Shown here in pieces: positions 1 to 64,000 of a stretch of 64,000 nt of DNA; the stretch's first letter is position 1, and each line of letters opens with the position of its first letter. The stretch spans positions 1-64,000 of the forward strand of contig PNOC01000012.1 of NCBI GenBank assembly GCA_013824615.1. The letters are read 5' to 3'. A program made the translations under genes and the position numbers. The DNA comes from Thermodesulfovibrio sp. Lineage in GTDB: Bacteria; Nitrospirota; Thermodesulfovibrionia; Thermodesulfovibrionales; UBA6898. The notes below the pieces were generated by a model. The model did not search any database. It worked only from the letters and a program-made list of their open reading frames with translations, and had not been told where the DNA came from.

Positions 1-135
1 TGGAAAGAATATCTGAAATAGGATAGCGGCCAGGGGTCTTTCGGAAAGTGGCATTGACGTCTTTTATTAGCATTCCCATTTCTCGGAAAAACATCTTTTG
101 CTAAATAATCACGAATTGTTTCACCTCTCGCAAAA

Positions 136-150
136 CGCCACGTAGTGGCG
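136..150. repeat. Perfect inverted repeat downstream of the integrase
   Basis: CGCCAC and GTGGCG flank a GTA spacer, giving a perfect 6-bp stem just past the 3' end of the integrase gene. It could be a transcription terminator (no T run is present) or part of a recombination site. The rest of positions 1-219 shows no convincing gene. Confidence 0.4.
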
Positions 151-219
151 AGAAGTGAGCGCTCCGCTGGAAATGCGGTGTGACTGTAGAAATTTTGTGC
201 AGGCCCTCGAAGTGTGATG

Positions 220-1062
220 CTATTTTTCGTGCAGGTTATCCATCCAGCGAATTGCCTCAGCATCGCTGACCTTGCCTAAGTATATCTGAGTGGTCTTCAA
301 GTCTTGATGCCTCAGGATCACCTTGGATATGATTTCCAGTGGGACCCCATTTCTACTGGCATAGGTCGCTGAATGACGCCTCAGGTCGTGTGGAGAGATT
401 TTCAGATTGAGGCTGGCCCCCAGTCTGTGAACAAGATTTCTCGCCGTTGTGTAACAGACTCTGAAGAGTCGATCCTCCGGAGACAGATTCAGAGTCGCAA
501 TATAATCGACCATCCTCTGTGCGATATGTTCAGGCATGAAGGCCACCTCTGCGTCCTTCCCTGATTTCGGTTCTCTTATCAGAAGCTTCCGGGTGGAGAC
601 ATCGGAAACCTTTAGAGCAAGAACCTCCCCAATGCGGAGGCCACAGCGCGCCTGCAACTCAAGCATGAGCCTATCCCTCAAATTGGATGTGTTGAAAATC
701 AGTTCGTCTACTGTCTCCTTATCAAGGATTTTACGCTGCAGACGTGTAGCTGCTTTGAAAGCCTTTGAGAGCAGGGAGGAATTGCAAGGGTTCTGGATGT
801 TTGATCCGGCTAAATCAAGTGCGAAACTGAAAAAGGCCTTCAGTTGAGAATACCTCAGGTGTCGAGTCGATCTCGCCAGCGTGCCGGTGCCGGTCTCAAG
901 AAATTGTCGTATCTCCTCTGCCTTTACCGAATCGATCTCACGATTACAAAACGATTCCCGGAAATTCTCCAGAAGAAGCCTATAGCTCTCCCGTGTTCTG
1001 GCCTTTAGTGTGGCTCTTTGATGGTCTTTGTGTAATTCTAGCGCTTGATTGATTGTCATCAT
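220..1062 (-). CDS. Tyrosine recombinase / integrase (XerC/D-like)
   Basis: This 280-residue protein has the two-domain plan of phage-type integrases. An N-terminal SAM-like DNA-binding region covers roughly residues 1-100, followed by the catalytic domain. Visible catalytic residues are R143 in GLRIGE, a likely beta-hairpin lysine near K166, H225 and R228 in HDLRRH, H252 in LRHQD and the nucleophile Y261 in QIYLG. It should cut and rejoin DNA through a 3'-phosphotyrosine bond, for integration, excision or dimer resolution. The start has GGAGA five bases upstream. It is the last gene of the minus-strand run that begins at parB, and it ends in TAG. No attachment site could be identified. Confidence 0.93.
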   Translation of the reverse strand: MMTINQALELHKDHQRATLKARTRESYRLLLENFRESFCNREIDSVKAEEIRQFLETGTGTLARSTRHLRYSQLKAFFSFALDLAGSNIQNPCNSSLLSKAFKAATRLQRKILDKETVDELIFNTSNLRDRLMLELQARCGLRIGEVLALKVSDVSTRKLLIREPKSGKDAEVAFMPEHIAQRMVDYIATLNLSPEDRLFRVCYTTARNLVHRLGASLNLKISPHDLRRHSATYASRNGVPLEIISKVILRHQDLKTTQIYLGKVSDAEAIRWMDNLHEK

Positions 1063-1401
1063 TTGTCTCCTTTCCGTCAGTTCACGAAAAACCCGAGGGC
1101 CGGCACCTGCTTATATTATCGGTGAAAAGAAAGGCCATTGAAAGGATGAATAAAGCTGTGCTGGTGCTCCCTGGTAACTGCCGACGTCAAGTCTTTCTAA
1201 AGACGTTTGTTTTCAGTTGCATTGTTTCGGGAGTTAAAGTATCGAGTTGTCGGTAACACCCAAAGGGATGGGGCCTAATGCGCTAAAAAGCATGGAGCCT
1301 CGCCTTATGATTGGCTTCGTTTTGATCCTCTGCTACATATGGTAACCTCTTGCCGGAATAGTGACCGATCTGGGCGGGGTAAGCACATAATCTTGTTGTA
1401 C
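1063..1401. other. Intergenic region between integrase and site-2 protease
   Basis: About 340 bases with no supported gene. It contains stop codons in all frames and no recognisable RNA gene. It may hold the integrase promoter and possibly an attachment site, but neither can be pointed to. Confidence 0.4.
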
Positions 1402-2484
1402 TTACTTCGCCAGCTCTCCAGCGATAACCTTGATTAAATCATTATAGAAGACCAGTACCGTTAATATGATGATCAACGACATCCCTATCCTCTGGATGGT
1501 GAGTAAGGTCTTTCCGCTAAACGCTTTCCCTCTGATAGCCTCGATAGCAAACAAAAGCAGGAACCCTCCGTCAAAAGCCGGTATCGGCAGAAGATTTACG
1601 ACTCCTATGTTTATACACAGGAATGCCAACGTGAAGAGATAATTGCCGACTCCGGCCGCCAGTTGTTTTGTTGCCGCGGCTGCGACCATCACCGGGCCTC
1701 CAAGATCTGATGCTGATAATTTTCCTACAATGAGGCTCCCAACCGCTCCCCAGACGAGAGATATGAACTCACCTGATTTTTCAAAGGCCATTACAATGGC
1801 GTCGGGCAGAGTTTTGCGATACGTCACTGTCTTATTTGTAGCTGTAATGCCAAGATAACCGGCCGACTTTTTATTTTTGAGAACATCCACCCCGACTCGA
1901 TTTTCAGGTATGACAATTAAAGAGACTGCTTGGTTGTCTCTCATAAGCTCCAGCGGGATCTTTTCATCGGGGTGTGCCTGTACTATGCGGATAGCCTCCT
2001 CAAACGTGGTTACACTTTCCCTATTTACCGACTTTATCATATCGCCAGGCCTGATCCCGCTCCGTTCGGCCGGGGAGTCTTTCTGGACAGATAGCACTTC
2101 GGCGGGAATGGCCTGTATTCCGATCAAATACACGGAGACTAAGATAACAAATGCGCATATGATGTTTGACAGTGCCCCTGCAACAGCGATAAAGGCCTTT
2201 ATATGCGTCCGCTGATGACTGAAGGACCTCTCTTCCTGTCCGACCGGCACCGGGGCGTCTGGCCCTTCACCGAGCAGTTTTACATATCCGCCGATCGGGA
2301 ATAATCCCAATGAGAATTGAGTTTCACCCCGGTAGAAAGAGAATAGGGTGGGCCCCATTCCGAGGGAGAACTTCTCGACTTTAACATTTGACAGCCTGGC
2401 CGCTATGAAATGCCCGAATTCATGGGTAAGGATAATCGCACTAAACAGAAAGACTGCTGCAAATGTGCCGTATAACAAATTCAT
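1402..2484 (-). CDS. rseP: RseP-type site-2 intramembrane zinc metalloprotease (M50)
   Basis: The 360-residue membrane protein has the M50 hallmarks: HEFGH (H21, E22, H25) in the first membrane segment, a central PDZ domain (about 120-200, with SPAERSGIRPGDMI), and a C-terminal NLLPIPAFDGG motif carrying the third metal ligand. Family members cut anti-sigma factors or signal peptides inside the membrane. Length is slightly below E. coli RseP (about 450) and matches one-PDZ homologs. GGAGG precedes the ATG by five bases. It lies 108 bases downstream of rpoC on the same strand. A site-2 protease on such an element is unusual; its substrate is unknown. Confidence 0.9.
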   Translation of the reverse strand: MNLLYGTFAAVFLFSAIILTHEFGHFIAARLSNVKVEKFSLGMGPTLFSFYRGETQFSLGLFPIGGYVKLLGEGPDAPVPVGQEERSFSHQRTHIKAFIAVAGALSNIICAFVILVSVYLIGIQAIPAEVLSVQKDSPAERSGIRPGDMIKSVNRESVTTFEEAIRIVQAHPDEKIPLELMRDNQAVSLIVIPENRVGVDVLKNKKSAGYLGITATNKTVTYRKTLPDAIVMAFEKSGEFISLVWGAVGSLIVGKLSASDLGGPVMVAAAATKQLAAGVGNYLFTLAFLCINIGVVNLLPIPAFDGGFLLLFAIEAIRGKAFSGKTLLTIQRIGMSLIIILTVLVFYNDLIKVIAGELAK

Positions 2485-2592
2485 CGTGACCTCCGTGGTT
2501 ATCGGTTATTTTGTCCTATGAGTCTTTTTAAGAAAGTCAGGCCATTTTGTCAACAGCCTTTTTTGAATATTTATAGAAAAATTATCGAGCAC

Positions 2593-5500
2593 TCAGCCAA
2601 ACATACTTGAGAGCTTCTTAATCGCCTCATCCCTCTGTCTTTTCTGTTCGGCCTGCTTCGGGGGAAGCAGAAATACATTTTTGTTATGGGGATGTCCTGT
2701 CCCGACCGGCACCATGCGGCCTATTATAATATTTTCTTTTGTACCGGTCAGAGGGTCCTTGGCCTTTCGGACCGCCGCGTTTGACAGGATTTCCTTCGTA
2801 TTTTGAAAAGATGCTGCCGACAGCCAGCTGTCGGATTCCAGCGCGGCTTTTGTAAGGCTCATGATTATAAAGCGGGCTTTTGCCCTGGCACCCCGTGGTG
2901 CCTTGTTGATCCGCAGAAACTTGTGCCATGATACCTTCTCTCCGGGGACAAAGTCCGTGCTCCCAGCCTCGGTAATGACAACCTTCCTGAGCATTTTCCG
3001 GAGAATTATCTCGAAGTGCTTGTCGTCGATATCGACCCCCTGCGATTTATATATCTTCTGCACTTCATCTATGACATATGCTGCGGCGCCTGCCGGTCCG
3101 AATACGTCCAGTATGTCTCTGGCGTCCACTATTCCTTCTGCGAGAATGTCCCCGGTCTTTATCCAGTCACCATCGAGGTAGTTGATCTGCCGGCCAACCC
3201 TGATTCGATGCTCGCGGGCCGATCCACCCCCCTCTATGGAAATAGTAATAAAACCGTTTTTCGCCTGACCAATCTTGACCTGGCCGTCGATTGCTGCAAG
3301 CACGGCCGGTTCATCTATCAAACGCACTTCGAGCAGTTGCAGTACTCGCGTGAGTCCTCCTGTTATATCGGCATTTTTGGAGGCCTCGCCTGGCAGTTTT
3401 GCGATAATGTCACCGGGAAGAACTACCTGCTCCTGTTTCAAGATCACCATGGCCCCCATGGGCATCATGTATTGTTTCTCGCCGATAAGCACCGTTGGAA
3501 TGGTCGTAGGGAGGATATTGGTCACATAGAGTTGGCTTATGCCCGTTTCAGCGTCTATGACTTCATTGACAGTAGTACCTTTGATCATGCCTTCATAGGT
3601 GACGCTGCCGGCCGCTGTAGCGATTATCGACCGTGAAAAGGGATCCCATTCTATAATTTTCTGTCCCTTTTTAACGTCATCGCCCTCTTGGGCCAGTAGA
3701 GTTGATCCATATCTGACGCCGCCGGCTTCCTTTTCGAGCCCATTTGCAAAAATCGTGGCTTTGCCACTTCTGCTTACAACGACCTTACTACCATTTCTAT
3801 CTTTCACATATAAGACATCGACATAGTGCAATTTCCCATCATATTTGGCCTCCAGGTGAGAGCTGCTGCCACCTCCGGAGGCAGTGCCTCCGGAGTGAAA
3901 GGTCCTCAGGGTAAGCTGGGTGCCCGGCTCGCCTATGGATTGAGCGGCCAGTATGCCCACGGCATCCCCTATTTCCGGGAGTTGTCTGGAGGCCATATCA
4001 GCCCCGTAACAGGTGGCGCACATACCCACCTCAAGGTCGCAGAATATTGGGGATCTGACGATAACTTCGGATATCTCAGCGTCCCTGATCTTTGCCGATA
4101 TCTCTTTCGTTACCAGATCGCCCCGTATTGCGATAATTTCCTGTGTAACCGGATCGCTGAGGTCAGTACATAGAACGCGCCCGCGAACGCGCTCAGCAGC
4201 CGATGCCTTTACCACGTCATTGTCCAGCAAGGCTTTCATAGGGAACCCGCGGCGTGTGCCACAGTCGATCGCGTTGATCACGACGTCATGGGCTGCATCT
4301 ACCAGCCTTCTGGTAAAGTAGCCGGCGTTTGCCGTTTTCAGTGCCCCGTCGGCTCTCCCTTTACGAGCACCGTGACAGGACAGCAAATATTCAAAGTAGG
4401 TGAGCCCTTCCCGGAAATTGCTCTTTATCGGCATTTCGATGATATCTCCGTTTGGTTTGGCCATGAGTCCGCGCATGCCGGCGAGCTGCCTGATCTGGTC
4501 CTTTGATCCACGGGCCCCGGAATCCGCCATCATGAACATCGAATTGAATTCGCGTGCTATTTTTTTGTCGTCCTCTGAGGCATTGGGGTCGGTTATACCG
4601 AACTTTTCCATCATAACGGAGGCTATCGTGTCTGACGCCTTGATCCAGGCCGCAACTATCTTATTGTGCTTTTCCTGGTCATCCATTGTTCCCTGGGAGT
4701 GACTGCGCAGGATCTCTTTCACTTCGACCTCGGTTTCTCTGATAATAGAATCCTTCTCCTGGGGGATGGTCATATCGTGAATGCACAGTGACACGCCTGA
4801 GAGCGTTGCGTTCCGATATCCGAGATCCTTGAGATTATCAAGCAGTGTGACCGTAGCCTTGTTTCCCAGCCGGTCGTATACCAGTTCGATCAGCCCGCTG
4901 ACATCCTTCTTGCGCATGAGCTTGTTGAGGCTTGAAAAGGGGATTTCCGGGGGAAAGACCTCGGCAAATTGCAGGCGGCCGGCGGTCGTCTCCACAGTGC
5001 CCTCCTCCATACGCACCCTGACCAGGGCATGCAGATCTATAACGCCGTGATCGTGAGCAGTCAGAGCGTCCGCCTTGTCTGCGAATATCTTCCCTTCGCC
5101 CAGAGCACCTTTTCTGTCTTTTGTCATATAGTACAGCCCGAGTACCATATCCTGGCTTGGCACCATCGCGACTTTGCCGCTTGCCGGCGAAATAATATTG
5201 TTTGTCGCGAGCATGAGGACCTTGGCTTCAACCTGGGCGTCAAGCGTTATTGGCAGATGCACTCCCATCTGATCGCCGTCAAAATCGGCATTGAAGGAGG
5301 AGCAGGTGAGGGGATGCAACCGCAGGGCTCTTTCTTTGTGCAGTACGGGTTCAAACGCCTGGATGGACATTCTGTGCAGCGAAGGGGCACGGTTGAGGAG
5401 CACAACCATCTCGCTTGTCACGTACTCCAGAGCATCGATTGCAGTGTCATGCATCATGTCGCACAGCATCATGGCATGGGAAAGCGAGGGGGCCATCCCT

Positions 5501-6582
5501 GTCTGGCGGAGTCTTCCGTAGACGAAGGGACGCATGAGTCCCATGGCAAGTTCAATGGGAAGGCCGCATTGATGGAGTTTCAGATTTGGGCCGACTACAA
5601 TTACCGATCGTCCGGAATAGTCTACCCTCTTACCGAGGAGGTTGCGTCGGATTCTGCCTCCTTTCCCCTCGATCATTGAAGTCAGTGTCTTGAGGATTTT
5701 CTTTCCAGTGCGATTCTTTGTAACGTATTTCTTGTCGAGTAATGAGTCAACAGCCTCCTGGAGGGCTCTTTGCTCCGTATTTACGAGGACTCCTGGGGCC
5801 TGCATAAGCCGCCACCTGCTCAGACGTCGATTTCGACTGATGACCCTTGCATACAAATCATTCAGATCGGAACTGGCCGTCGTTCCGTTGTCGAACACGA
5901 TAACAGGTCTTAATCCGGCCGGCAGCACCGGCAGAACATCCATAACCATCAAGGCGGGGTTTATACCCGACTCGTGGATATCCCTCAATAACAATAGTCT
6001 TCTGTTGACCCTGCGGGAGGGCTCAAGCTTTCTGAGTTTGGACATTTCAGCCTTAGAGTCCATCGATGTAAGCATTTTCTTGATCAGGGCTGCACCCGTT
6101 GAAGCCCGAAAGCCTTTATGCTTTTCCCTGAGACAATCAAAGTAGCTGCCCGAGGAAATGAGGTCACCTTTCTTGAACGCAGCTGTGCCGGGATGCTCAA
6201 CCAGAAAGAGTTCGCACAGTATAATGCCGTCAAGTTTTCTCGGCGGGATATTGAGGTATGAGGCGATAATCTTTCTGAACCACGGATGCACAACAGGGGA
6301 GGCGAGGGTGATATGACCGAACCGGTGTCTCCGTACGATCGGATTATTCGCTTCTACCCCGCAGTCGGGGCATACTTTTACTTTCAGATGCCGCTTTCCG
6401 CAGCGGCAGCGCATATGCTCCATCGGGCCGAAGATCTTCTCGCACAAAAGACCCCGTTCAACCGCTTTCCCCTTCGTATCGAGGGTGTGAGGTACGCTCA
6501 CCTCGCCTCCTGACATCTCCAGTATTTTGAGAGGGTCCAGCAATCCTATAACAGCGCATTCAACGTCGGAGAATCTCTTCAC
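2593..6582 (-). CDS. rpoC: DNA-directed RNA polymerase beta-prime subunit, solitary
   Basis: At 1329 residues this is a full-length bacterial beta-prime. It has the N-terminal zinc site (C59, C61, C71, C74), the catalytic NADFDGDQ loop with Asp433, 435 and 437, the MADSGARGS and trigger-loop regions, the second zinc site (IDCGT plus CDLEVGMCATC), and the AAQSIGEPGTQLT segment. The GTG start is chosen because AGGGGG lies seven bases upstream and the protein begins at the normal clamp segment. No rpoB is adjacent, unlike almost all bacteria. It lies between a replication-relaxation-like gene 18 bases upstream and the rseP-like gene. It could replace the host subunit in a hybrid polymerase or pair with an element-encoded beta outside the window. 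Confidence 0.97.
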   Translation of the reverse strand: MKRFSDVECAVIGLLDPLKILEMSGGEVSVPHTLDTKGKAVERGLLCEKIFGPMEHMRCRCGKRHLKVKVCPDCGVEANNPIVRRHRFGHITLASPVVHPWFRKIIASYLNIPPRKLDGIILCELFLVEHPGTAAFKKGDLISSGSYFDCLREKHKGFRASTGAALIKKMLTSMDSKAEMSKLRKLEPSRRVNRRLLLLRDIHESGINPALMVMDVLPVLPAGLRPVIVFDNGTTASSDLNDLYARVISRNRRLSRWRLMQAPGVLVNTEQRALQEAVDSLLDKKYVTKNRTGKKILKTLTSMIEGKGGRIRRNLLGKRVDYSGRSVIVVGPNLKLHQCGLPIELAMGLMRPFVYGRLRQTGMAPSLSHAMMLCDMMHDTAIDALEYVTSEMVVLLNRAPSLHRMSIQAFEPVLHKERALRLHPLTCSSFNADFDGDQMGVHLPITLDAQVEAKVLMLATNNIISPASGKVAMVPSQDMVLGLYYMTKDRKGALGEGKIFADKADALTAHDHGVIDLHALVRVRMEEGTVETTAGRLQFAEVFPPEIPFSSLNKLMRKKDVSGLIELVYDRLGNKATVTLLDNLKDLGYRNATLSGVSLCIHDMTIPQEKDSIIRETEVEVKEILRSHSQGTMDDQEKHNKIVAAWIKASDTIASVMMEKFGITDPNASEDDKKIAREFNSMFMMADSGARGSKDQIRQLAGMRGLMAKPNGDIIEMPIKSNFREGLTYFEYLLSCHGARKGRADGALKTANAGYFTRRLVDAAHDVVINAIDCGTRRGFPMKALLDNDVVKASAAERVRGRVLCTDLSDPVTQEIIAIRGDLVTKEISAKIRDAEISEVIVRSPIFCDLEVGMCATCYGADMASRQLPEIGDAVGILAAQSIGEPGTQLTLRTFHSGGTASGGGSSSHLEAKYDGKLHYVDVLYVKDRNGSKVVVSRSGKATIFANGLEKEAGGVRYGSTLLAQEGDDVKKGQKIIEWDPFSRSIIATAAGSVTYEGMIKGTTVNEVIDAETGISQLYVTNILPTTIPTVLIGEKQYMMPMGAMVILKQEQVVLPGDIIAKLPGEASKNADITGGLTRVLQLLEVRLIDEPAVLAAIDGQVKIGQAKNGFITISIEGGGSAREHRIRVGRQINYLDGDWIKTGDILAEGIVDARDILDVFGPAGAAAYVIDEVQKIYKSQGVDIDDKHFEIILRKMLRKVVITEAGSTDFVPGEKVSWHKFLRINKAPRGARAKARFIIMSLTKAALESDSWLSAASFQNTKEILSNAAVRKAKDPLTGTKENIIIGRMVPVGTGHPHNKNVFLLPPKQAEQKRQRDEAIKKLSSMFG

Positions 6583-6600
6583 GATATAACCCCCTGTTTC

Positions 6601-7443
6601 CTAACGCTTTTTCTTGTTGAGTCTGACAACTGCAGCCTGTTCATCCCACATCGTAAGCCAACGTGTCTCTACAAATCCTTTATGCGTGAAGTCCTGGATC
6701 AATGCGAAGAAAATCTTAACCGCCATCACATCGTCCTTATTGGGGAAAGTCTGGCGGAATTCATTCTGCATATTGGAGATCCTCCTGGCTGTTCTGCAGA
6801 GTATCATGCTCGGCACCTTGAACAACTCAAACAGTCCAACCGCTTTTTCCACCACTCTTTTAAGGGAAATCGTGCCATTGTCGATTTCGATAGCTACCAC
6901 TTTTTTAGACGCGTCGCCATCGGGGAAGAGGGTTACCATCAAGTCCGGATATCTCATGCCTGCACCTCTGTACTCGGTTTTCAGAACGTTTTCATCCTTA
7001 AACTTGAATCTATAGAACAGCTGCCCAGCTTCCCGTTTTATTGTCCTCACCACATCGGTTACCATCAATTCATGGACTACTCCGTACCGATGCGGCAGAT
7101 GGGTTCTTATATGTTCGTGCTCCATACCGTTTTCGACCAAGGCGTCGATAGACAGGTCAGTGAGTGAGTAGAGGGCAAAGACATCTGCGCCTGTTCTTGA
7201 CCGATAGCGCTGACTCTGCACGAATCCCTCTCTCCTCATGCGCTTCAGGCGAATACGAAGCGCTTCCAACGTCATGTCACGCGAGAATTCAGTTGCATCG
7301 CTCAAAACGCGGAGGGCATTTTCTCCATTGCTTTTTGAATCGAACGCGAATTTCTTCATTTCATCTCTTATATCGGTAAGCTTTCTGGCTCCGCTTGAAA
7401 GACACCGAAATATATCGATATCCCTGCTGGTAACGTCGATCAT
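6601..7443 (-). CDS. Replication-relaxation-like protein (winged helix plus nuclease-like fold)
   Basis: The 280-residue protein starts with a winged-helix-like segment (VTSRDIDIFRCL). Its C-terminal half has PDLMV and VAIEIDNGT, the pattern of the degenerate PD-(D/E)xK-like domain in plasmid replication-relaxation (Replic_Relax) proteins. The start at 7443 is preferred because it overlaps the parB stop region closely; an upstream extension would run inside parB. It is co-transcribed between parB and rpoC. It probably binds DNA at an origin or partition site, although the activity is not established. The family call rests on visual pattern only. Confidence 0.65.
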   Translation of the reverse strand: MIDVTSRDIDIFRCLSSGARKLTDIRDEMKKFAFDSKSNGENALRVLSDATEFSRDMTLEALRIRLKRMRREGFVQSQRYRSRTGADVFALYSLTDLSIDALVENGMEHEHIRTHLPHRYGVVHELMVTDVVRTIKREAGQLFYRFKFKDENVLKTEYRGAGMRYPDLMVTLFPDGDASKKVVAIEIDNGTISLKRVVEKAVGLFELFKVPSMILCRTARRISNMQNEFRQTFPNKDDVMAVKIFFALIQDFTHKGFVETRWLTMWDEQAAVVRLNKKKR

Positions 7444-7447
7444 GCCA

Positions 7448-8374
7448 TTAGTCCTGCTGCAGGGAGGGCTGTGTTGCCCCGGCCCACAGATTCTCCATTT
7501 TCTGAATGAAACGATCAAATGCCTGGCGCACATCATCAAGCTCGTGTCCCTCCAGGGGAGTTCTGGGCAGCTTGATAGTGAGAGACACGTTACCCTTTGC
7601 CTCTACTTCTTTGGTATAACCAACCGTATCGGGAGGAGCAGACTTCTGCTGATTTTTGCCGCTAGCTTTGTCTACTACCCAATCAAGGGTATCTGCAATA
7701 CTCTCTTGTGCCATCCTGCGCAATATCCGGGCGAACTCCCTGCGGTTGGATTTTTCAAGTTTCTTTACATCAGCCGCAACGTCTGAAAATTGCTTTGCAA
7801 TGGAATATGTGATGGATTCCGCCTGAGCATGGAATATTTCGGCAATGGCAGGATGACTCTGAATAGCTTCGTGAATCTTGATATAGTTATCCACGTGTTT
7901 TCTGTCTTTGCCTACGTGACGGGCGACCTCTGCGGCAGTCGAATAATCAGCGAGCATCAGAGTGTAATGCTCGGCCGTCTCCATAAAATGCAGCTGCTCT
8001 CGCTGAGTATTTTCTGTGTTTGCTATCGCCCTCATCTGGATGTCGTTGTAGTCACGGATTACGGCGGGGATATGGGTACACCCAACAAGCCTCGATGCCC
8101 TGAGACGACGCTCTCCAGCGCACAACTCAAACTGGTCCAATATCCCTTGCATGGGTCTCACGATAACAGCATTTGTGACCCCTTTGTCCGCAATATCTGC
8201 TGCCAGTTCTTCGAGCTTCTTCTTGTCGAATATTTTTCTCGGCTGGAATGGGTTCGGGGCGATCCGGTCGACCGGTATCGGCACAATTGCCTCGCCCTCC
8301 ATGACATCAGCTTTTCGGTTGAGAAACGCCTCGGCATCGAAGCCTTCACCCTTGGTTGTGCTGTTTTCTTTCAT
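7448..8374 (-). CDS. parB: ParB-family partition protein / CTPase
   Basis: The N-terminal half has the ParB core: IPVDRIAPNPFQPRK, then LAADIADKGV, and the nucleotide-binding CAGERRLRASRLVG box. A helix-turn-helix region follows (STAAEVARHVGKDRKHVDNYIKI). The length of about 308 residues is typical. ParB binds a centromere (parS) and works with a ParA ATPase to segregate low-copy replicons; no parA lies in this window. ATG at 8374 is preferred over an upstream TTG because AGGAGG sits nine bases away. It heads the minus-strand operon that contains rpoC. Repeats in the gene-free zone upstream (8478-9097) are candidate binding sites. Confidence 0.92.
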   Translation of the reverse strand: MKENSTTKGEGFDAEAFLNRKADVMEGEAIVPIPVDRIAPNPFQPRKIFDKKKLEELAADIADKGVTNAVIVRPMQGILDQFELCAGERRLRASRLVGCTHIPAVIRDYNDIQMRAIANTENTQREQLHFMETAEHYTLMLADYSTAAEVARHVGKDRKHVDNYIKIHEAIQSHPAIAEIFHAQAESITYSIAKQFSDVAADVKKLEKSNRREFARILRRMAQESIADTLDWVVDKASGKNQQKSAPPDTVGYTKEVEAKGNVSLTIKLPRTPLEGHELDDVRQAFDRFIQKMENLWAGATQPSLQQD

Positions 8375-8477
8375 CCTCAAAATCCTCCTCTTCGGTTATA
8401 AAATAGCTGCTGATTAAATATTACGGAGAGGCAAAAAAGATGCATTTTTAGGTAGCAGATTTTGACCTTCAAAAAAA

Positions 8478-8490
8478 GGGAACAGTTCCC
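8478..8490. repeat. Perfect palindrome upstream of parB
   Basis: GGGAAC-A-GTTCCC, a 13-base perfect palindrome, lies about 100 bases before the parB start. It could be a parB operator or part of a centromere. It does not match the canonical chromosomal parS sequence. Confidence 0.4.
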
Positions 8491-8789
8491 GTGTTTTTGG
8501 GGGTGCTCTATAAGGGGGCCTACCCGACCAACCCCCTCCACCAAGTAAGGCGCTTTGAGGGCGACCATTCACCCGACCCTGACGCCGACCAACCCCAGAA
8601 TGCAAAAAAAACTTAGAAACCCGCTACTGGCATGGGCTGAGGAAAGATTCCACGGGGCATGACTATATCCCCTCACTCTTTGATTATTTGACCCGCCTGA
8701 CGGCTACTCCCTCTCACCCCCCCGGATGAACCCTTTTTCGGCCTTATCCCGAGCGGTCAAAAACATATGTAAGTGCCTGTTATTACAAC

Positions 8790-8801
8790 GTTTTGCACGT
8801 G
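8790..8801 (+). repeat. GTTTTGCACGTG direct repeat, copy 1
   Basis: The 12-base motif recurs exactly at 9086-9097 in the same orientation, and both copies continue with TTT-rich sequence. It contains CACGTG, the core hexamer of canonical parS (TGTTTCACGTGAAACA), preceded by a similar GTTT half, but it lacks the second half-site. Confidence 0.4.
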
Positions 8802-8891
8802 TTTAACGTCTTTTCTCTTTCTGCCTCTTTTCCTGATTCTTGTTATTGTTCTAATTCGCTTGTAATATCAATAGGTTAGCTGGCCTCACTC

Positions 8892-8920
8892 TTGACCGTG
8901 GGACCACATCCGGGTATAAT
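8892..8920 (+). promoter_or_regulatory. Near-consensus sigma70 promoter
   Basis: TTGACC at 8892-8897 and TATAAT at 8915-8920 are separated by exactly 17 bases. It points rightward. The first supported start codon downstream is at 9618, leaving about 690 transcribed bases without a clear gene. Confidence 0.75.
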
Positions 8921-9617
8921 ATAGGTATTATTTTTTAAAAGAGGTTTCTGCACAGCAAAAAGCCCATCATGAGCTGATCTCCTGGCATTTCTATTGTTTT
9001 TTCATTGCAAATGGCTTATTTACGCGGTTTGGCATTAATTCAGTTTCCCCTTTAGCTGCCCGACCCTCAATTCCCATTAATGCATGTTTTGCACGTGCTT
9101 TATTGACCCCTACAAAGTTCTGTTTTTTAATGCTTCTTCAGGTTCTGCCCTACCTCTTCAAATGAGTTCTAAAATCCTCCCATTCATAAGTCTCATTCCA
9201 CCTGCCTCGTTACCGTGAAGTTTTTCTATTTGTTCTCCCATCCAGAGTAATAATCCATTGTCTGTTCCTCCCATTTCCTTGCCTTCTCTTTTCATTTTCA
9301 CATTGCTTCCGTGAACTGTTTTAGGACCTTCAATCGCTTCTTTTTTTCCGAACTTCTCTTCAGTCCCGAAGCCCTTAACTTCTTCAGTTTTTAATGTCTT
9401 AATAGCTGTCCGCCTTCCTGCTTCTCTAAGGTTCTGAGCCGTCGTCCCGATAGAATTTCTTTCCGTTTTTTAATGTCTTTTAAAGAGAGTTTCTACTGTC
9501 TATTACTGCCTCTTTATCTCTTTTATGATGCGCGTCCCAAAGTAACTCTTTGAGTGAAAAAGGTGTCGCTGCAAAGTTTCACTGTGCCTGTCCAAGAGCA
9601 CACCAGGAGGAAGTACC
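8921..9617 (+). other. Gene-free, pyrimidine-rich transcribed region
   Basis: About 700 bases downstream of the promoter have no supported gene and are T/C-rich on the plus strand. TTTTTAATG-type words recur (near 9125, 9390 and 9465). The region could be a long leader of the 9618 gene, a non-coding RNA, or an origin or centromere. It does not match any RNA class I recognise. Confidence 0.4.
9086..9097 (+). repeat. GTTTTGCACGTG direct repeat, copy 2
   Basis: Exact second copy of the motif at 8790, 296 bases away and inside the gene-free zone beside parB. A ParB-binding or other partition role is inferred from position only. Confidence 0.4.
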
Positions 9618-9749
9618 ATGATGTCAAGAGCCCTTATCCTTATCGTTGCTTTATTCCTTATGATCGGTTTCGGCGTATACACCGGCAAGTCTCTCGTAAC
9701 CTTCCAGACCAACCACATTCAGTCTATCGAAAAGGCCCTCGCGCAGTAA
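9618..9749 (+). CDS. Small membrane protein, 43 residues
   Basis: An ATG-ATG start follows AGGAGG by seven bases. The product has one hydrophobic segment (ALILIVALFLMIGFGVY) and a short polar tail ending IQSIEKALAQ. The tail resembles that of the small gene at 16409, which suggests the two are paralogs. Function is unknown. Confidence 0.6.
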   Translation: MMSRALILIVALFLMIGFGVYTGKSLVTFQTNHIQSIEKALAQ

Positions 9750-10066
9750 TTCTATTTGACCTTCCCGGCGTCCTGTTCTTACCAAGGTCCTGCATTGCGA
9801 TAGTTCCCCGTCTCCAATCCGCTGTCCATCTTTACGTCCGCTCCCCTGCTGATCCTATTTGACTGTTTTCCTTGTTTCCCTCGCCGCAGTATCTTTTGAT
9901 CCACTTCGTAATATATTTACAAACCCAGTGACATAGCTCATGCTCTTCTGGGTAAATCTACTTTAAGGAGAATCTTACGATGCTTTCTTCAACTTCGCAC
10001 CCATCACCTTTCTCGTCCGGTACCGGTTTCTTTTGTTCGACATTAACTTTATTTCAGGAGGCTTTT
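9750..10066. other. Leader region before the CsgG-like gene
   Basis: No separate gene is supported. A second in-frame ATG at 9980 has its own AAGGAG site and would add 29 residues in front of the signal peptide of the next gene. The upstream part shows nothing recognisable. Confidence 0.4.
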
Positions 10067-10939
10067 ATGAGGTTGGTACTTTTTCTGCTTTTGAGTGTCT
10101 GTTTTGTAGCCCCTGCATTTTCTGAGGAAACTGTTATCAAAGAACGTCAGTATTCCGTCCAGCTGTGCTCCTCACCCACCGCTTCGGTTATTGTGGGCTC
10201 GGTTGTCTGTAAGGCCAATGCATGTCGTACTGACCGCGACCTGACCCCCCAGAGCGGATTGCTTCAGCGCATTCTGTCACTATCTGGTCAGCCCCAGGTT
10301 ACAGGAATATCTGATGGCATGGGTGATATGCTTCTGACAACTCTCAAGAAGACCGGCTGTGTCGATCTCCTCGAACGTGAAGGTCTTGAGCAATTAAGAC
10401 AGGAGATGGAACTGGCCGGCATCGCCTTTAAACCCCCGACTGCTGATTACATGATCATGGGGTCCGTCAACAGTATCAAAGTTGAATCGTCCGACACTAA
10501 TATTGGCGGAGGTTATATCCCGGTTATAGGATCTCTTGATATCAAAAAGACGAATATCACGCTTGCCTTTGACATCCGTCTCGTTCAGGTTTCCACCGGG
10601 AAGATACTCTTCACGAACACGTATGAGGGCAGTAACAAGAAATCCGGCTTTGGCATTGGAGGAGCAACCAGCTTTGGCAACGTAGCCTTTGGTGGTGCAT
10701 ACAGCAGTCTTAAGGGCACCCCTGTTGAGGAAGTAGCACGTGACATTATTATTCGTGTGACCGCTGATCTTATCTCTCAGATCCAGAAAGATAAGTCCGC
10801 TGCCTTAACCGTCCCTTCACAGCCTCAGGTAATTTCCGGACCCGATACAAAGCCCGTTGCCATTATTAACCAGAATGCCCCAGCTGATTCAACAGCCATT
10901 GGGACTACAACCGCTCTTCAAAAAGGAGACAGCAAATGA
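10067..10939 (+). CDS. CsgG/curli-assembly-like secreted protein
   Basis: A signal peptide (MRLVLFLLLSVCFVAPAFS) precedes a domain with the CsgG-family signature around GMGDMLLTTLKKTGCVDLLEREGLEQL. CsgG proteins form outer-membrane secretion pores for curli, and many homologs have other envelope roles. No lipobox cysteine follows the signal peptide, unlike true CsgG, so the protein is probably periplasmic. The ATG at 10067 is chosen for its AGGAGG site and the signal peptide; an upstream ATG at 9980 is possible. It overlaps the next gene by four bases. No curli subunit gene is nearby. Confidence 0.7.
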   Translation: MRLVLFLLLSVCFVAPAFSEETVIKERQYSVQLCSSPTASVIVGSVVCKANACRTDRDLTPQSGLLQRILSLSGQPQVTGISDGMGDMLLTTLKKTGCVDLLEREGLEQLRQEMELAGIAFKPPTADYMIMGSVNSIKVESSDTNIGGGYIPVIGSLDIKKTNITLAFDIRLVQVSTGKILFTNTYEGSNKKSGFGIGGATSFGNVAFGGAYSSLKGTPVEEVARDIIIRVTADLISQIQKDKSAALTVPSQPQVISGPDTKPVAIINQNAPADSTAIGTTTALQKGDSK

Positions 10940-11214
10940 AAAAGATCATCAATAGCATACTTAAGCTCACTCTTATCGTTTTATTGTGTGGCAATATGGG
11001 ATGTGCCTTGGCAGCAGGAGCAGCTATTGCCAGCGGTGTCGGTGCTCTTGCAAGTGGTTTTGGTGTGGGCAAGGGCTATGATTCAGATGCGGGCGGTATT
11101 AAAGTTAAGGATCAGGCTGAATCTCAGAAGATGGTTGAGCAGATGAGAGAAGAACGTAAGCGTGAGTATGAAGCTTCTCAGGCTTCTTCTTCTGTAAAAT
11201 CCGCTGAGCCCTGA
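10936..11214 (+). CDS. Small exported Gly/Ala-rich protein, putative lipoprotein
   Basis: The 92-residue product starts inside the stop of the CsgG-like gene (ATGA overlap), implying translational coupling. It has a signal peptide ending near GNMGCALA; the cysteine sits in an atypical lipobox. A Gly/Ala-rich stretch (AAGAAIASGVGALASGFGVG) and a charged C-terminal helix follow. It is probably the partner of the CsgG-like protein. Exact function is unknown. Confidence 0.65.
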   Translation: MKKIINSILKLTLIVLLCGNMGCALAAGAAIASGVGALASGFGVGKGYDSDAGGIKVKDQAESQKMVEQMREERKREYEASQASSSVKSAEP

Positions 11215-11289
11215 GTGTCCTTATGGATACTCCAATGTCCATGACTTCTCGTAGGTGCCGGCGGATAGAAGTTGACGAGGGACTACTCT

Positions 11290-13092
11290 ATGGCTAAGAA
11301 GCTCCCTGAGATAGACCCCTTCGGCTTCCTTCCTAACAGTTATGAGGATCGTCGTCGCCACGTCCCCATATCTGAGTTTTCCGAGGGTACAAAGATACTT
11401 TTCAAAGGTCGGCCTATCAAGATCGAAGAAAGGGACCTGCCCAACAATCAAAGGGTCTTGCTCATTACCATGTCCGGCGATGGCGGCAGTTTCATTCTGA
11501 AGTATCTCCATTACTCTCCGTATCACATCGAAAAGTACAGGCGTTCAGGAACTATAAGTCTATGGGGTGCACCGCGGAGAGAACGCAACTACTGGATTTT
11601 CTATCAGCCTTCCATCCCAGATGAGACAGGCGGCGTCTATCCGATATACCCGGCCTTAAAAGGAATCGGGATGAAGACGCTGCGGGATCATGTCTGGGAT
11701 ACCACAAAACGGCTAATCCCGTCTTTGGAAGATGAAATCCCTGCCTCTATTCTCAGCCAAAGGAACCTTCCGTCTATCGCCGATGCACTGCACGCTATCC
11801 ACCGGCCTTCTGAGATACCCGGCAAATTCCCTTTCCTCAGACTCGCCTATCGGGAAATTTACTCTCTCAAGCAGAATCTCATTTCCGAGGAGAAACCCCC
11901 TGCACCTATTATTGACATCGATGTCCGGCCTTTTATCGACAAGCTGCCCTTTAAGCTGACCGCCGATCAGACAACAGCCATATATGACATTTGCAACGAT
12001 ATGGCATCTGACAACCCCATGCGACGGATCGTTATAGGGGATGTTTCATCCGGTAAGACCGTTGTCAGCCAGGGCGCCATCTATGCATGTATCGAAGCAG
12101 GCTATAAAGCAATTGTCCTTGCTCCTTCTACTGTGTTGGCCGAACAGCACTTTGACAAGTTTAGCGCCATCTTCGGCAAGGATAAGGTTGGCCTATGCAC
12201 CGGTAAGACCAAAACGACTGTTGCCGCTATCACGATTGGAACTCACGCGCTCCTCAGCAGAACGATCAAAGACGTTGGTCTGGTGGTTATTGATGAACAA
12301 CACCGCTTTGGAGTTGCCCAACGTGAGAAGCTGGTTCAGGGTGTTCATTCTCTTCAGCTCAGCGCCACGCCCATCCCCAGGACGGTCAATCTCATCTACC
12401 AAGGAGCAATAGGCGTTTCTACCCTGTCTACCATCCCTTACAGACGTGATGTTGTCACCCAGGTCCTCCCGAAAGGTCATTCTTCCCATATCGTCTCACA
12501 CATGAAGGAGATAATAGCAGCCGGCGGTAAAGCCCTCGTCATATACCCCTTTGTGGATGGAGAGAAGGGTGATTACAGGTCTGTCGAATCAACAAGGGAT
12601 TTCTGGGACCAGGCGTTTCCCAATAAGACCCTGTTTGTCCACGGCAAAAGCGAGCACAAAGAAGCGATTGTTGCTGAGTTCAGGACGTCACAGCATAAGC
12701 AGTTACTGATTGCCACGTCTCTTATCGAAACCGGTATCGATGTGCCTGAGGCTTCGATCATGGTTGTATCTGCCTCAGAACGTTTTGGCCTTGCACAACT
12801 TCATCAGCTGCGAGGTCGTATTGGCAGACGCGGTAACAAGTCATTTTGTTATTTTCTGTACAAGCTTCCTGAATCCGAGCAGCGTCTTAAAATCCTTGAG
12901 ACTGTGCAGAACGGATTTGAGCTGGCGGAAAGCGACAGTGATGCGAGAGGTTGGGGTGATGCACTGGGGAAGGCACAAAGTGGACGTTTGTTTAAGCTTC
13001 CCAACATGTCCATTTATAAGAAAGTCGCAAAATGGGTGAACGAAGATACCTTGCCCCCATCACAATGGCATTCCGATAGCAACCCCTCTTAA
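11290..13092 (+). CDS. RecG-like superfamily 2 DNA helicase
   Basis: About 600 residues. The N-terminal wedge-like domain (about 1-190, including LRDHVWDTTKRL) is followed by helicase lobes with GDVSSGKTVV (Walker A, near 250), DEQHRFGVAQREKL (motif II), SATPIPRT (motif III), and QLHQLRGRIGRRG (motif VI). RecG remodels stalled forks and Holliday junctions. It is shorter than E. coli RecG (693). ATG at 11290 is preferred over a TTG at 11272 because GACGAGG lies ten bases upstream. A second, wedge-only relative is encoded at 43145. Confidence 0.9.
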   Translation: MAKKLPEIDPFGFLPNSYEDRRRHVPISEFSEGTKILFKGRPIKIEERDLPNNQRVLLITMSGDGGSFILKYLHYSPYHIEKYRRSGTISLWGAPRRERNYWIFYQPSIPDETGGVYPIYPALKGIGMKTLRDHVWDTTKRLIPSLEDEIPASILSQRNLPSIADALHAIHRPSEIPGKFPFLRLAYREIYSLKQNLISEEKPPAPIIDIDVRPFIDKLPFKLTADQTTAIYDICNDMASDNPMRRIVIGDVSSGKTVVSQGAIYACIEAGYKAIVLAPSTVLAEQHFDKFSAIFGKDKVGLCTGKTKTTVAAITIGTHALLSRTIKDVGLVVIDEQHRFGVAQREKLVQGVHSLQLSATPIPRTVNLIYQGAIGVSTLSTIPYRRDVVTQVLPKGHSSHIVSHMKEIIAAGGKALVIYPFVDGEKGDYRSVESTRDFWDQAFPNKTLFVHGKSEHKEAIVAEFRTSQHKQLLIATSLIETGIDVPEASIMVVSASERFGLAQLHQLRGRIGRRGNKSFCYFLYKLPESEQRLKILETVQNGFELAESDSDARGWGDALGKAQSGRLFKLPNMSIYKKVAKWVNEDTLPPSQWHSDSNPS

Positions 13093-13119
13093 GTAGATTT
13101 ACCCGGATTTAATTAGAAG

Positions 13120-13171
13120 CCCGCCCTCCCGGTTCAGAAGGTTTCCCTTTCAATCCTGGGAGGGCTGCGGG
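13120..13171. terminator. Hairpin between convergent genes, probable bidirectional terminator
   Basis: GCCCTCCC (13123-13130) pairs perfectly with GGGAGGGC (13158-13165), and CCC/GGG extends the stem past a bulge. It lies between the stop of the RecG-like gene and the end of the opposing lipoprotein gene. The U tract is weak on both strands. Confidence 0.6.
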
Positions 13172-13184
13172 TTGCAGAAGAGGT

Positions 13185-14531
13185 TTATTGCAGCAGAAGT
13201 CCGAAGATGTCCGCCGAGTAGAAGCCTGTAGCATCTCCTGTGGACCTGACAGCCGATTGCGACCATGAAACGAATATCTGATTGTTTGACCCCATCACTG
13301 CTGCAGGAACAGCCTGATTCCCCGGCATGTTGTTTATCAGGGTGCAACTGCTATCGGCTCCGCTGACATTGATCTTCCGCATAAACAGCCCGCTATCCAG
13401 AGGAGTACCGGTTCTTGAATCCGACCATATCACAACGAATGCATCATCTCCCGGGCGATATGCGATAGCACCGTTGCCAGCCGCACCGTTTAGCCCCGTC
13501 TTTATGTCTGCATTGTGATCCCACCGAAAGTCTGATACCACCATTGTACTGCCCATAACACCATCCGGACTGACAAACCTTCCGGTCAGATCGATACTCA
13601 CGAGCCCCTGAGCAGAATCCGAGTCGTCCCACGTGACCAGATACCTTCCACCCCCGTATGCCACAGTCGGAGAGGTTTTTGAGGCCGCTTTGCCTGCCGG
13701 TTGTTCTGACAGTTGAAGCTCCGGTCCCAGTGCGCCATCCGAGAGGGAGACGAACCGGCCGTAGATGTGAGATCCGTCGCTTCTTATGATGTTCTTTATC
13801 ATATTGTAGGTCACCAAGCATCGATCAGGACCGCAATCAAATGTCGGCGACATTGGTATCACCTGCACGCCGTCTACCGTATCGCCTGTCACCGTTGTGC
13901 TCCTCGACACTACAAAGTTCTCGTCTGTTACTGCCAGCTTCAATACCTTCGACCCAATGGTCTGGACGTTTTCCACCCATGTGTCCCTAAACAGTATCGC
14001 GTAGCCGTTGCCTGCCACTTTAATGCTTGCTTCCTCTGCATACTGCTGCGAGATTCCGAGAGAACCTGCCGATATCACACTGCCTGTCGTATCCACAAAC
14101 GCTCCCATCACATCAGAGTGTCCGAGGTCCAGCCCGTTATAAGATGTCCAGACCACGGCGAATTTGCTGCGGATTGGATCGTATATTACCTTGGGATTCA
14201 TATCTCTCCCGGGCCTCTTGAAGATTGGAAACTCTTTTATGACCTGGAGACTCTGATCGACTATCGCACCCCAGATATCCTCTCCCGAGAGACCGTCGGT
14301 ATTGTCCCTGTCGTCCATCCATACCAGCATGTAGACTCCGCCACCGAAAGCCGCACTCTGTAATCCCTGATTCCATTTGTTGTTGGTCAGCTGTGTCTCC
14401 TGCTGGACCTTGACGGAATAGGGTGGAGCTATCGGAGGAGGTGCCCCTGAATCAACTGCACTTCCTGAGCCACCGCACCCAGACAGAATTAAAGACGTAT
14501 AAAGAAGAACTGCAGCAACTACTTTTTTCAT
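13185..14531 (-). CDS. Outer-surface or periplasmic lipoprotein, beta-propeller-like
   Basis: The start at 14531 gives a lipoprotein signal peptide with the LSGC lipobox and GGAGG upstream. The mature part of about 430 residues has several repeats of the type GGGxYLVxWxD (for example GGGVYMLVWMDDRD and GGGRYLVTWDDSD), suggesting a beta-propeller of short sheets. Function is unknown; similar proteins are surface-exposed. It is transcribed against its neighbours and ends facing the RecG-like gene across a hairpin. Confidence 0.7.
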   Translation of the reverse strand: MKKVVAAVLLYTSLILSGCGGSGSAVDSGAPPPIAPPYSVKVQQETQLTNNKWNQGLQSAAFGGGVYMLVWMDDRDNTDGLSGEDIWGAIVDQSLQVIKEFPIFKRPGRDMNPKVIYDPIRSKFAVVWTSYNGLDLGHSDVMGAFVDTTGSVISAGSLGISQQYAEEASIKVAGNGYAILFRDTWVENVQTIGSKVLKLAVTDENFVVSRSTTVTGDTVDGVQVIPMSPTFDCGPDRCLVTYNMIKNIIRSDGSHIYGRFVSLSDGALGPELQLSEQPAGKAASKTSPTVAYGGGRYLVTWDDSDSAQGLVSIDLTGRFVSPDGVMGSTMVVSDFRWDHNADIKTGLNGAAGNGAIAYRPGDDAFVVIWSDSRTGTPLDSGLFMRKINVSGADSSCTLINNMPGNQAVPAAVMGSNNQIFVSWSQSAVRSTGDATGFYSADIFGLLLQ

Positions 14532-14631
14532 CAGATATCTCCTCCGTTTGAATAGTTTATCTTCATAGTGCCCTGCTACGTATATTACCCCCAGCCATTG
14601 TAGCACTATCCGAATCCCCGCTCATCACACT

Positions 14632-14907
14632 TCACATACATATCGACAATATCGCCTTCACAGTTCCGAATCCCACCCATGCCGCTCCTGTTGCCAACGT
14701 CACTTCGATGTAAGGGCCGATCTCCGCCCATGTGAGAACCGTATCGCCCCGGTCTGTCTTTAGTTCCCCCTCCACAATTTTGCGGTCCGTTACGTTGCGC
14801 GGGTGATAGTAATGGAACCTGCTTCCGGGATTCGTTCTGCAGTTGAGGCTGTTCATATGAAAAACCATGTACCCGAACATCCAGGAGCCTATTACCGCTG
14901 TAATCAT
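14632..14907 (-). CDS. Hypothetical small protein with hydrophobic ends
   Basis: The 91-residue product has a clear GAGGAGG site before its ATG. Hydrophobic stretches occur at both termini (ITAVIGSWMFGYMVF and TLATGAAWVGFGTVKAIL) around a polar middle. No family is recognised. It lies directly upstream of the lipoprotein gene on the same strand and may share its transcript. Confidence 0.55.
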   Translation of the reverse strand: MITAVIGSWMFGYMVFHMNSLNCRTNPGSRFHYYHPRNVTDRKIVEGELKTDRGDTVLTWAEIGPYIEVTLATGAAWVGFGTVKAILSICM

Positions 14908-15084
14908 CTCGTCCTCCTCTCAATTTTCAATGAATCTTAATGAGTAATAGAAAGTTGGCCCCCAGTTGTCAATAGTTTTTTCAGAACTCGAATGATTTAT
15001 TCCGCTTTTTAGCCGTCCACGTGTCCGGAAAAGTATCCCTTGGAGAAATAACCGGCCGTCTTTTGTTCCACAGGAGGTTGTACC

Positions 15085-15477
15085 ATGTTACCCGTTTCAA
15101 AACGCATCAGCCAGATTCTTACTATCACAGAAGGTGATTCAACAGCCGAGAAACTCATAACGGAAGTCAGAAACTGCATCGTTCATTACCATGAGACCGT
15201 CACCAACATGGACAGGACTCTCCAGAGACAGCGCTTTCGTCTCGATGGGGAAGAACTCAGAGAGGTCACCCAGCGTCTGGACACACTCAGGCACTGTGCT
15301 CACGAACGCCTTCTGGACTCGGTTGTGATCGCAAATAGGTATCTCTTCCGGATATACGGAAAAGAGATTCCCAAGGGTGGCGTATATACCGATTCACCTC
15401 TGCACCTGGTTGGGAAACCTGACAGGTACGCTATCGGCAACTGGGCAATGCATTCTGCTGTCGCCCTCCAGTGCTGA
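15085..15477 (+). CDS. Hypothetical protein, first of two tandem paralogs
   Basis: The 130-residue helical protein has an ACAGGAGG site before ATG. It shares RLDxxRxxAHxxLLDSVxxxNRYLF and a later GGxYxxxP motif with the gene that follows, so the pair arose by duplication. The D-x-x-R-x-x-A-H and N-R pattern recalls the DUF3232 family, from memory only. No signal peptide or membrane segment is seen. Function is unknown. Confidence 0.65.
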   Translation: MLPVSKRISQILTITEGDSTAEKLITEVRNCIVHYHETVTNMDRTLQRQRFRLDGEELREVTQRLDTLRHCAHERLLDSVVIANRYLFRIYGKEIPKGGVYTDSPLHLVGKPDRYAIGNWAMHSAVALQC

Positions 15478-15569
15478 ACTGCTGAACCGGCCGTGCCTCT
15501 TTATCGGAATGGTCATCATCCGGTATATCTGACTTTCTTCTGTGCTAAACTACCGCGAAAGGAGACTCT

Positions 15570-15974
15570 ATGACTGCATTTTCCCGTATTCAGAAGATTT
15601 TGATAAAGGTCAAGGACGACCCGCAGGCAACCAAACTCATAGAGGGTGTCTTTTCGGCAGCTCTGCGTTATGTCACTGAAGTCTACACACAGAGCACTAC
15701 TCTGGCGCTCAAACGGACTACTTCAGATGCTACAGAGATTGGTCCCCTGGCAACTCGGCTCGATCAAAACCGCACGATTGCTCATAACGCGCTGATCGAC
15801 TCGATAAAGATCTGCAATCGCTACTTATTTACCAAATTCGGGCCTGAAGTTATTCCCGTCGGTGGTATCTACTCCTCTGACCCTACTCATTTCACCAGTA
15901 ATGCCTACCGATCCCATATCGGTGATTGGGCTGGGAGTCTGGTAGAAGAGGTTTTCTCTAACAGAGTCCGCTGA
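15570..15974 (+). CDS. Hypothetical protein, second of two tandem paralogs
   Basis: The 134-residue product is a diverged copy of the preceding gene and keeps RLDQNRTIAHNALIDSI, the NRYLF motif and VGGIYSSDP. It starts 92 bases after the first copy with GAAAGGAG upstream. Both copies appear intact, which argues for retained but separate roles. Function is unknown. Confidence 0.65.
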   Translation: MTAFSRIQKILIKVKDDPQATKLIEGVFSAALRYVTEVYTQSTTLALKRTTSDATEIGPLATRLDQNRTIAHNALIDSIKICNRYLFTKFGPEVIPVGGIYSSDPTHFTSNAYRSHIGDWAGSLVEEVFSNRVR

Positions 15975-16049
15975 TTATCGGTTTCTTGTTGTAAAGCACC
16001 AGCAGCATCCCCGTAGTAGATCCATTCATTCACCGTCACCGGAGTCAGA

Positions 16050-16112
16050 GCGACTTACTCCGGTTAAGGTTCCCCTTCGGTTCTAAACTCCGATTAAAAG
16101 TGATGTAGTCGC
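16050..16112 (+). ncRNA. Structured RNA element, copy A
   Basis: Outer stem GCGACT (16050-16055) with AGTCGC (16107-16112) encloses a short hairpin and a second hairpin, TCGG-loop-CCGA, whose nine-base loop is TTCTAAACT (16081-16089). The 3' strand carries AAAAGTGATGT. Related copies at 16795, 19752 and 20741 keep the pairing with compensatory changes. It lies next to the end of a minus-strand gene, with no clear gene immediately downstream on the plus strand. Confidence 0.55.
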
Positions 16113-16114
16113 GT

Positions 16115-16342
16115 TTATCTTGTAGGTTCTGATGAAGCGGCAGCCGATCCAAGGCCCGTCCGCCGAAGCAAGTAGTACAGTCGTGGCAGTTTTACCTCAG
16201 AGGCATATTTCCCGACCCCGTAGTCGATACAGACCCAGGAGACTCTCCAAACGACGATCGCCAGTACTGCTGAAGTCAGTACCTGCGGCCATACCGTGAA
16301 GATGATCGTCAGGAAAGCAATTCTCAGTATTCGTTCACTCAT
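16115..16342 (-). CDS. Small membrane protein, hypothetical
   Basis: The 75-residue product is dominated by hydrophobic segments (ILRIAFLTIIFTVW and VLTSAVLAIVVWRVSWV), consistent with one or two membrane spans and a basic C-terminal tail. ACAGAGG lies just before the ATG. It is antisense to its neighbours and its stop abuts RNA copy A. No family is recognised. Confidence 0.45.
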   Translation of the reverse strand: MSERILRIAFLTIIFTVWPQVLTSAVLAIVVWRVSWVCIDYGVGKYASEVKLPRLYYLLRRTGLGSAAASSEPTR

Positions 16343-16408
16343 GCCTCTGTTTTAAAGAAACCCGGCATCCTTGTCAACCCAATTCTACATTCAAAAGGAG
16401 ATATTGTT

Positions 16409-16549
16409 ATGAAATCACTTATTATCGCCGTCGCTATCGTCGTTACCGTTGCCGCAACCGCCGCCGCCGCTTTTAAAGGATACCAGACTGTCCTGAGCAT
16501 CTAGTCTATCCAGGCCGAGAGTTTTGAAAAGGCCCTTTCCTCGAAGTAA
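16409..16549 (+). pseudogene. Small membrane protein with an in-frame TAG
   Basis: ATG with AAAGGAG upstream opens a frame of 31 residues (hydrophobic, Ala-rich), then TAG at 16502-16504, then 14 more codons to TAA. The part after TAG (SIQAESFEKALSSK) resembles the C-terminus of the 9618 protein (IQSIEKALAQ), so the ancestral protein read through this point. Either it is a recent nonsense mutation or the amber codon is suppressed. TAG ends many other genes here, so genome-wide reassignment is unlikely. Confidence 0.5.
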
Positions 16550-16606
16550 TCCCGGAGGGCGCTTAATAACATCATATTTCGGGAAGCATATGAAAGGAGC
16601 TCAGTC

Positions 16607-16753
16607 ATGTCCAGAGGTACTCACGTTCATCACACAACCTTCGGCGACGGCACCATTGTAATGCTCATGGGACACTTCGCCCTGGTCGAATTTCCCGCCA
16701 TTTATTTCGAAAGCACCCGCACCGTTAGTCTCGATACCCTTCAGGAGTGCTGA
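16607..16753 (+). CDS. Small Tudor-like domain protein, 48 residues
   Basis: A strong AAAGGAGC site precedes the ATG. The sequence begins GTHVHHTTFGDGTIV and goes on to ALVEFP and VSLDTL. This resembles the isolated C-terminal Tudor-like module of UvrD/PcrA helicases (G-x-x-V-x-H-x-x-F-G-x-G-x-V). In helicases that module binds RNA polymerase, but no function is shown for free-standing copies. Confidence 0.55.
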   Translation: MSRGTHVHHTTFGDGTIVMLMGHFALVEFPAIYFESTRTVSLDTLQEC

Positions 16754-16794
16754 TTCATCTTTCTTCCTTCGCCTTAGCTTAGCAACAGGGGCTG

Positions 16795-16860
16795 TCAACT
16801 TACCCTGCTGCACGATATTCCTGCGGTTCTAAACTCCGCCTGACAAAAGTGACGAGTTGA
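16795..16860 (+). ncRNA. Structured RNA element, copy D
   Basis: Outer stem TCAACT (16795-16800) with AGTTGA (16855-16860). Relative to copy A, two pairs are changed with pairing kept. The second hairpin is GCGG-TTCTAAACT-CCGC, with the same nine-base loop. AAAAGTGACG precedes the closing strand. It ends 66 bases before the start of the 16926 gene, a leader position. Confidence 0.6.
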
Positions 16861-16925
16861 TCTGCATCAATGCGGCTGATTCCATCCGCATATCTAACGT
16901 ATCACATGTACAAGGAGGCAGTACC

Positions 16926-17450
16926 ATGCATCTCAAACCTATCTCAAATTATATCGTCCGCGAAGTCATATCCACCAGGATCAAGACCGGTCGCTTTGCC
17001 TTAACTGATGAGGAAGCACTCAGAGCTGTAAAACTCGGTCTCAACACTGGCTCTCCGCTGTACATAAGTGGATATGACTTCACTCTCGCGAAAGATGCTT
17101 CCGGGTATAAGCTGTCCGTCCGTCCCTCAGACCCTGCCCGCAAGCCCAGACGTCATCCCGTACGCCGCGGCACCGTATCTTCCGACGCACCTCAGGCCGC
17201 TCTTCCGAGCATGACCATCTCGCCGTCCATCGCTGATGAGTCCTATGACGCCCACGATACAGAAGATACCACCGCCTTTGAGCCCATCAGGGCCCGGTCG
17301 AGTGTTTTCCAGGACAGGCGCTTTGAGAGGAAGATTGCACGGTCAGCCGGTCGCGATATCCACTCGGGTAACTATTCGTATCGGGGACGCAACGATTTTT
17401 ACAAGCATCATCGCACCAAGTCGATCCGGAAGTTCGTGGCAGCAGCGTAG
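16926..17450 (+). CDS. Hypothetical protein with disordered basic C-terminus
   Basis: The start at 16926 is chosen for its AGGAGG site. The first 70 of 174 residues look folded (LKPISNYIVREVISTRIKTGRFALTDEEALRAVKLGL). The rest is rich in Pro, Ser and Arg and probably flexible. It follows RNA copy D and precedes the acetyltransferase gene by eight bases, so the two are likely co-transcribed. No family is recognised. Confidence 0.6.
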   Translation: MHLKPISNYIVREVISTRIKTGRFALTDEEALRAVKLGLNTGSPLYISGYDFTLAKDASGYKLSVRPSDPARKPRRHPVRRGTVSSDAPQAALPSMTISPSIADESYDAHDTEDTTAFEPIRARSSVFQDRRFERKIARSAGRDIHSGNYSYRGRNDFYKHHRTKSIRKFVAAA

Positions 17451-17458
17451 GAGGAACC

Positions 17459-18004
17459 ATGCCAATATCTAAACCCAAGCCTCCAATCGCTGATTTTTGC
17501 GTAGAACTCATCGGCTCCCATCACCAGCAGAAAGACCTTCGGCTTATAGCCTACGGAGACGATCGCAAGGTAGTCGGCGTCATCTACTACTTGCTTTTCG
17601 AAGGGGATGTCTATATTGACTCTATTGATGTCCTTGCTACTTACAAGCGCCAGAGGATAGGAACACAGCTTATTGGCTATCTGGCGCGTAAATACGGCTA
17701 TGCAAAGATCACATGGGGATATCTGGTGGATGATGTTGCAGAAGCCTTTTACCGGTCTATGCAGCTCCGATACAGTCCCGGATGCAGTGTTCTTTCTGGA
17801 AAGATCGGTAATAAGAGTGACGAGACCCAGCCATCGCTATTTTATATCGGTGACGAGGTCGACGAGTTCTGGCAGGTGTTCAAACGCTTTGAAGAAGATC
17901 CGGAGGACACCGAAGGCGACCTGATAGCAACATTCACAACACGCAGCCTCGCCGAGACCTTTATCCAAATGATGGAAGAACGCTTGATACCTGCTGCGGG
18001 ATAA
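17459..18004 (+). CDS. GNAT-family N-acetyltransferase-like protein
   Basis: The 181-residue protein contains a GNAT core: a VVGVIYYLLFEGDVYIDSIDV strand pair followed by the acetyl-CoA loop YKRQRIGTQLIGYL (the R/Q-x-x-G-x-G/A pattern, ending GT) and later AEAFYRSMQL. Such enzymes acetylate amines using acetyl-CoA. The substrate is not predictable. The C-terminal 60 residues are additional and acidic. It sits 8 bases after the preceding gene. Confidence 0.7.
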   Translation: MPISKPKPPIADFCVELIGSHHQQKDLRLIAYGDDRKVVGVIYYLLFEGDVYIDSIDVLATYKRQRIGTQLIGYLARKYGYAKITWGYLVDDVAEAFYRSMQLRYSPGCSVLSGKIGNKSDETQPSLFYIGDEVDEFWQVFKRFEEDPEDTEGDLIATFTTRSLAETFIQMMEERLIPAAG

Positions 18005-18126
18005 AGGTCCACGTTGATTCCACGTTTCCGACTGTTTTATCTATGTCCCTCTCTAACTATCACGAACCGTGTATCACCTCAGCCCATCAGGGATTGAGAT
18101 ATTTTATTTTTAAAAGGAGAAATACC

Positions 18127-18414
18127 ATGAACACAGCTACTTTTAACGAATCCGTTGTCTCACACGTCAGGACCCACAGTCTCGAAGCAACCGCTGCCCA
18201 CTTTGACATCTCCCGTGGCCTCCTACATAACGTTCTCTGCTCCGCATCAGCCGCCCCGAGACACGCAGCAGTCCTTTCGGATGTCCTGATCGATGTAAAG
18301 CGGTCCACGAAGCGCACCGGGAGGGGTTCTCACTTGAATGCGTCTTCATACAGGAAGTCCCCTTCCGTCCAGGGCCCGACTCCGACTACCCGCAGAAAAG
18401 TTCTCCCCTGCTGA
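18127..18414 (+). CDS. Hypothetical small protein with HTH-like segment
   Basis: AAAAGGAG lies ahead of the ATG. Of 95 residues, LEATAAHFDISRGLLHNVL looks like a short helix-turn-helix. The C-terminus is basic and Ser/Pro-rich. It may bind nucleic acid, but this is inference only. Confidence 0.5.
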   Translation: MNTATFNESVVSHVRTHSLEATAAHFDISRGLLHNVLCSASAAPRHAAVLSDVLIDVKRSTKRTGRGSHLNASSYRKSPSVQGPTPTTRRKVLPC

Positions 18415-18503
18415 TTTCTCTCCTTACAGTTCCTCCAGGCTCCACAGTTTACATTGGACAGAAGTCTCTTATTAACCACTCAACCATATACGGAGGTTTT
18501 AAA

Positions 18504-18785
18504 ATGTCTGAACGCGCTTCATTTCTGAAAGATGTCTATGCCGGTCACAATCGTTCTTCCCGCGTATCCCGTCTGTCAATTCGTCGCCGTGGCTTTATTG
18601 AGATCGCCGATGACGGGTACATTGTCCATGTAAAGGTCCGTCCGTCACTTCACGGGGAAGGTATCGACGATCGTCTTATCCAGATGGCGCGGCGTCTGTA
18701 TGGTAACAATCTTCATTCCGACGCTTTTTCCGAAGAGGATGCCAATATGCTTCGCAGAAACGGGGTTGCAGTCCAGACATGCTGA
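18504..18785 (+). CDS. Hypothetical basic small protein
   Basis: The 93-residue protein has a CGGAGG site. The N-terminus is Arg/Ser-rich (SSRVSRLSIRRRG) and the middle reads as short beta strands. No family, signal peptide or membrane segment is seen. It belongs to the run of separately leadered small genes. Confidence 0.5.
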   Translation: MSERASFLKDVYAGHNRSSRVSRLSIRRRGFIEIADDGYIVHVKVRPSLHGEGIDDRLIQMARRLYGNNLHSDAFSEEDANMLRRNGVAVQTC

Positions 18786-18899
18786 GCATTCCCCTCGACT
18801 ATATTTATTCTCTCTGACTTGTTTCGCGACGCTTAAGAGACCATTTCCAAAAACCGTCCTTGAGCGGTTCCAATCTTATTTCATCTGAGGAGGTTTCTT

Positions 18900-19226
18900 A
18901 TGTCAAATCAACTCTCGATTGTCCTGAACAGCAATAAGTATCTTCTGGGAAAAGGGTCTTATCATAATGGCAGGCTGGCTCTTTTGCTTCTGGATGGCCT
19001 CGGCAATCTGGAATCCACCGTCTCGGTCAATCTTCCCGGTGAGATCGTTGCTGATGACGAAGTCATAATCAAAAACTGGAGCGAAAACGTGGAAATCGCG
19101 CCACTTGTTCTTGCAACAGGCATTTTTGAAGACACTGGCCGAAGGATTCCAACGGGGTTTGTCGAGGCTGAAGTATGGAAGGTGAAAGATCCACTCTTGT
19201 TTCAGCAGCTGCCCGAGCTATCCTGA
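18900..19226 (+). CDS. DUF4313-like protein
   Basis: The 108-residue product matches my recollection of DUF4313: a Y-x-x-G-R-x-A-L opening (SYHNGRLALLLLD), TVSVNLPGE, DDEVIIKNWSEN, and the closing EDTGRRIPTGFVEAEV. These proteins are common on plasmids and conjugative elements and have no known function. TGAGGAGG precedes the ATG. Confidence 0.7.
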   Translation: MSNQLSIVLNSNKYLLGKGSYHNGRLALLLLDGLGNLESTVSVNLPGEIVADDEVIIKNWSENVEIAPLVLATGIFEDTGRRIPTGFVEAEVWKVKDPLLFQQLPELS

Positions 19227-19289
19227 CCTACCCGGTACCTTTTTCTACGACCCGTAATATATCTACATCAACCATACGGAGGCAATACA

Positions 19290-19610
19290 ATGAATCCTGA
19301 TGAGAGCATATGGACACCAATTCGCAACGTATTACAGGATGCAAGTGTCGAAGCGTTCATGTACATGGGCAGTGTTACACACGTGGGGGGCGCTTCTGTT
19401 TTTCTTTACAAGCATTTTGGGTGCCGCCGCTATCTGAATATTGATGCGGAGGGTAAATTCTATCGGTACAATCCCAGCAAGCCTACCCCTGATCAGTCTT
19501 ATTTCCAGATTTCGCTCGAAGATGCACTGAAGCCCTTTGTGGAAGACGGATGGCCCCTCCTGCTTCGGATGTCACCCGAAATGCCGTCGGCCGTCAGTAG
19601 CCAGGGATAG
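19290..19610 (+). CDS. Hypothetical protein, 106 residues
   Basis: It has an ACGGAGG site and a soluble, mixed alpha/beta composition (YKHFGCRRYLNIDAEGKFYRYN). It lies downstream of the DUF4313-like gene on the same strand. No family is recognised. It ends in TAG. Confidence 0.5.
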   Translation: MNPDESIWTPIRNVLQDASVEAFMYMGSVTHVGGASVFLYKHFGCRRYLNIDAEGKFYRYNPSKPTPDQSYFQISLEDALKPFVEDGWPLLLRMSPEMPSAVSSQG

Positions 19611-19751
19611 AGACTTAAGAGGAATCTGAGGTCTGCGGAAACTCTTTTCGCTGTCACGTCGCGGTATATCACTACCTTGATGTACCGCCGTTTTATCCCA
19701 ACACGTCTCATTCTGCCTATCTATCTGTAATTAACAAGCTATACGGTCAGG

Positions 19752-19818
19752 GCGACTTACTGCATGGCTTGCCTTTCAGTTTTTCTAAGGTTTTTGCAAA
19801 CAAAACCGATGTAGTCGC
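19752..19818 (+). ncRNA. Structured RNA element, copy B
   Basis: Outer stem GCGACT (19752-19757) with AGTCGC (19813-19818), again followed inside by TAC and preceded at the 3' side by AAAACCGATGT. TTCTAAG replaces the conserved loop, so the second hairpin is diverged. It ends 44 bases before the first zinc-ribbon-like minigene. Confidence 0.5.
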
Positions 19819-19861
19819 GCGTCTTTTGCTTTTTAACACACTTTAATTCTGGAGGTTCATC

Positions 19862-20035
19862 ATGCAGGTCAACAATATTGAACAGGCGACGATAATCGAA
19901 TTCAAATGGGACTGCGGCTGCCGCCACATCATCGAGAAGTCTGAATTGGGTAAGTTCAGGGACAAGGAATGCTGCGGCAATCCCGAACATAAAAAGTTGG
20001 ACCTGAAGAAAGCCAAGCGTTTCCTCTACAACTAA
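19862..20035 (+). CDS. Zinc-ribbon-like miniprotein, paralog 1
   Basis: The 57-residue protein begins MQVNNIEQATIIEFKWDCGC and later has CCGNPEHKKLDLKKAKRFL. The pattern, with CGC, a second Cys/His cluster and a K-L-x-L-x-x-A closing helix, recurs in two more genes at 21652 and 21911. The Cys and His residues could bind one zinc ion. A good GGAGG site is present. No described family is recognised. Confidence 0.65.
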   Translation: MQVNNIEQATIIEFKWDCGCRHIIEKSELGKFRDKECCGNPEHKKLDLKKAKRFLYN

Positions 20036-20168
20036 GACATATTCCCCTCTTCACCCCGCCTTATTCCACCCGTTTATCTTCCGCCGCAAATCCATTCAAC
20101 ATTCCATGTTTCACGCAACAAACCTGTTTTCAACAGGGATATTTTATTCAAAAGAAGGAGGGTAGATT

Positions 20169-20417
20169 ATGAGACATAAACAATGCTCTAAGTCATCCGC
20201 CACTATCATTACCAATGAAGATGCTGCCAAGCTCGCTATCAAGGAAACAATTAATAAGGTCGGTACCGCCTACGAGTTTCACTTGGTCGAAACCGCATCG
20301 GTCAGCGTTGTGGAGTTCATCCTCGGGTTGCACCTGCCTGCTGCGGAAAGAAATTGTTTTGTAAAAGAGATTTTCGAGACCTTTGATTCAGCGCTTCAGA
20401 AATTTGAGGTCAGATAG
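20169..20417 (+). CDS. Hypothetical protein, 82 residues
   Basis: AAGGAGG precedes the ATG. The sequence is mostly helical (DAAKLAIKETINKVGTAYEF) with no recognised motif. Its last 30 bases overlap the tail of the opposing gene at 20388-20642. Confidence 0.5.
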   Translation: MRHKQCSKSSATIITNEDAAKLAIKETINKVGTAYEFHLVETASVSVVEFILGLHLPAAERNCFVKEIFETFDSALQKFEVR

Positions 20418-20642
20418 CCACTGTTTCGCCTTCAACAAAGCAGTGGCTGGCTCGTGACCTTCCTTGAGAAACCCTTCAAATAGGGCCAGCTCTTCCTCCT
20501 CGGGAGTCATATCATCGGTAGTAATCACTGACGCTCCACGAGATCCTTTCTCCGCAGCCCGCTTTTCGAACTCATCGCACAGTTCAAGGGCCGCGGGATT
20601 CAACCGTTTTACTCTTTCCCTGATGTTTTCGCTCTCTGCCAT
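20388..20642 (-). CDS. Hypothetical helical protein, antisense
   Basis: The 84-residue product is acidic and helical (MTPEEEELALFEGFLKEGHEPATALLKAKQWL). It is the only minus-strand candidate among plus-strand small genes and overlaps the 20169 gene tail to tail. The ribosome site is weak, so this is a moderate call. Confidence 0.4.
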   Translation of the reverse strand: MAESENIRERVKRLNPAALELCDEFEKRAAEKGSRGASVITTDDMTPEEEELALFEGFLKEGHEPATALLKAKQWLSDLKFLKR

Positions 20643-20740
20643 GTACCTATTTTAAAAATCCTTCCCATTTTGTCAAGGAATAATTTCACGGTACAGTGCC
20701 AGTGAACTCTTGTTTCTCCATTTTGCTTGGAACTGACATG

Positions 20741-20801
20741 TCGACTTATTGGTTCCAATGCCTCTAACCAGTTCGTAGCTCTGAAAAAGCGATGTAGTCG
20801 A
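20741..20801 (+). ncRNA. Structured RNA element, copy C
   Basis: Outer stem TCGACT (20741-20746) with AGTCGA (20796-20801), one compensatory pair different from copy A. Inside, TGGTT pairs with AACCA, then CAG-TTCGTAGCT-CTG forms the second hairpin. AAAAAGCGATGT precedes the closing strand. It ends 60 bases before the 20862 gene. Confidence 0.6.
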
Positions 20802-20861
20802 AGGAGAACCTGGCCCGCTCCTTAATTAAGGGGTCCCATCCATCTTTAAGAGGTGAAGACA

Positions 20862-21293
20862 ATGTTACAGCCTTTCATGAAAATCAGTTTTGTAGATTCT
20901 CTTGGGCAGACTTTCCGTCCTGACTGGATACCGCTTGCAGACCTTATCGAGATCCTCCGCCTTATTGAGACCTCGGTTAAAGCGCTCCTTCCCCGTGTGA
21001 AGCCCGACGGTGTCTTTGCCAGGTTTATCAGCGAGGTATTCGCCGGCAAATACAGCGAGGCACTGTATCTCCGGGTCTTTCACTATTATTACGCGATCCA
21101 TTCACATGGCGCGGGCAACGGGGCATTGCTTCATAAAAACCGCAGGGTCATGGATATATCGGAGTCGATTAGGTTGCTCGCCGATATGTATGCGCCCGAC
21201 TATTACTCATCTGGAGACTCGCCCCGCACGGATCTGGCGTACATCAAAGAGTGTCTCAAGCGCTCCCTCGGGGATGAGGCTTGTTTCAGCTGA
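20862..21293 (+). CDS. Hypothetical protein, 143 residues
   Basis: ATG at 20862 is preferred over an in-frame GTG at 20853 because AGAGGTG lies just upstream. The protein is soluble and mixed in character (WIPLADLIEILRLIETSVKAL, then YLRVFHYYYAIHSHGAGNG). No family is recognised. It follows RNA copy C and is itself followed by a long hairpin at 21294. Confidence 0.55.
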   Translation: MLQPFMKISFVDSLGQTFRPDWIPLADLIEILRLIETSVKALLPRVKPDGVFARFISEVFAGKYSEALYLRVFHYYYAIHSHGAGNGALLHKNRRVMDISESIRLLADMYAPDYYSSGDSPRTDLAYIKECLKRSLGDEACFS

Positions 21294-21374
21294 GCCGTGG
21301 GTCCAGTCTGGTACCGGAGATGCAAGTCCGAATCTGCAGTAATCCGTCTGACTTGTCTCCCGGACCCCTACGGC
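21294..21374 (+). ncRNA. Long hairpin, possible structured RNA
   Basis: Nested pairing runs through GCCGT/ACGGC, GGGTCC/GGACCC, GGAGA/TCTCC and CAAGTC/GACTTG, with small bulges and a 21-base loop, for about 22 base pairs in all. It begins one base after the stop of the 20862 gene and ends 55 bases before the 21430 gene. It lacks the U tract of an intrinsic terminator. Confidence 0.5.
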
Positions 21375-21429
21375 TTGATTACTACAGTTTAGCAATTATT
21401 TTCACAAAACCATCAAGGAGGTTTTTACA

Positions 21430-21570
21430 ATGGCAGGTATCAAAGTTGTAAAGGAGGGTGTCGTTTACTTGAACCTCTCAATTTCGGGGCTCATCCGGCT
21501 TTTCATGTCGAACAAGAGCTACAAGACTCCGCTGAGCGTCGTGGAATTTCCGACCAAGGACACGAAGTAG
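21430..21570 (+). CDS. Hypothetical miniprotein, 46 residues
   Basis: AAGGAGG before the ATG supports translation. The sequence MAGIKVVKEGVVYLNLSISG continues with a basic segment (MSNKSYKTPLSVVEF). No family is recognised. It ends in TAG. Confidence 0.5.
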   Translation: MAGIKVVKEGVVYLNLSISGLIRLFMSNKSYKTPLSVVEFPTKDTK

Positions 21571-21580
21571 CAACGTCTTA

Positions 21581-21626
21581 AGGAGTACTGTGCCCGTTCA
21601 CCGTTGGCTGAAGGGCACAGGCTCCT
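21581..21626 (+). promoter_or_regulatory. Leader hairpin of zinc-ribbon miniprotein 2
   Basis: AGGAG/CTCCT and GTGCCC/GGGCAC form a two-part stem around a 17-base loop containing TTGGCTGA. A related hairpin with TTGGCTGA at 21862 precedes the third paralog. The hairpin ends 25 bases before the start codon, so it could affect translation. Confidence 0.45.
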
Positions 21627-21651
21627 CCTTTCTTACACGGAGGATACAACA

Positions 21652-21822
21652 ATGCAGGTAGACAAAATAGAGAAGGCGACCATCATTGAATTCACATGGA
21701 ACTGCGGCTGCAAACGCATCGTTGAGCGCTCTGAGTGCGGCAACTTCAAGGATACTGAGCGCTGCGACCATAAGCACGGAAAGCTGCAGCTGAGCCAGGC
21801 CGTCCGTCGCCTGTACTGCTGA
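21652..21822 (+). CDS. Zinc-ribbon-like miniprotein, paralog 2
   Basis: The 56-residue product, MQVDKIEKATIIEFTWNCGC with later C-N-F, CDHKHGKLQLSQAVRRL, is the closest relative of the 19862 gene. The shared features are MQV, ATIIEF, W-x-CGC, I-V/I-E, and KLxLxxA. The start codon with CGGAGG gives the same N-terminus as the other two copies, which fixes the start. Confidence 0.65.
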   Translation: MQVDKIEKATIIEFTWNCGCKRIVERSECGNFKDTERCDHKHGKLQLSQAVRRLYC

Positions 21823-21840
21823 GTATTACAGCAAGCTCCT

Positions 21841-21882
21841 GCGCACTATGTTCCATCGCTTTTGGCTGACGGACACAGGCGC
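21841..21882 (+). promoter_or_regulatory. Leader hairpin of zinc-ribbon miniprotein 3
   Basis: GCGC (21841-21844) pairs with GCGC (21879-21882), and TGTTCC pairs with GGACACA with one bulge. The loop contains TTGGCTGA and the right side reads GGACACAGGC, close to the equivalent element before paralog 2. Confidence 0.4.
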
Positions 21883-21910
21883 TCAGTTCAATGTATTAGG
21901 AGGAGATGTT

Positions 21911-22090
21911 ATGCAAGTTAGCACAATCGCCGATGCAACGGCTATAGAGTTTCAGTGGAGTTGCGGATGCAGCCGTATTGTTGAGCATTCCGGGAAGGAC
22001 AGGTACTGCGTGACCGATAGCTGCGGTCAGGTCCATACGGAGAAGCTGCAGTTGTGCAAGGCCAAACGGACTCTGCACGCCCAGGGATGA
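21911..22090 (+). CDS. Zinc-ribbon-like miniprotein, paralog 3
   Basis: The 59-residue product, MQVSTIADATAIEFQWSCGC, then IVEHS and DSCGQVHTEKLQLCKAKRTL, keeps the CGC pair, a second Cys and a His. AGGAGG lies ahead of the start. It overlaps the next gene by four bases (ATGA). Confidence 0.65.
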   Translation: MQVSTIADATAIEFQWSCGCSRIVEHSGKDRYCVTDSCGQVHTEKLQLCKAKRTLHAQG

Positions 22091-22290
22091 TGGCCATGAG
22101 CGAGGTTCTTCATTTGCCCACCGGAAACATACTCACATATAACTGTTCGCCCCAGGAGGCCGTTGTATGTGCCCATGAGCAGCAACACCGGAACTTCAAC
22201 ACCTGGAGCTATGACTATACAAAAGCCAAGCTCTCTCAGTCCGGTAGAGTCTGGTACTGTGGGGACTTCGCATCACTTCAATCTCATTGA
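22087..22290 (+). CDS. Hypothetical protein with NCSPQEAVVCA motif
   Basis: About 67 residues. The motif NCSPQEAVVCAHEQ and later NTWSYDY, then YCGDF, resembles small plasmid and phage proteins I have seen without function. Three ATGs lie close together (22087, 22090, 22096); the first overlaps the previous stop and suggests coupling. Confidence 0.5.
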   Translation: MMAMSEVLHLPTGNILTYNCSPQEAVVCAHEQQHRNFNTWSYDYTKAKLSQSGRVWYCGDFASLQSH

Positions 22291-22322
22291 GATTGCCCAT
22301 CCTGAATATATGAGGTGTCTTT

Positions 22323-22682
22323 ATGGTTGTACCTGCATCAGAGAGAAGTCTATCCCCGGCAAAAAATCTCATGAATGGCGCAATGACAGGTTTGAGACCA
22401 CAGCGTGCTCCTTGCGTTTTCACTCGGCATGCCGTTGATCGATGGGTACAGCGTGCCTCCGGCCTCGGCCTCGACAGCCGCCTGTCAGTGATGGTGAGTA
22501 TTTACGGTCGGGCTTGTCCCGAGAAGATATTGACTCAGACTACTTCGACATGGGAGCTGACAAAGAGGAGCATACTTCTATCCGCTGCCACGTATTATGT
22601 AGCGGCGGGCTGGCGCTTTATTGTTTCGGGTAGCGGGGTGGTCAGATCTATCGAACGAATCAAGCCCCACGAAAACTTCTGA
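22323..22682 (+). CDS. Hypothetical protein with RHAVDRWVQR motif
   Basis: The 119-residue product has GAGG before the ATG. FTRHAVDRWVQRA is its most distinctive segment, and a hydrophobic AATYYVAAGWRFIVSGSG follows. The H-x-x-D-R-x-x-x-R arrangement occurs in uncharacterised mobile-element proteins. No function is proposed. Confidence 0.5.
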   Translation: MVVPASERSLSPAKNLMNGAMTGLRPQRAPCVFTRHAVDRWVQRASGLGLDSRLSVMVSIYGRACPEKILTQTTSTWELTKRSILLSAATYYVAAGWRFIVSGSGVVRSIERIKPHENF

Positions 22683-22707
22683 GATACCCAAACCCTTTAG
22701 GAGGTCT

Positions 22708-22848
22708 ATGTCTACCGCGTCACATGATTACGCCAAAAACGCTGCACATTTATGTGAAAAATGCTGGATGTCCGGGCGCTGCTTTATCGAGCGCAACTTT
22801 CAGCAGAGTGCTATCGCAGACCCCGTAGTCGATACCAAGAATAAGTAG
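22708..22848 (+). CDS. Cys-rich miniprotein, 46 residues
   Basis: AGGAGG precedes the ATG. A CEKCWMSGRC cluster could hold a metal. Its 3' end contains a 17-base word (GACCCCGTAGTCGATAC at 22819) also found at 16214. It ends in TAG 15 bases before the DUF3085-like gene. Confidence 0.5.
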   Translation: MSTASHDYAKNAAHLCEKCWMSGRCFIERNFQQSAIADPVVDTKNK

Positions 22849-22863
22849 AACGAAAGGAGAGAA

Positions 22864-23238
22864 ATGAAACTTCGCTTTGAAAAGAATAAGCTTCTGGAAG
22901 CGATTAAACATTGCCGATCCGGTGAGCCCAAGCCTCTTTATGGCAAGAAGACTGGTGCGGGGCTGTGGCTGGTGGGAGACGAGGGTATCTATCTTATGTC
23001 AAACGGATCTTCACCTGGCTGGCCCGTTGTATATGCTGAGGAGTGCAATCCCAAGACCCTGGACTTCGAGACCTGGTGGAGCGTAAAGCGCAGATCGTTC
23101 GGTGGCGATGACGGGGTAGAGTTCATTTCGGCTGAAGCTGTGGAGAGCATCCTTATAGCATGTGACTCGCACCTCGTTATCAATCTTACTCCGCGCAATT
23201 ATCAGCTGCTGTCAGACCGGAAAAAGGCTAAACAATGA
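22864..23238 (+). CDS. DUF3085-like protein
   Basis: The 124-residue product carries the DUF3085 signature as I know it: AGLWLVGDEGIYLMSNG, then AEECNP and WWSVKRRSFGGDDGVEFI. These proteins are frequent on plasmids and phages and have no assigned role. GAAAGGAG precedes the start. It overlaps the following gene by four bases. Confidence 0.8.
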   Translation: MKLRFEKNKLLEAIKHCRSGEPKPLYGKKTGAGLWLVGDEGIYLMSNGSSPGWPVVYAEECNPKTLDFETWWSVKRRSFGGDDGVEFISAEAVESILIACDSHLVINLTPRNYQLLSDRKKAKQ

Positions 23239-23759
23239 AGAAGATCAAGAAAGTCCGGCGACTTTGGGAGGCGTTTCGACGTGCAGAAGTTCCCCTTCAC
23301 TACAGGGACAAGTGGGTTGAGTATGCTGCTGGTGAAAAGGGACTGTCCGAGGAGGAGGCCGGCAGGATATGGGACGAAGATAACTCTGAGGTATATGTGA
23401 ACAACTTCTACCAGGTCTGCGTCCGACGCGGCATCCACCCTGAGAAATGGCCAGAGCTGATTCACCTATCTGTGAAACGTCGGGATAAAGGGCCGGTTGA
23501 GGGGTCTGCCTTCCGGGACTTTATGCGGATCAAAGACGAGATCGTTGGGCCGGAAAATGAGGGTTGTGAGATACTTCCCGCGCAATCCAGACTTCACGAC
23601 TCCGCCAATCAGTACCACTTTTGGATTTTCGCTGACCCGAAGGTAAGATGGCCGTTTGGCTTCTTGGGGAGATGTGTTACCGCACATCCTCCCCTGGGAG
23701 CCCGTCAGCGCCCGTTTGAGGATGATTATTTCACTTGTGAGAAAGGAGATATCCGATGA
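23235..23759 (+). CDS. Phage/plasmid-type conserved hypothetical protein
   Basis: The 174-residue protein contains LSVKRRDKGPVEGSAFRDF, KDEIVGPENEGCEI, and the strong motif PAQSRLHDSANQYHFWIFAD. That last block is a hallmark of a hypothetical family common in phages (E/Q-S-R-L-x-D-T/S-A-N-Q-Y/F-H). Function is unknown. It overlaps both neighbours by four bases, so the three genes form one coupled unit. Confidence 0.65.
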   Translation: MKKIKKVRRLWEAFRRAEVPLHYRDKWVEYAAGEKGLSEEEAGRIWDEDNSEVYVNNFYQVCVRRGIHPEKWPELIHLSVKRRDKGPVEGSAFRDFMRIKDEIVGPENEGCEILPAQSRLHDSANQYHFWIFADPKVRWPFGFLGRCVTAHPPLGARQRPFEDDYFTCEKGDIR

Positions 23760-24106
23760 AAACAGGAGGACATGTCACGGGCAGTCCGGAGGAAATATTC
23801 CGCCGTACCCACGCCATAAAGACCAGGCAAAAGGGCTGCAGGGCTCTCAGCTATGGCGTCGTCGGGAGGAAGAATAACCACCTTTATGTATATCAGATTA
23901 CGGTTGAAAAACAGTCGGCAGAGGGAGAGAATTTCCGTCTGGCGGTTGTTGAAGTTGATCTCGCCACTGCTGCTTCAACGCTCAGAGAGGATCTGGCTTT
24001 CTACTCAGCAGAAAAGGGTGTTGTCCAGCGGCGTGTCGGTGAATTGAAAAAGGAATACACCGAAGACACTACTCATTGCCACCCCTCTCCACAGCCTGCC
24101 GTCTGA
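23756..24106 (+). CDS. Hypothetical protein, 116 residues
   Basis: It starts within the stop of the previous gene. The sequence reads as beta strands (NHLYVYQITVEKQ, FRLAVVEVDL) followed by helices and a Cys/His/Pro tail. No family is recognised. Confidence 0.55.
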   Translation: MKTGGHVTGSPEEIFRRTHAIKTRQKGCRALSYGVVGRKNNHLYVYQITVEKQSAEGENFRLAVVEVDLATAASTLREDLAFYSAEKGVVQRRVGELKKEYTEDTTHCHPSPQPAV

Positions 24107-24184
24107 TCGTCACATCACACCGTAGCAACTACAAACGCAGTTCCCACGCCAGCACTATTACTTTCGCTCAATGGAGGTTGTTTT

Positions 24185-24967
24185 ATGAAGAAAGAAGTGT
24201 TTTGCAAACTTTGTGAAAGGATTTTTCCTGGTGAAAAAGTTGTTCCCTTCAATATCGGCGAACTACTCGTCAATTTGAAGGCCGGGGAGACAGTACCTGC
24301 AGGCGCGTGTCCTGATTGCGGTTCATTCGTATATCCGATTTCACCAGGGAATGGAGAGCCGATCTATATTGCGGTGGCAACCCAGGGAGGGATGATTTCT
24401 TCAGTTGCGTCTATGACTGAACTCCTGCTGGGCCAGAGGGTTATTGTCATCGACTATGACGACGCATCCGAGGAATCAGACATGCTCGAGGTTAAACAGA
24501 GCTCAGGACATACATCAAGGGCTCGGGTCAGTGAGTTCGTAATCGAGGTGCCGAAAATCGACCTTGATGATCTGGTTAAGCAGTTGGAGAGGCGCCAGCA
24601 GGTAACTGACGCGGTAGAGGAGTTGGAATTCGCTGATACTGCCTCACGGGACGACTTCCTGAGCTTTAAGTATCCAGAGAGGACGGGGACAGACATGCCG
24701 GGCATGTACTGTACGGCAGAGGGTTTTCTGTTTGTCCGGGGAAACACAATTCGTATTGTTCGCAATGATGCAGCTGCCCTCCAGTCACGCATTTCTGCGG
24801 CGTGCACTGCTGCCGATGATGCCTTCTGGGCAGCTGTTGTGAAGGCCTTTCCGGAGATAAAGACCGGAGACTTTCCCCCTCTGGCGTTAAATCAATGGGA
24901 CTGCTGCGTGAAGGACGCTATTACAACCTGGGTACATGGTAACAGGCCGCCCTACGAAAGGAAATAA
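24185..24967 (+). CDS. Hypothetical protein with N-terminal zinc ribbon
   Basis: The 260-residue protein opens with CKLCERIFPG and a second CPDCG pair in ETVPAGACPDCGSFVY, forming a likely zinc ribbon. A very similar module (VPAGECPACGALAY) starts the 36739 gene, so it is a shared accessory domain. The middle is acidic and strand-rich; the end contains WDCCVKDAITTWV. No enzymatic motif is recognised. Confidence 0.6.
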   Translation: MKKEVFCKLCERIFPGEKVVPFNIGELLVNLKAGETVPAGACPDCGSFVYPISPGNGEPIYIAVATQGGMISSVASMTELLLGQRVIVIDYDDASEESDMLEVKQSSGHTSRARVSEFVIEVPKIDLDDLVKQLERRQQVTDAVEELEFADTASRDDFLSFKYPERTGTDMPGMYCTAEGFLFVRGNTIRIVRNDAAALQSRISAACTAADDAFWAAVVKAFPEIKTGDFPPLALNQWDCCVKDAITTWVHGNRPPYERK

Positions 24968-24971
24968 TGTC

Positions 24972-25538
24972 ATGTTGAAATTTGAGTGGATAGGAAACTT
25001 TAATCCGTTTGAGTTTATCTCTTGCCCGATCTGCGGAGAGAATATGTTCACCAGCATGTCCGGTAGTTCTGTATATTGCGATAAATGCAACTGCCGGTTC
25101 AGTGTCAGGTACACGTCAGGTGATCCCGGATGCGTGGTCGATGCTGATGGCAAGGACCTCTACGGTCAGTCATATCAGTGCCCTGAATGCACCCTAAGGA
25201 AATACTCCTTGGAGAAATCACTCAAGTGTCCACACTGTAAGTCAGACATGGTGCCACAGGTCGGCTATTCCGGTCCAATCCTCGATAAACCGCCGAAGCG
25301 TTTTTACATGGTTTTGAAAATAGGCGATTATGTCTCGGGATGGCTGGATGCCGATGCATTGACGACCGAAGGTGCCAAAGCACACCCGTCCTGCAAGGAC
25401 AGAACACTGCAGACCAAGTGGGATGAGTTCCAGAACCGGCCGGACTTCCGTGTTGACCCCGAGAAGTTGCCGGGAGGAGTGCGGTTCCAGATGGTAATGG
25501 GGGAGTCACTTTCATCTTCTGGTATCGCTGCATCTTAA
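24972..25538 (+). CDS. Hypothetical protein with several zinc ribbons
   Basis: The start at 24972 is chosen for AAAGGA just upstream. Four CxxC pairs are visible: CPICGE, CDKCNC, CPECTL and CPHCKS, in the first 110 of 188 residues. They suggest two stacked zinc ribbons. The C-terminal part has no recognised motif. It follows the previous gene by four bases. Confidence 0.6.
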   Translation: MLKFEWIGNFNPFEFISCPICGENMFTSMSGSSVYCDKCNCRFSVRYTSGDPGCVVDADGKDLYGQSYQCPECTLRKYSLEKSLKCPHCKSDMVPQVGYSGPILDKPPKRFYMVLKIGDYVSGWLDADALTTEGAKAHPSCKDRTLQTKWDEFQNRPDFRVDPEKLPGGVRFQMVMGESLSSSGIAAS

Positions 25539-25603
25539 TTTGTCTCACGTTTCACTCCGCAGTTCATATCAAATCATACATTTCATCTCAGAGGAGGACC
25601 GTT

Positions 25604-25747
25604 ATGTGGTTCAAAAGTGATTTTACTCTTCAACCGATATCCACAGGGTACAAGCGCCAGTCTTTCGACGGAGCTCAGATAAGACATCGGGTATGCCAAC
25701 CGTCTCACTTAGGATTATTAACTAACACGACCAGGAGGTACTCATGA
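25604..25747 (+). CDS. Possible leader miniprotein before the sigma factor
   Basis: AGGAGG precedes an ATG that opens 47 codons ending exactly over the sigma-factor start (ATGA). The protein itself has no recognisable feature. The overlap suggests translational coupling, but coding is uncertain. Confidence 0.3.
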   Translation: MWFKSDFTLQPISTGYKRQSFDGAQIRHRVCQPSHLGLLTNTTRRYS

Positions 25748-26343
25748 CGACTGTAATCGAGAAAAAAAGAGAAGTAAAGGGCATGCGCACGCTTTATCTG
25801 AGTGACGAAGATAAGGACAAATTCTTCGCCAGGTATGAGCGCATGGTTTTGAAGATTGCTCACAAGATGATAAAGCTTGGGTCCAGAGAGTCTTTTGAGG
25901 ATCTGGTACAGAACGGCTGCCTCGGCCTCCTTAAGGCAAAGGACCTTTATCTGAGCACAGGCAAGAGGACACAGTTCAGCACATATGCCTATCGGTGGGT
26001 CATGTCTCTCATGATGGGGAAGTCGTCTCCGAATGACCTTGTTTTACTGGATGCTCTGCCGGACCGTGACGATAAAGACGGGAGTTCGTATTTTGAGACC
26101 CTGCCCGATCCTTCTCCACGGATTGACGAGCTGCTCTGCAATAACGAGGTATGGGATGTTGTTGACGGTCTTCCTGCGCGGCTTAGATTGGTAATCGAGC
26201 TGAGGTTCCGTGATGGCAGAACGTTACAGGAAACAGGCAACGAAATGAATCTCACCAGGGAAAGGATCCGGCAGTTAGAAGCAAAAGCCCTCAGGCTACT
26301 GAGGTTAAGGATGAGAGCGGTCGAATTGTCCAAAGCCGCCTAA
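25744..26343 (+). CDS. Sigma70-family RNA polymerase sigma factor, compact
   Basis: The 199-residue protein contains region 2 (SFEDLVQNGCLGLLKAKDL, then FSTYAYRWV) and region 4 with a helix-turn-helix (LPARLRLVIELRFRDGRTLQ and LTRERIRQLEAKALRLLR). Regions 1 and 3 are missing, as in small alternative sigma factors. It would direct RNA polymerase to special promoters, presumably those of this element. AGGAGG precedes the start. An rpoC lies on the same replicon, which makes an element-specific transcription programme plausible. Confidence 0.85.
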   Translation: MTTVIEKKREVKGMRTLYLSDEDKDKFFARYERMVLKIAHKMIKLGSRESFEDLVQNGCLGLLKAKDLYLSTGKRTQFSTYAYRWVMSLMMGKSSPNDLVLLDALPDRDDKDGSSYFETLPDPSPRIDELLCNNEVWDVVDGLPARLRLVIELRFRDGRTLQETGNEMNLTRERIRQLEAKALRLLRLRMRAVELSKAA

Positions 26344-26423
26344 CACTTCTTACTGAGTATGTCTCTTATTGACTAGCTGGAGGTTGTTGTCTACCGCCAG
26401 CATAACCAAGGAGGTTTAAAGGC

Positions 26424-26627
26424 ATGGATGCAATCTCGTCATGGATGATTGTTGATGGTATCAGATATTCATGGAAAGAAATCCTTTTTACAGTTGCGGC
26501 CCTCCTGGTGCTATTCAGGGGAAGAGGTATCTGGCAGAGGCCCAACATCTACGGAAGGAGGTCCTATGAAAGTTATCGCAGAGGCGGCCGTGCTCAGGCG
26601 GGCGGTTCGGCTCCTAAGCTCGGTTGA
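26424..26627 (+). CDS. Possible small membrane protein overlapping the clamp gene
   Basis: AAGGAGG precedes an ATG opening 67 codons with one hydrophobic segment (EILFTVAALLVLF) and a basic tail. The last 62 bases overlap the clamp gene in another frame. The hydrophobic part lies outside the overlap, so it could be real. Confidence 0.35.
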   Translation: MDAISSWMIVDGIRYSWKEILFTVAALLVLFRGRGIWQRPNIYGRRSYESYRRGGRAQAGGSAPKLG

Positions 26628-27657
26628 GAAAAACGTGTATCCCATTGCATTGACCGCGAGGGTCGACGGGGGATCTGGCAGTCTGAATATAGACACGTTT
26701 GAGAACAATAAGTTCGTCTCGCTCTCTTTGAGCGCCGATGTGCTCGAAGAGGGAAGGGTGATTATCACATCGCGGCACCTGCCTTACCTCGACGTTGATC
26801 ACTCAACAGTCCTTATCAATACCAGGAAGGACGGGTTAAAGATTACCCCTCCGGGGTACGTCATTGCGCACTTCGCAGGTGATTTGTCAACTGCTCCTGT
26901 CCATCTTCCACTTGGGTCGGCCACGTTTCAGCTGAACGACATTAAGGTTCTCTTCCGGCGCGTTCTGTTTGCCGTTGGAGATGATACCGACCCTCAACAT
27001 AATTTCCGGTGCGTACGTCTGGAGTGCGGTGGCGCCTCAATGAAGGCCGTTGGAGGCGACCGACGCGTCATCGCAATCTCAGATATCCCAAAGGGCAGTC
27101 CCTATGTGGGGACCTTCACTCTGCCGAAGGGGGGGGTCTACCTGCTGAACAAGCTCGAAGGGGACCTGATCACCCTGACCTTTTATGAACGCGCCATAAG
27201 GTTCAGTGTCAGCGGGGAGATCATGTGTGACATCCTCATGCCTGAACTTGCGGTCCCGTTCCCAAATTACAGGGAAGTTCTGGATATTCGGGGGAATACA
27301 ATCCTCACGGCAGATTCAGAAACGCTCTGCCGGCAGATAAAGGCCGCCAAGAAGGTTTCGGAGAAGATGTATATCGTCATGAAATATGACAGTAGTGGCG
27401 TTAAGCAGAAGCCACGGTTTTTCGGTGGGGAAGACGACGGACAGTCCCGCATCGATAATTTCCTTGATAATGCAGAGTGGTCGGGGGACGAACTGAAAAT
27501 AGCTCTCAATGCCAGCACTCTTGAGGAGGCCGTGGAAAACGCAGGCAGTAAAGTGAAGGTTTCCTTCACGAACGACATGGGACCGCTTGCGGTGACCGGG
27601 GAGTCGGACGACTATATAGCCGTCATGTCCCCCTATTCACCGCGTGAGAAGCGGTAG
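26566..27657 (+). CDS. dnaN: DNA polymerase III beta sliding clamp, divergent
   Basis: About 363 residues, the normal clamp length. Typical elements are the first-domain start MKVIAEAAVLRRAVRLLSSV, the middle segment with GGDRRVIAISDI, FPNYREVL in domain 3, and a C-terminus of the YIAVMSPYSP type that replaces the usual M-P-M-R-L. Clamps encircle DNA and tether polymerases. The ATG at 26566 has GGAGG upstream and gives the conserved N-terminus. Sequence divergence suggests it serves an element-specific polymerase. Confidence 0.75.
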   Translation: MKVIAEAAVLRRAVRLLSSVEKNVYPIALTARVDGGSGSLNIDTFENNKFVSLSLSADVLEEGRVIITSRHLPYLDVDHSTVLINTRKDGLKITPPGYVIAHFAGDLSTAPVHLPLGSATFQLNDIKVLFRRVLFAVGDDTDPQHNFRCVRLECGGASMKAVGGDRRVIAISDIPKGSPYVGTFTLPKGGVYLLNKLEGDLITLTFYERAIRFSVSGEIMCDILMPELAVPFPNYREVLDIRGNTILTADSETLCRQIKAAKKVSEKMYIVMKYDSSGVKQKPRFFGGEDDGQSRIDNFLDNAEWSGDELKIALNASTLEEAVENAGSKVKVSFTNDMGPLAVTGESDDYIAVMSPYSPREKR

Positions 27658-27697
27658 AGAAGGATAATCGCATGAGAACTCGGAGATTTGCACTGCT

Positions 27698-29575
27698 GTG
27701 CTGAGTTTTCTTAAGAACCTGAGGTGGCCCAGCCGCGAGAAAGAAGTCGCAAAGCCCTATGACGGGCCTCGCACCTTTGAAGTGGGTGCGGACTATACTT
27801 GTGTTTCGGATCCGGATATGCCCTTTGATAGCCTCAATCCGTTACAGAGCTGCTTTAGGACCGAGTACAACAAAAACAGGCACTGCGTCGTCGAAGCCGG
27901 CACAGGAACAGGCAAAACTGTCCTCGCATATATCGCTTCAAGATGTTTTCTCGACGAAGGACAGATCGTAGTAATGATGGCCCCCAGCCGGGAACTCGTC
28001 AAGTCTCTCTACAGAGAGGCTGTCGGGATATGGGGAGCAAAGATTGTGGGCCTCAACACCGGCAACGACAAGAACGTTTCTGAGAAGTTCTTTATCGTTA
28101 CCACGCCGGAGGGTTTTATAGCAGCAGTCAGGAGCAATAAACCCTGGACAAAGGCAGGTCTCCTGGTCATAGACGAGGCCCACAATATTCTCGATCCTTC
28201 ACGGGGTGGGGAATTGGATGTAGCCATTACGCTTCAGGACAGAGCAGGGGGAAAGGTCCTTCTGATGTCCGGCACGTTTCAAAACAAAAAGGAGATGGCT
28301 GCTGCCCTCGGTGCGGATCTTTTCATCTCTAACTATCGTAGAACAAAAACCCATATCACCGAGATCCACACTCCTGACGATATGGACGTAGCAACCGCGC
28401 CAAAGAAACTCGATCCTGGTGTGGTCCCCACGATTTCAGGCCTGGTGTTCAACCGGGAATCCATGAGGCTCCGCATGCTCAAGGAAACACTGGCCAAGCA
28501 CCCGAATGAAAGCGTGCTCATTTTCGTGCCGACAAAGAACATCGGAAACTGTCTCAGTGAGTCCCTCGTCATTCCTTTTCATAATGGTGACATTAACGAG
28601 AAGGAGAAGGACAGGCTCGTTGCGGAGTTTCGGGCAGGCACCGTCAATACCCTCCTCGCCACAAACACCCTGTCCCAGGGAGTAAACACTCCAGCGGATG
28701 TGGTTATCGTGTGCGGCGTCAGAAGGGGGTCTCATTATCTGGATCGGTCAGAGGTATTGCAGATGTTCGGCCGCGCCGGTCGCGGTAGGGATGAAGCACA
28801 GGTCTACATCTTGGCTGATAAGATCGAGCTCTTTCATGCCAAGAAGGACGGCCTCGCCAAGTCTCTACCTCTGCCTGTTGAATCAATGGTGCTGACTATG
28901 CTTTCGCTGTCCTGCTGCACTCAGGATGAACTGGCGAGGGTACTTGGCAAGACGTATGCCGCCTCTGTGAATGAGCCTGAGAAGGTGGAAGAAGCAGTAG
29001 GGAGATATCTCCGTTTTCTCAAAGCATGCAATATTTTGACTGAGAAAGAGAACGGGACGTATAGCCTGACGAAGGAAGGGGCGCTACTGGCCCGCTACTA
29101 CCTGTCGCCGAAGCAATACATAGCATATGTGAAGGCTGCCCGGAAACTTGAAGGCTCGGAGTTTACCGAAGAGGAGCGGGGCTGCCTCCTTCTTTCACTG
29201 ATATTGCCGGTCAATCCTTATGAGGATGTCCCCGGGAGGATTGAGAAAGACTTCCAAATGAAGCTCATTGCTCTGGAGATGGATAAGGAGTTGTCGTTTC
29301 GGAAGGCAGCGGTGCTTCGGCACTATATCCAGAAACCGTCGGCAATCTCTCAGTATTTCACGTATCAGATCAGGGATACCGACAGATGGCTCGGGATGTT
29401 CGGAGACATGGAAAGGTACAAAGTCCATGAAGTATCCCCAGGTAGACCATGGATGCAGACAGCAGTAACCGCACTGAAGACCAGCGCGGCCAAGGCTGAA
29501 GGCCAGAAGAAGCGGTTTGCGGCAGGCATACCGGGTGGAGGCAACGTCGCGATACCCGTCAAGGTCAAATATTAA
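27698..29575 (+). CDS. Ski2/Hel308-like superfamily 2 helicase
   Basis: The 625-residue protein has a Q-type NPLQ box, Walker A AGTGTGKT (67-74), DEAH motif II, MSGTF motif III, and motifs V-VI in TNTLSQGVNTPADVV and QMFGRAGRGRDE. This layout is that of Ski2/Hel308 helicases, which unwind DNA with 3'-5' polarity. A winged-helix-like segment and a helical C-terminus follow. The start is a GTG after a weak GGAGA site and overlaps a 10-codon ATG frame, so the N-terminus is uncertain. Confidence 0.8.
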   Translation: MLSFLKNLRWPSREKEVAKPYDGPRTFEVGADYTCVSDPDMPFDSLNPLQSCFRTEYNKNRHCVVEAGTGTGKTVLAYIASRCFLDEGQIVVMMAPSRELVKSLYREAVGIWGAKIVGLNTGNDKNVSEKFFIVTTPEGFIAAVRSNKPWTKAGLLVIDEAHNILDPSRGGELDVAITLQDRAGGKVLLMSGTFQNKKEMAAALGADLFISNYRRTKTHITEIHTPDDMDVATAPKKLDPGVVPTISGLVFNRESMRLRMLKETLAKHPNESVLIFVPTKNIGNCLSESLVIPFHNGDINEKEKDRLVAEFRAGTVNTLLATNTLSQGVNTPADVVIVCGVRRGSHYLDRSEVLQMFGRAGRGRDEAQVYILADKIELFHAKKDGLAKSLPLPVESMVLTMLSLSCCTQDELARVLGKTYAASVNEPEKVEEAVGRYLRFLKACNILTEKENGTYSLTKEGALLARYYLSPKQYIAYVKAARKLEGSEFTEEERGCLLLSLILPVNPYEDVPGRIEKDFQMKLIALEMDKELSFRKAAVLRHYIQKPSAISQYFTYQIRDTDRWLGMFGDMERYKVHEVSPGRPWMQTAVTALKTSAAKAEGQKKRFAAGIPGGGNVAIPVKVKY

Positions 29576-29590
29576 CCCTTTAACAAGCGT

Positions 29591-29614
29591 AACCGGGAGA
29601 ATTTAAGCCCGGTT
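29591..29614 (+). terminator. Small hairpin after the helicase gene
   Basis: AACCGGG and CCCGGTT form a seven-pair stem around a ten-base loop. There is no U tract, so it may stabilise or process the transcript and not end it. Confidence 0.35.
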
Positions 29615-29637
29615 GCGCCATCCGGAGGTCTGGAGTC

Positions 29638-30006
29638 ATGAATCATCGAATCACAAAGGGCAAGGGAGTGATTCTCGAGGCGATCAACACCGGCGATGCT
29701 ATTTTGCTCAAGCGCTGCCTGACCACTTTTGTCGAAATGGGCGCTCCGATCGCAGACATAGCCGATGCAATCGCAGGTTGCCCCCTCTCGCTTCTTGAGG
29801 AAGCAGGTATATGCCTCGTGATCGAAAGCGCCGTGGCTGCCCGAAGGCTCGTCCTGGGCAGGGATATAAGCTGGGCCGCTGTAAAGGGTCTGCTTCATGA
29901 AAGGGCAGATAAGGCTGTAGTAAGGACAGTGGTGGAAGCGCAGGGAATCTTTGGCGGGGAGATAGTAACTGCAACTCCCTGCAATCAAACACAATTATTC
30001 TCATGA
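29638..30006 (+). CDS. Hypothetical helical protein
   Basis: The 122-residue protein begins after TCCGGAGG. It is almost entirely helical (GVILEAINTGDAILLKRCLTTF, then SAVAARRLVLGRDI). It starts a run of tiny genes between the helicase and the dUTPase. No family is recognised. Confidence 0.5.
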   Translation: MNHRITKGKGVILEAINTGDAILLKRCLTTFVEMGAPIADIADAIAGCPLSLLEEAGICLVIESAVAARRLVLGRDISWAAVKGLLHERADKAVVRTVVEAQGIFGGEIVTATPCNQTQLFS

Positions 30007-30018
30007 ATGGAGATACTC

Positions 30019-30246
30019 ATGACCAAAGGGCGATTCATGATTGTTGATTCCGTAGAGCGACTTAGGTTAGCACTTTCAATAGCAGCAACAAAGATATACA
30101 CCGGCATCAGGTATTCCTGTCGGATGTATGACCAAAAACCGGCGGAGGCTGCAAGCAAATGCCATATATGTGCGTTTCGTGGAGGTTATTTCAGGTGTCG
30201 CCGGTCAAAGCTTCTGGCAGCCCAAGAAAGGGCAGCGGCACCGTAG
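30019..30246 (+). CDS. Hypothetical small protein with Cys pairs
   Basis: GGAGA lies before ATG at 30019. The 75-residue product contains CHICAFRGGYFRC, a possible metal knot. It ends in TAG. Overlapping frames in this stretch make the exact gene set uncertain. Confidence 0.4.
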   Translation: MTKGRFMIVDSVERLRLALSIAATKIYTGIRYSCRMYDQKPAEAASKCHICAFRGGYFRCRRSKLLAAQERAAAP

Positions 30247-30310
30247 TAATTGGGTTCAACAAAGGCAGAGGTATAACCTATCTGCCCATCACTTATTGGG
30301 AGGCATTTAT

Positions 30311-30499
30311 ATGTCTTTTTGGGACGCTGGTAATATTATTTCAGCAGATTTCACTGATTCAAAAGGTAGAGGAAGGGATCGTGGCTATTACAGGCTGCAG
30401 AGGCAGAGGAAGATTCAGGAGAGGGCGGCTCGGGCTGCCAGGATGGGTTTTTCGGTCGATGACCCTGGCAGATTGTCCAAGTCGTCAGGTCTCAACTGA
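30311..30499 (+). CDS. Hypothetical basic small protein
   Basis: GGGAGG precedes the ATG. The 62-residue product is charged (RGRDRGYYRLQRQRKIQERAAR). An alternative frame across the same bases has a hydrophobic stretch, so coding is moderately supported. Confidence 0.4.
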   Translation: MSFWDAGNIISADFTDSKGRGRDRGYYRLQRQRKIQERAARAARMGFSVDDPGRLSKSSGLN

Positions 30500-30534
30500 T
30501 TCGACGACGATTAAACAGCAGAAGAGGAGGTTTT

Positions 30535-30684
30535 ATGACCGAGACAGGGGCAGCAGTGATGCTGGCTATGATTACGACAATGCTGAGCGTGCTGTTTTTC
30601 CCAATCGTCAGAGACGTTGTAAAGCTAATCAGGAAACTAATTTTATCGAAAAGGAGAGAAAAAAACGATGTGGAGATTACCTAA
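30535..30684 (+). CDS. Small single-pass membrane protein
   Basis: AGAGGAGG precedes the ATG. The 49-residue product has a hydrophobic helix (AAVMLAMITTMLSVLFFPIV) followed by a basic tail, the positive-inside pattern. It overlaps the start of the dUTPase fusion gene by 17 bases. Confidence 0.5.
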   Translation: MTETGAAVMLAMITTMLSVLFFPIVRDVVKLIRKLILSKRREKNDVEIT

Positions 30685-31480
30685 ACGTGAAGAATTGAGG
30701 ACTTTGCAGGACGGACGGGGACAGTTCGGCCTGCCGGGGATGGAGAATGTTCCGCACTGGACCTGTGAGGGAAACCCAAGAAATTTGAACGAAGCCTGGT
30801 TTGTAGGAGCAAATCCTCCGGAAGGGGCTTCAAGTAAACAGGACCAGGTCAGAGTTCGTAGTGTGCGGGGCAGTATGAAAGTAAATGCGCAGCTTCTGAC
30901 TGCAACCAACCGCTATGTAGAGCGTCAGGACTGTTACTTTGACAGTGCAACCGGCCTTGAGTGGGAAAAGAAGGATATGGGGCCCGTATCGTGGTACACG
31001 GCAATGGGGAGAGCAAGTCGCCAGAGGCCCTATTCAGGACGGGGCTTCGAGCGGGTGAACGACCCGACCGTTACTGTTGCGTTGCCGTCGCGTGGCACAC
31101 AGTTCAGCGCCGGATATGACATTTTCTCCCCGGAGACCGTCGATATACAGCCTGGAGCCTCTTATGACCTGGTAACAGGCATCAAGGCTTATATGCAGCC
31201 GGATGAGGTTCTCTTGATCTTTATCAGGTCAAGCAGCGGGCAAGCGGGTCTTGAGCTGAAGAACAAGGTTGCGGTTATCGATTGCGATTATTTCGATAAT
31301 CCGGGCAATGAGGGGAATATTACACTGATGCTGAAGAACACCGGTGACAAAACAATAACCGTCAATAAAGGAGGCAAGATAGCTCAGGGGATTTTTACCA
31401 AGCATCTCCTTGCTGATGGGGACGATTTAAACGGGACGAAGGCCTCACGTAGCGGAGGCATAGGATCCACCGGTATCTAA
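30668..31480 (+). CDS. dut: dUTPase fused to a rearranged DUF1566-like domain
   Basis: The C-terminal half (about 130-270) is a trimeric dUTPase: SAGYDIFSPE (motif I), RSSSG (II), VIDCDYFDNPGNEGNI (III), GGKIAQ (IV), and RSGGIGSTG (V). It would cut dUTP to dUMP and pyrophosphate, keeping uracil out of DNA. The N-terminal half resembles DUF1566 blocks in swapped order: WRLPKREEL and VRVRSVRG come before CYFDSATGLEWEKK. In normal DUF1566 the TGL-W block comes first. GAAAAGGAG precedes the start. The ribonucleotide reductase gene follows. Confidence 0.85.
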   Translation: MWRLPKREELRTLQDGRGQFGLPGMENVPHWTCEGNPRNLNEAWFVGANPPEGASSKQDQVRVRSVRGSMKVNAQLLTATNRYVERQDCYFDSATGLEWEKKDMGPVSWYTAMGRASRQRPYSGRGFERVNDPTVTVALPSRGTQFSAGYDIFSPETVDIQPGASYDLVTGIKAYMQPDEVLLIFIRSSSGQAGLELKNKVAVIDCDYFDNPGNEGNITLMLKNTGDKTITVNKGGKIAQGIFTKHLLADGDDLNGTKASRSGGIGSTGI

Positions 31481-31536
31481 CGTAGCACCGTTGCACTGAT
31501 TCAAACAAAATTCACTGAAGGAAGGAGAAAGCAGTT

Positions 31537-33666
31537 ATGCTTTCGGATGACGACAAGATAAGAGACTTTCAGTTGTATCTCTGGGATACCAAGTACAGGG
31601 CAGCAGGTAAGGATAGTACTTTGGATGACACGATACGCAGGTATTGCGGAGCCGCGGCATCGGTTGAAGCGGACCCCGCTTCATGGACGGAAAGGTTTGT
31701 AAACGATCTCGCCCCGTATTTCACTCCTGGCGGGCGGCAGATGCAGGCGCTCGGGGTGGATGGCTACCGCACTACGGCAATGAATTGTTTTGCGGCCCCT
31801 GTTATCGAAGACTCCATGGACGGGATCTTCGATACTTTGCACAAGGCCGCCAAGACAATGCAGGCCGGGGGTGGGATAGGATTCGACTTTTCAACTCTCA
31901 GGCCACGTAACGCTCCAGTCAAGGGTGTAGGATCCAAATCATCCGGGCCTATCTCCTTTATGGCCACCTATGACGCCATGTGTAAAACTATCTCCTCGGC
32001 CGGCCACAGGCGCGGGGCTATGATGGCCGTGATGAGATGTGATCATCCGGATATCCAGGAGTTCATCACGGCAAAGAGGGGGGAGGAGAACAAGGCCCTC
32101 CAGAACTTTAACCTCTCTGTTTTGATAACCGATGCCTTTCTCGATGCAGTCAAGGACAACAGAGAATGGCAGCTTGTCTTTAATGGAACGGTTTACTCGA
32201 CGATAGCCGCGCGCTCACTGTGGGATCTTATCCTCACAAACGCCTACGACTATGCTGAGCCCGGTCTCCTTTTTGTGGACCGTATAAACCGCATGAATAA
32301 TCTTAATTCGGTGGGGGAAGTCATTACATGCACCAACCCCTGCGGTGAGCAGCCTCTTCCTCCTAACGGGGCTTGCAACCTCGGGTCCATCAACCTGGTC
32401 AAGTTTGTAAAAAACCCCTTCACGGCGCCTGTCTTTGACAAAGAGAAGTTTTGTGAGGTCGTTTCTCTTGGGGTCCGGTATCTTGACGATGTAGTGGATG
32501 TCGCCCGTCTTCCCCTTCAACAGCAGAGGGACGAGGTAATCAACAAGCGGCGTATCGGGCTCGGGATCACCGGCCTCGCCGACATGCTGTGGATGATGAA
32601 TATGCAGTATGATTCGCCGGAAGCAATCGCGTTCTGCGATGACCTCGCCCGGATAATGAGGTATACGGCATATGCGGCTTCGGTGGATATTGCGAAGGAG
32701 AAGGGGGCATTCCCTCTTTTCGATCGGGACAAGTATCTCTCCGGCGAATTTATCAAGCAGTTGCCGGAGGATATACGGCAGGGTATCGCAGAACATGGGA
32801 TAAGGAATTCTCATCTTCTGACGATCGCTCCGACCGGAACTACGTCACTTCTGTGGGGGAACATCTCCTCAGGGGTTGAGCCGATTCTTTATCTCACGGT
32901 CGAACGGGAGATAAAGGAAGGTGACGGAAACAAGAAGAAGGTAACCCTTGACGACTATGCGTACCGGATCTGGAAACAGATATACGGAGAAAGTGAGAAT
33001 CCCGATGTAAGGATTTCAGACAAGATCGCTTATGGGGCGCATATCGACATGATGGCAGTTTGGCAAAAGTACTTTGACGCATCGATTTCAAAGACTGTCA
33101 TTTTTGCCCCCAATACGCCCTATGACGAGTTCAAGGATGCCTACTGGTATGCTTACGAGCAGGGGTTGAAGGGTTGTACTGTCTACAGACCTTCTGGGAA
33201 GATTGGGGCGGTAGTCTCCAAGGCGAAGACAAACCATTACATCAGGCCAATGGACATTCCAGATGACACCTTCAAACATTGCACAAAAGCGCGCATTCCG
33301 GAGGAGGGGATCTATGAGTTCGAGATAACAGTGCTTGATGGCCACCCCCGGGAAACATGGATGCACGCCCCGGTGGATCATAAGATCGGCGAGCTGCTCG
33401 AGGCGATCATGCGACTGATGTCGATTGCTTTACGCTGCAACGTCGATCCGAAGGTCCTTATGAAGCAGCTGAGGAAAAGTGTGCTTGCGTATGGAAATGT
33501 CAGCTCCCCGCTTGCACATCTGGAAAGGGCGCTTCTTAAAGTAATGGGAAGGCTTGGAATTCGGGACGAGATTCTCGATAAGGCCGTATGTCCCGATTGC
33601 GGCGGTGAGCTGGTCTTCGAGGAGGGTTGTCTGCACTGCAGGGTCTGTCCATATAGCCGCTGTTAG
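31537..33666 (+). CDS. nrdJ: Class II (adenosylcobalamin) ribonucleotide reductase
   Basis: The 709-residue enzyme reduces ribonucleotides to deoxyribonucleotides using B12. Visible residues are the redox cysteine in MNCFAAP, the thiyl-radical cysteine in NPCGEQPLPPNG, and its partner in ACNLGSINL, along with RRGAMMAVMRCDHPD and APTGTTS. A C-terminal CPDCGG-CxxC ribbon provides the shuttle cysteines. No small subunit gene is adjacent, as expected for class II. It should work in air or without oxygen. A strong terminator follows the gene. Confidence 0.93.
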   Translation: MLSDDDKIRDFQLYLWDTKYRAAGKDSTLDDTIRRYCGAAASVEADPASWTERFVNDLAPYFTPGGRQMQALGVDGYRTTAMNCFAAPVIEDSMDGIFDTLHKAAKTMQAGGGIGFDFSTLRPRNAPVKGVGSKSSGPISFMATYDAMCKTISSAGHRRGAMMAVMRCDHPDIQEFITAKRGEENKALQNFNLSVLITDAFLDAVKDNREWQLVFNGTVYSTIAARSLWDLILTNAYDYAEPGLLFVDRINRMNNLNSVGEVITCTNPCGEQPLPPNGACNLGSINLVKFVKNPFTAPVFDKEKFCEVVSLGVRYLDDVVDVARLPLQQQRDEVINKRRIGLGITGLADMLWMMNMQYDSPEAIAFCDDLARIMRYTAYAASVDIAKEKGAFPLFDRDKYLSGEFIKQLPEDIRQGIAEHGIRNSHLLTIAPTGTTSLLWGNISSGVEPILYLTVEREIKEGDGNKKKVTLDDYAYRIWKQIYGESENPDVRISDKIAYGAHIDMMAVWQKYFDASISKTVIFAPNTPYDEFKDAYWYAYEQGLKGCTVYRPSGKIGAVVSKAKTNHYIRPMDIPDDTFKHCTKARIPEEGIYEFEITVLDGHPRETWMHAPVDHKIGELLEAIMRLMSIALRCNVDPKVLMKQLRKSVLAYGNVSSPLAHLERALLKVMGRLGIRDEILDKAVCPDCGGELVFEEGCLHCRVCPYSRC

Positions 33667-33716
33667 ACCCTGCGGATGATTACGTAACAAACACTTTACA
33701 GTCTTACTTCCATACT

Positions 33717-33753
33717 GGCCACAGGACAGTGCAAGTCCTGTGGCCTTCTTTTT
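33717..33753 (+). terminator. Rho-independent terminator after nrdJ
   Basis: GGCCACAGGAC (33717-33727) pairs perfectly with GTCCTGTGGCC (33735-33745), with a seven-base loop, followed by TTCTTTTT. Confidence 0.9.
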
Positions 33754-33790
33754 CCCAACCAATAATCAGATTCAGAAAGGAGGCAGTTCC

Positions 33791-34792
33791 ATGTCCGATT
33801 CAAGTGAAAAGATTCTGGACCGCATCAACACCGCCCTTCGGGAATACGCGCAGCAGGGCTTCAATGTCCCCGGCGTCACGATTATTACCGAGGCTCCGGA
33901 TTTCATGAAGCCTTCAATCAGGATAGTGCAGATTGATACGATAATCCCCCATGGGAAGACCAGTAACGATCATATCTACTCTGTGGGCGGTGGCAAGTTT
34001 GCATTCGGGAGACTTGCCATACAGGAGTTCGCAGCCGCGGGCCGCATTAACCTTCGTATAGTGAGCACATCCGCCGTTCGTATCCATGGCGCACAGTCAT
34101 ATACGGCCAAAGTGATGGGGGAGAGATATGAAGTCGACGGCGCTCCGAAGAACATTGAGGATGAAAAGACCTATAACCTTACCATCCGGGCTGAGGAAAT
34201 GGTCATGAAGTACGAGGAGAGGGCTCAGAAGGATCATCCGGAGTGGTCTGCGGAACAAAAAAGAGAGTTCGTCGCAAAACAGGTGAAAAAGGTGATGATC
34301 GAGAAGCACAAGTTCGCGGGTGAGATGGCAATCACTGGAGCCCAGGCACGCGTGGTAACGAAGATGCTCGGTCTTAAGCCTGCATATGCGCTGCAGGAGC
34401 TGAAAAAGCCGTTCATTATAGTTGCCATGACGCCGGTAGTGGATATGCACGATCCTGACATAAAAAGGATGGTAACTTCCGCGATGCTTGGCATAAGAGA
34501 TGTTCTTTACCCGACACCTGCACCTGTGCCGGTCATTCAGGCTCCAGCACCCCTGGAGGAGTTGGCTTTGACGGGGCATTCTGCGTTGGAATTCGATGCC
34601 ATGCCGGTGGAGGCGGAGCCTGTTGGTGTAGACCTGCACGGACCAACAATTGCGGAGTTCGAGGACTGCCCCCGGGTCGTACGTTTAAATATTCTCAAGA
34701 GGATGGTACCGGGCGACGAGGATATGGGAAAACTGGTGGTGATGGAAGACGGAGATTTGGTGACCCTCTACCGCAGGCTGAAGGCTGCATGA
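33791..34792 (+). CDS. Conserved hypothetical protein, possibly recombination-related
   Basis: The 333-residue protein has the segments GGGKFAFGRLAIQEFAAAGRINL, then a beta-rich stretch and MAITGAQARVVTKMLGLKP with ELKKPFIIVAM. I have seen this arrangement in uncharacterised phage proteins next to recombination genes. It recalls single-strand annealing proteins, but that is a guess. The tail is acidic and Pro-rich. AAGGAGG precedes the ATG. It overlaps the RuvC-like gene by four bases. Confidence 0.6.
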   Translation: MSDSSEKILDRINTALREYAQQGFNVPGVTIITEAPDFMKPSIRIVQIDTIIPHGKTSNDHIYSVGGGKFAFGRLAIQEFAAAGRINLRIVSTSAVRIHGAQSYTAKVMGERYEVDGAPKNIEDEKTYNLTIRAEEMVMKYEERAQKDHPEWSAEQKREFVAKQVKKVMIEKHKFAGEMAITGAQARVVTKMLGLKPAYALQELKKPFIIVAMTPVVDMHDPDIKRMVTSAMLGIRDVLYPTPAPVPVIQAPAPLEELALTGHSALEFDAMPVEAEPVGVDLHGPTIAEFEDCPRVVRLNILKRMVPGDEDMGKLVVMEDGDLVTLYRRLKAA

Positions 34793-35268
34793 TGAGAACA
34801 ATCGCTTTTGACCCGTCGTATAACACGACTGGCTTTGCCGTTGTTGAGGGGCAGCGCCTTGTCGCGTATGGAACGATCAAGTCTCGTGGTGAGTGCAGCA
34901 GTGAGAAGTATGCATCAATTATGCATCAGGTGGGAGATCTTTGCAGACAGCACGAAGTAGTGAAAGCTGTGGTGGAAATTCCACCGCATTTCTCCTACGG
35001 CAGATCAACTGGAGACAATGGTCAGCAGAAGAACCTGGCTTCAATTCAGAAATGTTCCAATGCGGCTGCGGTTATCCTGGGTGAGCTGGGCAAAATCGGG
35101 ATTCGTGCAGTTGAAATTGACGCGCACAAGTGGAAAATGGTGCGCGGCCAGAACCTCAATAAAAAACACATGATCGCAATGGCTAGGCGGCTCTTTCCGC
35201 AGCTGAGAGAAGTTGCTCTGAACGATCATGAAGCTGAGGCAGTATCAATGGCCGTACTCAATTGTTGA
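34789..35268 (+). CDS. RuvC-like Holliday junction resolvase
   Basis: The 159-residue protein has an RNase H/RuvC fold: the first acidic residue in IAFDPSYNTTGFA, the second in KAVVEIPP, and the last in NDHEAEAVSMA. It should resolve Holliday junctions. ATG at 34789 overlaps the previous stop (ATGATGA), showing coupling. It ends before a terminator. Confidence 0.8.
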   Translation: MMRTIAFDPSYNTTGFAVVEGQRLVAYGTIKSRGECSSEKYASIMHQVGDLCRQHEVVKAVVEIPPHFSYGRSTGDNGQQKNLASIQKCSNAAAVILGELGKIGIRAVEIDAHKWKMVRGQNLNKKHMIAMARRLFPQLREVALNDHEAEAVSMAVLNC

Positions 35269-35306
35269 GGGAAACATAGTTCACAGGACGTCCCAGTAAG
35301 CGGTGC

Positions 35307-35351
35307 AAAAGGTCGGCACGGGTTAGCAACCCTGCCGGCCTTTTCCTTTTT
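35307..35351 (+). terminator. Rho-independent terminator after the RuvC-like gene
   Basis: AAAAGGTCGGCACGGGTT pairs with AACCCTGCCGGCCTTTT around an AGC loop with small mismatches, followed by CCTTTTT. Confidence 0.85.
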
Positions 35352-35437
35352 CAGGTAATGTCTGGAGGTATCTGTTGAGGTCCGCCTGGACCACAACCCC
35401 CTTCTCTTATCCACGTTTCGATCATATGGAGGTTACC

Positions 35438-35980
35438 GTGAACGCCTATAAAGAGAGATGCAATCTGCGCCTTAATAACGTACTTATTTGGATTGGTCTT
35501 TTTTCGAGTCTGTCTATTTCTTTGTATTGGATTCTCTGGAATGTCATTCCGTCGTTAGTCCAAACGTTCTCTCCGGATTCACCTCAGTTCGCGCAGTATG
35601 TGGCGTATCAAAATTCGTTTCTCATGGCAGATACCTGGCTTGCGGTATCTGCCCTCTTGGGGGCCGTAGGTCTCAATCGGCGGAAAGCATGGGGCTTGCT
35701 CTTTATGGTGATTGGAGCAAGCAGCGCTATATTTCTTGGTCTGATGGACTTGATCTTCGATCTGCAGCATGGTGTTTTTGATTGTTTATCCGCAGCTGCA
35801 GCAACAGAAGGCGCCATAGTATTAACCCTTCTATCTGTGGGGCCACTTGCAATTGTGCTGTCATGGATGCAGGGCACCCGGTGCTTCGGAGTTTATGAGG
35901 CGGTGTGCGAACAGGACGTCAAGGTGTTCCGCCCGGCAGAGAGCGATCGAAAGACCCATGGTAGTTGGGCATTGCAGTAG
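35438..35980 (+). CDS. Polytopic membrane protein, hypothetical
   Basis: GTG at 35438 is chosen because GGAGG sits six bases upstream. About 180 residues with four hydrophobic segments (LIWIGLFSSLSISLYWILW, TWLAVSALLGAVGL, WGLLFMVIGASSAIFLGLM, and AIVLTLLSVGPLAIVLSWM). The C-terminus is cytoplasmic and charged. Function is unknown. Confidence 0.6.
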   Translation: MNAYKERCNLRLNNVLIWIGLFSSLSISLYWILWNVIPSLVQTFSPDSPQFAQYVAYQNSFLMADTWLAVSALLGAVGLNRRKAWGLLFMVIGASSAIFLGLMDLIFDLQHGVFDCLSAAAATEGAIVLTLLSVGPLAIVLSWMQGTRCFGVYEAVCEQDVKVFRPAESDRKTHGSWALQ

Positions 35981-36025
35981 ATACTTAGGCCTGGAAATTC
36001 ACCGGAAGAAGGAAAGGAGCAGAGA

Positions 36026-36253
36026 ATGTCAGATAAATACTATTTGCTTGACGTGGTGGACGGTATCGAGCCTACTGTACGAGGTCCTTACCAGACCGAG
36101 GAAGACCAGGAAAGCGAAGCCAAGCGCATTCGGAAGGAAGAGCAAAGTGAAGACGATTGCCTCTTCTGGGCCAAGGTCGATGAAGACGGCAACCTTACTG
36201 TAGGTGCCTATAGCGGCGGCTTCTTTATGGATGAAGAAGAGGTGGGGGAATGA
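36026..36253 (+). CDS. Hypothetical acidic protein, 75 residues
   Basis: AAAGGAG precedes the ATG. The product is highly acidic (QTEEDQESEAKRIRKEEQSEDD) and ends FMDEEEVGE. It overlaps the following gene by four bases. No family is recognised. Confidence 0.55.
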   Translation: MSDKYYLLDVVDGIEPTVRGPYQTEEDQESEAKRIRKEEQSEDDCLFWAKVDEDGNLTVGAYSGGFFMDEEEVGE

Positions 36254-36633
36254 AAACCAAACGCATTATGTTCGCAGCGCCACGCGGATTTGTGGGCCGG
36301 AACGGGACCTTCGTCGCCACAGGAGTTGAGATCTCCCGTCTGGAAAATCAGTCGCACATAGCTATAGAACCTGTCACCTCACGCGGTATCACGGGGAGGT
36401 GCTGCATCGAGGTGCCGACAGATGATACCCTGCAGTTAGCAGAGGCTATACAGGAAGTCTGCGGCGACAAGGCTACGCCCGAGGAAATTATATTGGCCCG
36501 GGTTTTATATGCATCTGGCAGTGACAACGATATTGAGATCGACGATAACGCGATAACGTCGCGTGGTGAGGATGCTGGCGGTATATGGGTATCGGCATGG
36601 GTATGGTTGCCAGACGGGAATAACGGGAAATAA
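36250..36633 (+). CDS. Hypothetical protein, 127 residues
   Basis: It starts inside the stop of the preceding acidic protein. The sequence is strand-rich (THVAI-type blocks, then GIWVSAWVWLPDG). No motif or family is recognised. A strong hairpin terminator follows. Confidence 0.55.
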   Translation: MKTKRIMFAAPRGFVGRNGTFVATGVEISRLENQSHIAIEPVTSRGITGRCCIEVPTDDTLQLAEAIQEVCGDKATPEEIILARVLYASGSDNDIEIDDNAITSRGEDAGGIWVSAWVWLPDGNNGK

Positions 36634-36659
36634 TAATCAGTAATGTTTTGCTCGTAGTT

Positions 36660-36709
36660 CAAACGCCCCAGGTGATGCAGTGGTGCAGACCCCGGGGCGT
36701 TTGCTTTTG
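36660..36709 (+). terminator. Rho-independent terminator
   Basis: CAAACGCCCC (36660-36669) pairs with GGGGCGTTTG (36694-36703), followed by CTTTTG. The loop of 24 bases has some internal pairing. Confidence 0.75.
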
Positions 36710-36738
36710 AATTCAGTTTAATAAACGGAGGTATCAAT

Positions 36739-37425
36739 ATGAAGGTTCTATGTGATAACTGCGGCACAGTATCTCCCGCAAGTGCCATGAAGCGCGTCTT
36801 TCCTGATATTCCTTGTCTTGCTGAGAGGTTGGAGCCTGGCTGTGTCGTGCCGGCGGGAGAATGCCCAGCATGCGGTGCCCTGGCCTATTCCACGAAGGAG
36901 TGTCTTAATGCCGACAAAGTGGCTAAGGATATCCTGGGGCATCAGGAAACCGGCAGCGACCTTATTGACAAGCTCACGGAGGCCCTTGGGGCGGCAGAAG
37001 GTGTTATCAGGTGGGCACTTGACCATGGTGCATCACAGGACGGGACCGGAGCGATCCATAAAATGGTCCGGGTAGCCCTCAGAAGCGCCGGGAAGCACAG
37101 TTGTGGAGGAAACAAAAAGGATACAGGTATCTATCGGTATTTCGATGTCAACACTTGCCATATAAATGAGAAGGATATGCGACTTCTCGACTACAAAGGA
37201 CGTCCCCGCCTTGAGCATGGGATCATCGCGGTCTCTCATGATTACGGGGCTTGGGTTCATTTAATGGACGATGCACACGATCTGGACTATCTGAATGTGC
37301 GGGCAGGCGGTTTTTCAGACCAGTTTGTGAAGATGCTTGAAGAAGCCAGGAAACGCGGCTGCGAATGGATCAACATCGACCAGGACGGGTTTGTCCACGC
37401 AGAACTCGAAAGGTGTGAATGGTAA
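36739..37425 (+). CDS. Hypothetical protein with N-terminal zinc ribbon
   Basis: Of 228 residues, the first 50 form a ribbon with CDNCGT and VPAGECPACGALAY, the same module as in the 24185 gene. A helical middle (LIDKLTEALGAAEGVIRWAL) and a soluble C-terminal part follow (INEKDMRLLDYKGRP, then GAWVHLMDDAHD). ACGGAGG precedes the ATG. No enzymatic motif is recognised. The gene stands directly before sbcD. Confidence 0.6.
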   Translation: MKVLCDNCGTVSPASAMKRVFPDIPCLAERLEPGCVVPAGECPACGALAYSTKECLNADKVAKDILGHQETGSDLIDKLTEALGAAEGVIRWALDHGASQDGTGAIHKMVRVALRSAGKHSCGGNKKDTGIYRYFDVNTCHINEKDMRLLDYKGRPRLEHGIIAVSHDYGAWVHLMDDAHDLDYLNVRAGGFSDQFVKMLEEARKRGCEWINIDQDGFVHAELERCEW

Positions 37426-37464
37426 ATGCAGCGATTAAACATTAATTTTCGAAAGGAGTTGTCA

Positions 37465-39198
37465 ATGACGAACAAGGAAGAAACACTTGAGCACATCGAA
37501 AAGCTGCTTAAGACCAGCTCTGCCATCGATTTCAAAAAGTCTGTTGCTAATTTTGAGATCGGCAACCTGCTGGCGGACCTCTGCTCGGGAGCGGGGGATG
37601 CCGGCATCAACGAGGCTGTTGCAGCGCTGAACAGCCGGGGCATCTCAGTACAACCGTCGTTCCTTTTTGACACATATAGGGTATTCCGCTCCATCAAAAC
37701 CAAAGAGACTCTGTATAAGATCAGTAACAAACTTCACGGGAGGCTTCCATGGGGTTTCCTGGTGAATCACTGCACGAAGATTCCCGAAGGGGACGACGAG
37801 GTGGTGAGGCAGTACTGGGAGGGTCAGTTCGCCCGTATCGAAGGGAGTCTGACGGGTGCTGCTGATCTTGCAGTATCTGTGGCTGAGCACATAGATCAGA
37901 TGCCTGAGGATCTACGTTTTCAGGCCGAAGGCGTGCTCGAGGCATTCACGGAGCAGGTTTCAGTGAAGGCACCGGCATATGTCTATCCCCCTGTTCGCAG
38001 CGTGTTGCACACAGGAGATGAGCACTTCGACCACGACGACAACCTGGCCGATGTGGTAAAGAGCGCCGGCCATATCGTGGACCTCGCCCGGCAGCTGAAA
38101 CCGGACCTCATTGTCAGTGCCGGTGACATGCTCAACTGCAGGCAGTCGCATGACTCTCCGGCCCTCAGCGCAGCCGGGGGATTTGTGAAGGAGTGTGCTG
38201 AAATCGCTCCGATGCTGATCCTGAAGGGGACGACTACCCATGACGGGGTCAGTGTCGGGCTGTTCAGGACTCTCAAGACGAAGCATAAGGTGTACGTTGC
38301 GGAGACACTCGGCATGGTCGGCCTCAAGGGGGGTGAATTCTTTCCTCTTGATGAGTATCAACCCGGGCTCGATGCACTGATATTCGCGGTTCCTCCTGCG
38401 TCAAAGGCAAACCTCCTTTCGCGCGGGGGTGAAATGGACAGCTCCAACGGAACGGTCGCTGACATGCTCCGGAAGGTCTTTGATATCTGGGGTATCATCT
38501 GCACCCAGGCAAAGCAGGATGGTGTGATGACGATCATAGTTGGTCACGGGACCGTAACGGGGGCTGTAACCAGCACCGGGCAGAAAATGGTCGGCAGGGA
38601 CATTGAATTCAGCCTTGCCGACCTCAGAAGTATCAACGCCGATGTAACCTGTCTGGCACATATCCATAAGGCCCAGTCGTGGCCGGAGGACAGGGTGTTC
38701 TACTCCGGCTCGATCGCCAAGCTCAATGTTGGGGAAACTGAGGATAAAGGGGTCTGGCTCCACGTTAAGAATGACGAAGGGGGCAGCTCCAACTTCCTCA
38801 CTGTTCCTACTAAGAGCATCGTCTCACAGGCTTTCGAGGGGCTTCCGAACCTTGCTGCTCTCCCTGTCATCCAGGAAGGGTCTCTGGTTCGGGTCTGCTA
38901 CAAAGTGGCTGAGGAAGATGTGCACAGTGTTGATGAGGAAGCGCTCAGGGCACAACTGCTGGCCATGGGTGCGGGAGAGGTGCGCATCGAAAAAGCCGTC
39001 ATTCCGAAGATGATGGTGAGGGCAGCGGGCATCAGCAAGATGTCGTTACTGTCTGACAAGCTCGCAAAATGGGCTGAGACGACGGGGACAGCGATCGGCG
39101 ACACCATGAAAGGTAAGCTGGCCTTGCTTGAAATGCCGCGCGACGTTGTTTTTTCAGAACTCAATATCGATATTCCGAGGAGGAAAAACGGAAGATGA
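37465..39198 (+). CDS. sbcD: SbcD/Mre11-like nuclease with an extra N-terminal domain
   Basis: About 577 residues. The metallophosphoesterase core starts near residue 190: GDEHFDHDDN, SAGDMLNC, KGTTTHDG in place of the usual GNHD, VGHGTV and LAHIHKAQ, then FYSGSIAKLN. The first 190 residues are an added helical domain (FEIGNLLADLC, then FLFDTYRVFRSI) without a recognised family. SbcD with SbcC processes DNA ends and hairpins. The start at 37465 has AAAGGAG. It overlaps sbcC by four bases. Confidence 0.85.
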   Translation: MTNKEETLEHIEKLLKTSSAIDFKKSVANFEIGNLLADLCSGAGDAGINEAVAALNSRGISVQPSFLFDTYRVFRSIKTKETLYKISNKLHGRLPWGFLVNHCTKIPEGDDEVVRQYWEGQFARIEGSLTGAADLAVSVAEHIDQMPEDLRFQAEGVLEAFTEQVSVKAPAYVYPPVRSVLHTGDEHFDHDDNLADVVKSAGHIVDLARQLKPDLIVSAGDMLNCRQSHDSPALSAAGGFVKECAEIAPMLILKGTTTHDGVSVGLFRTLKTKHKVYVAETLGMVGLKGGEFFPLDEYQPGLDALIFAVPPASKANLLSRGGEMDSSNGTVADMLRKVFDIWGIICTQAKQDGVMTIIVGHGTVTGAVTSTGQKMVGRDIEFSLADLRSINADVTCLAHIHKAQSWPEDRVFYSGSIAKLNVGETEDKGVWLHVKNDEGGSSNFLTVPTKSIVSQAFEGLPNLAALPVIQEGSLVRVCYKVAEEDVHSVDEEALRAQLLAMGAGEVRIEKAVIPKMMVRAAGISKMSLLSDKLAKWAETTGTAIGDTMKGKLALLEMPRDVVFSELNIDIPRRKNGR

Positions 39199-42098
39199 GA
39201 CCACTGGAACTTACTCTTACAGGGTTCAAGGGAGTCAGGTCAGGCCTCAACCGCGACTCGGTCACGATCAACCTTCGCTCTTACAAGGGGCTGGTTGCAT
39301 TCGTGGGTGACAACGGCAGGGGCAAGTCGACCATCAAGGGGAATCTCCACCCCTACAGAATCATGCCCGACAGGGTAAAGAAGTACTCGCCGAAGGGCTT
39401 CTCGTATTACGAGGAGTGCTACGGAAGCGATGCACGGAAGGAATTGCTTTTCGAGATCTCCGGCAACGTGTACAGAAGTCTTGTTCTGATTGATGCGGTT
39501 AGGCGCAAGCAGGAGGCTTACCTGTATCAGCAGGACGGAGAAGGGCAGTGGCAGGTCTTCGCCAATACCCAGGACGGGAAGCTCGACGTTTACGACACAG
39601 CCGTTGAGGATCTGGTGGGAACACCCCGTATGTTCTTCACTTCCATCTTCAGGTCGCAGAAGGCACCTGCCCTGAGCTCATATACGCGCGGGGAGATGAT
39701 GGACATCTTCGCTGAGCTGATCCAGGTAGATGAGCACAAAGAGAAGAAAGAGACCGCAGGTGATGTAGCCGATGCCCTGCTGCTTCGGAAGAAGGGGCTC
39801 GCAACGGAACTCACAAACCTTCAGTTATCTCTCAACGGCGCCAGTCAGAAACAGGTCGATAAGGCAAAGGCGGAGGAACGCCTTTCTGTCATCTCCTCGG
39901 AGGTCAGCGGCCTTGATGATAAGGTGAAAAAGGCGGAAGGAGACATCAAGGCGCTGGAGATCACAGAGAGCCTTCAGACCGACTTGTCGAAACGTCGCGA
40001 GAAGCTGGCGCAGGATACGGCGGGGAAGGAAAAGCAGGTCCTGGATCTCAGGACTGCGGTTACGGAAAAAAGGGCTGCTGCCAAAACGAAGTACGATGAG
40101 AAGTTTGCCGCCAAGCAGAAGGCTGACGCACGCCTTCTGCAGGTTGTAGCGGATATGGCAACCGTGGAAGGCCGCATGAAGGTCAGCGGAGAGGCGCTCA
40201 AGGCTCTGGAGATCAAGGAGACCCTTCAGGCCGACGCCCAGAAGCGGCGCGAAAAACTCACGCAGGATGTATCTTACAAGGAAAAGCAGAAGGGAGAGGT
40301 TCTCTCGAGTATTACACAGAAGAAGGTCCTCTACAACCAGAAACACAAGGAGAAGAAGGGGCAGCACGACGCTGCGAAGGCCCTGGCAGACAGGGCTGAC
40401 GATCTTCAGAAAAAGTCGGCAGAGGAAGTCTCAAAAGCAGCCTCAGTATCTTCCGTGAAGGAACGTCTGCAGGCTGTGGAGGGGCAGTTATCAACCTATT
40501 CCGGGCAGCTCCGTGAGATCGGAGTGACCGAGACGCAGCTGAAGGAGACCGAAAGTGCGCTTCAGAAGCTCCGTCTTGCCCGGCAGCATGCAGTAGAAAC
40601 AGCAGATACGGCCCTCAGGAGGGCACAGGAGTCGGTGAAGACCCTGGATGATGGTCAGTGCGTATTCCCGGACAAGGCCCCGACATGCAAATTTGTAAAA
40701 GGAGCGATCTCCGACAGAGAGTCCCTTCCTTCTCTCGCGGCTGCCTTGGAAAAGGCTCAGGTACCTGATCCTCAGGAAAAGGTTCTCGAAGCCGAGATAA
40801 CTCGGCTGACGGCATCGGTGGCCATTAAGGGGACCGTTGAAACGCAGGAGAAGGAAGCAGTAAAGCAGAAGGAGTCCCTGGGGAAGGAGCTTGAGACCAC
40901 CGAGAAGGTTCTTGAAACCCTCAGGCAGGCCCTGAAGGACCTGTCGAAGGTGGAGGAGGCAAAAGTGTCTCTTCCTCTTCTTGCAAAGGAGCTGGCGGAT
41001 ATCCTTTCGGAAGGTAAAGGGGTCATCTCCGACCTTGAAAAGCAGGGGACCCTGCTGGAGAAGGAGATCGAGGCGTTGCAGTTGGATCTGAAAGGGATAT
41101 CAGTTGATGAGACCCTGCCGGCTGAGATCAAAAGCCTCAGGGAGTCTGTGGAGGCTGACAAAGCCTCGCTGGAGACCCTCAGGAAGGAGGATGCAACCCT
41201 CAGAGGGGAGATTGGCTCGCTTGCCGATATCCAGTCCATCCTGACCGAATGCGAAGCCGCTGTTAAGGAGATTGAAAAACAGGTGGCCCAGCTTGTGATG
41301 GAGATTGAGGCGCTGCAGTCGGAGCTGAAGGGGATAGCGGTTGATGAGACCCTGCCGGCCGAGATAAAACGCCTCAGGGAATCTGTGGAGGCTGACAAGT
41401 CCTCCCTCGAGATCCTCAGGAAGGAAGAGGCGACCCTTCGCGTAATGGTGGGGTCCCTCAGTGAAGTGATCAAACAGATAGAGCTTGCAAAAGAGCGTAT
41501 TGCGGTCCTTGCATCAGAGGTGGAAGCCCTCGACCGGGATATCAGCGAGTGGCAGGTACTTGAGAAGGCGATGGAGGGCATCATTACCCTCGAAATCGAC
41601 GATGCCGGGCCCACGGTGACGGCTATCACCAACGACATCCTCCTTTCCTGCTACGGGCCGCGCTTTAGCGTCAACATTAAGACTCAGGACGCTAAGGTAG
41701 GCGGTGACAAGGACATGAAGGAAGTGTTCGACATTGTGGTTTACGACAGCCAGAGAAACGAGTCGAAATCACTGTCGGTCATGTCGGGTGGTGAAGAAAC
41801 ATGGATTGATGATGCTATCACCCGTGGAATCAGTCTTTTTAATGCTTCCCGGGGTGGAGTGAACTACCAGCTCCTGTTTTCCGATGAGAAGGACGGCCGT
41901 CTCACAGAGGAAAAGAAGAAGGAGTTCATGGCGGTCAAACGCCGTGTGCTGGAGCTGGGAGGATTCTTGGGGGAGTATTTCATCTCCCATACGAAAGAGA
42001 TCCAGGAGATGGCCGACGCAGTCATCGACCTGGAGGAACTTGTGGCAGAACCGTCACAGAGGGCAGCGGCAGAGTCGTCTCAGGGAGTACTTGTCTAG
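39195..42098 (+). CDS. sbcC: SbcC/Rad50-like ATPase
   Basis: The 967-residue protein is an SMC-like ATPase. It has Walker A GDNGRGKST, the signature MSGGEE, a Walker B region LLFSDEKDG, and the H-loop FISHTKE. The centre is a long coiled coil with a variant zinc hook: C489 and C498, spaced CX8C, in place of CXXC. Both coil arms contain long internal repeats (about 39942 and 40194; about 41064 and 41301). It holds SbcD at DNA ends. It is the last gene before a terminator. Confidence 0.9.
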   Translation: MRPLELTLTGFKGVRSGLNRDSVTINLRSYKGLVAFVGDNGRGKSTIKGNLHPYRIMPDRVKKYSPKGFSYYEECYGSDARKELLFEISGNVYRSLVLIDAVRRKQEAYLYQQDGEGQWQVFANTQDGKLDVYDTAVEDLVGTPRMFFTSIFRSQKAPALSSYTRGEMMDIFAELIQVDEHKEKKETAGDVADALLLRKKGLATELTNLQLSLNGASQKQVDKAKAEERLSVISSEVSGLDDKVKKAEGDIKALEITESLQTDLSKRREKLAQDTAGKEKQVLDLRTAVTEKRAAAKTKYDEKFAAKQKADARLLQVVADMATVEGRMKVSGEALKALEIKETLQADAQKRREKLTQDVSYKEKQKGEVLSSITQKKVLYNQKHKEKKGQHDAAKALADRADDLQKKSAEEVSKAASVSSVKERLQAVEGQLSTYSGQLREIGVTETQLKETESALQKLRLARQHAVETADTALRRAQESVKTLDDGQCVFPDKAPTCKFVKGAISDRESLPSLAAALEKAQVPDPQEKVLEAEITRLTASVAIKGTVETQEKEAVKQKESLGKELETTEKVLETLRQALKDLSKVEEAKVSLPLLAKELADILSEGKGVISDLEKQGTLLEKEIEALQLDLKGISVDETLPAEIKSLRESVEADKASLETLRKEDATLRGEIGSLADIQSILTECEAAVKEIEKQVAQLVMEIEALQSELKGIAVDETLPAEIKRLRESVEADKSSLEILRKEEATLRVMVGSLSEVIKQIELAKERIAVLASEVEALDRDISEWQVLEKAMEGIITLEIDDAGPTVTAITNDILLSCYGPRFSVNIKTQDAKVGGDKDMKEVFDIVVYDSQRNESKSLSVMSGGEETWIDDAITRGISLFNASRGGVNYQLLFSDEKDGRLTEEKKKEFMAVKRRVLELGGFLGEYFISHTKEIQEMADAVIDLEELVAEPSQRAAAESSQGVLV

Positions 42099-42125
42099 CG
42101 CAATGGGATTCTGTGTCATGTAGTG

Positions 42126-42158
42126 CGGCAGGGGTTGGCCGGACCCCTGCCGATTTCT
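42126..42158 (+). terminator. Terminator hairpin after sbcC
   Basis: CGGCAGGGGT (42126-42135) pairs with ACCCCTGCCG (42143-42152), followed by ATTTCT. The U tract is short. Confidence 0.7.
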
Positions 42159-42185
42159 AACCATTTGAGAAAGGAGAATATTTCA

Positions 42186-42809
42186 ATGTTGATCAATGAA
42201 ATGAGTGAACTTGCAGGAGCATACGCATCATCGCTTCAGCATGCGACCCCGAAGGTCATGGCCGATAAACTCCGGAGACATCTCTGGACACTTACCTGTC
42301 AGACGGACATTGTCGAGCTTACCGGCGTACTCGACGACTTCGGTGGGGACAAGGACGTCGGAGCGAACATTGGCAAGGCAGTTGTGGCTTTGTTCTGCCT
42401 TGGACACCTGATGGGAATGGATGCCAAAGTGGCTATCGACACTATCGCCTCAGAGCTGGGAGTCCCGCCAGACAGTAAGCCGGCACAGAAAACAGGTGCT
42501 AACACTCCGCCGGTCGAGTCTGCCATCGGGGGGAAGGAAGGATCTACCCCCGCAGAGAGAGCGAAGGAGGGTGGAGGAACCCAAAGAAGTACTTCTTCAG
42601 CCGGAGATTCTCACGACAAGCCCGGAGACGACACAGGCGGCGACAAGGGCCGGCGGATCGAAACGTATCGGAAAGCTTTTGCGGATGCGAAGGAAAAGCA
42701 GACCACCGAACGGATATGGAAGGCTATCTTTGAGGACAAGGAGCTGACCGGGCAGGAGAAGTTCCAGCTGCAGACTGATAAGAAAGAGGCCATGCAGCGC
42801 CTTAAATAG
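42186..42809 (+). CDS. Hypothetical protein with disordered linker
   Basis: The start at 42186 has GAAAGGAG upstream. Of 207 residues, the first 100 look folded (GKAVVALFCLGHLMGMDAKVAIDTIASELG). A Gly/Ser/Pro linker follows, then a charged helix (KEKQTTERIWKAIFEDKELTG). The build, a folded head and a short C-terminal helix joined by a flexible linker, could suit a protein that recruits partners. No family is recognised. Confidence 0.55.
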   Translation: MLINEMSELAGAYASSLQHATPKVMADKLRRHLWTLTCQTDIVELTGVLDDFGGDKDVGANIGKAVVALFCLGHLMGMDAKVAIDTIASELGVPPDSKPAQKTGANTPPVESAIGGKEGSTPAERAKEGGGTQRSTSSAGDSHDKPGDDTGGDKGRRIETYRKAFADAKEKQTTERIWKAIFEDKELTGQEKFQLQTDKKEAMQRLK

Positions 42810-42867
42810 TGCGGTTGATTCTGAACGGGGAGGGTATGTGTACTTCCTTCCCGGAAAGGTGGAGATC

Positions 42868-43092
42868 ATGGCAAAGACAATGCCCTCTGTGGTGAAGCAT
42901 CATGAGTGGCTCATGGCGGTCAAGAAAGAAGATTACCGGAGACGGCCGTACTGGAGAATAGATGGCAGATTTGATCAAATCGCACTGGAAGAAATAGTCT
43001 TCTGTCCACCCGAGATGATCAGGTCGAAATTGAGGAACAATACAGCCAAAATTATTGACTGGTTCACTAACGAGGACGCCGGTACCGTTTAA
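42868..43092 (+). CDS. Hypothetical small basic protein
   Basis: ATG at 42868 is preferred, with GGTGGAG just upstream. The 74-residue product is basic and aromatic (KKEDYRRRPYWRIDGRF). No family is recognised. The RecG-wedge-like gene follows after 52 bases. Confidence 0.5.
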   Translation: MAKTMPSVVKHHEWLMAVKKEDYRRRPYWRIDGRFDQIALEEIVFCPPEMIRSKLRNNTAKIIDWFTNEDAGTV

Positions 43093-43144
43093 ACAACAAC
43101 AAATCACATGCAAGTGTTTTTTTGGGCACAGAAAGGAGTGGAAG

Positions 43145-43756
43145 GTGGCAAAGCAGCTGCCAGAACTGGACCCGCTGATCTTCCTGCCTATCCGGTATGA
43201 GGACTTGCGGGTTCCGGTCAACTCAGCAGAGTTTGAAGAGGGAATCAAAGTCCTTGTGGCCGGAAGGATCATGTCGATGGACATCTTCTCCGGAGGTCGT
43301 AGCCCGGTGATGAACGTCTGGCTGGAAGACGAAAGCGGTCCGTTCCAGGTCAGGTTCCTATGCGTAACACCGTTTTGTCGTAAAGTATTCAGTATGATCA
43401 GGAGGAAAGTCTTTCTCTGGGGAGCCCCAAAAAAAGAGAAAGACGGATGGGTATTTTATCATCCGGGTCTGCCGAAGGAGGTGGGTCGTATTTTTCCTGT
43501 ATACCAATGCCCCAAGGGAATCAGTATGCAACGACTGAGGGACCACGTCTGGCAGTTGACACAGGCGCTTCTGAGGTCACTTAAGGATGACCTGCCAAGG
43601 GAAATGAGGGAAATGTATGGGCTTCCGGAGCTCCCGGTGGCACTCAGGCAGATACATAAGCCTGAAGGGGCATTACCTGGGAGAGCCGAACTGGAGTGCG
43701 TGGCATTGGCAGCTGCCAGATTTAAAAAAGGGGTTCCGGCAGCCTCATCTTTTTAG
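43145..43756 (+). CDS. RecG wedge-domain-only paralog
   Basis: About 203 residues from a GTG with AAAGGAG upstream. The sequence aligns along its length with the first 190 residues of the RecG-like protein at 11290: AKQLPELDPLIFLPIRYEDLR against AKKLPEIDPFGFLPNSYEDRR, the FLWGAPKKEKDGW region, and IFPVYQCPKGISM with LRDHVWQLTQALL. No helicase lobe follows; the frame ends with a normal stop. It could bind branched DNA alone or compete with the helicase. Confidence 0.7.
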   Translation: MAKQLPELDPLIFLPIRYEDLRVPVNSAEFEEGIKVLVAGRIMSMDIFSGGRSPVMNVWLEDESGPFQVRFLCVTPFCRKVFSMIRRKVFLWGAPKKEKDGWVFYHPGLPKEVGRIFPVYQCPKGISMQRLRDHVWQLTQALLRSLKDDLPREMREMYGLPELPVALRQIHKPEGALPGRAELECVALAAARFKKGVPAASSF

Positions 43757-43802
43757 TGGTTTCGTAATATTTATAAAGTCGATATTTTATGTAATAACTT
43801 AA

Positions 43803-43826
43803 ATGTGTGCACGTAATTGCACACAT
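43803..43826. promoter_or_regulatory. Inverted repeat upstream of ssb
   Basis: ATGTGTGCA (43803-43811) and TGCACACAT (43818-43826) form a perfect 9-bp inverted repeat around CGTAAT, 24 bases before the ssb start. It could be an operator or a leader hairpin. Confidence 0.55.
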
Positions 43827-43849
43827 ATTTAATTTCAGGAGGTAGCAAA

Positions 43850-44257
43850 ATGTATAACAAAGTCATCCTTATCGGAAACCTTACTAAGGACCCGGAGCTG
43901 CGCTATACCCCGCAGGGGACCCCCGTGTGCACCATAAGACTGGCAAGTTCAACAAAGTTTAAGAGCGGGGACGGCATGAAGGAGGAGACTCTCTTTATCG
44001 ATTGTATCGTATGGGGCAAGCAGGGGGAGTCCACTTCCCAGTACCTGGCCAAGGGCAAAACTGCCCTGGTCGAAGGTCGTCTTCAGGAGCGGAAATGGGA
44101 GACGGACGGCAAACCGCATTCCAAGTTCGAAATCGTTGCCCAGACTGTCCGGTTTCTTTCAGGGAAGGGCGGTGGCAGTGGACAGCAGGGAGGAAGTGAT
44201 AGCTCTGCGGGGGATTTCCATGCTCCTGAGGAGACAACTGATCTTGAGCCGTTTTAG
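43850..44257 (+). CDS. ssb: Single-stranded DNA-binding protein
   Basis: The 135-residue protein has the OB fold of bacterial SSB: MYNKVILIGNLTKDPELRYTP, then FIDCIVWGKQGE and GKTALVEGRLQERKWE. A Gly/Ser-rich linker and an acidic tip ending DLEPF follow, the tail that recruits partner proteins. It coats single-stranded DNA during replication and repair. CAGGAGG precedes the ATG. An inverted repeat lies just upstream. Confidence 0.95.
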   Translation: MYNKVILIGNLTKDPELRYTPQGTPVCTIRLASSTKFKSGDGMKEETLFIDCIVWGKQGESTSQYLAKGKTALVEGRLQERKWETDGKPHSKFEIVAQTVRFLSGKGGGSGQQGGSDSSAGDFHAPEETTDLEPF

Positions 44258-44379
44258 GGCGAGTCTGGAGGCAATTATCAGGATGAGGGCGGGGCAAGGG
44301 AATACCTGTCTCGACCTCTTGAGCTGTCTTCAACTGGCGAGTCTGCCCCAGTATTCTGTCCTTCTTCTATCTTGATATG

Positions 44380-44415
44380 TACCAATAGATATTATATAAT
44401 AATATTATCTTGGTA
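44380..44415. promoter_or_regulatory. Imperfect palindrome before the toxin-antitoxin genes
   Basis: TACCAATAGATA and TATCTTGGTA are complementary except for one extra base and enclose an A/T-rich core containing TATAAT. This arrangement is typical of an operator-promoter bound by an autoregulating antitoxin. Confidence 0.6.
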
Positions 44416-44432
44416 ATGATGGAGGCTAAATA

Positions 44433-44675
44433 ATGCAAAAAAATACCAGCGTAACTATAGGTGCACACTATGAAAAATTTATTTCTCAGCAGGTTGCTCA
44501 AGGCCGTTTTGGTTCAACAAGTGAAGCGATACGGGCTGGACTCCGGTTATTGGAGGAACGGGAAACAAAGCTATCACTATTACGTCGCTCACTTGTTGAG
44601 GGAGAAGAAAGCGGGAAAGCTCCTTATTCCCTCAAGGGCTTAATTGACGAGCTTGATGACGATGGGCTCAAGTGA
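44433..44675 (+). CDS. parD: ParD-like antitoxin
   Basis: The 80-residue protein starts with a ribbon-helix-helix (TSVTIGAHYEKFISQQV) and GRFGSTSEAIRAGLRLLEERE, the classic ParD/CopG motif. The C-terminus (KGLIDELDDD) would wrap the toxin. It binds and neutralises the ParE-like toxin and represses the promoter. GGAGG precedes the ATG. It overlaps the toxin gene by one base. Confidence 0.9.
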   Translation: MQKNTSVTIGAHYEKFISQQVAQGRFGSTSEAIRAGLRLLEERETKLSLLRRSLVEGEESGKAPYSLKGLIDELDDDGLK

Positions 44676-44977
44676 TGCCTTTATTTACAATCACGAACAA
44701 GGCAAAGGGCGACTTGAAAGAGATAGGCCGCTACACACAAGAGCGTTGGGGCCGCGAACAACGCGATCAGTATCTAACCATGATAGATGTCTGTTTTCAT
44801 CAGTTGGCCGTGAATCCTCACACTGGAAAGGAATGTAGCGAGATTCGGGCTGGCTACCGCAAACTCACCGCAGGCAGCCATGTGATTTTTTACCGTCAAA
44901 CGTTTACCGATACGATAGAGATTGTCCGTGTTCTTCACGTACGCATGGATATAGAAACGAGGCTTGCTGTGCCGTAA
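44675..44977 (+). CDS. parE: ParE-like toxin
   Basis: The 100-residue protein matches the RelE/ParE fold: LFTITNKAKGDLKEIGRYTQERWG, then the CSEIRAGYRKLTAGSHVIFYR strand block and IEIVRVLHVRMD. ParE toxins poison DNA gyrase. The ATG at 44675 overlaps the antitoxin stop (TGATG), so the two are coupled. Probably the pair stabilises the replicon. Confidence 0.9.
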   Translation: MPLFTITNKAKGDLKEIGRYTQERWGREQRDQYLTMIDVCFHQLAVNPHTGKECSEIRAGYRKLTAGSHVIFYRQTFTDTIEIVRVLHVRMDIETRLAVP

Positions 44978-45135
44978 GACTTTATTACCCCTGAAGTGAG
45001 CGCCGCTACTGACGTTCTGATCGTTCTTATTAGGGACTGTAGAGTTTCTCGCCGAAGAAAATGTATATCCCGCATAACGCAATACCGATATTCGTATGTT
45101 ACATTATTTAACGTTACACAGTCGCAACACTTCAT

Positions 45136-45747
45136 ATGTCGAGGGGGATTATTTTGGGATACGATATCTATTTTGCCGCGCCACTTTTTTCACTCGCCGA
45201 ACAGCAGTTCAATCAAAAGCTTGCCGAGTATCTGCGCCGCGCCGGCAAGTACAATGTATTTCTTCCCCAGGAGAAATGCAAGGGAGTCAGTGATCCTCAG
45301 CAGATCTTCGATATTTGCATGGAGGGCCTCAATCACTCACGCATTGTCGTTGCAGTTCTGGATGGCCCGGACGCAGACAGCGGTACCTGTTTTGAGGCCG
45401 GCTACGCACACGGACAGAATAAGCCTGTCTTGGGCGTCAGAACCGATTTCAGAATGTGTGAACTCCATAATGTCAACATTATGTTGTATTACTCTTCCGA
45501 TGTTCTGGTGCAGGAACTCACCGGAGATGCCGATAAGTTATTCACTAGCGTACTCATGGGAGTTAAAACTCTTATCGATCGCAGTGCTTCACCGGGACAC
45601 TTCGGCCGCACGTATTCTCCTGATGTCCTCGCTGCCTTTGAAGTGCTTCTGAACTCAGCCGACGACACCGGCTGCACGGATGATCTGACGGTCGTCAGCA
45701 AAGAAGCACTTGAATCCCTCGAAGCAAAGGTTATTTTCCCCTCATAA
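45136..45747 (+). CDS. Nucleoside 2-deoxyribosyltransferase
   Basis: The protein has the family pattern DIYFAAPLFSLAEQQFN, VFLPQE, then VVAVLDGPDADSGTCFEAGYA (with the catalytic Glu) and VLGVRTDFR. It moves deoxyribose between bases in nucleotide salvage. A TTG at 45154 has a better GAGGGGG site than the ATG at 45136, so the true start may be six residues later. Confidence 0.85.
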   Translation: MSRGIILGYDIYFAAPLFSLAEQQFNQKLAEYLRRAGKYNVFLPQEKCKGVSDPQQIFDICMEGLNHSRIVVAVLDGPDADSGTCFEAGYAHGQNKPVLGVRTDFRMCELHNVNIMLYYSSDVLVQELTGDADKLFTSVLMGVKTLIDRSASPGHFGRTYSPDVLAAFEVLLNSADDTGCTDDLTVVSKEALESLEAKVIFPS

Positions 45748-45765
45748 TTACCCAGGAGGCTTAAA

Positions 45766-46506
45766 ATGCTTCAGCTTATAGTAACGAGGAAGTGCAACTT
45801 CCTATGTGCTCACTGTATGTGGTCCTGTGATGCGCAGGGTGAGCACATGCCCTTTCATATCTTGGAGAGGGCTCTGGAGTACGTAGCAAAAGCGGAAGCC
45901 GTTGACATAATAGGCGGCGAGCCGACTCTCCACCCGGATTTCCCTGTCATCGTAGAGCAGTGCAGTGGTCTGGTAAAGTCCATGCGCATCGCCACAAACG
46001 GATCATGGGCTAAAAGGAAGGAGTCTGCAAAACTGGAGCAGGAGGTGATGGGCACTGTCGTGAAGGCAGCGACTAAACTCGGATACAACAACCTCTATGT
46101 CAGGCTGAGTGACGACAGGTGGCACCGCAAGTTTGTGCCGGCCTCGACAATCGGCAGGGCTTTGAAGCTTCTTGAGGGGGTGGCAAATGTGTATATCCCT
46201 TCCAAACACGGGGTTCTGTATCCACTCGGTCGTGCAAGTGAGGGTGAAGCCCTTAAGTTTCTACGGCGCCGGCGTTATGACCGTGCGGCTGCAGAATGCA
46301 CAAAAGGAGAGTATTCGTTCTGGAGGTCTGCCTCAATCGATATCGATGGAGGTGTGTCGCCTTGCACTCATCACCAGGCCGTCTGCGGCAACATCATGTA
46401 CGACTCTATGGAGACCATCACGGATCGGGCCAAATGGTTCGTTGCTAAAAGCTCTCTAACATTGCCAACCAATACGCACTGTTTTTCATGCGCCAAGGCC
46501 GCATAA
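45766..46506 (+). CDS. Radical SAM protein
   Basis: The 246-residue protein starts MLQLIVTRKCNFLCAHCMWSC, the CX3CX2C cluster site, followed by IIGGEPTLHPDF. C-terminal cysteines (SPCTHHQAVCGN and HCFSCAKA) suggest an auxiliary iron-sulfur cluster. It would produce a 5'-deoxyadenosyl radical; the substrate is unknown. CCAGGAGG precedes the ATG. It is followed by a strong terminator. Confidence 0.8.
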   Translation: MLQLIVTRKCNFLCAHCMWSCDAQGEHMPFHILERALEYVAKAEAVDIIGGEPTLHPDFPVIVEQCSGLVKSMRIATNGSWAKRKESAKLEQEVMGTVVKAATKLGYNNLYVRLSDDRWHRKFVPASTIGRALKLLEGVANVYIPSKHGVLYPLGRASEGEALKFLRRRRYDRAAAECTKGEYSFWRSASIDIDGGVSPCTHHQAVCGNIMYDSMETITDRAKWFVAKSSLTLPTNTHCFSCAKAA

Positions 46507-46546
46507 TCCTCTAATCACCGATCACTATTCTTCCGTAGTATCACCT

Positions 46547-46595
46547 GAACGCAGGTGAGGTAGAGTTATCTGCCTCTCCTGCGTTTCTTTTTTTT
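46547..46595 (+). terminator. Rho-independent terminator
   Basis: AACGCAGGTGAGG pairs with CCTCTCCTGCGTT with one T-T mismatch, followed by TTCTTTTTTTT. Confidence 0.93.
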
Positions 46596-46642
46596 CAACC
46601 TGTATCACAACAGCGATCTTATGCAAACAGAAAGGAGGTTCT

Positions 46643-47146
46643 GTGGAGCAGCTCAATTTGTACGACTATTATGAGAATCTCGCCAAGAACCAAGCCCTCG
46701 AAGCAAAGGAACCGGTTCCCGAACCAAAAAAGCCGCCACTAAAGAAGGCCATTCTGAAGCCCAAAGTCCTCAAGAAACAACCGAAGCCCCCGAAAGTAAA
46801 ACCCCCGGATGTTCTCTTTTCCATCGGAAAGAAGACATTGCAGGGGAATATCACCATCGACGATGCTTTCTTCCCGTGGGGCGATCTCGGGCTGGCAAAA
46901 CTTGCACTTCTTCGGAGGAGCGGACTGGATGGTATGTTGCCGGACGTTGGCTCGGAGCTATTCCGGGGTATCAAGTATGTCCGCGGACAATATGAAGAGA
47001 AATTTCGGAATCTGTCCGACAGTATCGTGACGTTCAGCTTTAATGAGCCTGCAGCCAAAAGGATGAAGTCGCTCGAAAAGGAATACCGTCGCAGAAACAT
47101 TCGTCTCAAAGTCGACGTGGATATATCGGAGGTAGGTAATGTTTGA
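46643..47146 (+). CDS. Hypothetical protein with Lys/Pro-rich N-terminus
   Basis: GTG with AAAGGAGG upstream. Of 167 residues, the first 55 are a flexible Lys/Pro/Glu segment. The rest is folded (GNITIDDAFFPWGDLGLAKLALL, then SIVTFSFNEPAAKRMKSLEKEY). It overlaps the SNF2 gene by eight bases, which suggests they act together. No family is recognised. Confidence 0.55.
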   Translation: MEQLNLYDYYENLAKNQALEAKEPVPEPKKPPLKKAILKPKVLKKQPKPPKVKPPDVLFSIGKKTLQGNITIDDAFFPWGDLGLAKLALLRRSGLDGMLPDVGSELFRGIKYVRGQYEEKFRNLSDSIVTFSFNEPAAKRMKSLEKEYRRRNIRLKVDVDISEVGNV

Positions 47147-49295
47147 GGATAGCGTTGTTCTTTTGGATGAACCACTGGAGGTGCTAAAAGCACGTGCTGG
47201 GGACGATATCAACAAGGCGAGATGGACAGGGGATTGGGATAACGTGGACCCCTCCATCAAGAAAAACTATGATGATGTGCCGTCATCGCTACAGTCTCGG
47301 TTCAGGGAGCTGCTGGCAACTCTCTCTGACGCGAAAGCCTTTTCGTATCAGAAGTTCGATGCAGCGCTCGGCGCGTTGCGGAAGACCTGTCTTATTACTT
47401 TAAACATGGGATTAGGCAAGAGCCGGATTATGCTGATGACTTCCCTGCTCGTTAACAAGCCGACACTCATTGCGGCGCTGCCGAGACTTGTTCGAAAGGT
47501 CTGGGTGACAGAACTCAATGCGCTTGGTCTGACTGACTACGTTGTCCTGGAGCGGCCCAAGCCCTCAAAGGCAGTTCTAAAAAAGGGAGTGAAGGGGTCG
47601 GTAGAGGCGCACAAGGGGTATCAAGGCATAGGGAAGGTCACGCTGCGGGCGGTGTCGCGTGATCCTAAGACTACTACAGACGCATGTCATCACGCCCGCA
47701 TAAAGATTATTTCCTACAACATGCTGCTGCCGGGGAATGCCACCTACGATTTTGTTATTTGCCCAACGTGCGGCTACAAACACAATCAGGAGAAGTGCCC
47801 CTCCATAAAGGTGGATATCTTCAATGTCACTCTCAGTGACGCAGATAAGGGATTTTTGAATCGTCTTGGCGCCCACTATCGCAAGGGGAAGCTGTCGGAA
47901 GATGAGGTCGGCATCCAAGTTAAGGAGCGCTTTGGCCAGAAGGTCAGGTTCTCAATAAGGACCTGCGGGACCGCTCTTAAAGGGTCGCTTTGCCCCGAAT
48001 GTAAGAAGAAAGGCATCAATGCCAAACTTGGCAAGGGAGACGATAAGAAGGGGTACCAGTGTCATCAACTTATCTCTGGCCCGGGCAAGACACGCTCAGA
48101 GTGCGGGTACATAGCCCGGACCTGGGTCCCATCTATCACTCGTCGTCTCAGAAAGCGCATCCAAATGATAGGGCTGGACGAATCTCAATGCGTGAAGAAT
48201 AGATCAGCGCTCAGGTCGAAGTACGCCCTTTCCATTCGGCCTGAATACCGGTATCTGATATCCGGCACCCCGGCAACGGCGAATATTGCCTTTGACCTTT
48301 ATTATCAGCTGGAGTGGCTGCTTGGTAAGGGTGTTATGTTCCCGTATACGGGAATAAAGGATTTTGCCTCTGGTATATCGAGCCGGTCATCATCAACTGT
48401 ACAGGTGCTTCACCAGCTCCTGGATGCGGTACAGATCAGAAGGGAGGCTGACGAGTACGGGGTAGCTGCGGATGTAGAGTTGCCCCCGGTAAAGGAAAGA
48501 CGGTTTTCAATTACCATGTCGGCAGCGGAAAGGGAGAACTATGAGGCCGCATCGAAGGATATCCTTGCATGGTACATGCAGCACCATGAAGACGCCAGTG
48601 AATTGGATTTCTTCAGCAAGATGTGGATTCTGAGACGTGCCGCCTGTGTCCCGTGGGTAGACAACCCAACGGTCACCGCGAGCACGAAGATTGAGGCCCT
48701 CAAGCTGGAAGTCCAACTGTATCTCTCCCAGGGCCGGAAAATCCTGATCGGTACAGAGATGCTCGATATGCTCGATGCGATCGAAAAGGCCATCCCCGGC
48801 TGTGTACGAATTGACGGCAGCGTGGACATAAAGCATGCTGACCGGCTGATTGCTCTCTTCCAGGATGTGTGCCCGGAGTGCAATATTCCTCTTGATGAGG
48901 AGTTCGGAACAATGGTCTGCCCGGCCTGCGAGAAGAAGTATGAAACGCCAAAAGTAATGGCGGTGAGCAGGATGGCGGTGCGGGAAGGTGTGACTCTGAA
49001 TAAGGCCTCTGTGGTAGTGCTGACAGATGCCAGCTGGACATATGCAGATTTATGGCAGTTTTGGAAAAGGGCACACCGGATCGGCTGTACCTACGATTTT
49101 CTCGATGTTCTCTATATGGAGGCGCCCGATACGATAGAAGAACAAATGTACAACATTGTTGAAGCAAGAAAGCAGCTCATCTTCCAGGCGATCAATCGCA
49201 AAACAGTTGCACAGTCGGAAAAAATCAATATCAAAGATTTTGTTAGGCAGCTCATGGCACTTACTGTGAGCAGACCGGTCGAAGTCAATCTATAG
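47139..49295 (+). CDS. SNF2-family helicase-like ATPase with inserted zinc ribbons
   Basis: The 718-residue protein has Walker A NMGLGKSR (about 89-96), motif II GLDESQ in place of DEAH, motif III ISGTPAT, and motif VI FWKRAHRIGCTYDF. Between lobes are ribbon clusters: CPTCGYKHNQEKC, CPECKKKG and, in lobe 2, CPECN with CPACEKK. SNF2 proteins move along double-stranded DNA. It overlaps the previous gene by eight bases. Confidence 0.8.
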   Translation: MFEDSVVLLDEPLEVLKARAGDDINKARWTGDWDNVDPSIKKNYDDVPSSLQSRFRELLATLSDAKAFSYQKFDAALGALRKTCLITLNMGLGKSRIMLMTSLLVNKPTLIAALPRLVRKVWVTELNALGLTDYVVLERPKPSKAVLKKGVKGSVEAHKGYQGIGKVTLRAVSRDPKTTTDACHHARIKIISYNMLLPGNATYDFVICPTCGYKHNQEKCPSIKVDIFNVTLSDADKGFLNRLGAHYRKGKLSEDEVGIQVKERFGQKVRFSIRTCGTALKGSLCPECKKKGINAKLGKGDDKKGYQCHQLISGPGKTRSECGYIARTWVPSITRRLRKRIQMIGLDESQCVKNRSALRSKYALSIRPEYRYLISGTPATANIAFDLYYQLEWLLGKGVMFPYTGIKDFASGISSRSSSTVQVLHQLLDAVQIRREADEYGVAADVELPPVKERRFSITMSAAERENYEAASKDILAWYMQHHEDASELDFFSKMWILRRAACVPWVDNPTVTASTKIEALKLEVQLYLSQGRKILIGTEMLDMLDAIEKAIPGCVRIDGSVDIKHADRLIALFQDVCPECNIPLDEEFGTMVCPACEKKYETPKVMAVSRMAVREGVTLNKASVVVLTDASWTYADLWQFWKRAHRIGCTYDFLDVLYMEAPDTIEEQMYNIVEARKQLIFQAINRKTVAQSEKINIKDFVRQLMALTVSRPVEVNL

Positions 49296-49303
49296 GAGGA
49301 ATT

Positions 49304-49672
49304 ATGTCACGTGCAGCACAGTTCCAGACGGATATCGTTACAAAGAACGCGGAGTGTCTCAGGGAGGCGGCTGAGGCTACCGCAAAGGAGCTGAACGGGC
49401 AGGTGGTCGATCAGATCCATTATTACGCGGGAAAGGTCCTCGGGATTCGAGTCGGCCATCGTGAAATCGGCATTGTCGTTGGCAAGGACGGCAAGGTCAG
49501 TTTCGTCGGCGAGGACCTCAATGTCCACAACAAGGACTTCCGCGACAAGGTAGGGAAGTTGCTGAAGAAGAACTACGTCACGGCGAGTGTCACCCGCGTT
49601 GCCAAGCGCATCGGCCTCAGAGAGGTGCACGTTAGTCGCGCTGTCATGAATATTGTTTCGGGGGTGCGGTAA
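49304..49672 (+). CDS. DUF1257/Ycf35-like protein
   Basis: The 122-residue protein has a beta-rich first half (VVDQIHYYAGKVLGIRVGHREIGIVV) and a helical tail. The layout and its position just ahead of a DUF2997-like gene and a Ycf46-like AAA+ gene fit the conserved trio I know from other bacteria. The match is visual and modest. TAGGAGG precedes the ATG. Function is unknown. Confidence 0.5.
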   Translation: MSRAAQFQTDIVTKNAECLREAAEATAKELNGQVVDQIHYYAGKVLGIRVGHREIGIVVGKDGKVSFVGEDLNVHNKDFRDKVGKLLKKNYVTASVTRVAKRIGLREVHVSRAVMNIVSGVR

Positions 49673-49881
49673 TGTCTGTACAGATCAAGTGGACCATCAA
49701 CGAAGAGGGAGACGTATCAGTAAACATGGAAGGCGCCGGCTGCGACGGGCATCTCGGAGAATTCAATCGGGCCCTCATCATTCTTGAAGAGGAGTTCGGT
49801 GTCGTTATTAAGAATAAGAGGGAGCAGAGGAAAGTATCAACCTCCACTTCTGTTTCTGCCAGGCATAAGGTAACAGCGTAG
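49672..49881 (+). CDS. DUF2997-like small protein
   Basis: The 69-residue protein starts QIKWTINEEGDVSVNMEGAGC, close to DUF2997 (I-x-x-x-G-x-V-x-V-x-x-x-G). It overlaps the previous stop by one base (TAATG). It is the usual companion of the DUF1257 and AAA+ genes. Confidence 0.5.
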   Translation: MSVQIKWTINEEGDVSVNMEGAGCDGHLGEFNRALIILEEEFGVVIKNKREQRKVSTSTSVSARHKVTA

Positions 49882-49946
49882 CAGTAACACGTAGTGCCGT
49901 AGTTCGAGGCGGAGGTCCTTCCCCAGCGTCTCACCCGTCTTTCAGT

Positions 49947-49996
49947 GCTCAGAGTGTCATAACGTGACGCAATAAGATTTTTGTGACACTCGGAGC
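49947..49996 (+). promoter_or_regulatory. Long hairpin in the leader of the AAA+ gene
   Basis: GCTC-A-GAGTGTCA pairs with TGACACTC-G-GAGC (12 pairs, one mismatch) across a 24-base loop. It ends 35 bases before the start codon and could be an attenuator or a terminator with a short U tract. Confidence 0.5.
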
Positions 49997-50031
49997 CTCT
50001 TTCCCGCCAAATTTCTCCAAAAGGAGTAACT

Positions 50032-51729
50032 ATGAAAGCATTTGAAGAACTCAAGGAAAAGTTCAACGCTAAAATTGCCCACACCTTCATCTTCCACGGG
50101 GCCACATTTGACTATGCCAGCGGCCATAAATTCCTCAAAACCTACCTCAACGAGCGGTTCACCACAATGTCAAAGCCTCCGAAGGTGCCTATCTACTTCG
50201 ATCGTGCAGACGGAATTACTTTCCCAACTCACTCTGACGAGGAGGCCTTCAAGACTGTTGTAAGCGATATGCTGGCCGATTTCGGCGGGCAACTGCCGAA
50301 AGACCCGATATCTGCATTCGCCCTGATCGGCTTCGCCCTCAAGAGTGGCCATTTCGCTCTGGTTGTTGACTACGCTGAAAGTGTCTTCCCTGAGGGGGAA
50401 ATGAGTTCCCTGTCAGAGACCGACCGCACGTCCGTCGTCTCACTTCTTAAGTGGGCGAAAGATTCGGAGGACATCCGGAAACTCCGCAATCCCATCATAC
50501 TCATCACCAACGCACTGTCCCGCATCAACCGCATGCTTAGAGAGCCCTCTGCTCGTATAGAGGCAGTCGGCATACCCTATCCGGATCCTTCGGACAGGCT
50601 GGATTTCATTCAGGAGACAATCAAGGCTTCAAAAAATGAGAATGTCAGCATTACCTTTGACAAGGGGTTAACCCCGGAGCACATGGCGAGGGCCACGGCC
50701 GGTCTCGGCAAGGTACACATCATCGACATCATCATGAGGGCACGATACCAGAAGCAGCCGATCTCTCTGCCTCTGGTAAAACAGAGGAAGGACGATATCA
50801 TCAAGGCTGAGTTCGAGGACGTGCTTCAGATCATCGAGCCTCAGTTCGGGTTCGACATGATTGGTGGCTACGAGTACGTCAAGCGCTACCTGCGGAAAAA
50901 CGTCATCGATGCAGTGAAAGCAGGCAACATTCGTCGTATCCCGATGGGAATTTTATTTATGGGACCTGCAGGAACCGGCAAAACAGCCATCGCACAGGCC
51001 CTTGCATGGGAGTGCGGCATCAACTTCGTCAGCTTCAACATCGGGAGACTCTTCAACCGCTATGTTGGGGCATCTGAGGAAAACGTTGAGAAGGCATGCT
51101 GGGCGATCAGGAGCATCAGACCCGTCATAGTGTTCATCGACGAGCTGGACACCGCAATTTCAAGGGGAAATAACGGTGACGGCGGAACCTCCAACCGTAT
51201 CATGAAAGTGCTTCTTGAGTTCATGTCGGAGACAAGTCACAGAGGAGATATCATCTTCTTAAGTGCGACAAATCGCGCAGAGGACATAGATTTTGCTCTT
51301 AAGAGGACAGGTCGCTTCGACCGCAAAATTCCCATTCTGCCGCCCAGTCTCGAGGAGATTCCCGAGGTCTATATGACTATGTTTAAGCGTCATAAGATAG
51401 AGCATCGGGTTACTCCCGAGGAGATCGGGAAGGTTGATGTAAAGGCCGGAGGATGGGATAGCTCGCATAATGTTGTAGGCTCCGATATTGAGGCGATTGT
51501 TCTGAAGGCATTAGAAGTTTCGGAAGACAATGGCAAGACCGTAGTTGATATGGATGATATCAGAGAGGCGATTGCGATGATCAAGCCGTCCACCCAGGAC
51601 ACCGCCGGGATGGTAGCATCGGCTATTCGGGAGTGTAACGACAACTCGTTACTGCCTGATGCATATCGCAAACGCAGTGCAGCTCAGAGCGAAGCAAAGA
51701 AAACCGTAGGGGACGGTTTCTTACTGTAG
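50032..51729 (+). CDS. Ycf46-like AAA+ ATPase
   Basis: The 565-residue protein has a degenerate first AAA-like half (GATFDYASGHKFLKTYL, then ALVVDYAESVFPEGE). The active second half has Walker A GPAGTGKTAIAQAL, the pore region NIGRLFNRYVGASEENV, Walker B VIVFIDELD, sensor 1 SATNRAED and the arginine finger region RTGRFDRK. This plan matches Ycf46-type ATPases, whose substrates are unknown. AAAGGAG precedes the ATG. The DUF1257- and DUF2997-like genes are directly upstream. Confidence 0.75.
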   Translation: MKAFEELKEKFNAKIAHTFIFHGATFDYASGHKFLKTYLNERFTTMSKPPKVPIYFDRADGITFPTHSDEEAFKTVVSDMLADFGGQLPKDPISAFALIGFALKSGHFALVVDYAESVFPEGEMSSLSETDRTSVVSLLKWAKDSEDIRKLRNPIILITNALSRINRMLREPSARIEAVGIPYPDPSDRLDFIQETIKASKNENVSITFDKGLTPEHMARATAGLGKVHIIDIIMRARYQKQPISLPLVKQRKDDIIKAEFEDVLQIIEPQFGFDMIGGYEYVKRYLRKNVIDAVKAGNIRRIPMGILFMGPAGTGKTAIAQALAWECGINFVSFNIGRLFNRYVGASEENVEKACWAIRSIRPVIVFIDELDTAISRGNNGDGGTSNRIMKVLLEFMSETSHRGDIIFLSATNRAEDIDFALKRTGRFDRKIPILPPSLEEIPEVYMTMFKRHKIEHRVTPEEIGKVDVKAGGWDSSHNVVGSDIEAIVLKALEVSEDNGKTVVDMDDIREAIAMIKPSTQDTAGMVASAIRECNDNSLLPDAYRKRSAAQSEAKKTVGDGFLL

Positions 51730-51818
51730 TACAGCCACAGCGGGGGTGGGCGTCAGTAATCGGGTCGTCCACCCCCTCAACCCGTAGCAAAATCACTTTC
51801 TGTATCAGGAGGCCACAT

Positions 51819-52934
51819 ATGGTCGCAGCAGCAATAGCAGAGAAAATAGGAGAGAGCCAGGAGAAGGTTAAGGCTCGTAATGTGGACTGGGCAGCAGAGA
51901 TGATCAAGAGGGGCGTGCTGATCGAGCTTACAATCGGGCGCACCCGCTTTCAGAAGAAGATGACGAAGACAGACCTTGGGCTGGACGACATAACGGATCT
52001 GACGTTCGAGAAGTTCATGTCGGAGTACTATGATCTCGGGTCAAAGCTCCTGATTCCCAAGCGGGTACTGCTTCTGTTCAATAAGATCGAAAACCGTGCC
52101 CGGCGGAATCTCTATGCCCATTCCTTTCAGACACCCTGGGGGCACTTCGTGCCTTGTACCGCCTATCTGAAGTGGAAGGAGCGTAACGAGGGATTTCGGC
52201 TGGAGTACGAAAAGGCAAAGGGACAGCTTCAGATGGACATGCCGGAATTGACAAAGGAGATCCTTGAGGAGTACCGGCACGCTGCTGCGAAACTCTACGA
52301 TCGGACACTGAAGAACAAGACTCTGGAAAAGTTTACAGAGGACTTCCTGAAGCTGCTTGAATCACAGATACCTACATTTGATGAGATTGCTGATACGTTC
52401 TACTTCGACTGGGATGTCTTTTATGTGCCGCTGCCCAATGAGATAGAAGAGGAATTCCTCAAGGCGGAGGTGACTCGCAGTGAGTCGACGATACAGCAGG
52501 CCAAAACGAGGGCAGAGGTGGATAAGGTACGCGCCGAGGTCCAGATGCACAAGGACACGGTTTCAAAGATCCTGGAGAGCAAGAGGGAGAAGATCGACTC
52601 TCTGATGGACTCTGTTTCCGGGGAACTCAGAGGGGCTATCTTTACAACACTGAAGGACGTTCTCGCCAACATCAAGTCCAGGTCTGTCCTCAGCTCGTCG
52701 TCTATCAAGAGTCTTGCGGCTCTTGTGGAGAGGACCCGGATGATGAACTTTATGGGGGACGACGATATCGAAAAGGCCCTCCTGAAGATCGAAGAGGTGC
52801 TGACCGAGAAGTTCAGAGGTAAATCCATCAAGGACGTTACTGAGGTTTTCGTTGAGATCGCAACGGAATTCAGGCAGTCCGCTCTTGAGAAATCCGACCT
52901 TCCTGATATGGACGATTTCGGGTATCTGCTATGA
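51819..52934 (+). CDS. Hypothetical coiled-coil protein, DUF3150-like
   Basis: The 371-residue protein contains YDLGSKLLIPKRVLLLFNKIENRARRNLY and FQTPWGHFVPCTAYLKWKE, recalling DUF3150 (from memory). The C-terminal half is helical with likely coiled coils. CAGGAGG precedes the ATG. It follows the AAA+ gene and overlaps the next by four bases, so it may be that ATPase's partner. Confidence 0.55.
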   Translation: MVAAAIAEKIGESQEKVKARNVDWAAEMIKRGVLIELTIGRTRFQKKMTKTDLGLDDITDLTFEKFMSEYYDLGSKLLIPKRVLLLFNKIENRARRNLYAHSFQTPWGHFVPCTAYLKWKERNEGFRLEYEKAKGQLQMDMPELTKEILEEYRHAAAKLYDRTLKNKTLEKFTEDFLKLLESQIPTFDEIADTFYFDWDVFYVPLPNEIEEEFLKAEVTRSESTIQQAKTRAEVDKVRAEVQMHKDTVSKILESKREKIDSLMDSVSGELRGAIFTTLKDVLANIKSRSVLSSSSIKSLAALVERTRMMNFMGDDDIEKALLKIEEVLTEKFRGKSIKDVTEVFVEIATEFRQSALEKSDLPDMDDFGYLL

Positions 52935-53407
52935 CAAAGACACTCGCGATTACTGATGATGGGAAAGGCGTCAGGTTCGCAAAGAAGACGTATCCGCTCG
53001 TCTTAGGGTTCAAATGTCCGTATTCAGGAGAACCAGTGGCCCTGCTGATGAAGGCACGCGCAACTGTCTTCCGTGACGCCCTTGAGAGCGGGCAACACCT
53101 TGTCAGCGAAGGGGACTACGCGGGCATTGTGTTTCACGAGTCGAATACGGACCGCTATGTTTCCCTGGGTAAGGTCTCAACCGAGGACGGGGAGGATGAC
53201 AACTACCAGAAAGTCCGGTATTTCTACGGGCTAAAGGAGGATCCCCTGATTGAGTGGGTACTGCTTGAAACCGGTACGAAACGCATGAAGGCGTCATCGT
53301 TCCGTGAGAAGCTCTTTGACGGAAAGCTGCCCAATTACCGAGTATCGCATGAACTGACAGAAGGCAAGGACATACTCATCGCCTATCTGAAAGACGGCGA
53401 GGCTTAA
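52931..53407 (+). CDS. Hypothetical protein, 158 residues
   Basis: It starts inside the stop of the previous gene. The sequence is strand-rich (YPLVLGFKCPYSGEPVALLM, then HEGKDI-like end). No motif or family is recognised. A stem without U tract follows. Confidence 0.55.
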   Translation: MTKTLAITDDGKGVRFAKKTYPLVLGFKCPYSGEPVALLMKARATVFRDALESGQHLVSEGDYAGIVFHESNTDRYVSLGKVSTEDGEDDNYQKVRYFYGLKEDPLIEWVLLETGTKRMKASSFREKLFDGKLPNYRVSHELTEGKDILIAYLKDGEA

Positions 53408-53418
53408 TTAATAACTGT

Positions 53419-53446
53419 TTGCCGGTGGTATAACAGCCACCGGCAA
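53419..53446 (+). terminator. Hairpin after the 52931 gene
   Basis: TTGCCGGTGG (53419-53428) pairs perfectly with CCACCGGCAA (53437-53446) across eight bases. No U tract follows, so termination is uncertain. Confidence 0.55.
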
Positions 53447-53466
53447 CACAACCACGGGAGGATGCC

Positions 53467-53853
53467 ATGAAGAGAGAGAAGTCCCTTGGACTCAACGTAG
53501 CACGCCTGATTGGATACTGTCACGACCTGGCCACTCTGGCTATGTCTAAAGCGCCGAATCAGCCGGAGCCGCTTACCCCCGGAGTGGAGTTGATCCTGCA
53601 GTTATCGGATTTTACAAAGGGATGGAAGTTGCTGACGTCGCTCATCGCAGACAAAGGCGCTCTGTGCGCCGAGTTATGGACCGATGCAATCACTAACAGG
53701 AGGGTGGTGGTGGTATTCAGAAAGAGCAAAAAGGGCTTTTTCCCCGCGTTTTACATGCCTGTTGACTCTTCTGAGAATGCAGCCGCAGTGGCGGAGCAGG
53801 CCGTTTGTAAGACAGAAGAATGCAGGCGTTCCAAAGTACAACATGCTGCATAA
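53467..53853 (+). CDS. Hypothetical protein, 128 residues
   Basis: GGGAGG precedes the ATG. It reads as helices followed by strands (NRRVVVVFRKSKKGFFPAFYMPV). No family is recognised. It is just upstream of the methyltransferase gene. Confidence 0.5.
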   Translation: MKREKSLGLNVARLIGYCHDLATLAMSKAPNQPEPLTPGVELILQLSDFTKGWKLLTSLIADKGALCAELWTDAITNRRVVVVFRKSKKGFFPAFYMPVDSSENAAAVAEQAVCKTEECRRSKVQHAA

Positions 53854-53881
53854 ATAAGATGATTTATTCCAAGGAGGCCTC

Positions 53882-54889
53882 ATGGGAAGAAAAGAATGGG
53901 CCAGGCAGGACGACAGAGAAAGGGCACTCGCTCTTGTGAGGGAAGGGCGGCCGCTGACTGCCGAGGAAATTACTGTAGTAAAGCAATGTTACTCAGGCAT
54001 AGGTGGCCTCGTCGCATCGGGTTGGGGCGGCGGTTCATTCTTCACTCCTCCGACGGTAGTGTCGTTTGTTCAGGAGCTGGTGCAACTAAGGGAGAATTCG
54101 GGTGCCATACTGGAAGCGTCGTGCGGTTCGGGGTCGTTTTTTGAGAATGTTGATCCCAGAAGATGCACTGGCATCGAGCAGTCAGTTGAGTCATATACGA
54201 TTGCGCGCGCCTGCTACCCTGAAGCACGCATAATTCGCTCTGAGGCGGAACAGTTTTTCCCTTACGGGAAGGGGGGAGAGTTCGATGGCGCATTTCAGTA
54301 TGTCCTGGGGAACCCACCGTTTGGTTTAAAGAAGAGGTGGCAAGGAGAGATGACTGCCGGCCGGGAGCAAACCATTCTTTCAGAATGGATCTTCTTGGAG
54401 ATTGCGTTCCGGGCTGTCAAGCCAGGCGGCGCGATAGCCATGATTGTCCCTGACGGGCTGTTGGCAAATCGTGCATCTCACTATCTTAGAAAATGGCTCA
54501 TGGGCAGATGCTTTATTCGAGCTGTCATCTCTCTCCCCACGGAAACTTTTTACCACGCTTCAACTTCCGTCAAGACATCAGTTTTGTATCTGCAGCGGTT
54601 TCCAGTGGGCGTCACGAAGGAGATGGTAGGGGATTACAGGATCTTCATGGCAATCGTCGAAGACATTGGCTGGGATTCCAGGGGGCGAGCCACAGGGAAA
54701 TGCGATTTAAAAAAGGTCCTGGATACCTATCTTGCCTTCCGGGACGGCAACGAGGATATCGTGGACCTGGTCCAGCCAGAGTTTCCCGACCCGACAACCG
54801 AACCCCTGCCGGTGCTTCCGCTGGAAGAGGCAACCCCGGCCAACGTTGAACCTCAGAATAAATGTTTCATTCAGATGGCGCTGTTCTAA
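53882..54889 (+). CDS. N6-adenine DNA methyltransferase (HsdM/N6_Mtase-like)
   Basis: The 335-residue enzyme has FFTPPTVVSFVQEL, the S-adenosylmethionine loop ILEASCGSGSFFENV, and the catalytic NPPF in VLGNPPFG. The later GGAIAMIVPDGLL and VISLPTETF are typical of type I methylases. It would methylate adenine in DNA. No HsdS or endonuclease is adjacent, so it acts as an orphan or with distant partners. AAGGAGG precedes the ATG. Confidence 0.85.
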   Translation: MGRKEWARQDDRERALALVREGRPLTAEEITVVKQCYSGIGGLVASGWGGGSFFTPPTVVSFVQELVQLRENSGAILEASCGSGSFFENVDPRRCTGIEQSVESYTIARACYPEARIIRSEAEQFFPYGKGGEFDGAFQYVLGNPPFGLKKRWQGEMTAGREQTILSEWIFLEIAFRAVKPGGAIAMIVPDGLLANRASHYLRKWLMGRCFIRAVISLPTETFYHASTSVKTSVLYLQRFPVGVTKEMVGDYRIFMAIVEDIGWDSRGRATGKCDLKKVLDTYLAFRDGNEDIVDLVQPEFPDPTTEPLPVLPLEEATPANVEPQNKCFIQMALF

Positions 54890-54943
54890 TCTGCAGCGTC
54901 TGTAATAACCCCACACTTTATTTAAAGAAAGGAATTCAACATC

Positions 54944-56083
54944 ATGAAAATCATCCAGATTGCTGACCTGCACTGCACCCTTGCCGGCGCCGATAAAGCC
55001 TACCATTGTGTTATTCAGGAAACCGAGGGCGGATACACGGTTGACTTTGCGTACGGAAGAAGAAACTCAACTCTCACCCGTGGCACGAAGACCGCTTCGC
55101 CGGTTCCCCTTGAGAAGGCGGAGAAGATATTTTCGAAGCTGGTCACTGAAAAGACCTCAAAGGGTTATGTAAGTTCTCCGGGTATCAGCGGCATTGTTTT
55201 CGCCGGGCAGCAGACGGAGGGCTGTTCAAGTGTGGTCGCCGAGGCATCAGCATGCGCCAGTGATAAGGTTTCCACCGGCATCTTCCCCCAGCTCCTCAAC
55301 TCGATTGACAGCAACGAGGCTGAAAGGTTGATCGAAGACCCCGAGTGGGGCGCACAGGAAAAGTGTAACGGTCGTCGTCACATGGTCAAGCGCGATGAAT
55401 CCGCTCAGATCATCGGAATCAATAGGAAGAGCTTTATAGTCCCCACTTCACCGGCGGTTGCCTCTTCAGTTGAAGGTATTGGCACACAGCTCCTCCTTGA
55501 CGGAGAGACGATTGGCGACACTCTCCATTGTTTCGGTCTCCTTGAGCATGACGGCAGGGACCTCAGAGGACTACCTTACTTCGAAGTCCACGGCATCCTG
55601 TCAACCGTTTTGGAAGGGCATACCGGAAGAGGCCTCGAACTGGTACCTCTGGCTGTCACCACGGAGGAGAAACGCTCTCTGTATCACCGTCTCCAGGCAG
55701 AAAAAGCCGAAGGGATCGTCTTTAAGAGGCTGGGGGCTCCCTATACTCCCGACAGACCCGCTTCGCTCGGCAACCACCTCAAAAGGAAGTTTACCGAAAC
55801 TGCCTCGGTAATTGTGCTGGGCGTCAACGAGGGGAAACGCAGCATAAGGATGGGCCTGTATTCAGAAGGTGGGAAAGGTGAGCCTGTCTTCGTCGGCAGC
55901 TGTACCATCCCGCCCAATCAATTCATCCCGCAGGAAGGATTAATCGCGGAGATAGAGTACCTGTACGCATACCGGTTGGGCTGCCTTTTCCAGCCGGTGT
56001 ACCTGGGTTTGAGGGATGACATAGACCTCGCCGACTGCACCACAAAGCAGCTTAAGTACGTAGAAGAGGCAGCGGCAGCCTGA
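54944..56083 (+). CDS. ATP-dependent DNA ligase with N-terminal WGR domain
   Basis: The first 80 of 379 residues form a WGR-like domain (VDFAYGRRNSTLTRGTK, then KTSKGYV), known as a DNA-end or nucleic-acid-binding module. The ligase core has motif I EKCNGRRH (adenylated Lys, with Asn where most ligases have Asp in KxDG), motif III LLDGETIGD, motif IV EGIVFKR, and motif V LKRKF. It should seal nicks using ATP. AAAGGAAT precedes the ATG. A perfect terminator follows. Confidence 0.8.
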   Translation: MKIIQIADLHCTLAGADKAYHCVIQETEGGYTVDFAYGRRNSTLTRGTKTASPVPLEKAEKIFSKLVTEKTSKGYVSSPGISGIVFAGQQTEGCSSVVAEASACASDKVSTGIFPQLLNSIDSNEAERLIEDPEWGAQEKCNGRRHMVKRDESAQIIGINRKSFIVPTSPAVASSVEGIGTQLLLDGETIGDTLHCFGLLEHDGRDLRGLPYFEVHGILSTVLEGHTGRGLELVPLAVTTEEKRSLYHRLQAEKAEGIVFKRLGAPYTPDRPASLGNHLKRKFTETASVIVLGVNEGKRSIRMGLYSEGGKGEPVFVGSCTIPPNQFIPQEGLIAEIEYLYAYRLGCLFQPVYLGLRDDIDLADCTTKQLKYVEEAAAA

Positions 56084-56102
56084 CCACGTTTCACATAGCT
56101 TG

Positions 56103-56144
56103 AAACAAAACCTCCGAAGAACCACTTCGGAGGTTTTGTTTTTT
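56103..56144 (+). terminator. Rho-independent terminator after the ligase gene
   Basis: A 17-pair perfect stem (AAACAAAACCTCCGAAG with its complement) closes a five-base loop and is followed by TTT. Confidence 0.93.
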
Positions 56145-56179
56145 AAACCAGTTTGTTTTAACGAAAGGAAGTGACCACC

Positions 56180-56884
56180 ATGGAAGAAGTTGAACAAGCT
56201 GACCAGGCTGTTAAGAATCTTCTGATTGCTGGCCATCCGCTGGTGGTAGCCTGGAGCGGCGGCAAAGACTCGAGTTGTCTCTTGAACATCACGCTCGTAT
56301 CCGCCTCTGAAGTGAAAAGAGATACCGGGGATTGTCCACCCATCTTTGTCACCCATGCCGACACCCTTATCGAAAATCCGGAAGTTCATCAGTGCGCTCT
56401 TGCCGAAATAAAGCGTATCGAGACCTTTGCTCAGTCTGCCGGCCTGAACGCTTCGGTGATGATTGCAAGGCCGAGGACGTATGAGCATTTTGCGGTGCAG
56501 CTCATAGGACGCAGGGCACTACCTACATATCCGGATTCGGCACAGAGGCGGTGCACCTGGGACTGGAAGGTAAAACCAATGCAGAGGCTTAATGCGGATA
56601 TTCTGAAGAAGTGTAGTGCTTATCCGCTGCAACCGGTTCGACTTATTGGAACCCGCTTTGAAGAAAGCTCGGTTAGAGCCAGGAAAATGCACGAGAGGAA
56701 CGATTCGGCAACGGTCGTTCGCACGGACAGTGCAGACGGGTTTGCCTCTCTAAGCCCGATCTGTGAGCTGACTTCGGACGATGTCTGGGTATATCTTGCT
56801 GAAGTAAGAGATGGCATTCGACCTGGCTATTCGGACTTTCTGGCAGTCTTTCAGCTTTATAAGGACGCATCAGGAGAGACCTGA
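56180..56884 (+). CDS. DndC-like PAPS-reductase-fold protein, part before the in-frame UGA
   Basis: The first 234 residues contain the nucleotide loop WSGGKDSS, typical of PAPS reductase and DndC (the sulfur-incorporating enzyme of DNA phosphorothioation), then VTHADTLIENPE and RRCTWDWKVKP. The segment ends LYKDASGET followed by UGA (56882-56884). In DndC the matching block reads LYRxAxGGEC, so UGA falls exactly on the conserved cysteine without a gap. The frame continues after UGA with the rest of the family (next entry). ATG at 56180 is preferred over GTG at 56171. Treat both entries as one gene of about 569 residues. Confidence 0.85.
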   Translation: MEEVEQADQAVKNLLIAGHPLVVAWSGGKDSSCLLNITLVSASEVKRDTGDCPPIFVTHADTLIENPEVHQCALAEIKRIETFAQSAGLNASVMIARPRTYEHFAVQLIGRRALPTYPDSAQRRCTWDWKVKPMQRLNADILKKCSAYPLQPVRLIGTRFEESSVRARKMHERNDSATVVRTDSADGFASLSPICELTSDDVWVYLAEVRDGIRPGYSDFLAVFQLYKDASGET

Positions 56885-57889
56885 ACGATTCTGGGGACAG
56901 AGACAGTTTCGTCTCTCAGGAAAAAAGGATGTGGATCGCGTTTTGGGTGCGGACTTTGCACGGTTGTTTCGGAGGACAGGTCCCTTGAAACAATGGTGAA
57001 GGAAGACAGGTTTGCTTATATGGCGGGGCTTGTTTCATTGAGAAACTATCTCGTCAACATACGCTGGGACATGAGCAGGAGGGATTGGGTTGGCAAGAAT
57101 GTAGACTCCCATGGATTTCTGCATATCGCTCCGGAGAACTTCCATTCAGGAGAAGTTGAAGACATCTTGAAATACTGCCTCACTATCGACGTAGAAGAAA
57201 TGGAGGCCGCCTCGCGAGAAGGGCTTGATGGACCGCGTTTTCAACTCATCCCTGCTGACGTCCTGGTACTGATAGATAGTCTGTGGAGTTACTTCGCTCT
57301 GCACCCTGCGTTTCATGCCTTGAAGATCTATCGGGACATTTACGTCGATGGGAAAAGATATCCGGTCCCGGAAGTGAAAGCGTCTCCCCGCATCAAAATG
57401 GGGGGAAGAAGATATCTGTATGTCGGTGATTTGATGTCAGAGGCGTATTTGTATTTCGGCCTCCGAGATCCGCAGCTCGAGCTGTTCTGTGAAACCTGTT
57501 ATGAGGATATGTTCGTAGTCAAGAATGGACGGCAGTATCTCAACGTCTCGACAGAAGACCACCTCACCGTAAATAACGAGGGACTCTGGTTTCTTTTCGA
57601 ACACGAACTCGATCGGCTGATCTGTGGCTGGCACGATAACCCGGCGTATGTGAGGACTTCCGGTTTCATGTGGTATCTCACCGCCGGGATTATCTCTATT
57701 GGTAAAGGGCAGCACTCCAGAGCGGACATGGTACTCAGAAGATCCCGACTTCGTGAGTCTAAAGGGCTGATTTGGCCATACGAGGGGTTCAATTTTGACC
57801 AGGATACGCTGAGCGTATCTGATTATTCACGGTTGACTGGCGATATGCCGGCAGACATTGAAGAGGGGGCTACGATCCCTCTATTTTGA
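56885..57889 (+). CDS. DndC-like protein, part after the in-frame UGA
   Basis: The same frame continues without a stop for 334 codons. It has the DndC iron-sulfur motif CGSRFGCGLCTVVSEDRSLETM soon after the UGA, written here as CGSRFGC and LCTVVSEDRS, then LRNYLVNIRWDMSRRD. The intact conserved motif on the far side of the UGA shows that the protein was read through it. A conventional gene caller would start this half at the ATG at 56993 and lose the cysteines. A gene of 53 codons follows after 11 bases. Confidence 0.8.
   Translation, partial: TILGTETVSSLRKKGCGSRFGCGLCTVVSEDRSLETMVKEDRFAYMAGLVSLRNYLVNIRWDMSRRDWVGKNVDSHGFLHIAPENFHSGEVEDILKYCLTIDVEEMEAASREGLDGPRFQLIPADVLVLIDSLWSYFALHPAFHALKIYRDIYVDGKRYPVPEVKASPRIKMGGRRYLYVGDLMSEAYLYFGLRDPQLELFCETCYEDMFVVKNGRQYLNVSTEDHLTVNNEGLWFLFEHELDRLICGWHDNPAYVRTSGFMWYLTAGIISIGKGQHSRADMVLRRSRLRESKGLIWPYEGFNFDQDTLSVSDYSRLTGDMPADIEEGATIPLF
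56891..56919 (+). promoter_or_regulatory. Candidate bacterial SECIS hairpin
   Basis: AGAGAC (56899-56904) pairs with GTCTCT (56911-56916) around the loop AGTTTC; CTG (56891-56893) pairs with CAG (56917-56919) past a five-base bulge. The loop starts 20 bases after the UGA and has G in its second position. These match the usual bacterial SECIS rules: a short distance to UGA, a small apical loop, and a G among the first two loop bases. Confidence 0.6.
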
Positions 57890-57900
57890 AGGAGGTTTAC

Positions 57901-58062
57901 ATGGAAAGAATTAAATCTCAGAAGGACCCGTTTACCGCGTTGCAGCGCCTTGCGATTGACAAGTACGAAAAAGGAGACTTTGCCCATATCAAGACACGCG
58001 GTGATCTCAGAAATTGCGGAGACGGTCTGCTGCCCTTCCTTGTCGCCGAACATCGTTTTTAA
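57901..58062 (+). CDS. Hypothetical small protein, 53 residues
   Basis: AGGAGG precedes the ATG. The sequence ends LRNCGDGLLPFLVAEHRF; the NCGD-LL-FL-E block recalls small proteins found on many plasmids. Function is unknown. It lies between the DndC-like gene and the 58092 gene. Confidence 0.55.
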   Translation: MERIKSQKDPFTALQRLAIDKYEKGDFAHIKTRGDLRNCGDGLLPFLVAEHRF

Positions 58063-58091
58063 TAACAGGAACTCAGGCGGGAAGGATCATT

Positions 58092-58454
58092 ATGCCAGAC
58101 ACTCTAATAGCATCCGTATTACTTGAAGAACAGGTCGATGACAGGGAGACAGTTCTTCCTATCAAGATCGATATCTTTTATGAGAATGGCCAGCTCTTTT
58201 TCAGAATACCCGAGGTTTCTACATTTTCGGAGTATCCCGGAACTGCGATGCCGATCATCCTGGAACTGGCCGACGGCAAGCTCAAGCTCCGTCTCTACGA
58301 TGACCAGGGAGACGATCCAGCGCTTATTGTTGACTGGGAGAGGACTTTGCAGAGCCAAGCTGCCCTCGCTGCTGCCAAAGCGAACTGGGAAAGCGAGAAG
58401 GATCAAGAACACATACCCGTCACACCTTCGACCATGTCGGTCGACCGCCGCTGA
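58092..58454 (+). CDS. Hypothetical protein, 120 residues
   Basis: The start at 58092 follows GGGAAGGA. The first half is strand-rich (PIKIDIFYENGQLFFRI) and the end is helical and charged. No family is recognised. It precedes the 58481 gene by 26 bases. Confidence 0.5.
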   Translation: MPDTLIASVLLEEQVDDRETVLPIKIDIFYENGQLFFRIPEVSTFSEYPGTAMPIILELADGKLKLRLYDDQGDDPALIVDWERTLQSQAALAAAKANWESEKDQEHIPVTPSTMSVDRR

Positions 58455-58480
58455 TATCGCACAGCAGAAAGGAAAATGAT

Positions 58481-59365
58481 ATGCAGGCACTTCTATTCGA
58501 AGACACAACGTCGCAAAACGCAGTACCTCCTTTGCCTGAAGAGGTTCCATCGCAGTCTATCGGGCAATTCTTCCGTCGTCTTTTCGAGGACTACTGTACG
58601 GTAATCGATGTCTATGCTGTCAACCTCGCGGCCCTGAAGGTGCACGAACGGCAGGATGCCCCGTGTGTCGATTATATCCTTGCGGTCGAGGACCTCAGCG
58701 AATACAGCATCGCGGACTTCAAAGTGAATGTCGCCAACCGTATTCGCGACCGTCTCATCCAGCACGCAAGCAAGACCTTTGCACCAGCCGGCGTTGCACT
58801 CGAAATCAAGTCAAGCGACATAGATGATCTCGACACGATTTCAAGGGAAACACTACAGTCGTTCGACCCTGTTGCTATATGGGCCGCTCTTGAGGGTAAG
58901 TACGGGCAGGATGCCGGCAAGGAGGAGGCGTGGAGACAGGTTGCTGCAAAAATCATCAACGAGTTCTGGCTTAAGAAAGGCAGTGAGGTCAAGCGGAAGG
59001 GAAATTACACCTCACTGGACCTTCGCGTCTATATCGATTCGATAGATAAAAAATTCGATAAGACAAACCGGCTTCACTATAACGCCAGGCAATCCGTCTC
59101 AAAGACGTGCCTGGCCCTTGCTTCGTTCGCCCAGTGGGCCGGCAGGGATCTGCTATGGATCGACCTGAAACGCATGGCCGATTTCTGGTGGCGGGCAAAC
59201 GGCAGAGAAGCAATCATCGAAAGCCATCAAAAGAATATTTGCGGCGACAATGGAGAGGTCGTGATGATCACCTTTACCTCGCGTTTTGAGTTCAGGTTTC
59301 GTTCTGATGTTGCTGAGCAACTTCAGGCGTTTCTGGGAACTTACGGAGTCTTCCGCGACAAATAG
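58481..59365 (+). CDS. DUF4942-like protein
   Basis: The 294-residue protein has a helical N-terminal half and a C-terminal part with KGNYTSLDLRVYIDS and FTSRFEFRFRSDVAEQL. Its placement directly before a methyltransferase-helicase gene, and these strand blocks, recall DUF4942 proteins, which accompany DNA methylases. This is a weak family call. It has an AAAGGAA site and lies seven bases before the next gene. Confidence 0.5.
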   Translation: MQALLFEDTTSQNAVPPLPEEVPSQSIGQFFRRLFEDYCTVIDVYAVNLAALKVHERQDAPCVDYILAVEDLSEYSIADFKVNVANRIRDRLIQHASKTFAPAGVALEIKSSDIDDLDTISRETLQSFDPVAIWAALEGKYGQDAGKEEAWRQVAAKIINEFWLKKGSEVKRKGNYTSLDLRVYIDSIDKKFDKTNRLHYNARQSVSKTCLALASFAQWAGRDLLWIDLKRMADFWWRANGREAIIESHQKNICGDNGEVVMITFTSRFEFRFRSDVAEQLQAFLGTYGVFRDK

Positions 59366-59372
59366 GAGGAGT

Positions 59373-62300
59373 ATGTCTTGGTACGATAATTTGCGCAACA
59401 TTGAATCAAGAGGGAGCCAGGCCGACAGACCTGGTTCCCTCGCCAATCTTTCAGAGGCCCGGAAGGTCCACATGGGTCAGTTCTTTACTCCGGATGCCGT
59501 CGCCGCACTAATGTGGCGAATCGTGCAGCCGGCGATGATCCGGATGTATGGGAAGCGGACCGTCTCAATACTGGACAACTCGATAGGGACTGGCCGTCTC
59601 CTTCAGTATGCTTCGCCGGAGCTGCACAAACTCTACGGTGTGGATGTTGACTCCGGCCCCCTGCTCAGTCTGGGGAAAGCAGCTCAGGCAGCGGGGTTCA
59701 GCTGCGAGTTTGAGGCATGCGGTATGGAGGCTATACGCCCGCGTAACATTGACGTAGCACTCATCAACCCTCCCTTTTCCCTTCACCTTGAGTCCCCGCT
59801 TTTGAAGGGATATCCTTGCAACTGCTACGGGAAGTTCGGCCCGAACACCTCTTCCATGTCCCATGCCTATGCGCTGGCCCAGGCCGTCGACGGCTGTCAG
59901 CTGGTTGTGGCACTCCTGCCGTCCACGTTTGCAGAGGAAGTTGTTTCCGAGCCCGATAGATTTCTCCCTGTACTTGATGCGGAAAGGATAAGGGCGCATG
60001 TAACTCTTCCTCCCAGTCTATTCAGACAGGAAGGGACGGATGTTCGGGTTTCCCTGCTCGTATGTTCGGCCGTGAGTCAGGGGTTCATGCGCATAAAACT
60101 CGAATCTCTTGGAGATGTTCTCCCGGATCTCGGGCTCAACCTCACCACACCGGGAGAGCCGAAGATGAAGATCCTGGGCGTGACGGACGACAAGCCGGCC
60201 ATAACCCGGCCCGTAACCGGAGATACCACCGTACGTGTGGCGCATAACAGCAGACGGATCGTCTTGGGGTTCAACTGCGGGCTCACTGAGGCCAAGATCC
60301 TTAACGCTATTCTGGTAAGGCGTCTTTCGGACGTGCCGGTGGATTTTCGCCGCCCTGAGGAGTTCAAGTACACGGGGCAGGGGAAACTGGACGTTGAAGT
60401 GCATCTTGCCCAGCCCGACCCTGTCGGTTCTTTTTCCGCTTTCCTTGAAGAAATACGGAAGGCAGGAGGGACCCCGATTGTCCACTCCGGCGTCTGGGGA
60501 TACCTCAAAAGGCGGATAAGGCAGTCCCTCCGGCAGCAGACACCCCTGGGGCACACCGTCTACGTGCCTGATGGAGTGGCGGGAACAGCAAGCGACAGGG
60601 TGGTTGCAGCAGCTCGCCGGGGGCTCGTAGCAGACAAGAAGATATGGGGATCGCCATATATACCTGCAGGAGAAAGCATCGCCTTTCAGAAAGAGCAGGA
60701 CGGGAACTGGCAGTTTCAGTTCAAAGGGCAGCCGTACCGCATCACATCGAAGCAGCTCTACGAGGACTTCGGCGTCAAGGTAGGTGCGGCAGAGGCAGGT
60801 TGGACTGTTGTCCATCCGGGGCTTCTGGAGAAGTTTTCGGATATCGCCCGCGCCCATGAAGCCCGCGCTCGGCAGCTCGGGATACATACCTGGCTGAACT
60901 GGACCTTCCAATGGAAGGACCTTATAGAAACATCCATGAAGCGCGGCGCCGTAATCTCTTGGGCGATGGGCTTGGGAAAGGCTCGATTAGGGGCGGCCAT
61001 CATCCTGCTGAGTGGGTGCAGAAGGGGCCTCCTCACCGTCGAAGCCGGACTGATAGATGAAATGACGAGGGAGCTTCAGGGACTGCCGATATCGAAAGAC
61101 TGCTGGCAGGTGATTACCACCCCGGAGCAGATCGAGGACCTCAGCCAGATCAATGTTATCTCCTACGAGCGTCTTCGCAGGCCTGTGAAGGGTGGCAATT
61201 CAAGAGACACATATGCGCGGAGACTTCGCAGACGCATTTCAGTGCTTGTGTGTGATGAGGCCGACTTACTGGCCAATCCGGAATCGGATCAGAGCCGAGC
61301 GCTTTTCCAGGTCTCGGCAAAGAGGCGGTTCTCGTTAAGTGGGACCCCGACAAACAACTACCCCAGAGACATTCTGCCGATACTGGCGTTCACTGTGGGA
61401 GATTGCACGGCAGCCCAGCCCTGGGGTTGGCGTCGGGGCTACATGGAGCAAAATTGGCGAAACAGCGTTGCCTATTCAAATCGGGGCATAGATGCCTTTA
61501 GAAATACTTTCGTAACACTTGAGTGGGTGACTCGCGAATTTGAGAACGATATGCTGAGCGGGGCCAAGAGGGAGGTCCCGAAGATCAAGGACGTAGAGAA
61601 GTACCGTGCCATGTTGGCGCCCCATGTAAAGAGGCGAGTGGTAATCGAGCCGGCGGTTGCTGAAAATATCTCGATTCCTCCCGAGAGCAGAGAGGTAGTG
61701 GAAATCCTCTGGGACGAGGAGCATTTGGCTTTCTACCTGAGAGTTGCAGAAGATTTTGCCTCATGGTATCTCCGGCAAAGAGAGGACCGAAACCGTAACA
61801 ACCTTATCGCACTTCTAGCCCGCATCAGAGCGGTGAGCTTCGCGAGCGACTTTCCGCAGGCCTCGGCACAAGGCTTCTGTACATATCGCCACCTAACTAG
61901 CAAGCAGCGCTGGGTCATCGACGAGGTCGAGCGCCTGGACGGTGCAGGGCGGAAGACGATCGTCTATGCCGAAAACCCCGGCCAGCTCGATCTTCTTGCG
62001 ATGGAGCTTTCAAAGCGGGGCGTTGATAGCGTCGTATTCCACGGGCAGAAGCCCATAAAAGTCAGAACAGCTGAACTTAACCAGCGGTTTCGTTTCGGAG
62101 ATTGTCGCACGTTACTCGCTTCACTGGGTGTCACGGCCAAGGGACACAATATTTCGCAGGCAAATGAAGTGATCCTGATGAGCAGGGCCTGGACAAGCAC
62201 CGTGGAAGAACAAGCGATTGCCCGAACTCTCAGACCGCAACAGAAAGAAAATGTTCGAGTTCGGTACGCACACCTTGCCGGAGGCATAGATGTCTATAAA

Positions 62301-62492
62301 GGGCAGATGTGCCTTTGGAAGAAGGACGCAACAGAAGCCGGTTTTGACTGGGCAACACCGCAGACAACAGATATGGAGTTCTGTCATTTGGACACAATCC
62401 TCGAACGATTCGTGAAAAATCTTGCCGCTTTGAAGGGACTGTCCTCTCAGGAATTGAGAAATAAGTTCAGAAAGGATTGCATCCATGCATGA
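59373..62492 (+). CDS. Adenine methyltransferase fused to SNF2-like helicase
   Basis: About 1039 residues. The N-terminal third is an N6 methyltransferase: GQFFTPDAVAALMW, ILDNSIGTGRLLQYA and the catalytic NPPF in ALINPPFS. The C-terminal half is an SNF2 helicase with Walker A MGLGKAR (Ala where Ser or Thr normally coordinates magnesium), DEAD in VCDEADLL, LSGTPTNN, and a motif VI region EEQAIARTLRPQQ. The layout recalls DarB-like phage proteins and modification systems. TAGGAGG precedes the ATG at 59373. Confidence 0.85.
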   Translation: MSWYDNLRNIESRGSQADRPGSLANLSEARKVHMGQFFTPDAVAALMWRIVQPAMIRMYGKRTVSILDNSIGTGRLLQYASPELHKLYGVDVDSGPLLSLGKAAQAAGFSCEFEACGMEAIRPRNIDVALINPPFSLHLESPLLKGYPCNCYGKFGPNTSSMSHAYALAQAVDGCQLVVALLPSTFAEEVVSEPDRFLPVLDAERIRAHVTLPPSLFRQEGTDVRVSLLVCSAVSQGFMRIKLESLGDVLPDLGLNLTTPGEPKMKILGVTDDKPAITRPVTGDTTVRVAHNSRRIVLGFNCGLTEAKILNAILVRRLSDVPVDFRRPEEFKYTGQGKLDVEVHLAQPDPVGSFSAFLEEIRKAGGTPIVHSGVWGYLKRRIRQSLRQQTPLGHTVYVPDGVAGTASDRVVAAARRGLVADKKIWGSPYIPAGESIAFQKEQDGNWQFQFKGQPYRITSKQLYEDFGVKVGAAEAGWTVVHPGLLEKFSDIARAHEARARQLGIHTWLNWTFQWKDLIETSMKRGAVISWAMGLGKARLGAAIILLSGCRRGLLTVEAGLIDEMTRELQGLPISKDCWQVITTPEQIEDLSQINVISYERLRRPVKGGNSRDTYARRLRRRISVLVCDEADLLANPESDQSRALFQVSAKRRFSLSGTPTNNYPRDILPILAFTVGDCTAAQPWGWRRGYMEQNWRNSVAYSNRGIDAFRNTFVTLEWVTREFENDMLSGAKREVPKIKDVEKYRAMLAPHVKRRVVIEPAVAENISIPPESREVVEILWDEEHLAFYLRVAEDFASWYLRQREDRNRNNLIALLARIRAVSFASDFPQASAQGFCTYRHLTSKQRWVIDEVERLDGAGRKTIVYAENPGQLDLLAMELSKRGVDSVVFHGQKPIKVRTAELNQRFRFGDCRTLLASLGVTAKGHNISQANEVILMSRAWTSTVEEQAIARTLRPQQKENVRVRYAHLAGGIDVYKGQMCLWKKDATEAGFDWATPQTTDMEFCHLDTILERFVKNLAALKGLSSQELRNKFRKDCIHA

Positions 62493-62745
62493 CCCTGAGG
62501 AACGCGTAAATGTCGTGGTCGGTGACGGTGTAGTGGTGCTGCACCGTATCGGCCGTAGCAAACATATCGTTGCTAATATACTCGGTACGGAGACAGATAA
62601 CGCAGGAGCCATAAGAACCATCTGGCTCGACAGAATAGTACACAAGCCGGGTGAAAAGCAGTTTGTAGGATGGGACGTATCAGGAGCAGTTGCAACAGAA
62701 ATGAGAAAACTCGACACAACAGGAGGCAACAATGGAGACGAATAG
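62485..62745 (+). CDS. Hypothetical protein, 86 residues
   Basis: The ATG overlaps the end of the methyltransferase-helicase gene by eight bases. The sequence is strand-rich (VNVVVGDGVVVLHRI). No family is recognised. It overlaps the next gene by 14 bases. Confidence 0.5.
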   Translation: MHDPEERVNVVVGDGVVVLHRIGRSKHIVANILGTETDNAGAIRTIWLDRIVHKPGEKQFVGWDVSGAVATEMRKLDTTGGNNGDE

Positions 62746-63244
62746 TAAATTGAACTCAGAAAAAGAGAGTGGTCTGACTCGTGAGTCGTTGATAGGTCTT
62801 ATGAGCCAAATGACCGGGAGAGCGAAGGATATCCTCATGCAAGAAGGGGCTGTCTCTCCTGTGGCATTTCTTGTCGTTGGAAATAAGCTGTGTGGGGTTC
62901 CACTGGAATTTTGCAACGACCGTGAAAAAGACATCACAAAGACTATGATCAAGGATATTGCAAAGAAATCAGGGGCCGAGGCGGTCATTACAATTATGGA
63001 GGCATGGACAGCCACGGCAGAAAATGGTGCGTTTCCAGATTGTAGCGTGAGCGAAATGCCGAATCGACGCGAATGCATTGTCGTGACCGGGGTATCCGCC
63101 TATCATAAGTTCATGACCATGGTCGAGTTCAGCCACAAGGGTGAGCGCATCATCCTCGGCGATGAGAAGCCATTTCATCAGGGGTTTGACAGTTCGTTCA
63201 CTGATGGAATCTGGGACAGCCCAAGAAAATCTGCTTTTAACTAG
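62732..63244 (+). CDS. Hypothetical protein, 170 residues
   Basis: CAGGAGG precedes the ATG. The protein has a mixed fold (KDILMQEGAVSPVAFLVVGNK, then SGAEAVITIMEAWTA). It shows no membrane segment or catalytic motif. It ends 13 bases before the radical SAM gene. Confidence 0.55.
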   Translation: METNSKLNSEKESGLTRESLIGLMSQMTGRAKDILMQEGAVSPVAFLVVGNKLCGVPLEFCNDREKDITKTMIKDIAKKSGAEAVITIMEAWTATAENGAFPDCSVSEMPNRRECIVVTGVSAYHKFMTMVEFSHKGERIILGDEKPFHQGFDSSFTDGIWDSPRKSAFN

Positions 63245-63257
63245 AAGGAGGTAGAGT

Positions 63258-64000
63258 ATGAGAATAGGACTGATAGATGCTGATTCGAAAATTCCTAACT
63301 TCGCCCTCCTCCAGCTCTCAGCGTACCACAAGGCCCAGGGAGATGAAGTGATCTTAAATCCAAAAAACGCGTCTGAAGTTGACAAGGTCTATGCCTCAGT
63401 ATTATTCAGCTGGAACAAAGATCGTGCCGAAGCTCTCAGGTCAATGTTTCCGAATATCGCTTTCGGTGGCACAGGCTATGACCTTAATACGGAATTGCCC
63501 TGTGAGGTCCAGAAGATGAGACCTGATTATGCTCTATACACCCGCGAGGATATAGCAGGGCGTATAGGAGGTATCATGACAACCAACACACGGGTAAAAA
63601 AGGCCGAAACAATAGTGAATGCCGGACTCGGCTATACACATAGGGGCTGTGTTCGTCGCTGCGGATTTTGCGTGATCAAAGACAAAAAAGGAGAGGGAGA
63701 TCTGCATAGGGTTGCAGAATTGAAGGATCTTATGAATCCAAAATCTAACGTTTTAATATTATTGAACAACAACTTCACTGCAAGCCCGAGCGTAATGGAG
63801 GAGATAGCTGAAATTCGCGAAAGAAACCTAATAGTCGATCTCTGCTCAGGTATCGATATCCGCACCATGACCCCGGAGATTGCTCAGGGGCTCCAGTCTA
63901 TAAAACATCTTCGAAGTCTGCATTACGCATTCGACCTTTGCGAACACGAATCAATGGTTGTCGCTGGGATAAAAACGCTCTCGCGCTTCATTAAGGTATA
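63258..64000 (+). CDS. Radical SAM protein of phage type, partial at window end
   Basis: From ATG at 63258 (GAAGGAGG upstream) the frame stays open to the end of the window. The N-terminal half resembles a B12-binding-like domain (MRIGLIDADSKIPNFALLQL, then IAFGGTGYDL). The cluster motif GYTHRGCVRRCGFC (CX3CX2C) matches phage-encoded radical SAM proteins. The product is unknown. The C-terminus lies outside the window. Confidence 0.8.
   Translation, partial: MRIGLIDADSKIPNFALLQLSAYHKAQGDEVILNPKNASEVDKVYASVLFSWNKDRAEALRSMFPNIAFGGTGYDLNTELPCEVQKMRPDYALYTREDIAGRIGGIMTTNTRVKKAETIVNAGLGYTHRGCVRRCGFCVIKDKKGEGDLHRVAELKDLMNPKSNVLILLNNNFTASPSVMEEIAEIRERNLIVDLCSGIDIRTMTPEIAQGLQSIKHLRSLHYAFDLCEHESMVVAGIKTLSRFIKV

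Follow-up and report, generated by a model that had tools for sequence, protein, structure and literature searches.

Organization of the locus

The window analyzed here is a 64,000-nucleotide stretch that, together with a further 8,143 bp, makes up a 72,143-bp contig of a Thermodesulfovibrio sp. assembly (3.6 Mb, 96 contigs). It contains, on the forward strand, a gene for a DndC-like protein with a predicted PAPS-reductase fold, whose features are collected in Table 1. The preliminary description of this DNA reported one frame of about 569 codons that is broken only by a UGA. Direct reading of the sequence confirms this: the frame comprises 569 sense codons, codon 235 is the sole internal TGA, the 334 codons downstream of it are intact, and the gene itself ends in a TGA. 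Homology combined with a same-frame ORF survey of the window and the additional 8,143 bp identified this as the only place on the whole contig where a single homologous gene is split by a stop; elsewhere, long same-frame neighbors that flank a stop are explained as adjacent, separate genes. The small ORF that directly follows the gene is a possible operon partner.

Table 1. Features of the DndC-like gene and its immediate surroundings (positions refer to the window)
Feature	Position	Strand	Basis or remark
Terminator-like hairpin with T-run, just upstream; divides the gene from the preceding ligase gene	56104..56142	+	Sequence reading
DndC-like/PAPS-reductase-fold sulfurtransferase gene	56180..57889	+	569 residues plus stop, UGA read through; Pfam, NCBIfam, AF2
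PP-loop SGGKDS, residues 26-31, ATP-pyrophosphatase motif	56255..56272	+	S26, G28, K29, D30, and S31 invariant in the 37-row alignment
Cys125, equivalent of DndC Cys146, proposed [4Fe-4S] ligand	56552..56554	+	Cys in 37/37 rows; role by analogy (PMC12193691)
In-frame UGA, codon 235, proposed Sec; counterpart of DndC Cys262	56882..56884	+	Cys at this column in 36/36 remaining homologs
SECIS-like hairpin: loop AGUUUC (56905-56910), 6-bp upper stem, 5-bp lower stem, 5-nt bulge	56889..56921	+	bSECIS constraints
CGSRFGCGLC: Cys251 (=C273), Cys257 (=C280), and Cys260 (=C283), proposed Fe-S ligands	56930..56959	+	Each Cys in 37/37 rows
C-terminal domain, residues 276-569, common to the plasmid family	57005..57886	+	Alignment; AF2
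Small ORF (53 aa) that has an AGGAGG of its own, directly after the DndC-like gene	57901..58062	+	Sequence reading

Protein family and predicted fold

The protein is matched by the Pfam model PAPS_reduct with 28.2 bits (cut-off 22.5). The NCBIfam DndC model (TIGR03183) yields 139.6 bits, about half of its curated cut-off of 290.4 and thus below the membership score, and the PADLOC DndC models cover only residues 4-302. The AF2 model of the UGA-read-through protein has a pLDDT of 88.9, and structure matches of this model assign residues 1-273 to the PP-loop/PAPS-reductase fold; among the matching structures are APS reductase 2GOY, with Z 12.3 across 190 residues, and NcsA, a [4Fe-4S] thiolase, with Z 12.1. 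The C-terminal 294 residues, folded alone, reach a pLDDT of 87.2; a comparison of this domain with solved PDB structures gave no match at E≤0.001.

The nearest full-length relatives are plasmid genes that are mostly annotated as 'phosphoadenosine phosphosulfate reductase family' and share 30-37% identity over ~90% of the protein. They reside on plasmids of Geoalkalibacter, Variovorax, Methylomonas, Cupriavidus, and others, and members with 26-29% identity are widespread on IncC and IncHI plasmids. The match to this plasmid family is full-length and includes the C-terminal domain, and the gene itself is carried on what is very likely a plasmid (see below), which places the protein within the family. 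A dndB/dndD/dndE operon was not recognized among the neighboring proteins scanned on the 72-kb contig, which is incomplete. Since the DndC score is about half of the cut-off, no dndBDE genes are seen nearby, and the C-terminal domain is its own, the protein is by its sequence not DndC proper and only distantly DndC-like. The likeness to DndC drawn in the preliminary description is upheld at a distance only, the nearest full-length relatives being PAPS reductase family proteins encoded on large plasmids.

Conserved cysteines and the UGA column

In a 37-row alignment, for which the query UGA was translated as Cys, every one of the 36 other homologs has Cys at column 235, as the preliminary description had anticipated, and columns 125, 251, 257, and 260 are invariantly Cys (37/37). 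The same Cys columns recur in DndC-like chains of the host class, in IMG/VR members, and on IncC and IncHI plasmids. By order and spacing, positions 125/235/251/257/260 correspond to C146/C262/C273/C280/C283 of E. coli B7A DndC; the DndC trait of a PP-loop with five conserved cysteines is thus present, with the UGA as the fifth cysteine. In DndC, C146, C273, C280, and C283 are the four proposed [4Fe-4S] ligands, from which C262 is left out (PMC12193691), and a cysteine dyad is proposed to receive and transfer sulfur (PMC10853773).

Downstream of the UGA, the invariant C251, R254, G256, C257, and C260 are kept, as is the whole C-terminal domain. The retention of CGSRFGCGLC is as expected if this stretch is translated. 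It had been claimed that the iron-sulfur motif continues in the same frame after the UGA, which holds for Cys251, Cys257, and Cys260; the UGA, as the counterpart of Cys262, which is not counted among the proposed ligands (PMC12193691), is not simply a part of that motif.

One exception lies outside the 37-row set. The Geoalkalibacter plasmid homolog (L036:4124-5764), which is the closest by identity in the plasmid collection, has no Cys at column 235, and this counts against the Sec reading. Its motif is rearranged, NGCEVYKCRFGCSVC (CEVYKCRFGC), along with its cysteines. Distant PAPS-reductase-like proteins of phages lack both column 235 and column 251 and keep the GC..C pair; this joint absence is consistent with 235 and 251 forming a functional pair.

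SECIS-like hairpin and host selenocysteine machinery

The published bSECIS model comprises a loop of 3-9 nt, a stem of 4-16 bp, a spacing of 16-37 nt, and an MFE≤-7.5 (PMC13188914, Fig. 2A); it also asks for a G within the first two nucleotides of the loop, with G or U next in most cases (PMC13188914). The hairpin downstream of UGA235 conforms to these constraints: its 6-nt loop begins 20 nt after the UGA and has G at position 2, its upper stem has 6 bp (56899-56904 paired with 56911-56916), and its energy is -10.1 kcal/mol. As a positive control, 48 UGAs in fdhA and selD of the clade were used, and as a negative control, 2,758 TGAs on the contig. The strict model was passed by 41/48 of the former versus 10.4% of the latter, or 7.5% at the energy of this hairpin. 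In all 48 positives, as in the hairpin here, the 5' side of the loop has a G followed by a U.

With -10.1 against a median of -21.4 for the positives, the hairpin is weaker than most SECIS elements of the clade. It is not the unconstrained minimum-energy fold, since alternatives over stretches of ~50 nt reach -12 to -14 kcal/mol, and folding z-scores for the region are only -1.0 to -2.4. The hairpin had been put forward for its distance and its G in the loop; on both counts the fit stands, and its specificity is modest. Because ~10% of random contig TGAs satisfy the same model, the hairpin is moderate, not strong, evidence for a SECIS.

The source genome encodes selA, selB, selC, and selD. A profile search of the host genome recovered selB with 369 bits (cut-off 242); a selA-like frame adjoins it, recognized by sequence without a dedicated family search. 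The tRNA-Sec scores 69.5 bits and has a UCA anticodon, and selD is itself interrupted by the usual UGA, in SCAG-U-AAK. Among the matches listed for FdhA in 229 class genomes, most have one in-frame UGA, and nearly every full-length SelD in the host family has the UGA.

Plasmid context

Genes for ParB, Replic_Relax, and an integrase are present on the contig. Synteny links its left 44 kb and the DnaN clamp gene to a 294-kb contig (G166:C34) from a genome of the same family; that contig also encodes the F-type T4SS proteins TraC, TraG_N, and TraN and a coupling protein. Plasmid status is assigned from ParB, Replic_Relax, and this synteny, and the element very likely forms part of a conjugative megaplasmid belonging in the host family, which supports the binning. 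None of the tblastn matches to G166:C34 covers the block at ~44.4-65 kb, which contains SNF2 helicases, an AAA ATPase, DUF3150, an N6-MTase, a ligase, and the DndC-like gene; the DndC-like gene thus lies in a variable region.

The syntenic segments (window 220-44257 and L179:1899-2990; L314-L328 of G166:C34) characterize a megaplasmid family with genes for beta', sigma, the RNR large subunit, DnaN, SSB, ParB, and SbcCD-like proteins, and with the F-type T4SS in G166:C34. The beta' gene in the window (2593-6582, minus strand) is a second, full-length, divergent rpoC of RNA polymerase that scores 1226 bits, the chromosomal-type copy on contig C22 scoring 1810 bits. Two genomes of the same family have contigs that carry relatives of the plasmid beta' (53-56% identity), and a sigma factor (25744-26343) is encoded on the same element.

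On Cupriavidus plasmids, the homolog of the DndC-like gene is located near an SbcC-like ATPase related to that at 39195-42098 of the window. On Pseudomonas, Halomonas, and Paraburkholderia plasmids, it is located near a second PAPS-reductase-like gene related to L179:4001-5035, which itself encodes a second PAPS-reductase-like protein on the present contig (68001-69038).

Search for further UGA forms and internal stops

A homolog that keeps the UGA was looked for in 230 class genomes, 396 phylum genomes, the inspected plasmid and phage records, and the IMG/VR pattern scans, and none turned up; such a recurrence would support a selenoprotein without being indispensable to it. Other phyla were partly sampled, by way of related loci and the plasmid and phage collections. 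The IMG/VR scans for a TGA at the Cys position returned 0, 53, and 0 matches, and none of the 53 encodes a relative.

Isolated internal stops are present in the family homologs G293, L076, and L239, none of them at columns 235, 251, 257, or 260, and nonsense changes or base errors are hence a real background in this family. The metagenomic homolog L239:2107-3801, with an in-frame stop within the PP-loop region, exemplifies such a nonsense change or sequence error. The internal TGA of the G293 homolog was considered as a second Sec case and rejected, as it lies at a different site. On Enterobacter and E. coli plasmids, homologs that are split and end near the Cys motif were likewise set aside; the breaks are not UGAs and look like insertions. 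On IncHI2 (L298:1324-2376) and IncC (L300:1336-2361) plasmids, the PAPS-reductase gene is cut at the conserved GC..C motif, and the same site-specific integrase (WP_007897923.1) follows both cuts. The codons of this motif may serve as an integration site.

Interpretation of the in-frame UGA

Given a UGA at a Cys column, a Sec-making host, and a model-conforming SECIS, the UGA235 protein probably represents a new selenoprotein family, decoded by the host SelA/SelB/SelC/SelD with the hairpin as its SECIS. That the UGA is actually read as Sec, and which role the residue plays, we infer from the sequence. The proposal of a probable new selenoprotein is thus sustained by the Cys column, the Sec genes, and the SECIS fit; its limits are the lack of a UGA homolog in the genomes and collections searched and the modest SECIS specificity.

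The main rival, because no second UGA-bearing homolog was found, is that a Cys codon (TGC/TGT) has become TGA through a point nonsense mutation, or through an error of one base in the assembly, in an otherwise ordinary Cys-containing gene of the plasmid family. One base change would be enough, other members of the family have isolated internal stops, the genomes and collections searched yielded no UGA homolog, and the hairpin is on the weak side of a model that ~10% of random TGAs fit. These points make such an origin a serious though rather unlikely alternative, against which stand the 334 open codons downstream, the Sec machinery of the host, and the position of the UGA at the sole invariant family Cys outside the proposed cluster ligands. 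There are 213 single-base routes to a stop in the gene, and with codon 235 counted, 5/214 (~2.3%) strike a family Cys; among the routes that lead to TGA, 8.8% do so. A random stop would thus fall on any of the five in ~2% of cases, and a strike together with a passing hairpin is expected in ~0.2% of random nonsense events. The lack of a UGA homolog has precedent: 12 new selenoprotein genes were described in 20 Sec-using genomes, and 3/9 new selenoprotein families were likewise without one (PMC12013277). Assuming a nonsense or error rate of ~1% per gene, the odds for Sec would be several to one, and the selection of a striking case lowers them.

Two further readings carry far less weight. The UGA might be a true stop, with the halves as separate proteins or a regulated truncation, and a second ATG frame does start at 56993. 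This start lies after Cys260, so that the conserved CGSRFGC..C would stay untranslated despite its retention; a well-placed ribosome site is not seen ahead of this ATG, and the aligned homologs are single proteins, which renders a true stop very improbable. Still less credible is the reading of the UGA as another amino acid through a changed genetic code or a suppressor, for which the open frame speaks and nothing further: a UGA terminates the same gene at 57889, Cys is the aligned residue, and the host decodes the selD UGA through the Sec system.

Proposed mechanism and significance

In the selenoprotein reading, host SelA/SelB/SelC/SelD would insert Sec at UGA235, directed by the hairpin 20 nt downstream. 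In the most likely mechanism, ATP bound at the SGGKDS loop would activate a nucleic acid by adenylation at a phosphate or base oxygen, and Cys125, Cys251, Cys257, and Cys260 would hold, or help to hold, a [4Fe-4S] cluster. Sec235, as the counterpart of DndC Cys262, and Cys251 would form a reactive pair in which sulfur is received as a per-sulfide on selenium; this sulfur would then be passed from the pair to the activated substrate, or the intermediate would be resolved redox-wise. By analogy with DndC, Sec235 and Cys251 most likely form a sulfur-relay pair; this role is favored because the Sec column corresponds to Cys262, which is conserved but is no proposed [4Fe-4S] ligand. The substrate is probably DNA or RNA of the plasmid or host, with plasmid maintenance or protection as the probable benefit. 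A bolder extension, which we consider a long shot, is that a selenium-dependent enzyme for nucleic-acid modification is encoded on the conjugative megaplasmid, its Sec serving as a sulfur or even a selenium carrier to DNA or RNA and giving rise to a selenium-dependent epigenetic mark.

Literature searches (DndC with selenocysteine; PAPS reductase with SECIS) found no description of a Sec form of DndC or PAPS reductase, and the main text of the 2026 prokaryotic selenoprotein catalogue contains none of the terms PF01507, DndC, 'phosphosulfate', and 'pyrophosphatase'. If correct, the assignment would extend selenocysteine to the DndC/PAPS-reductase PP-loop sulfurtransferases. A natural Cys-to-Sec swap at the Cys262 position would point to a redox or sulfur-carrier function, not cluster binding, and would turn the role of Cys262 into a testable mechanistic question. 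It would also tie the plasmid gene to a Sec-inserting host, as the protein would be truncated wherever the Sec machinery is missing.

Comparison with known systems

The plasmid PAPS reductase family (IncC/IncA/C, IncHI, Cupriavidus, Variovorax, Pseudomonas, Burkholderia) has the same two-domain layout, a similar length, and the five cysteine positions, at 26-37% identity over ~90% of the protein. It differs in having Cys at the UGA column in the inspected members, apart from that of Geoalkalibacter, which has no Cys there. DndC (TIGR03183), the sulfurtransferase of DNA phosphorothioation, shares the PP-loop, the C146/C262/C273/C280/C283 pattern, and ~30% identity over the first 300 residues; the C-terminal domain is where the two diverge, and a dndBDE or ssp operon is not seen here. 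A relation to the CysH-like protein of type IV-B CRISPR systems, a PP-loop protein from which the catalytic Cys is absent (PMC8175902), was rejected, since all family cysteine positions are conserved in the present protein. CysH/APS reductase (2GOY) and the 4Fe-4S tRNA thiolases TtuA and NcsA resemble it in the PP-loop fold (Z ~12 over ~190 residues) and in Fe-S sulfur chemistry, but act on other substrates; APS reductase is without equivalents of Cys262 and Cys273 (PMC12193691). Bacterial selenoproteins with rhodanese or other sulfurtransferase domains (PMC13188914, PMC9312934) offer a parallel in the use of Sec for Cys, in a different fold.
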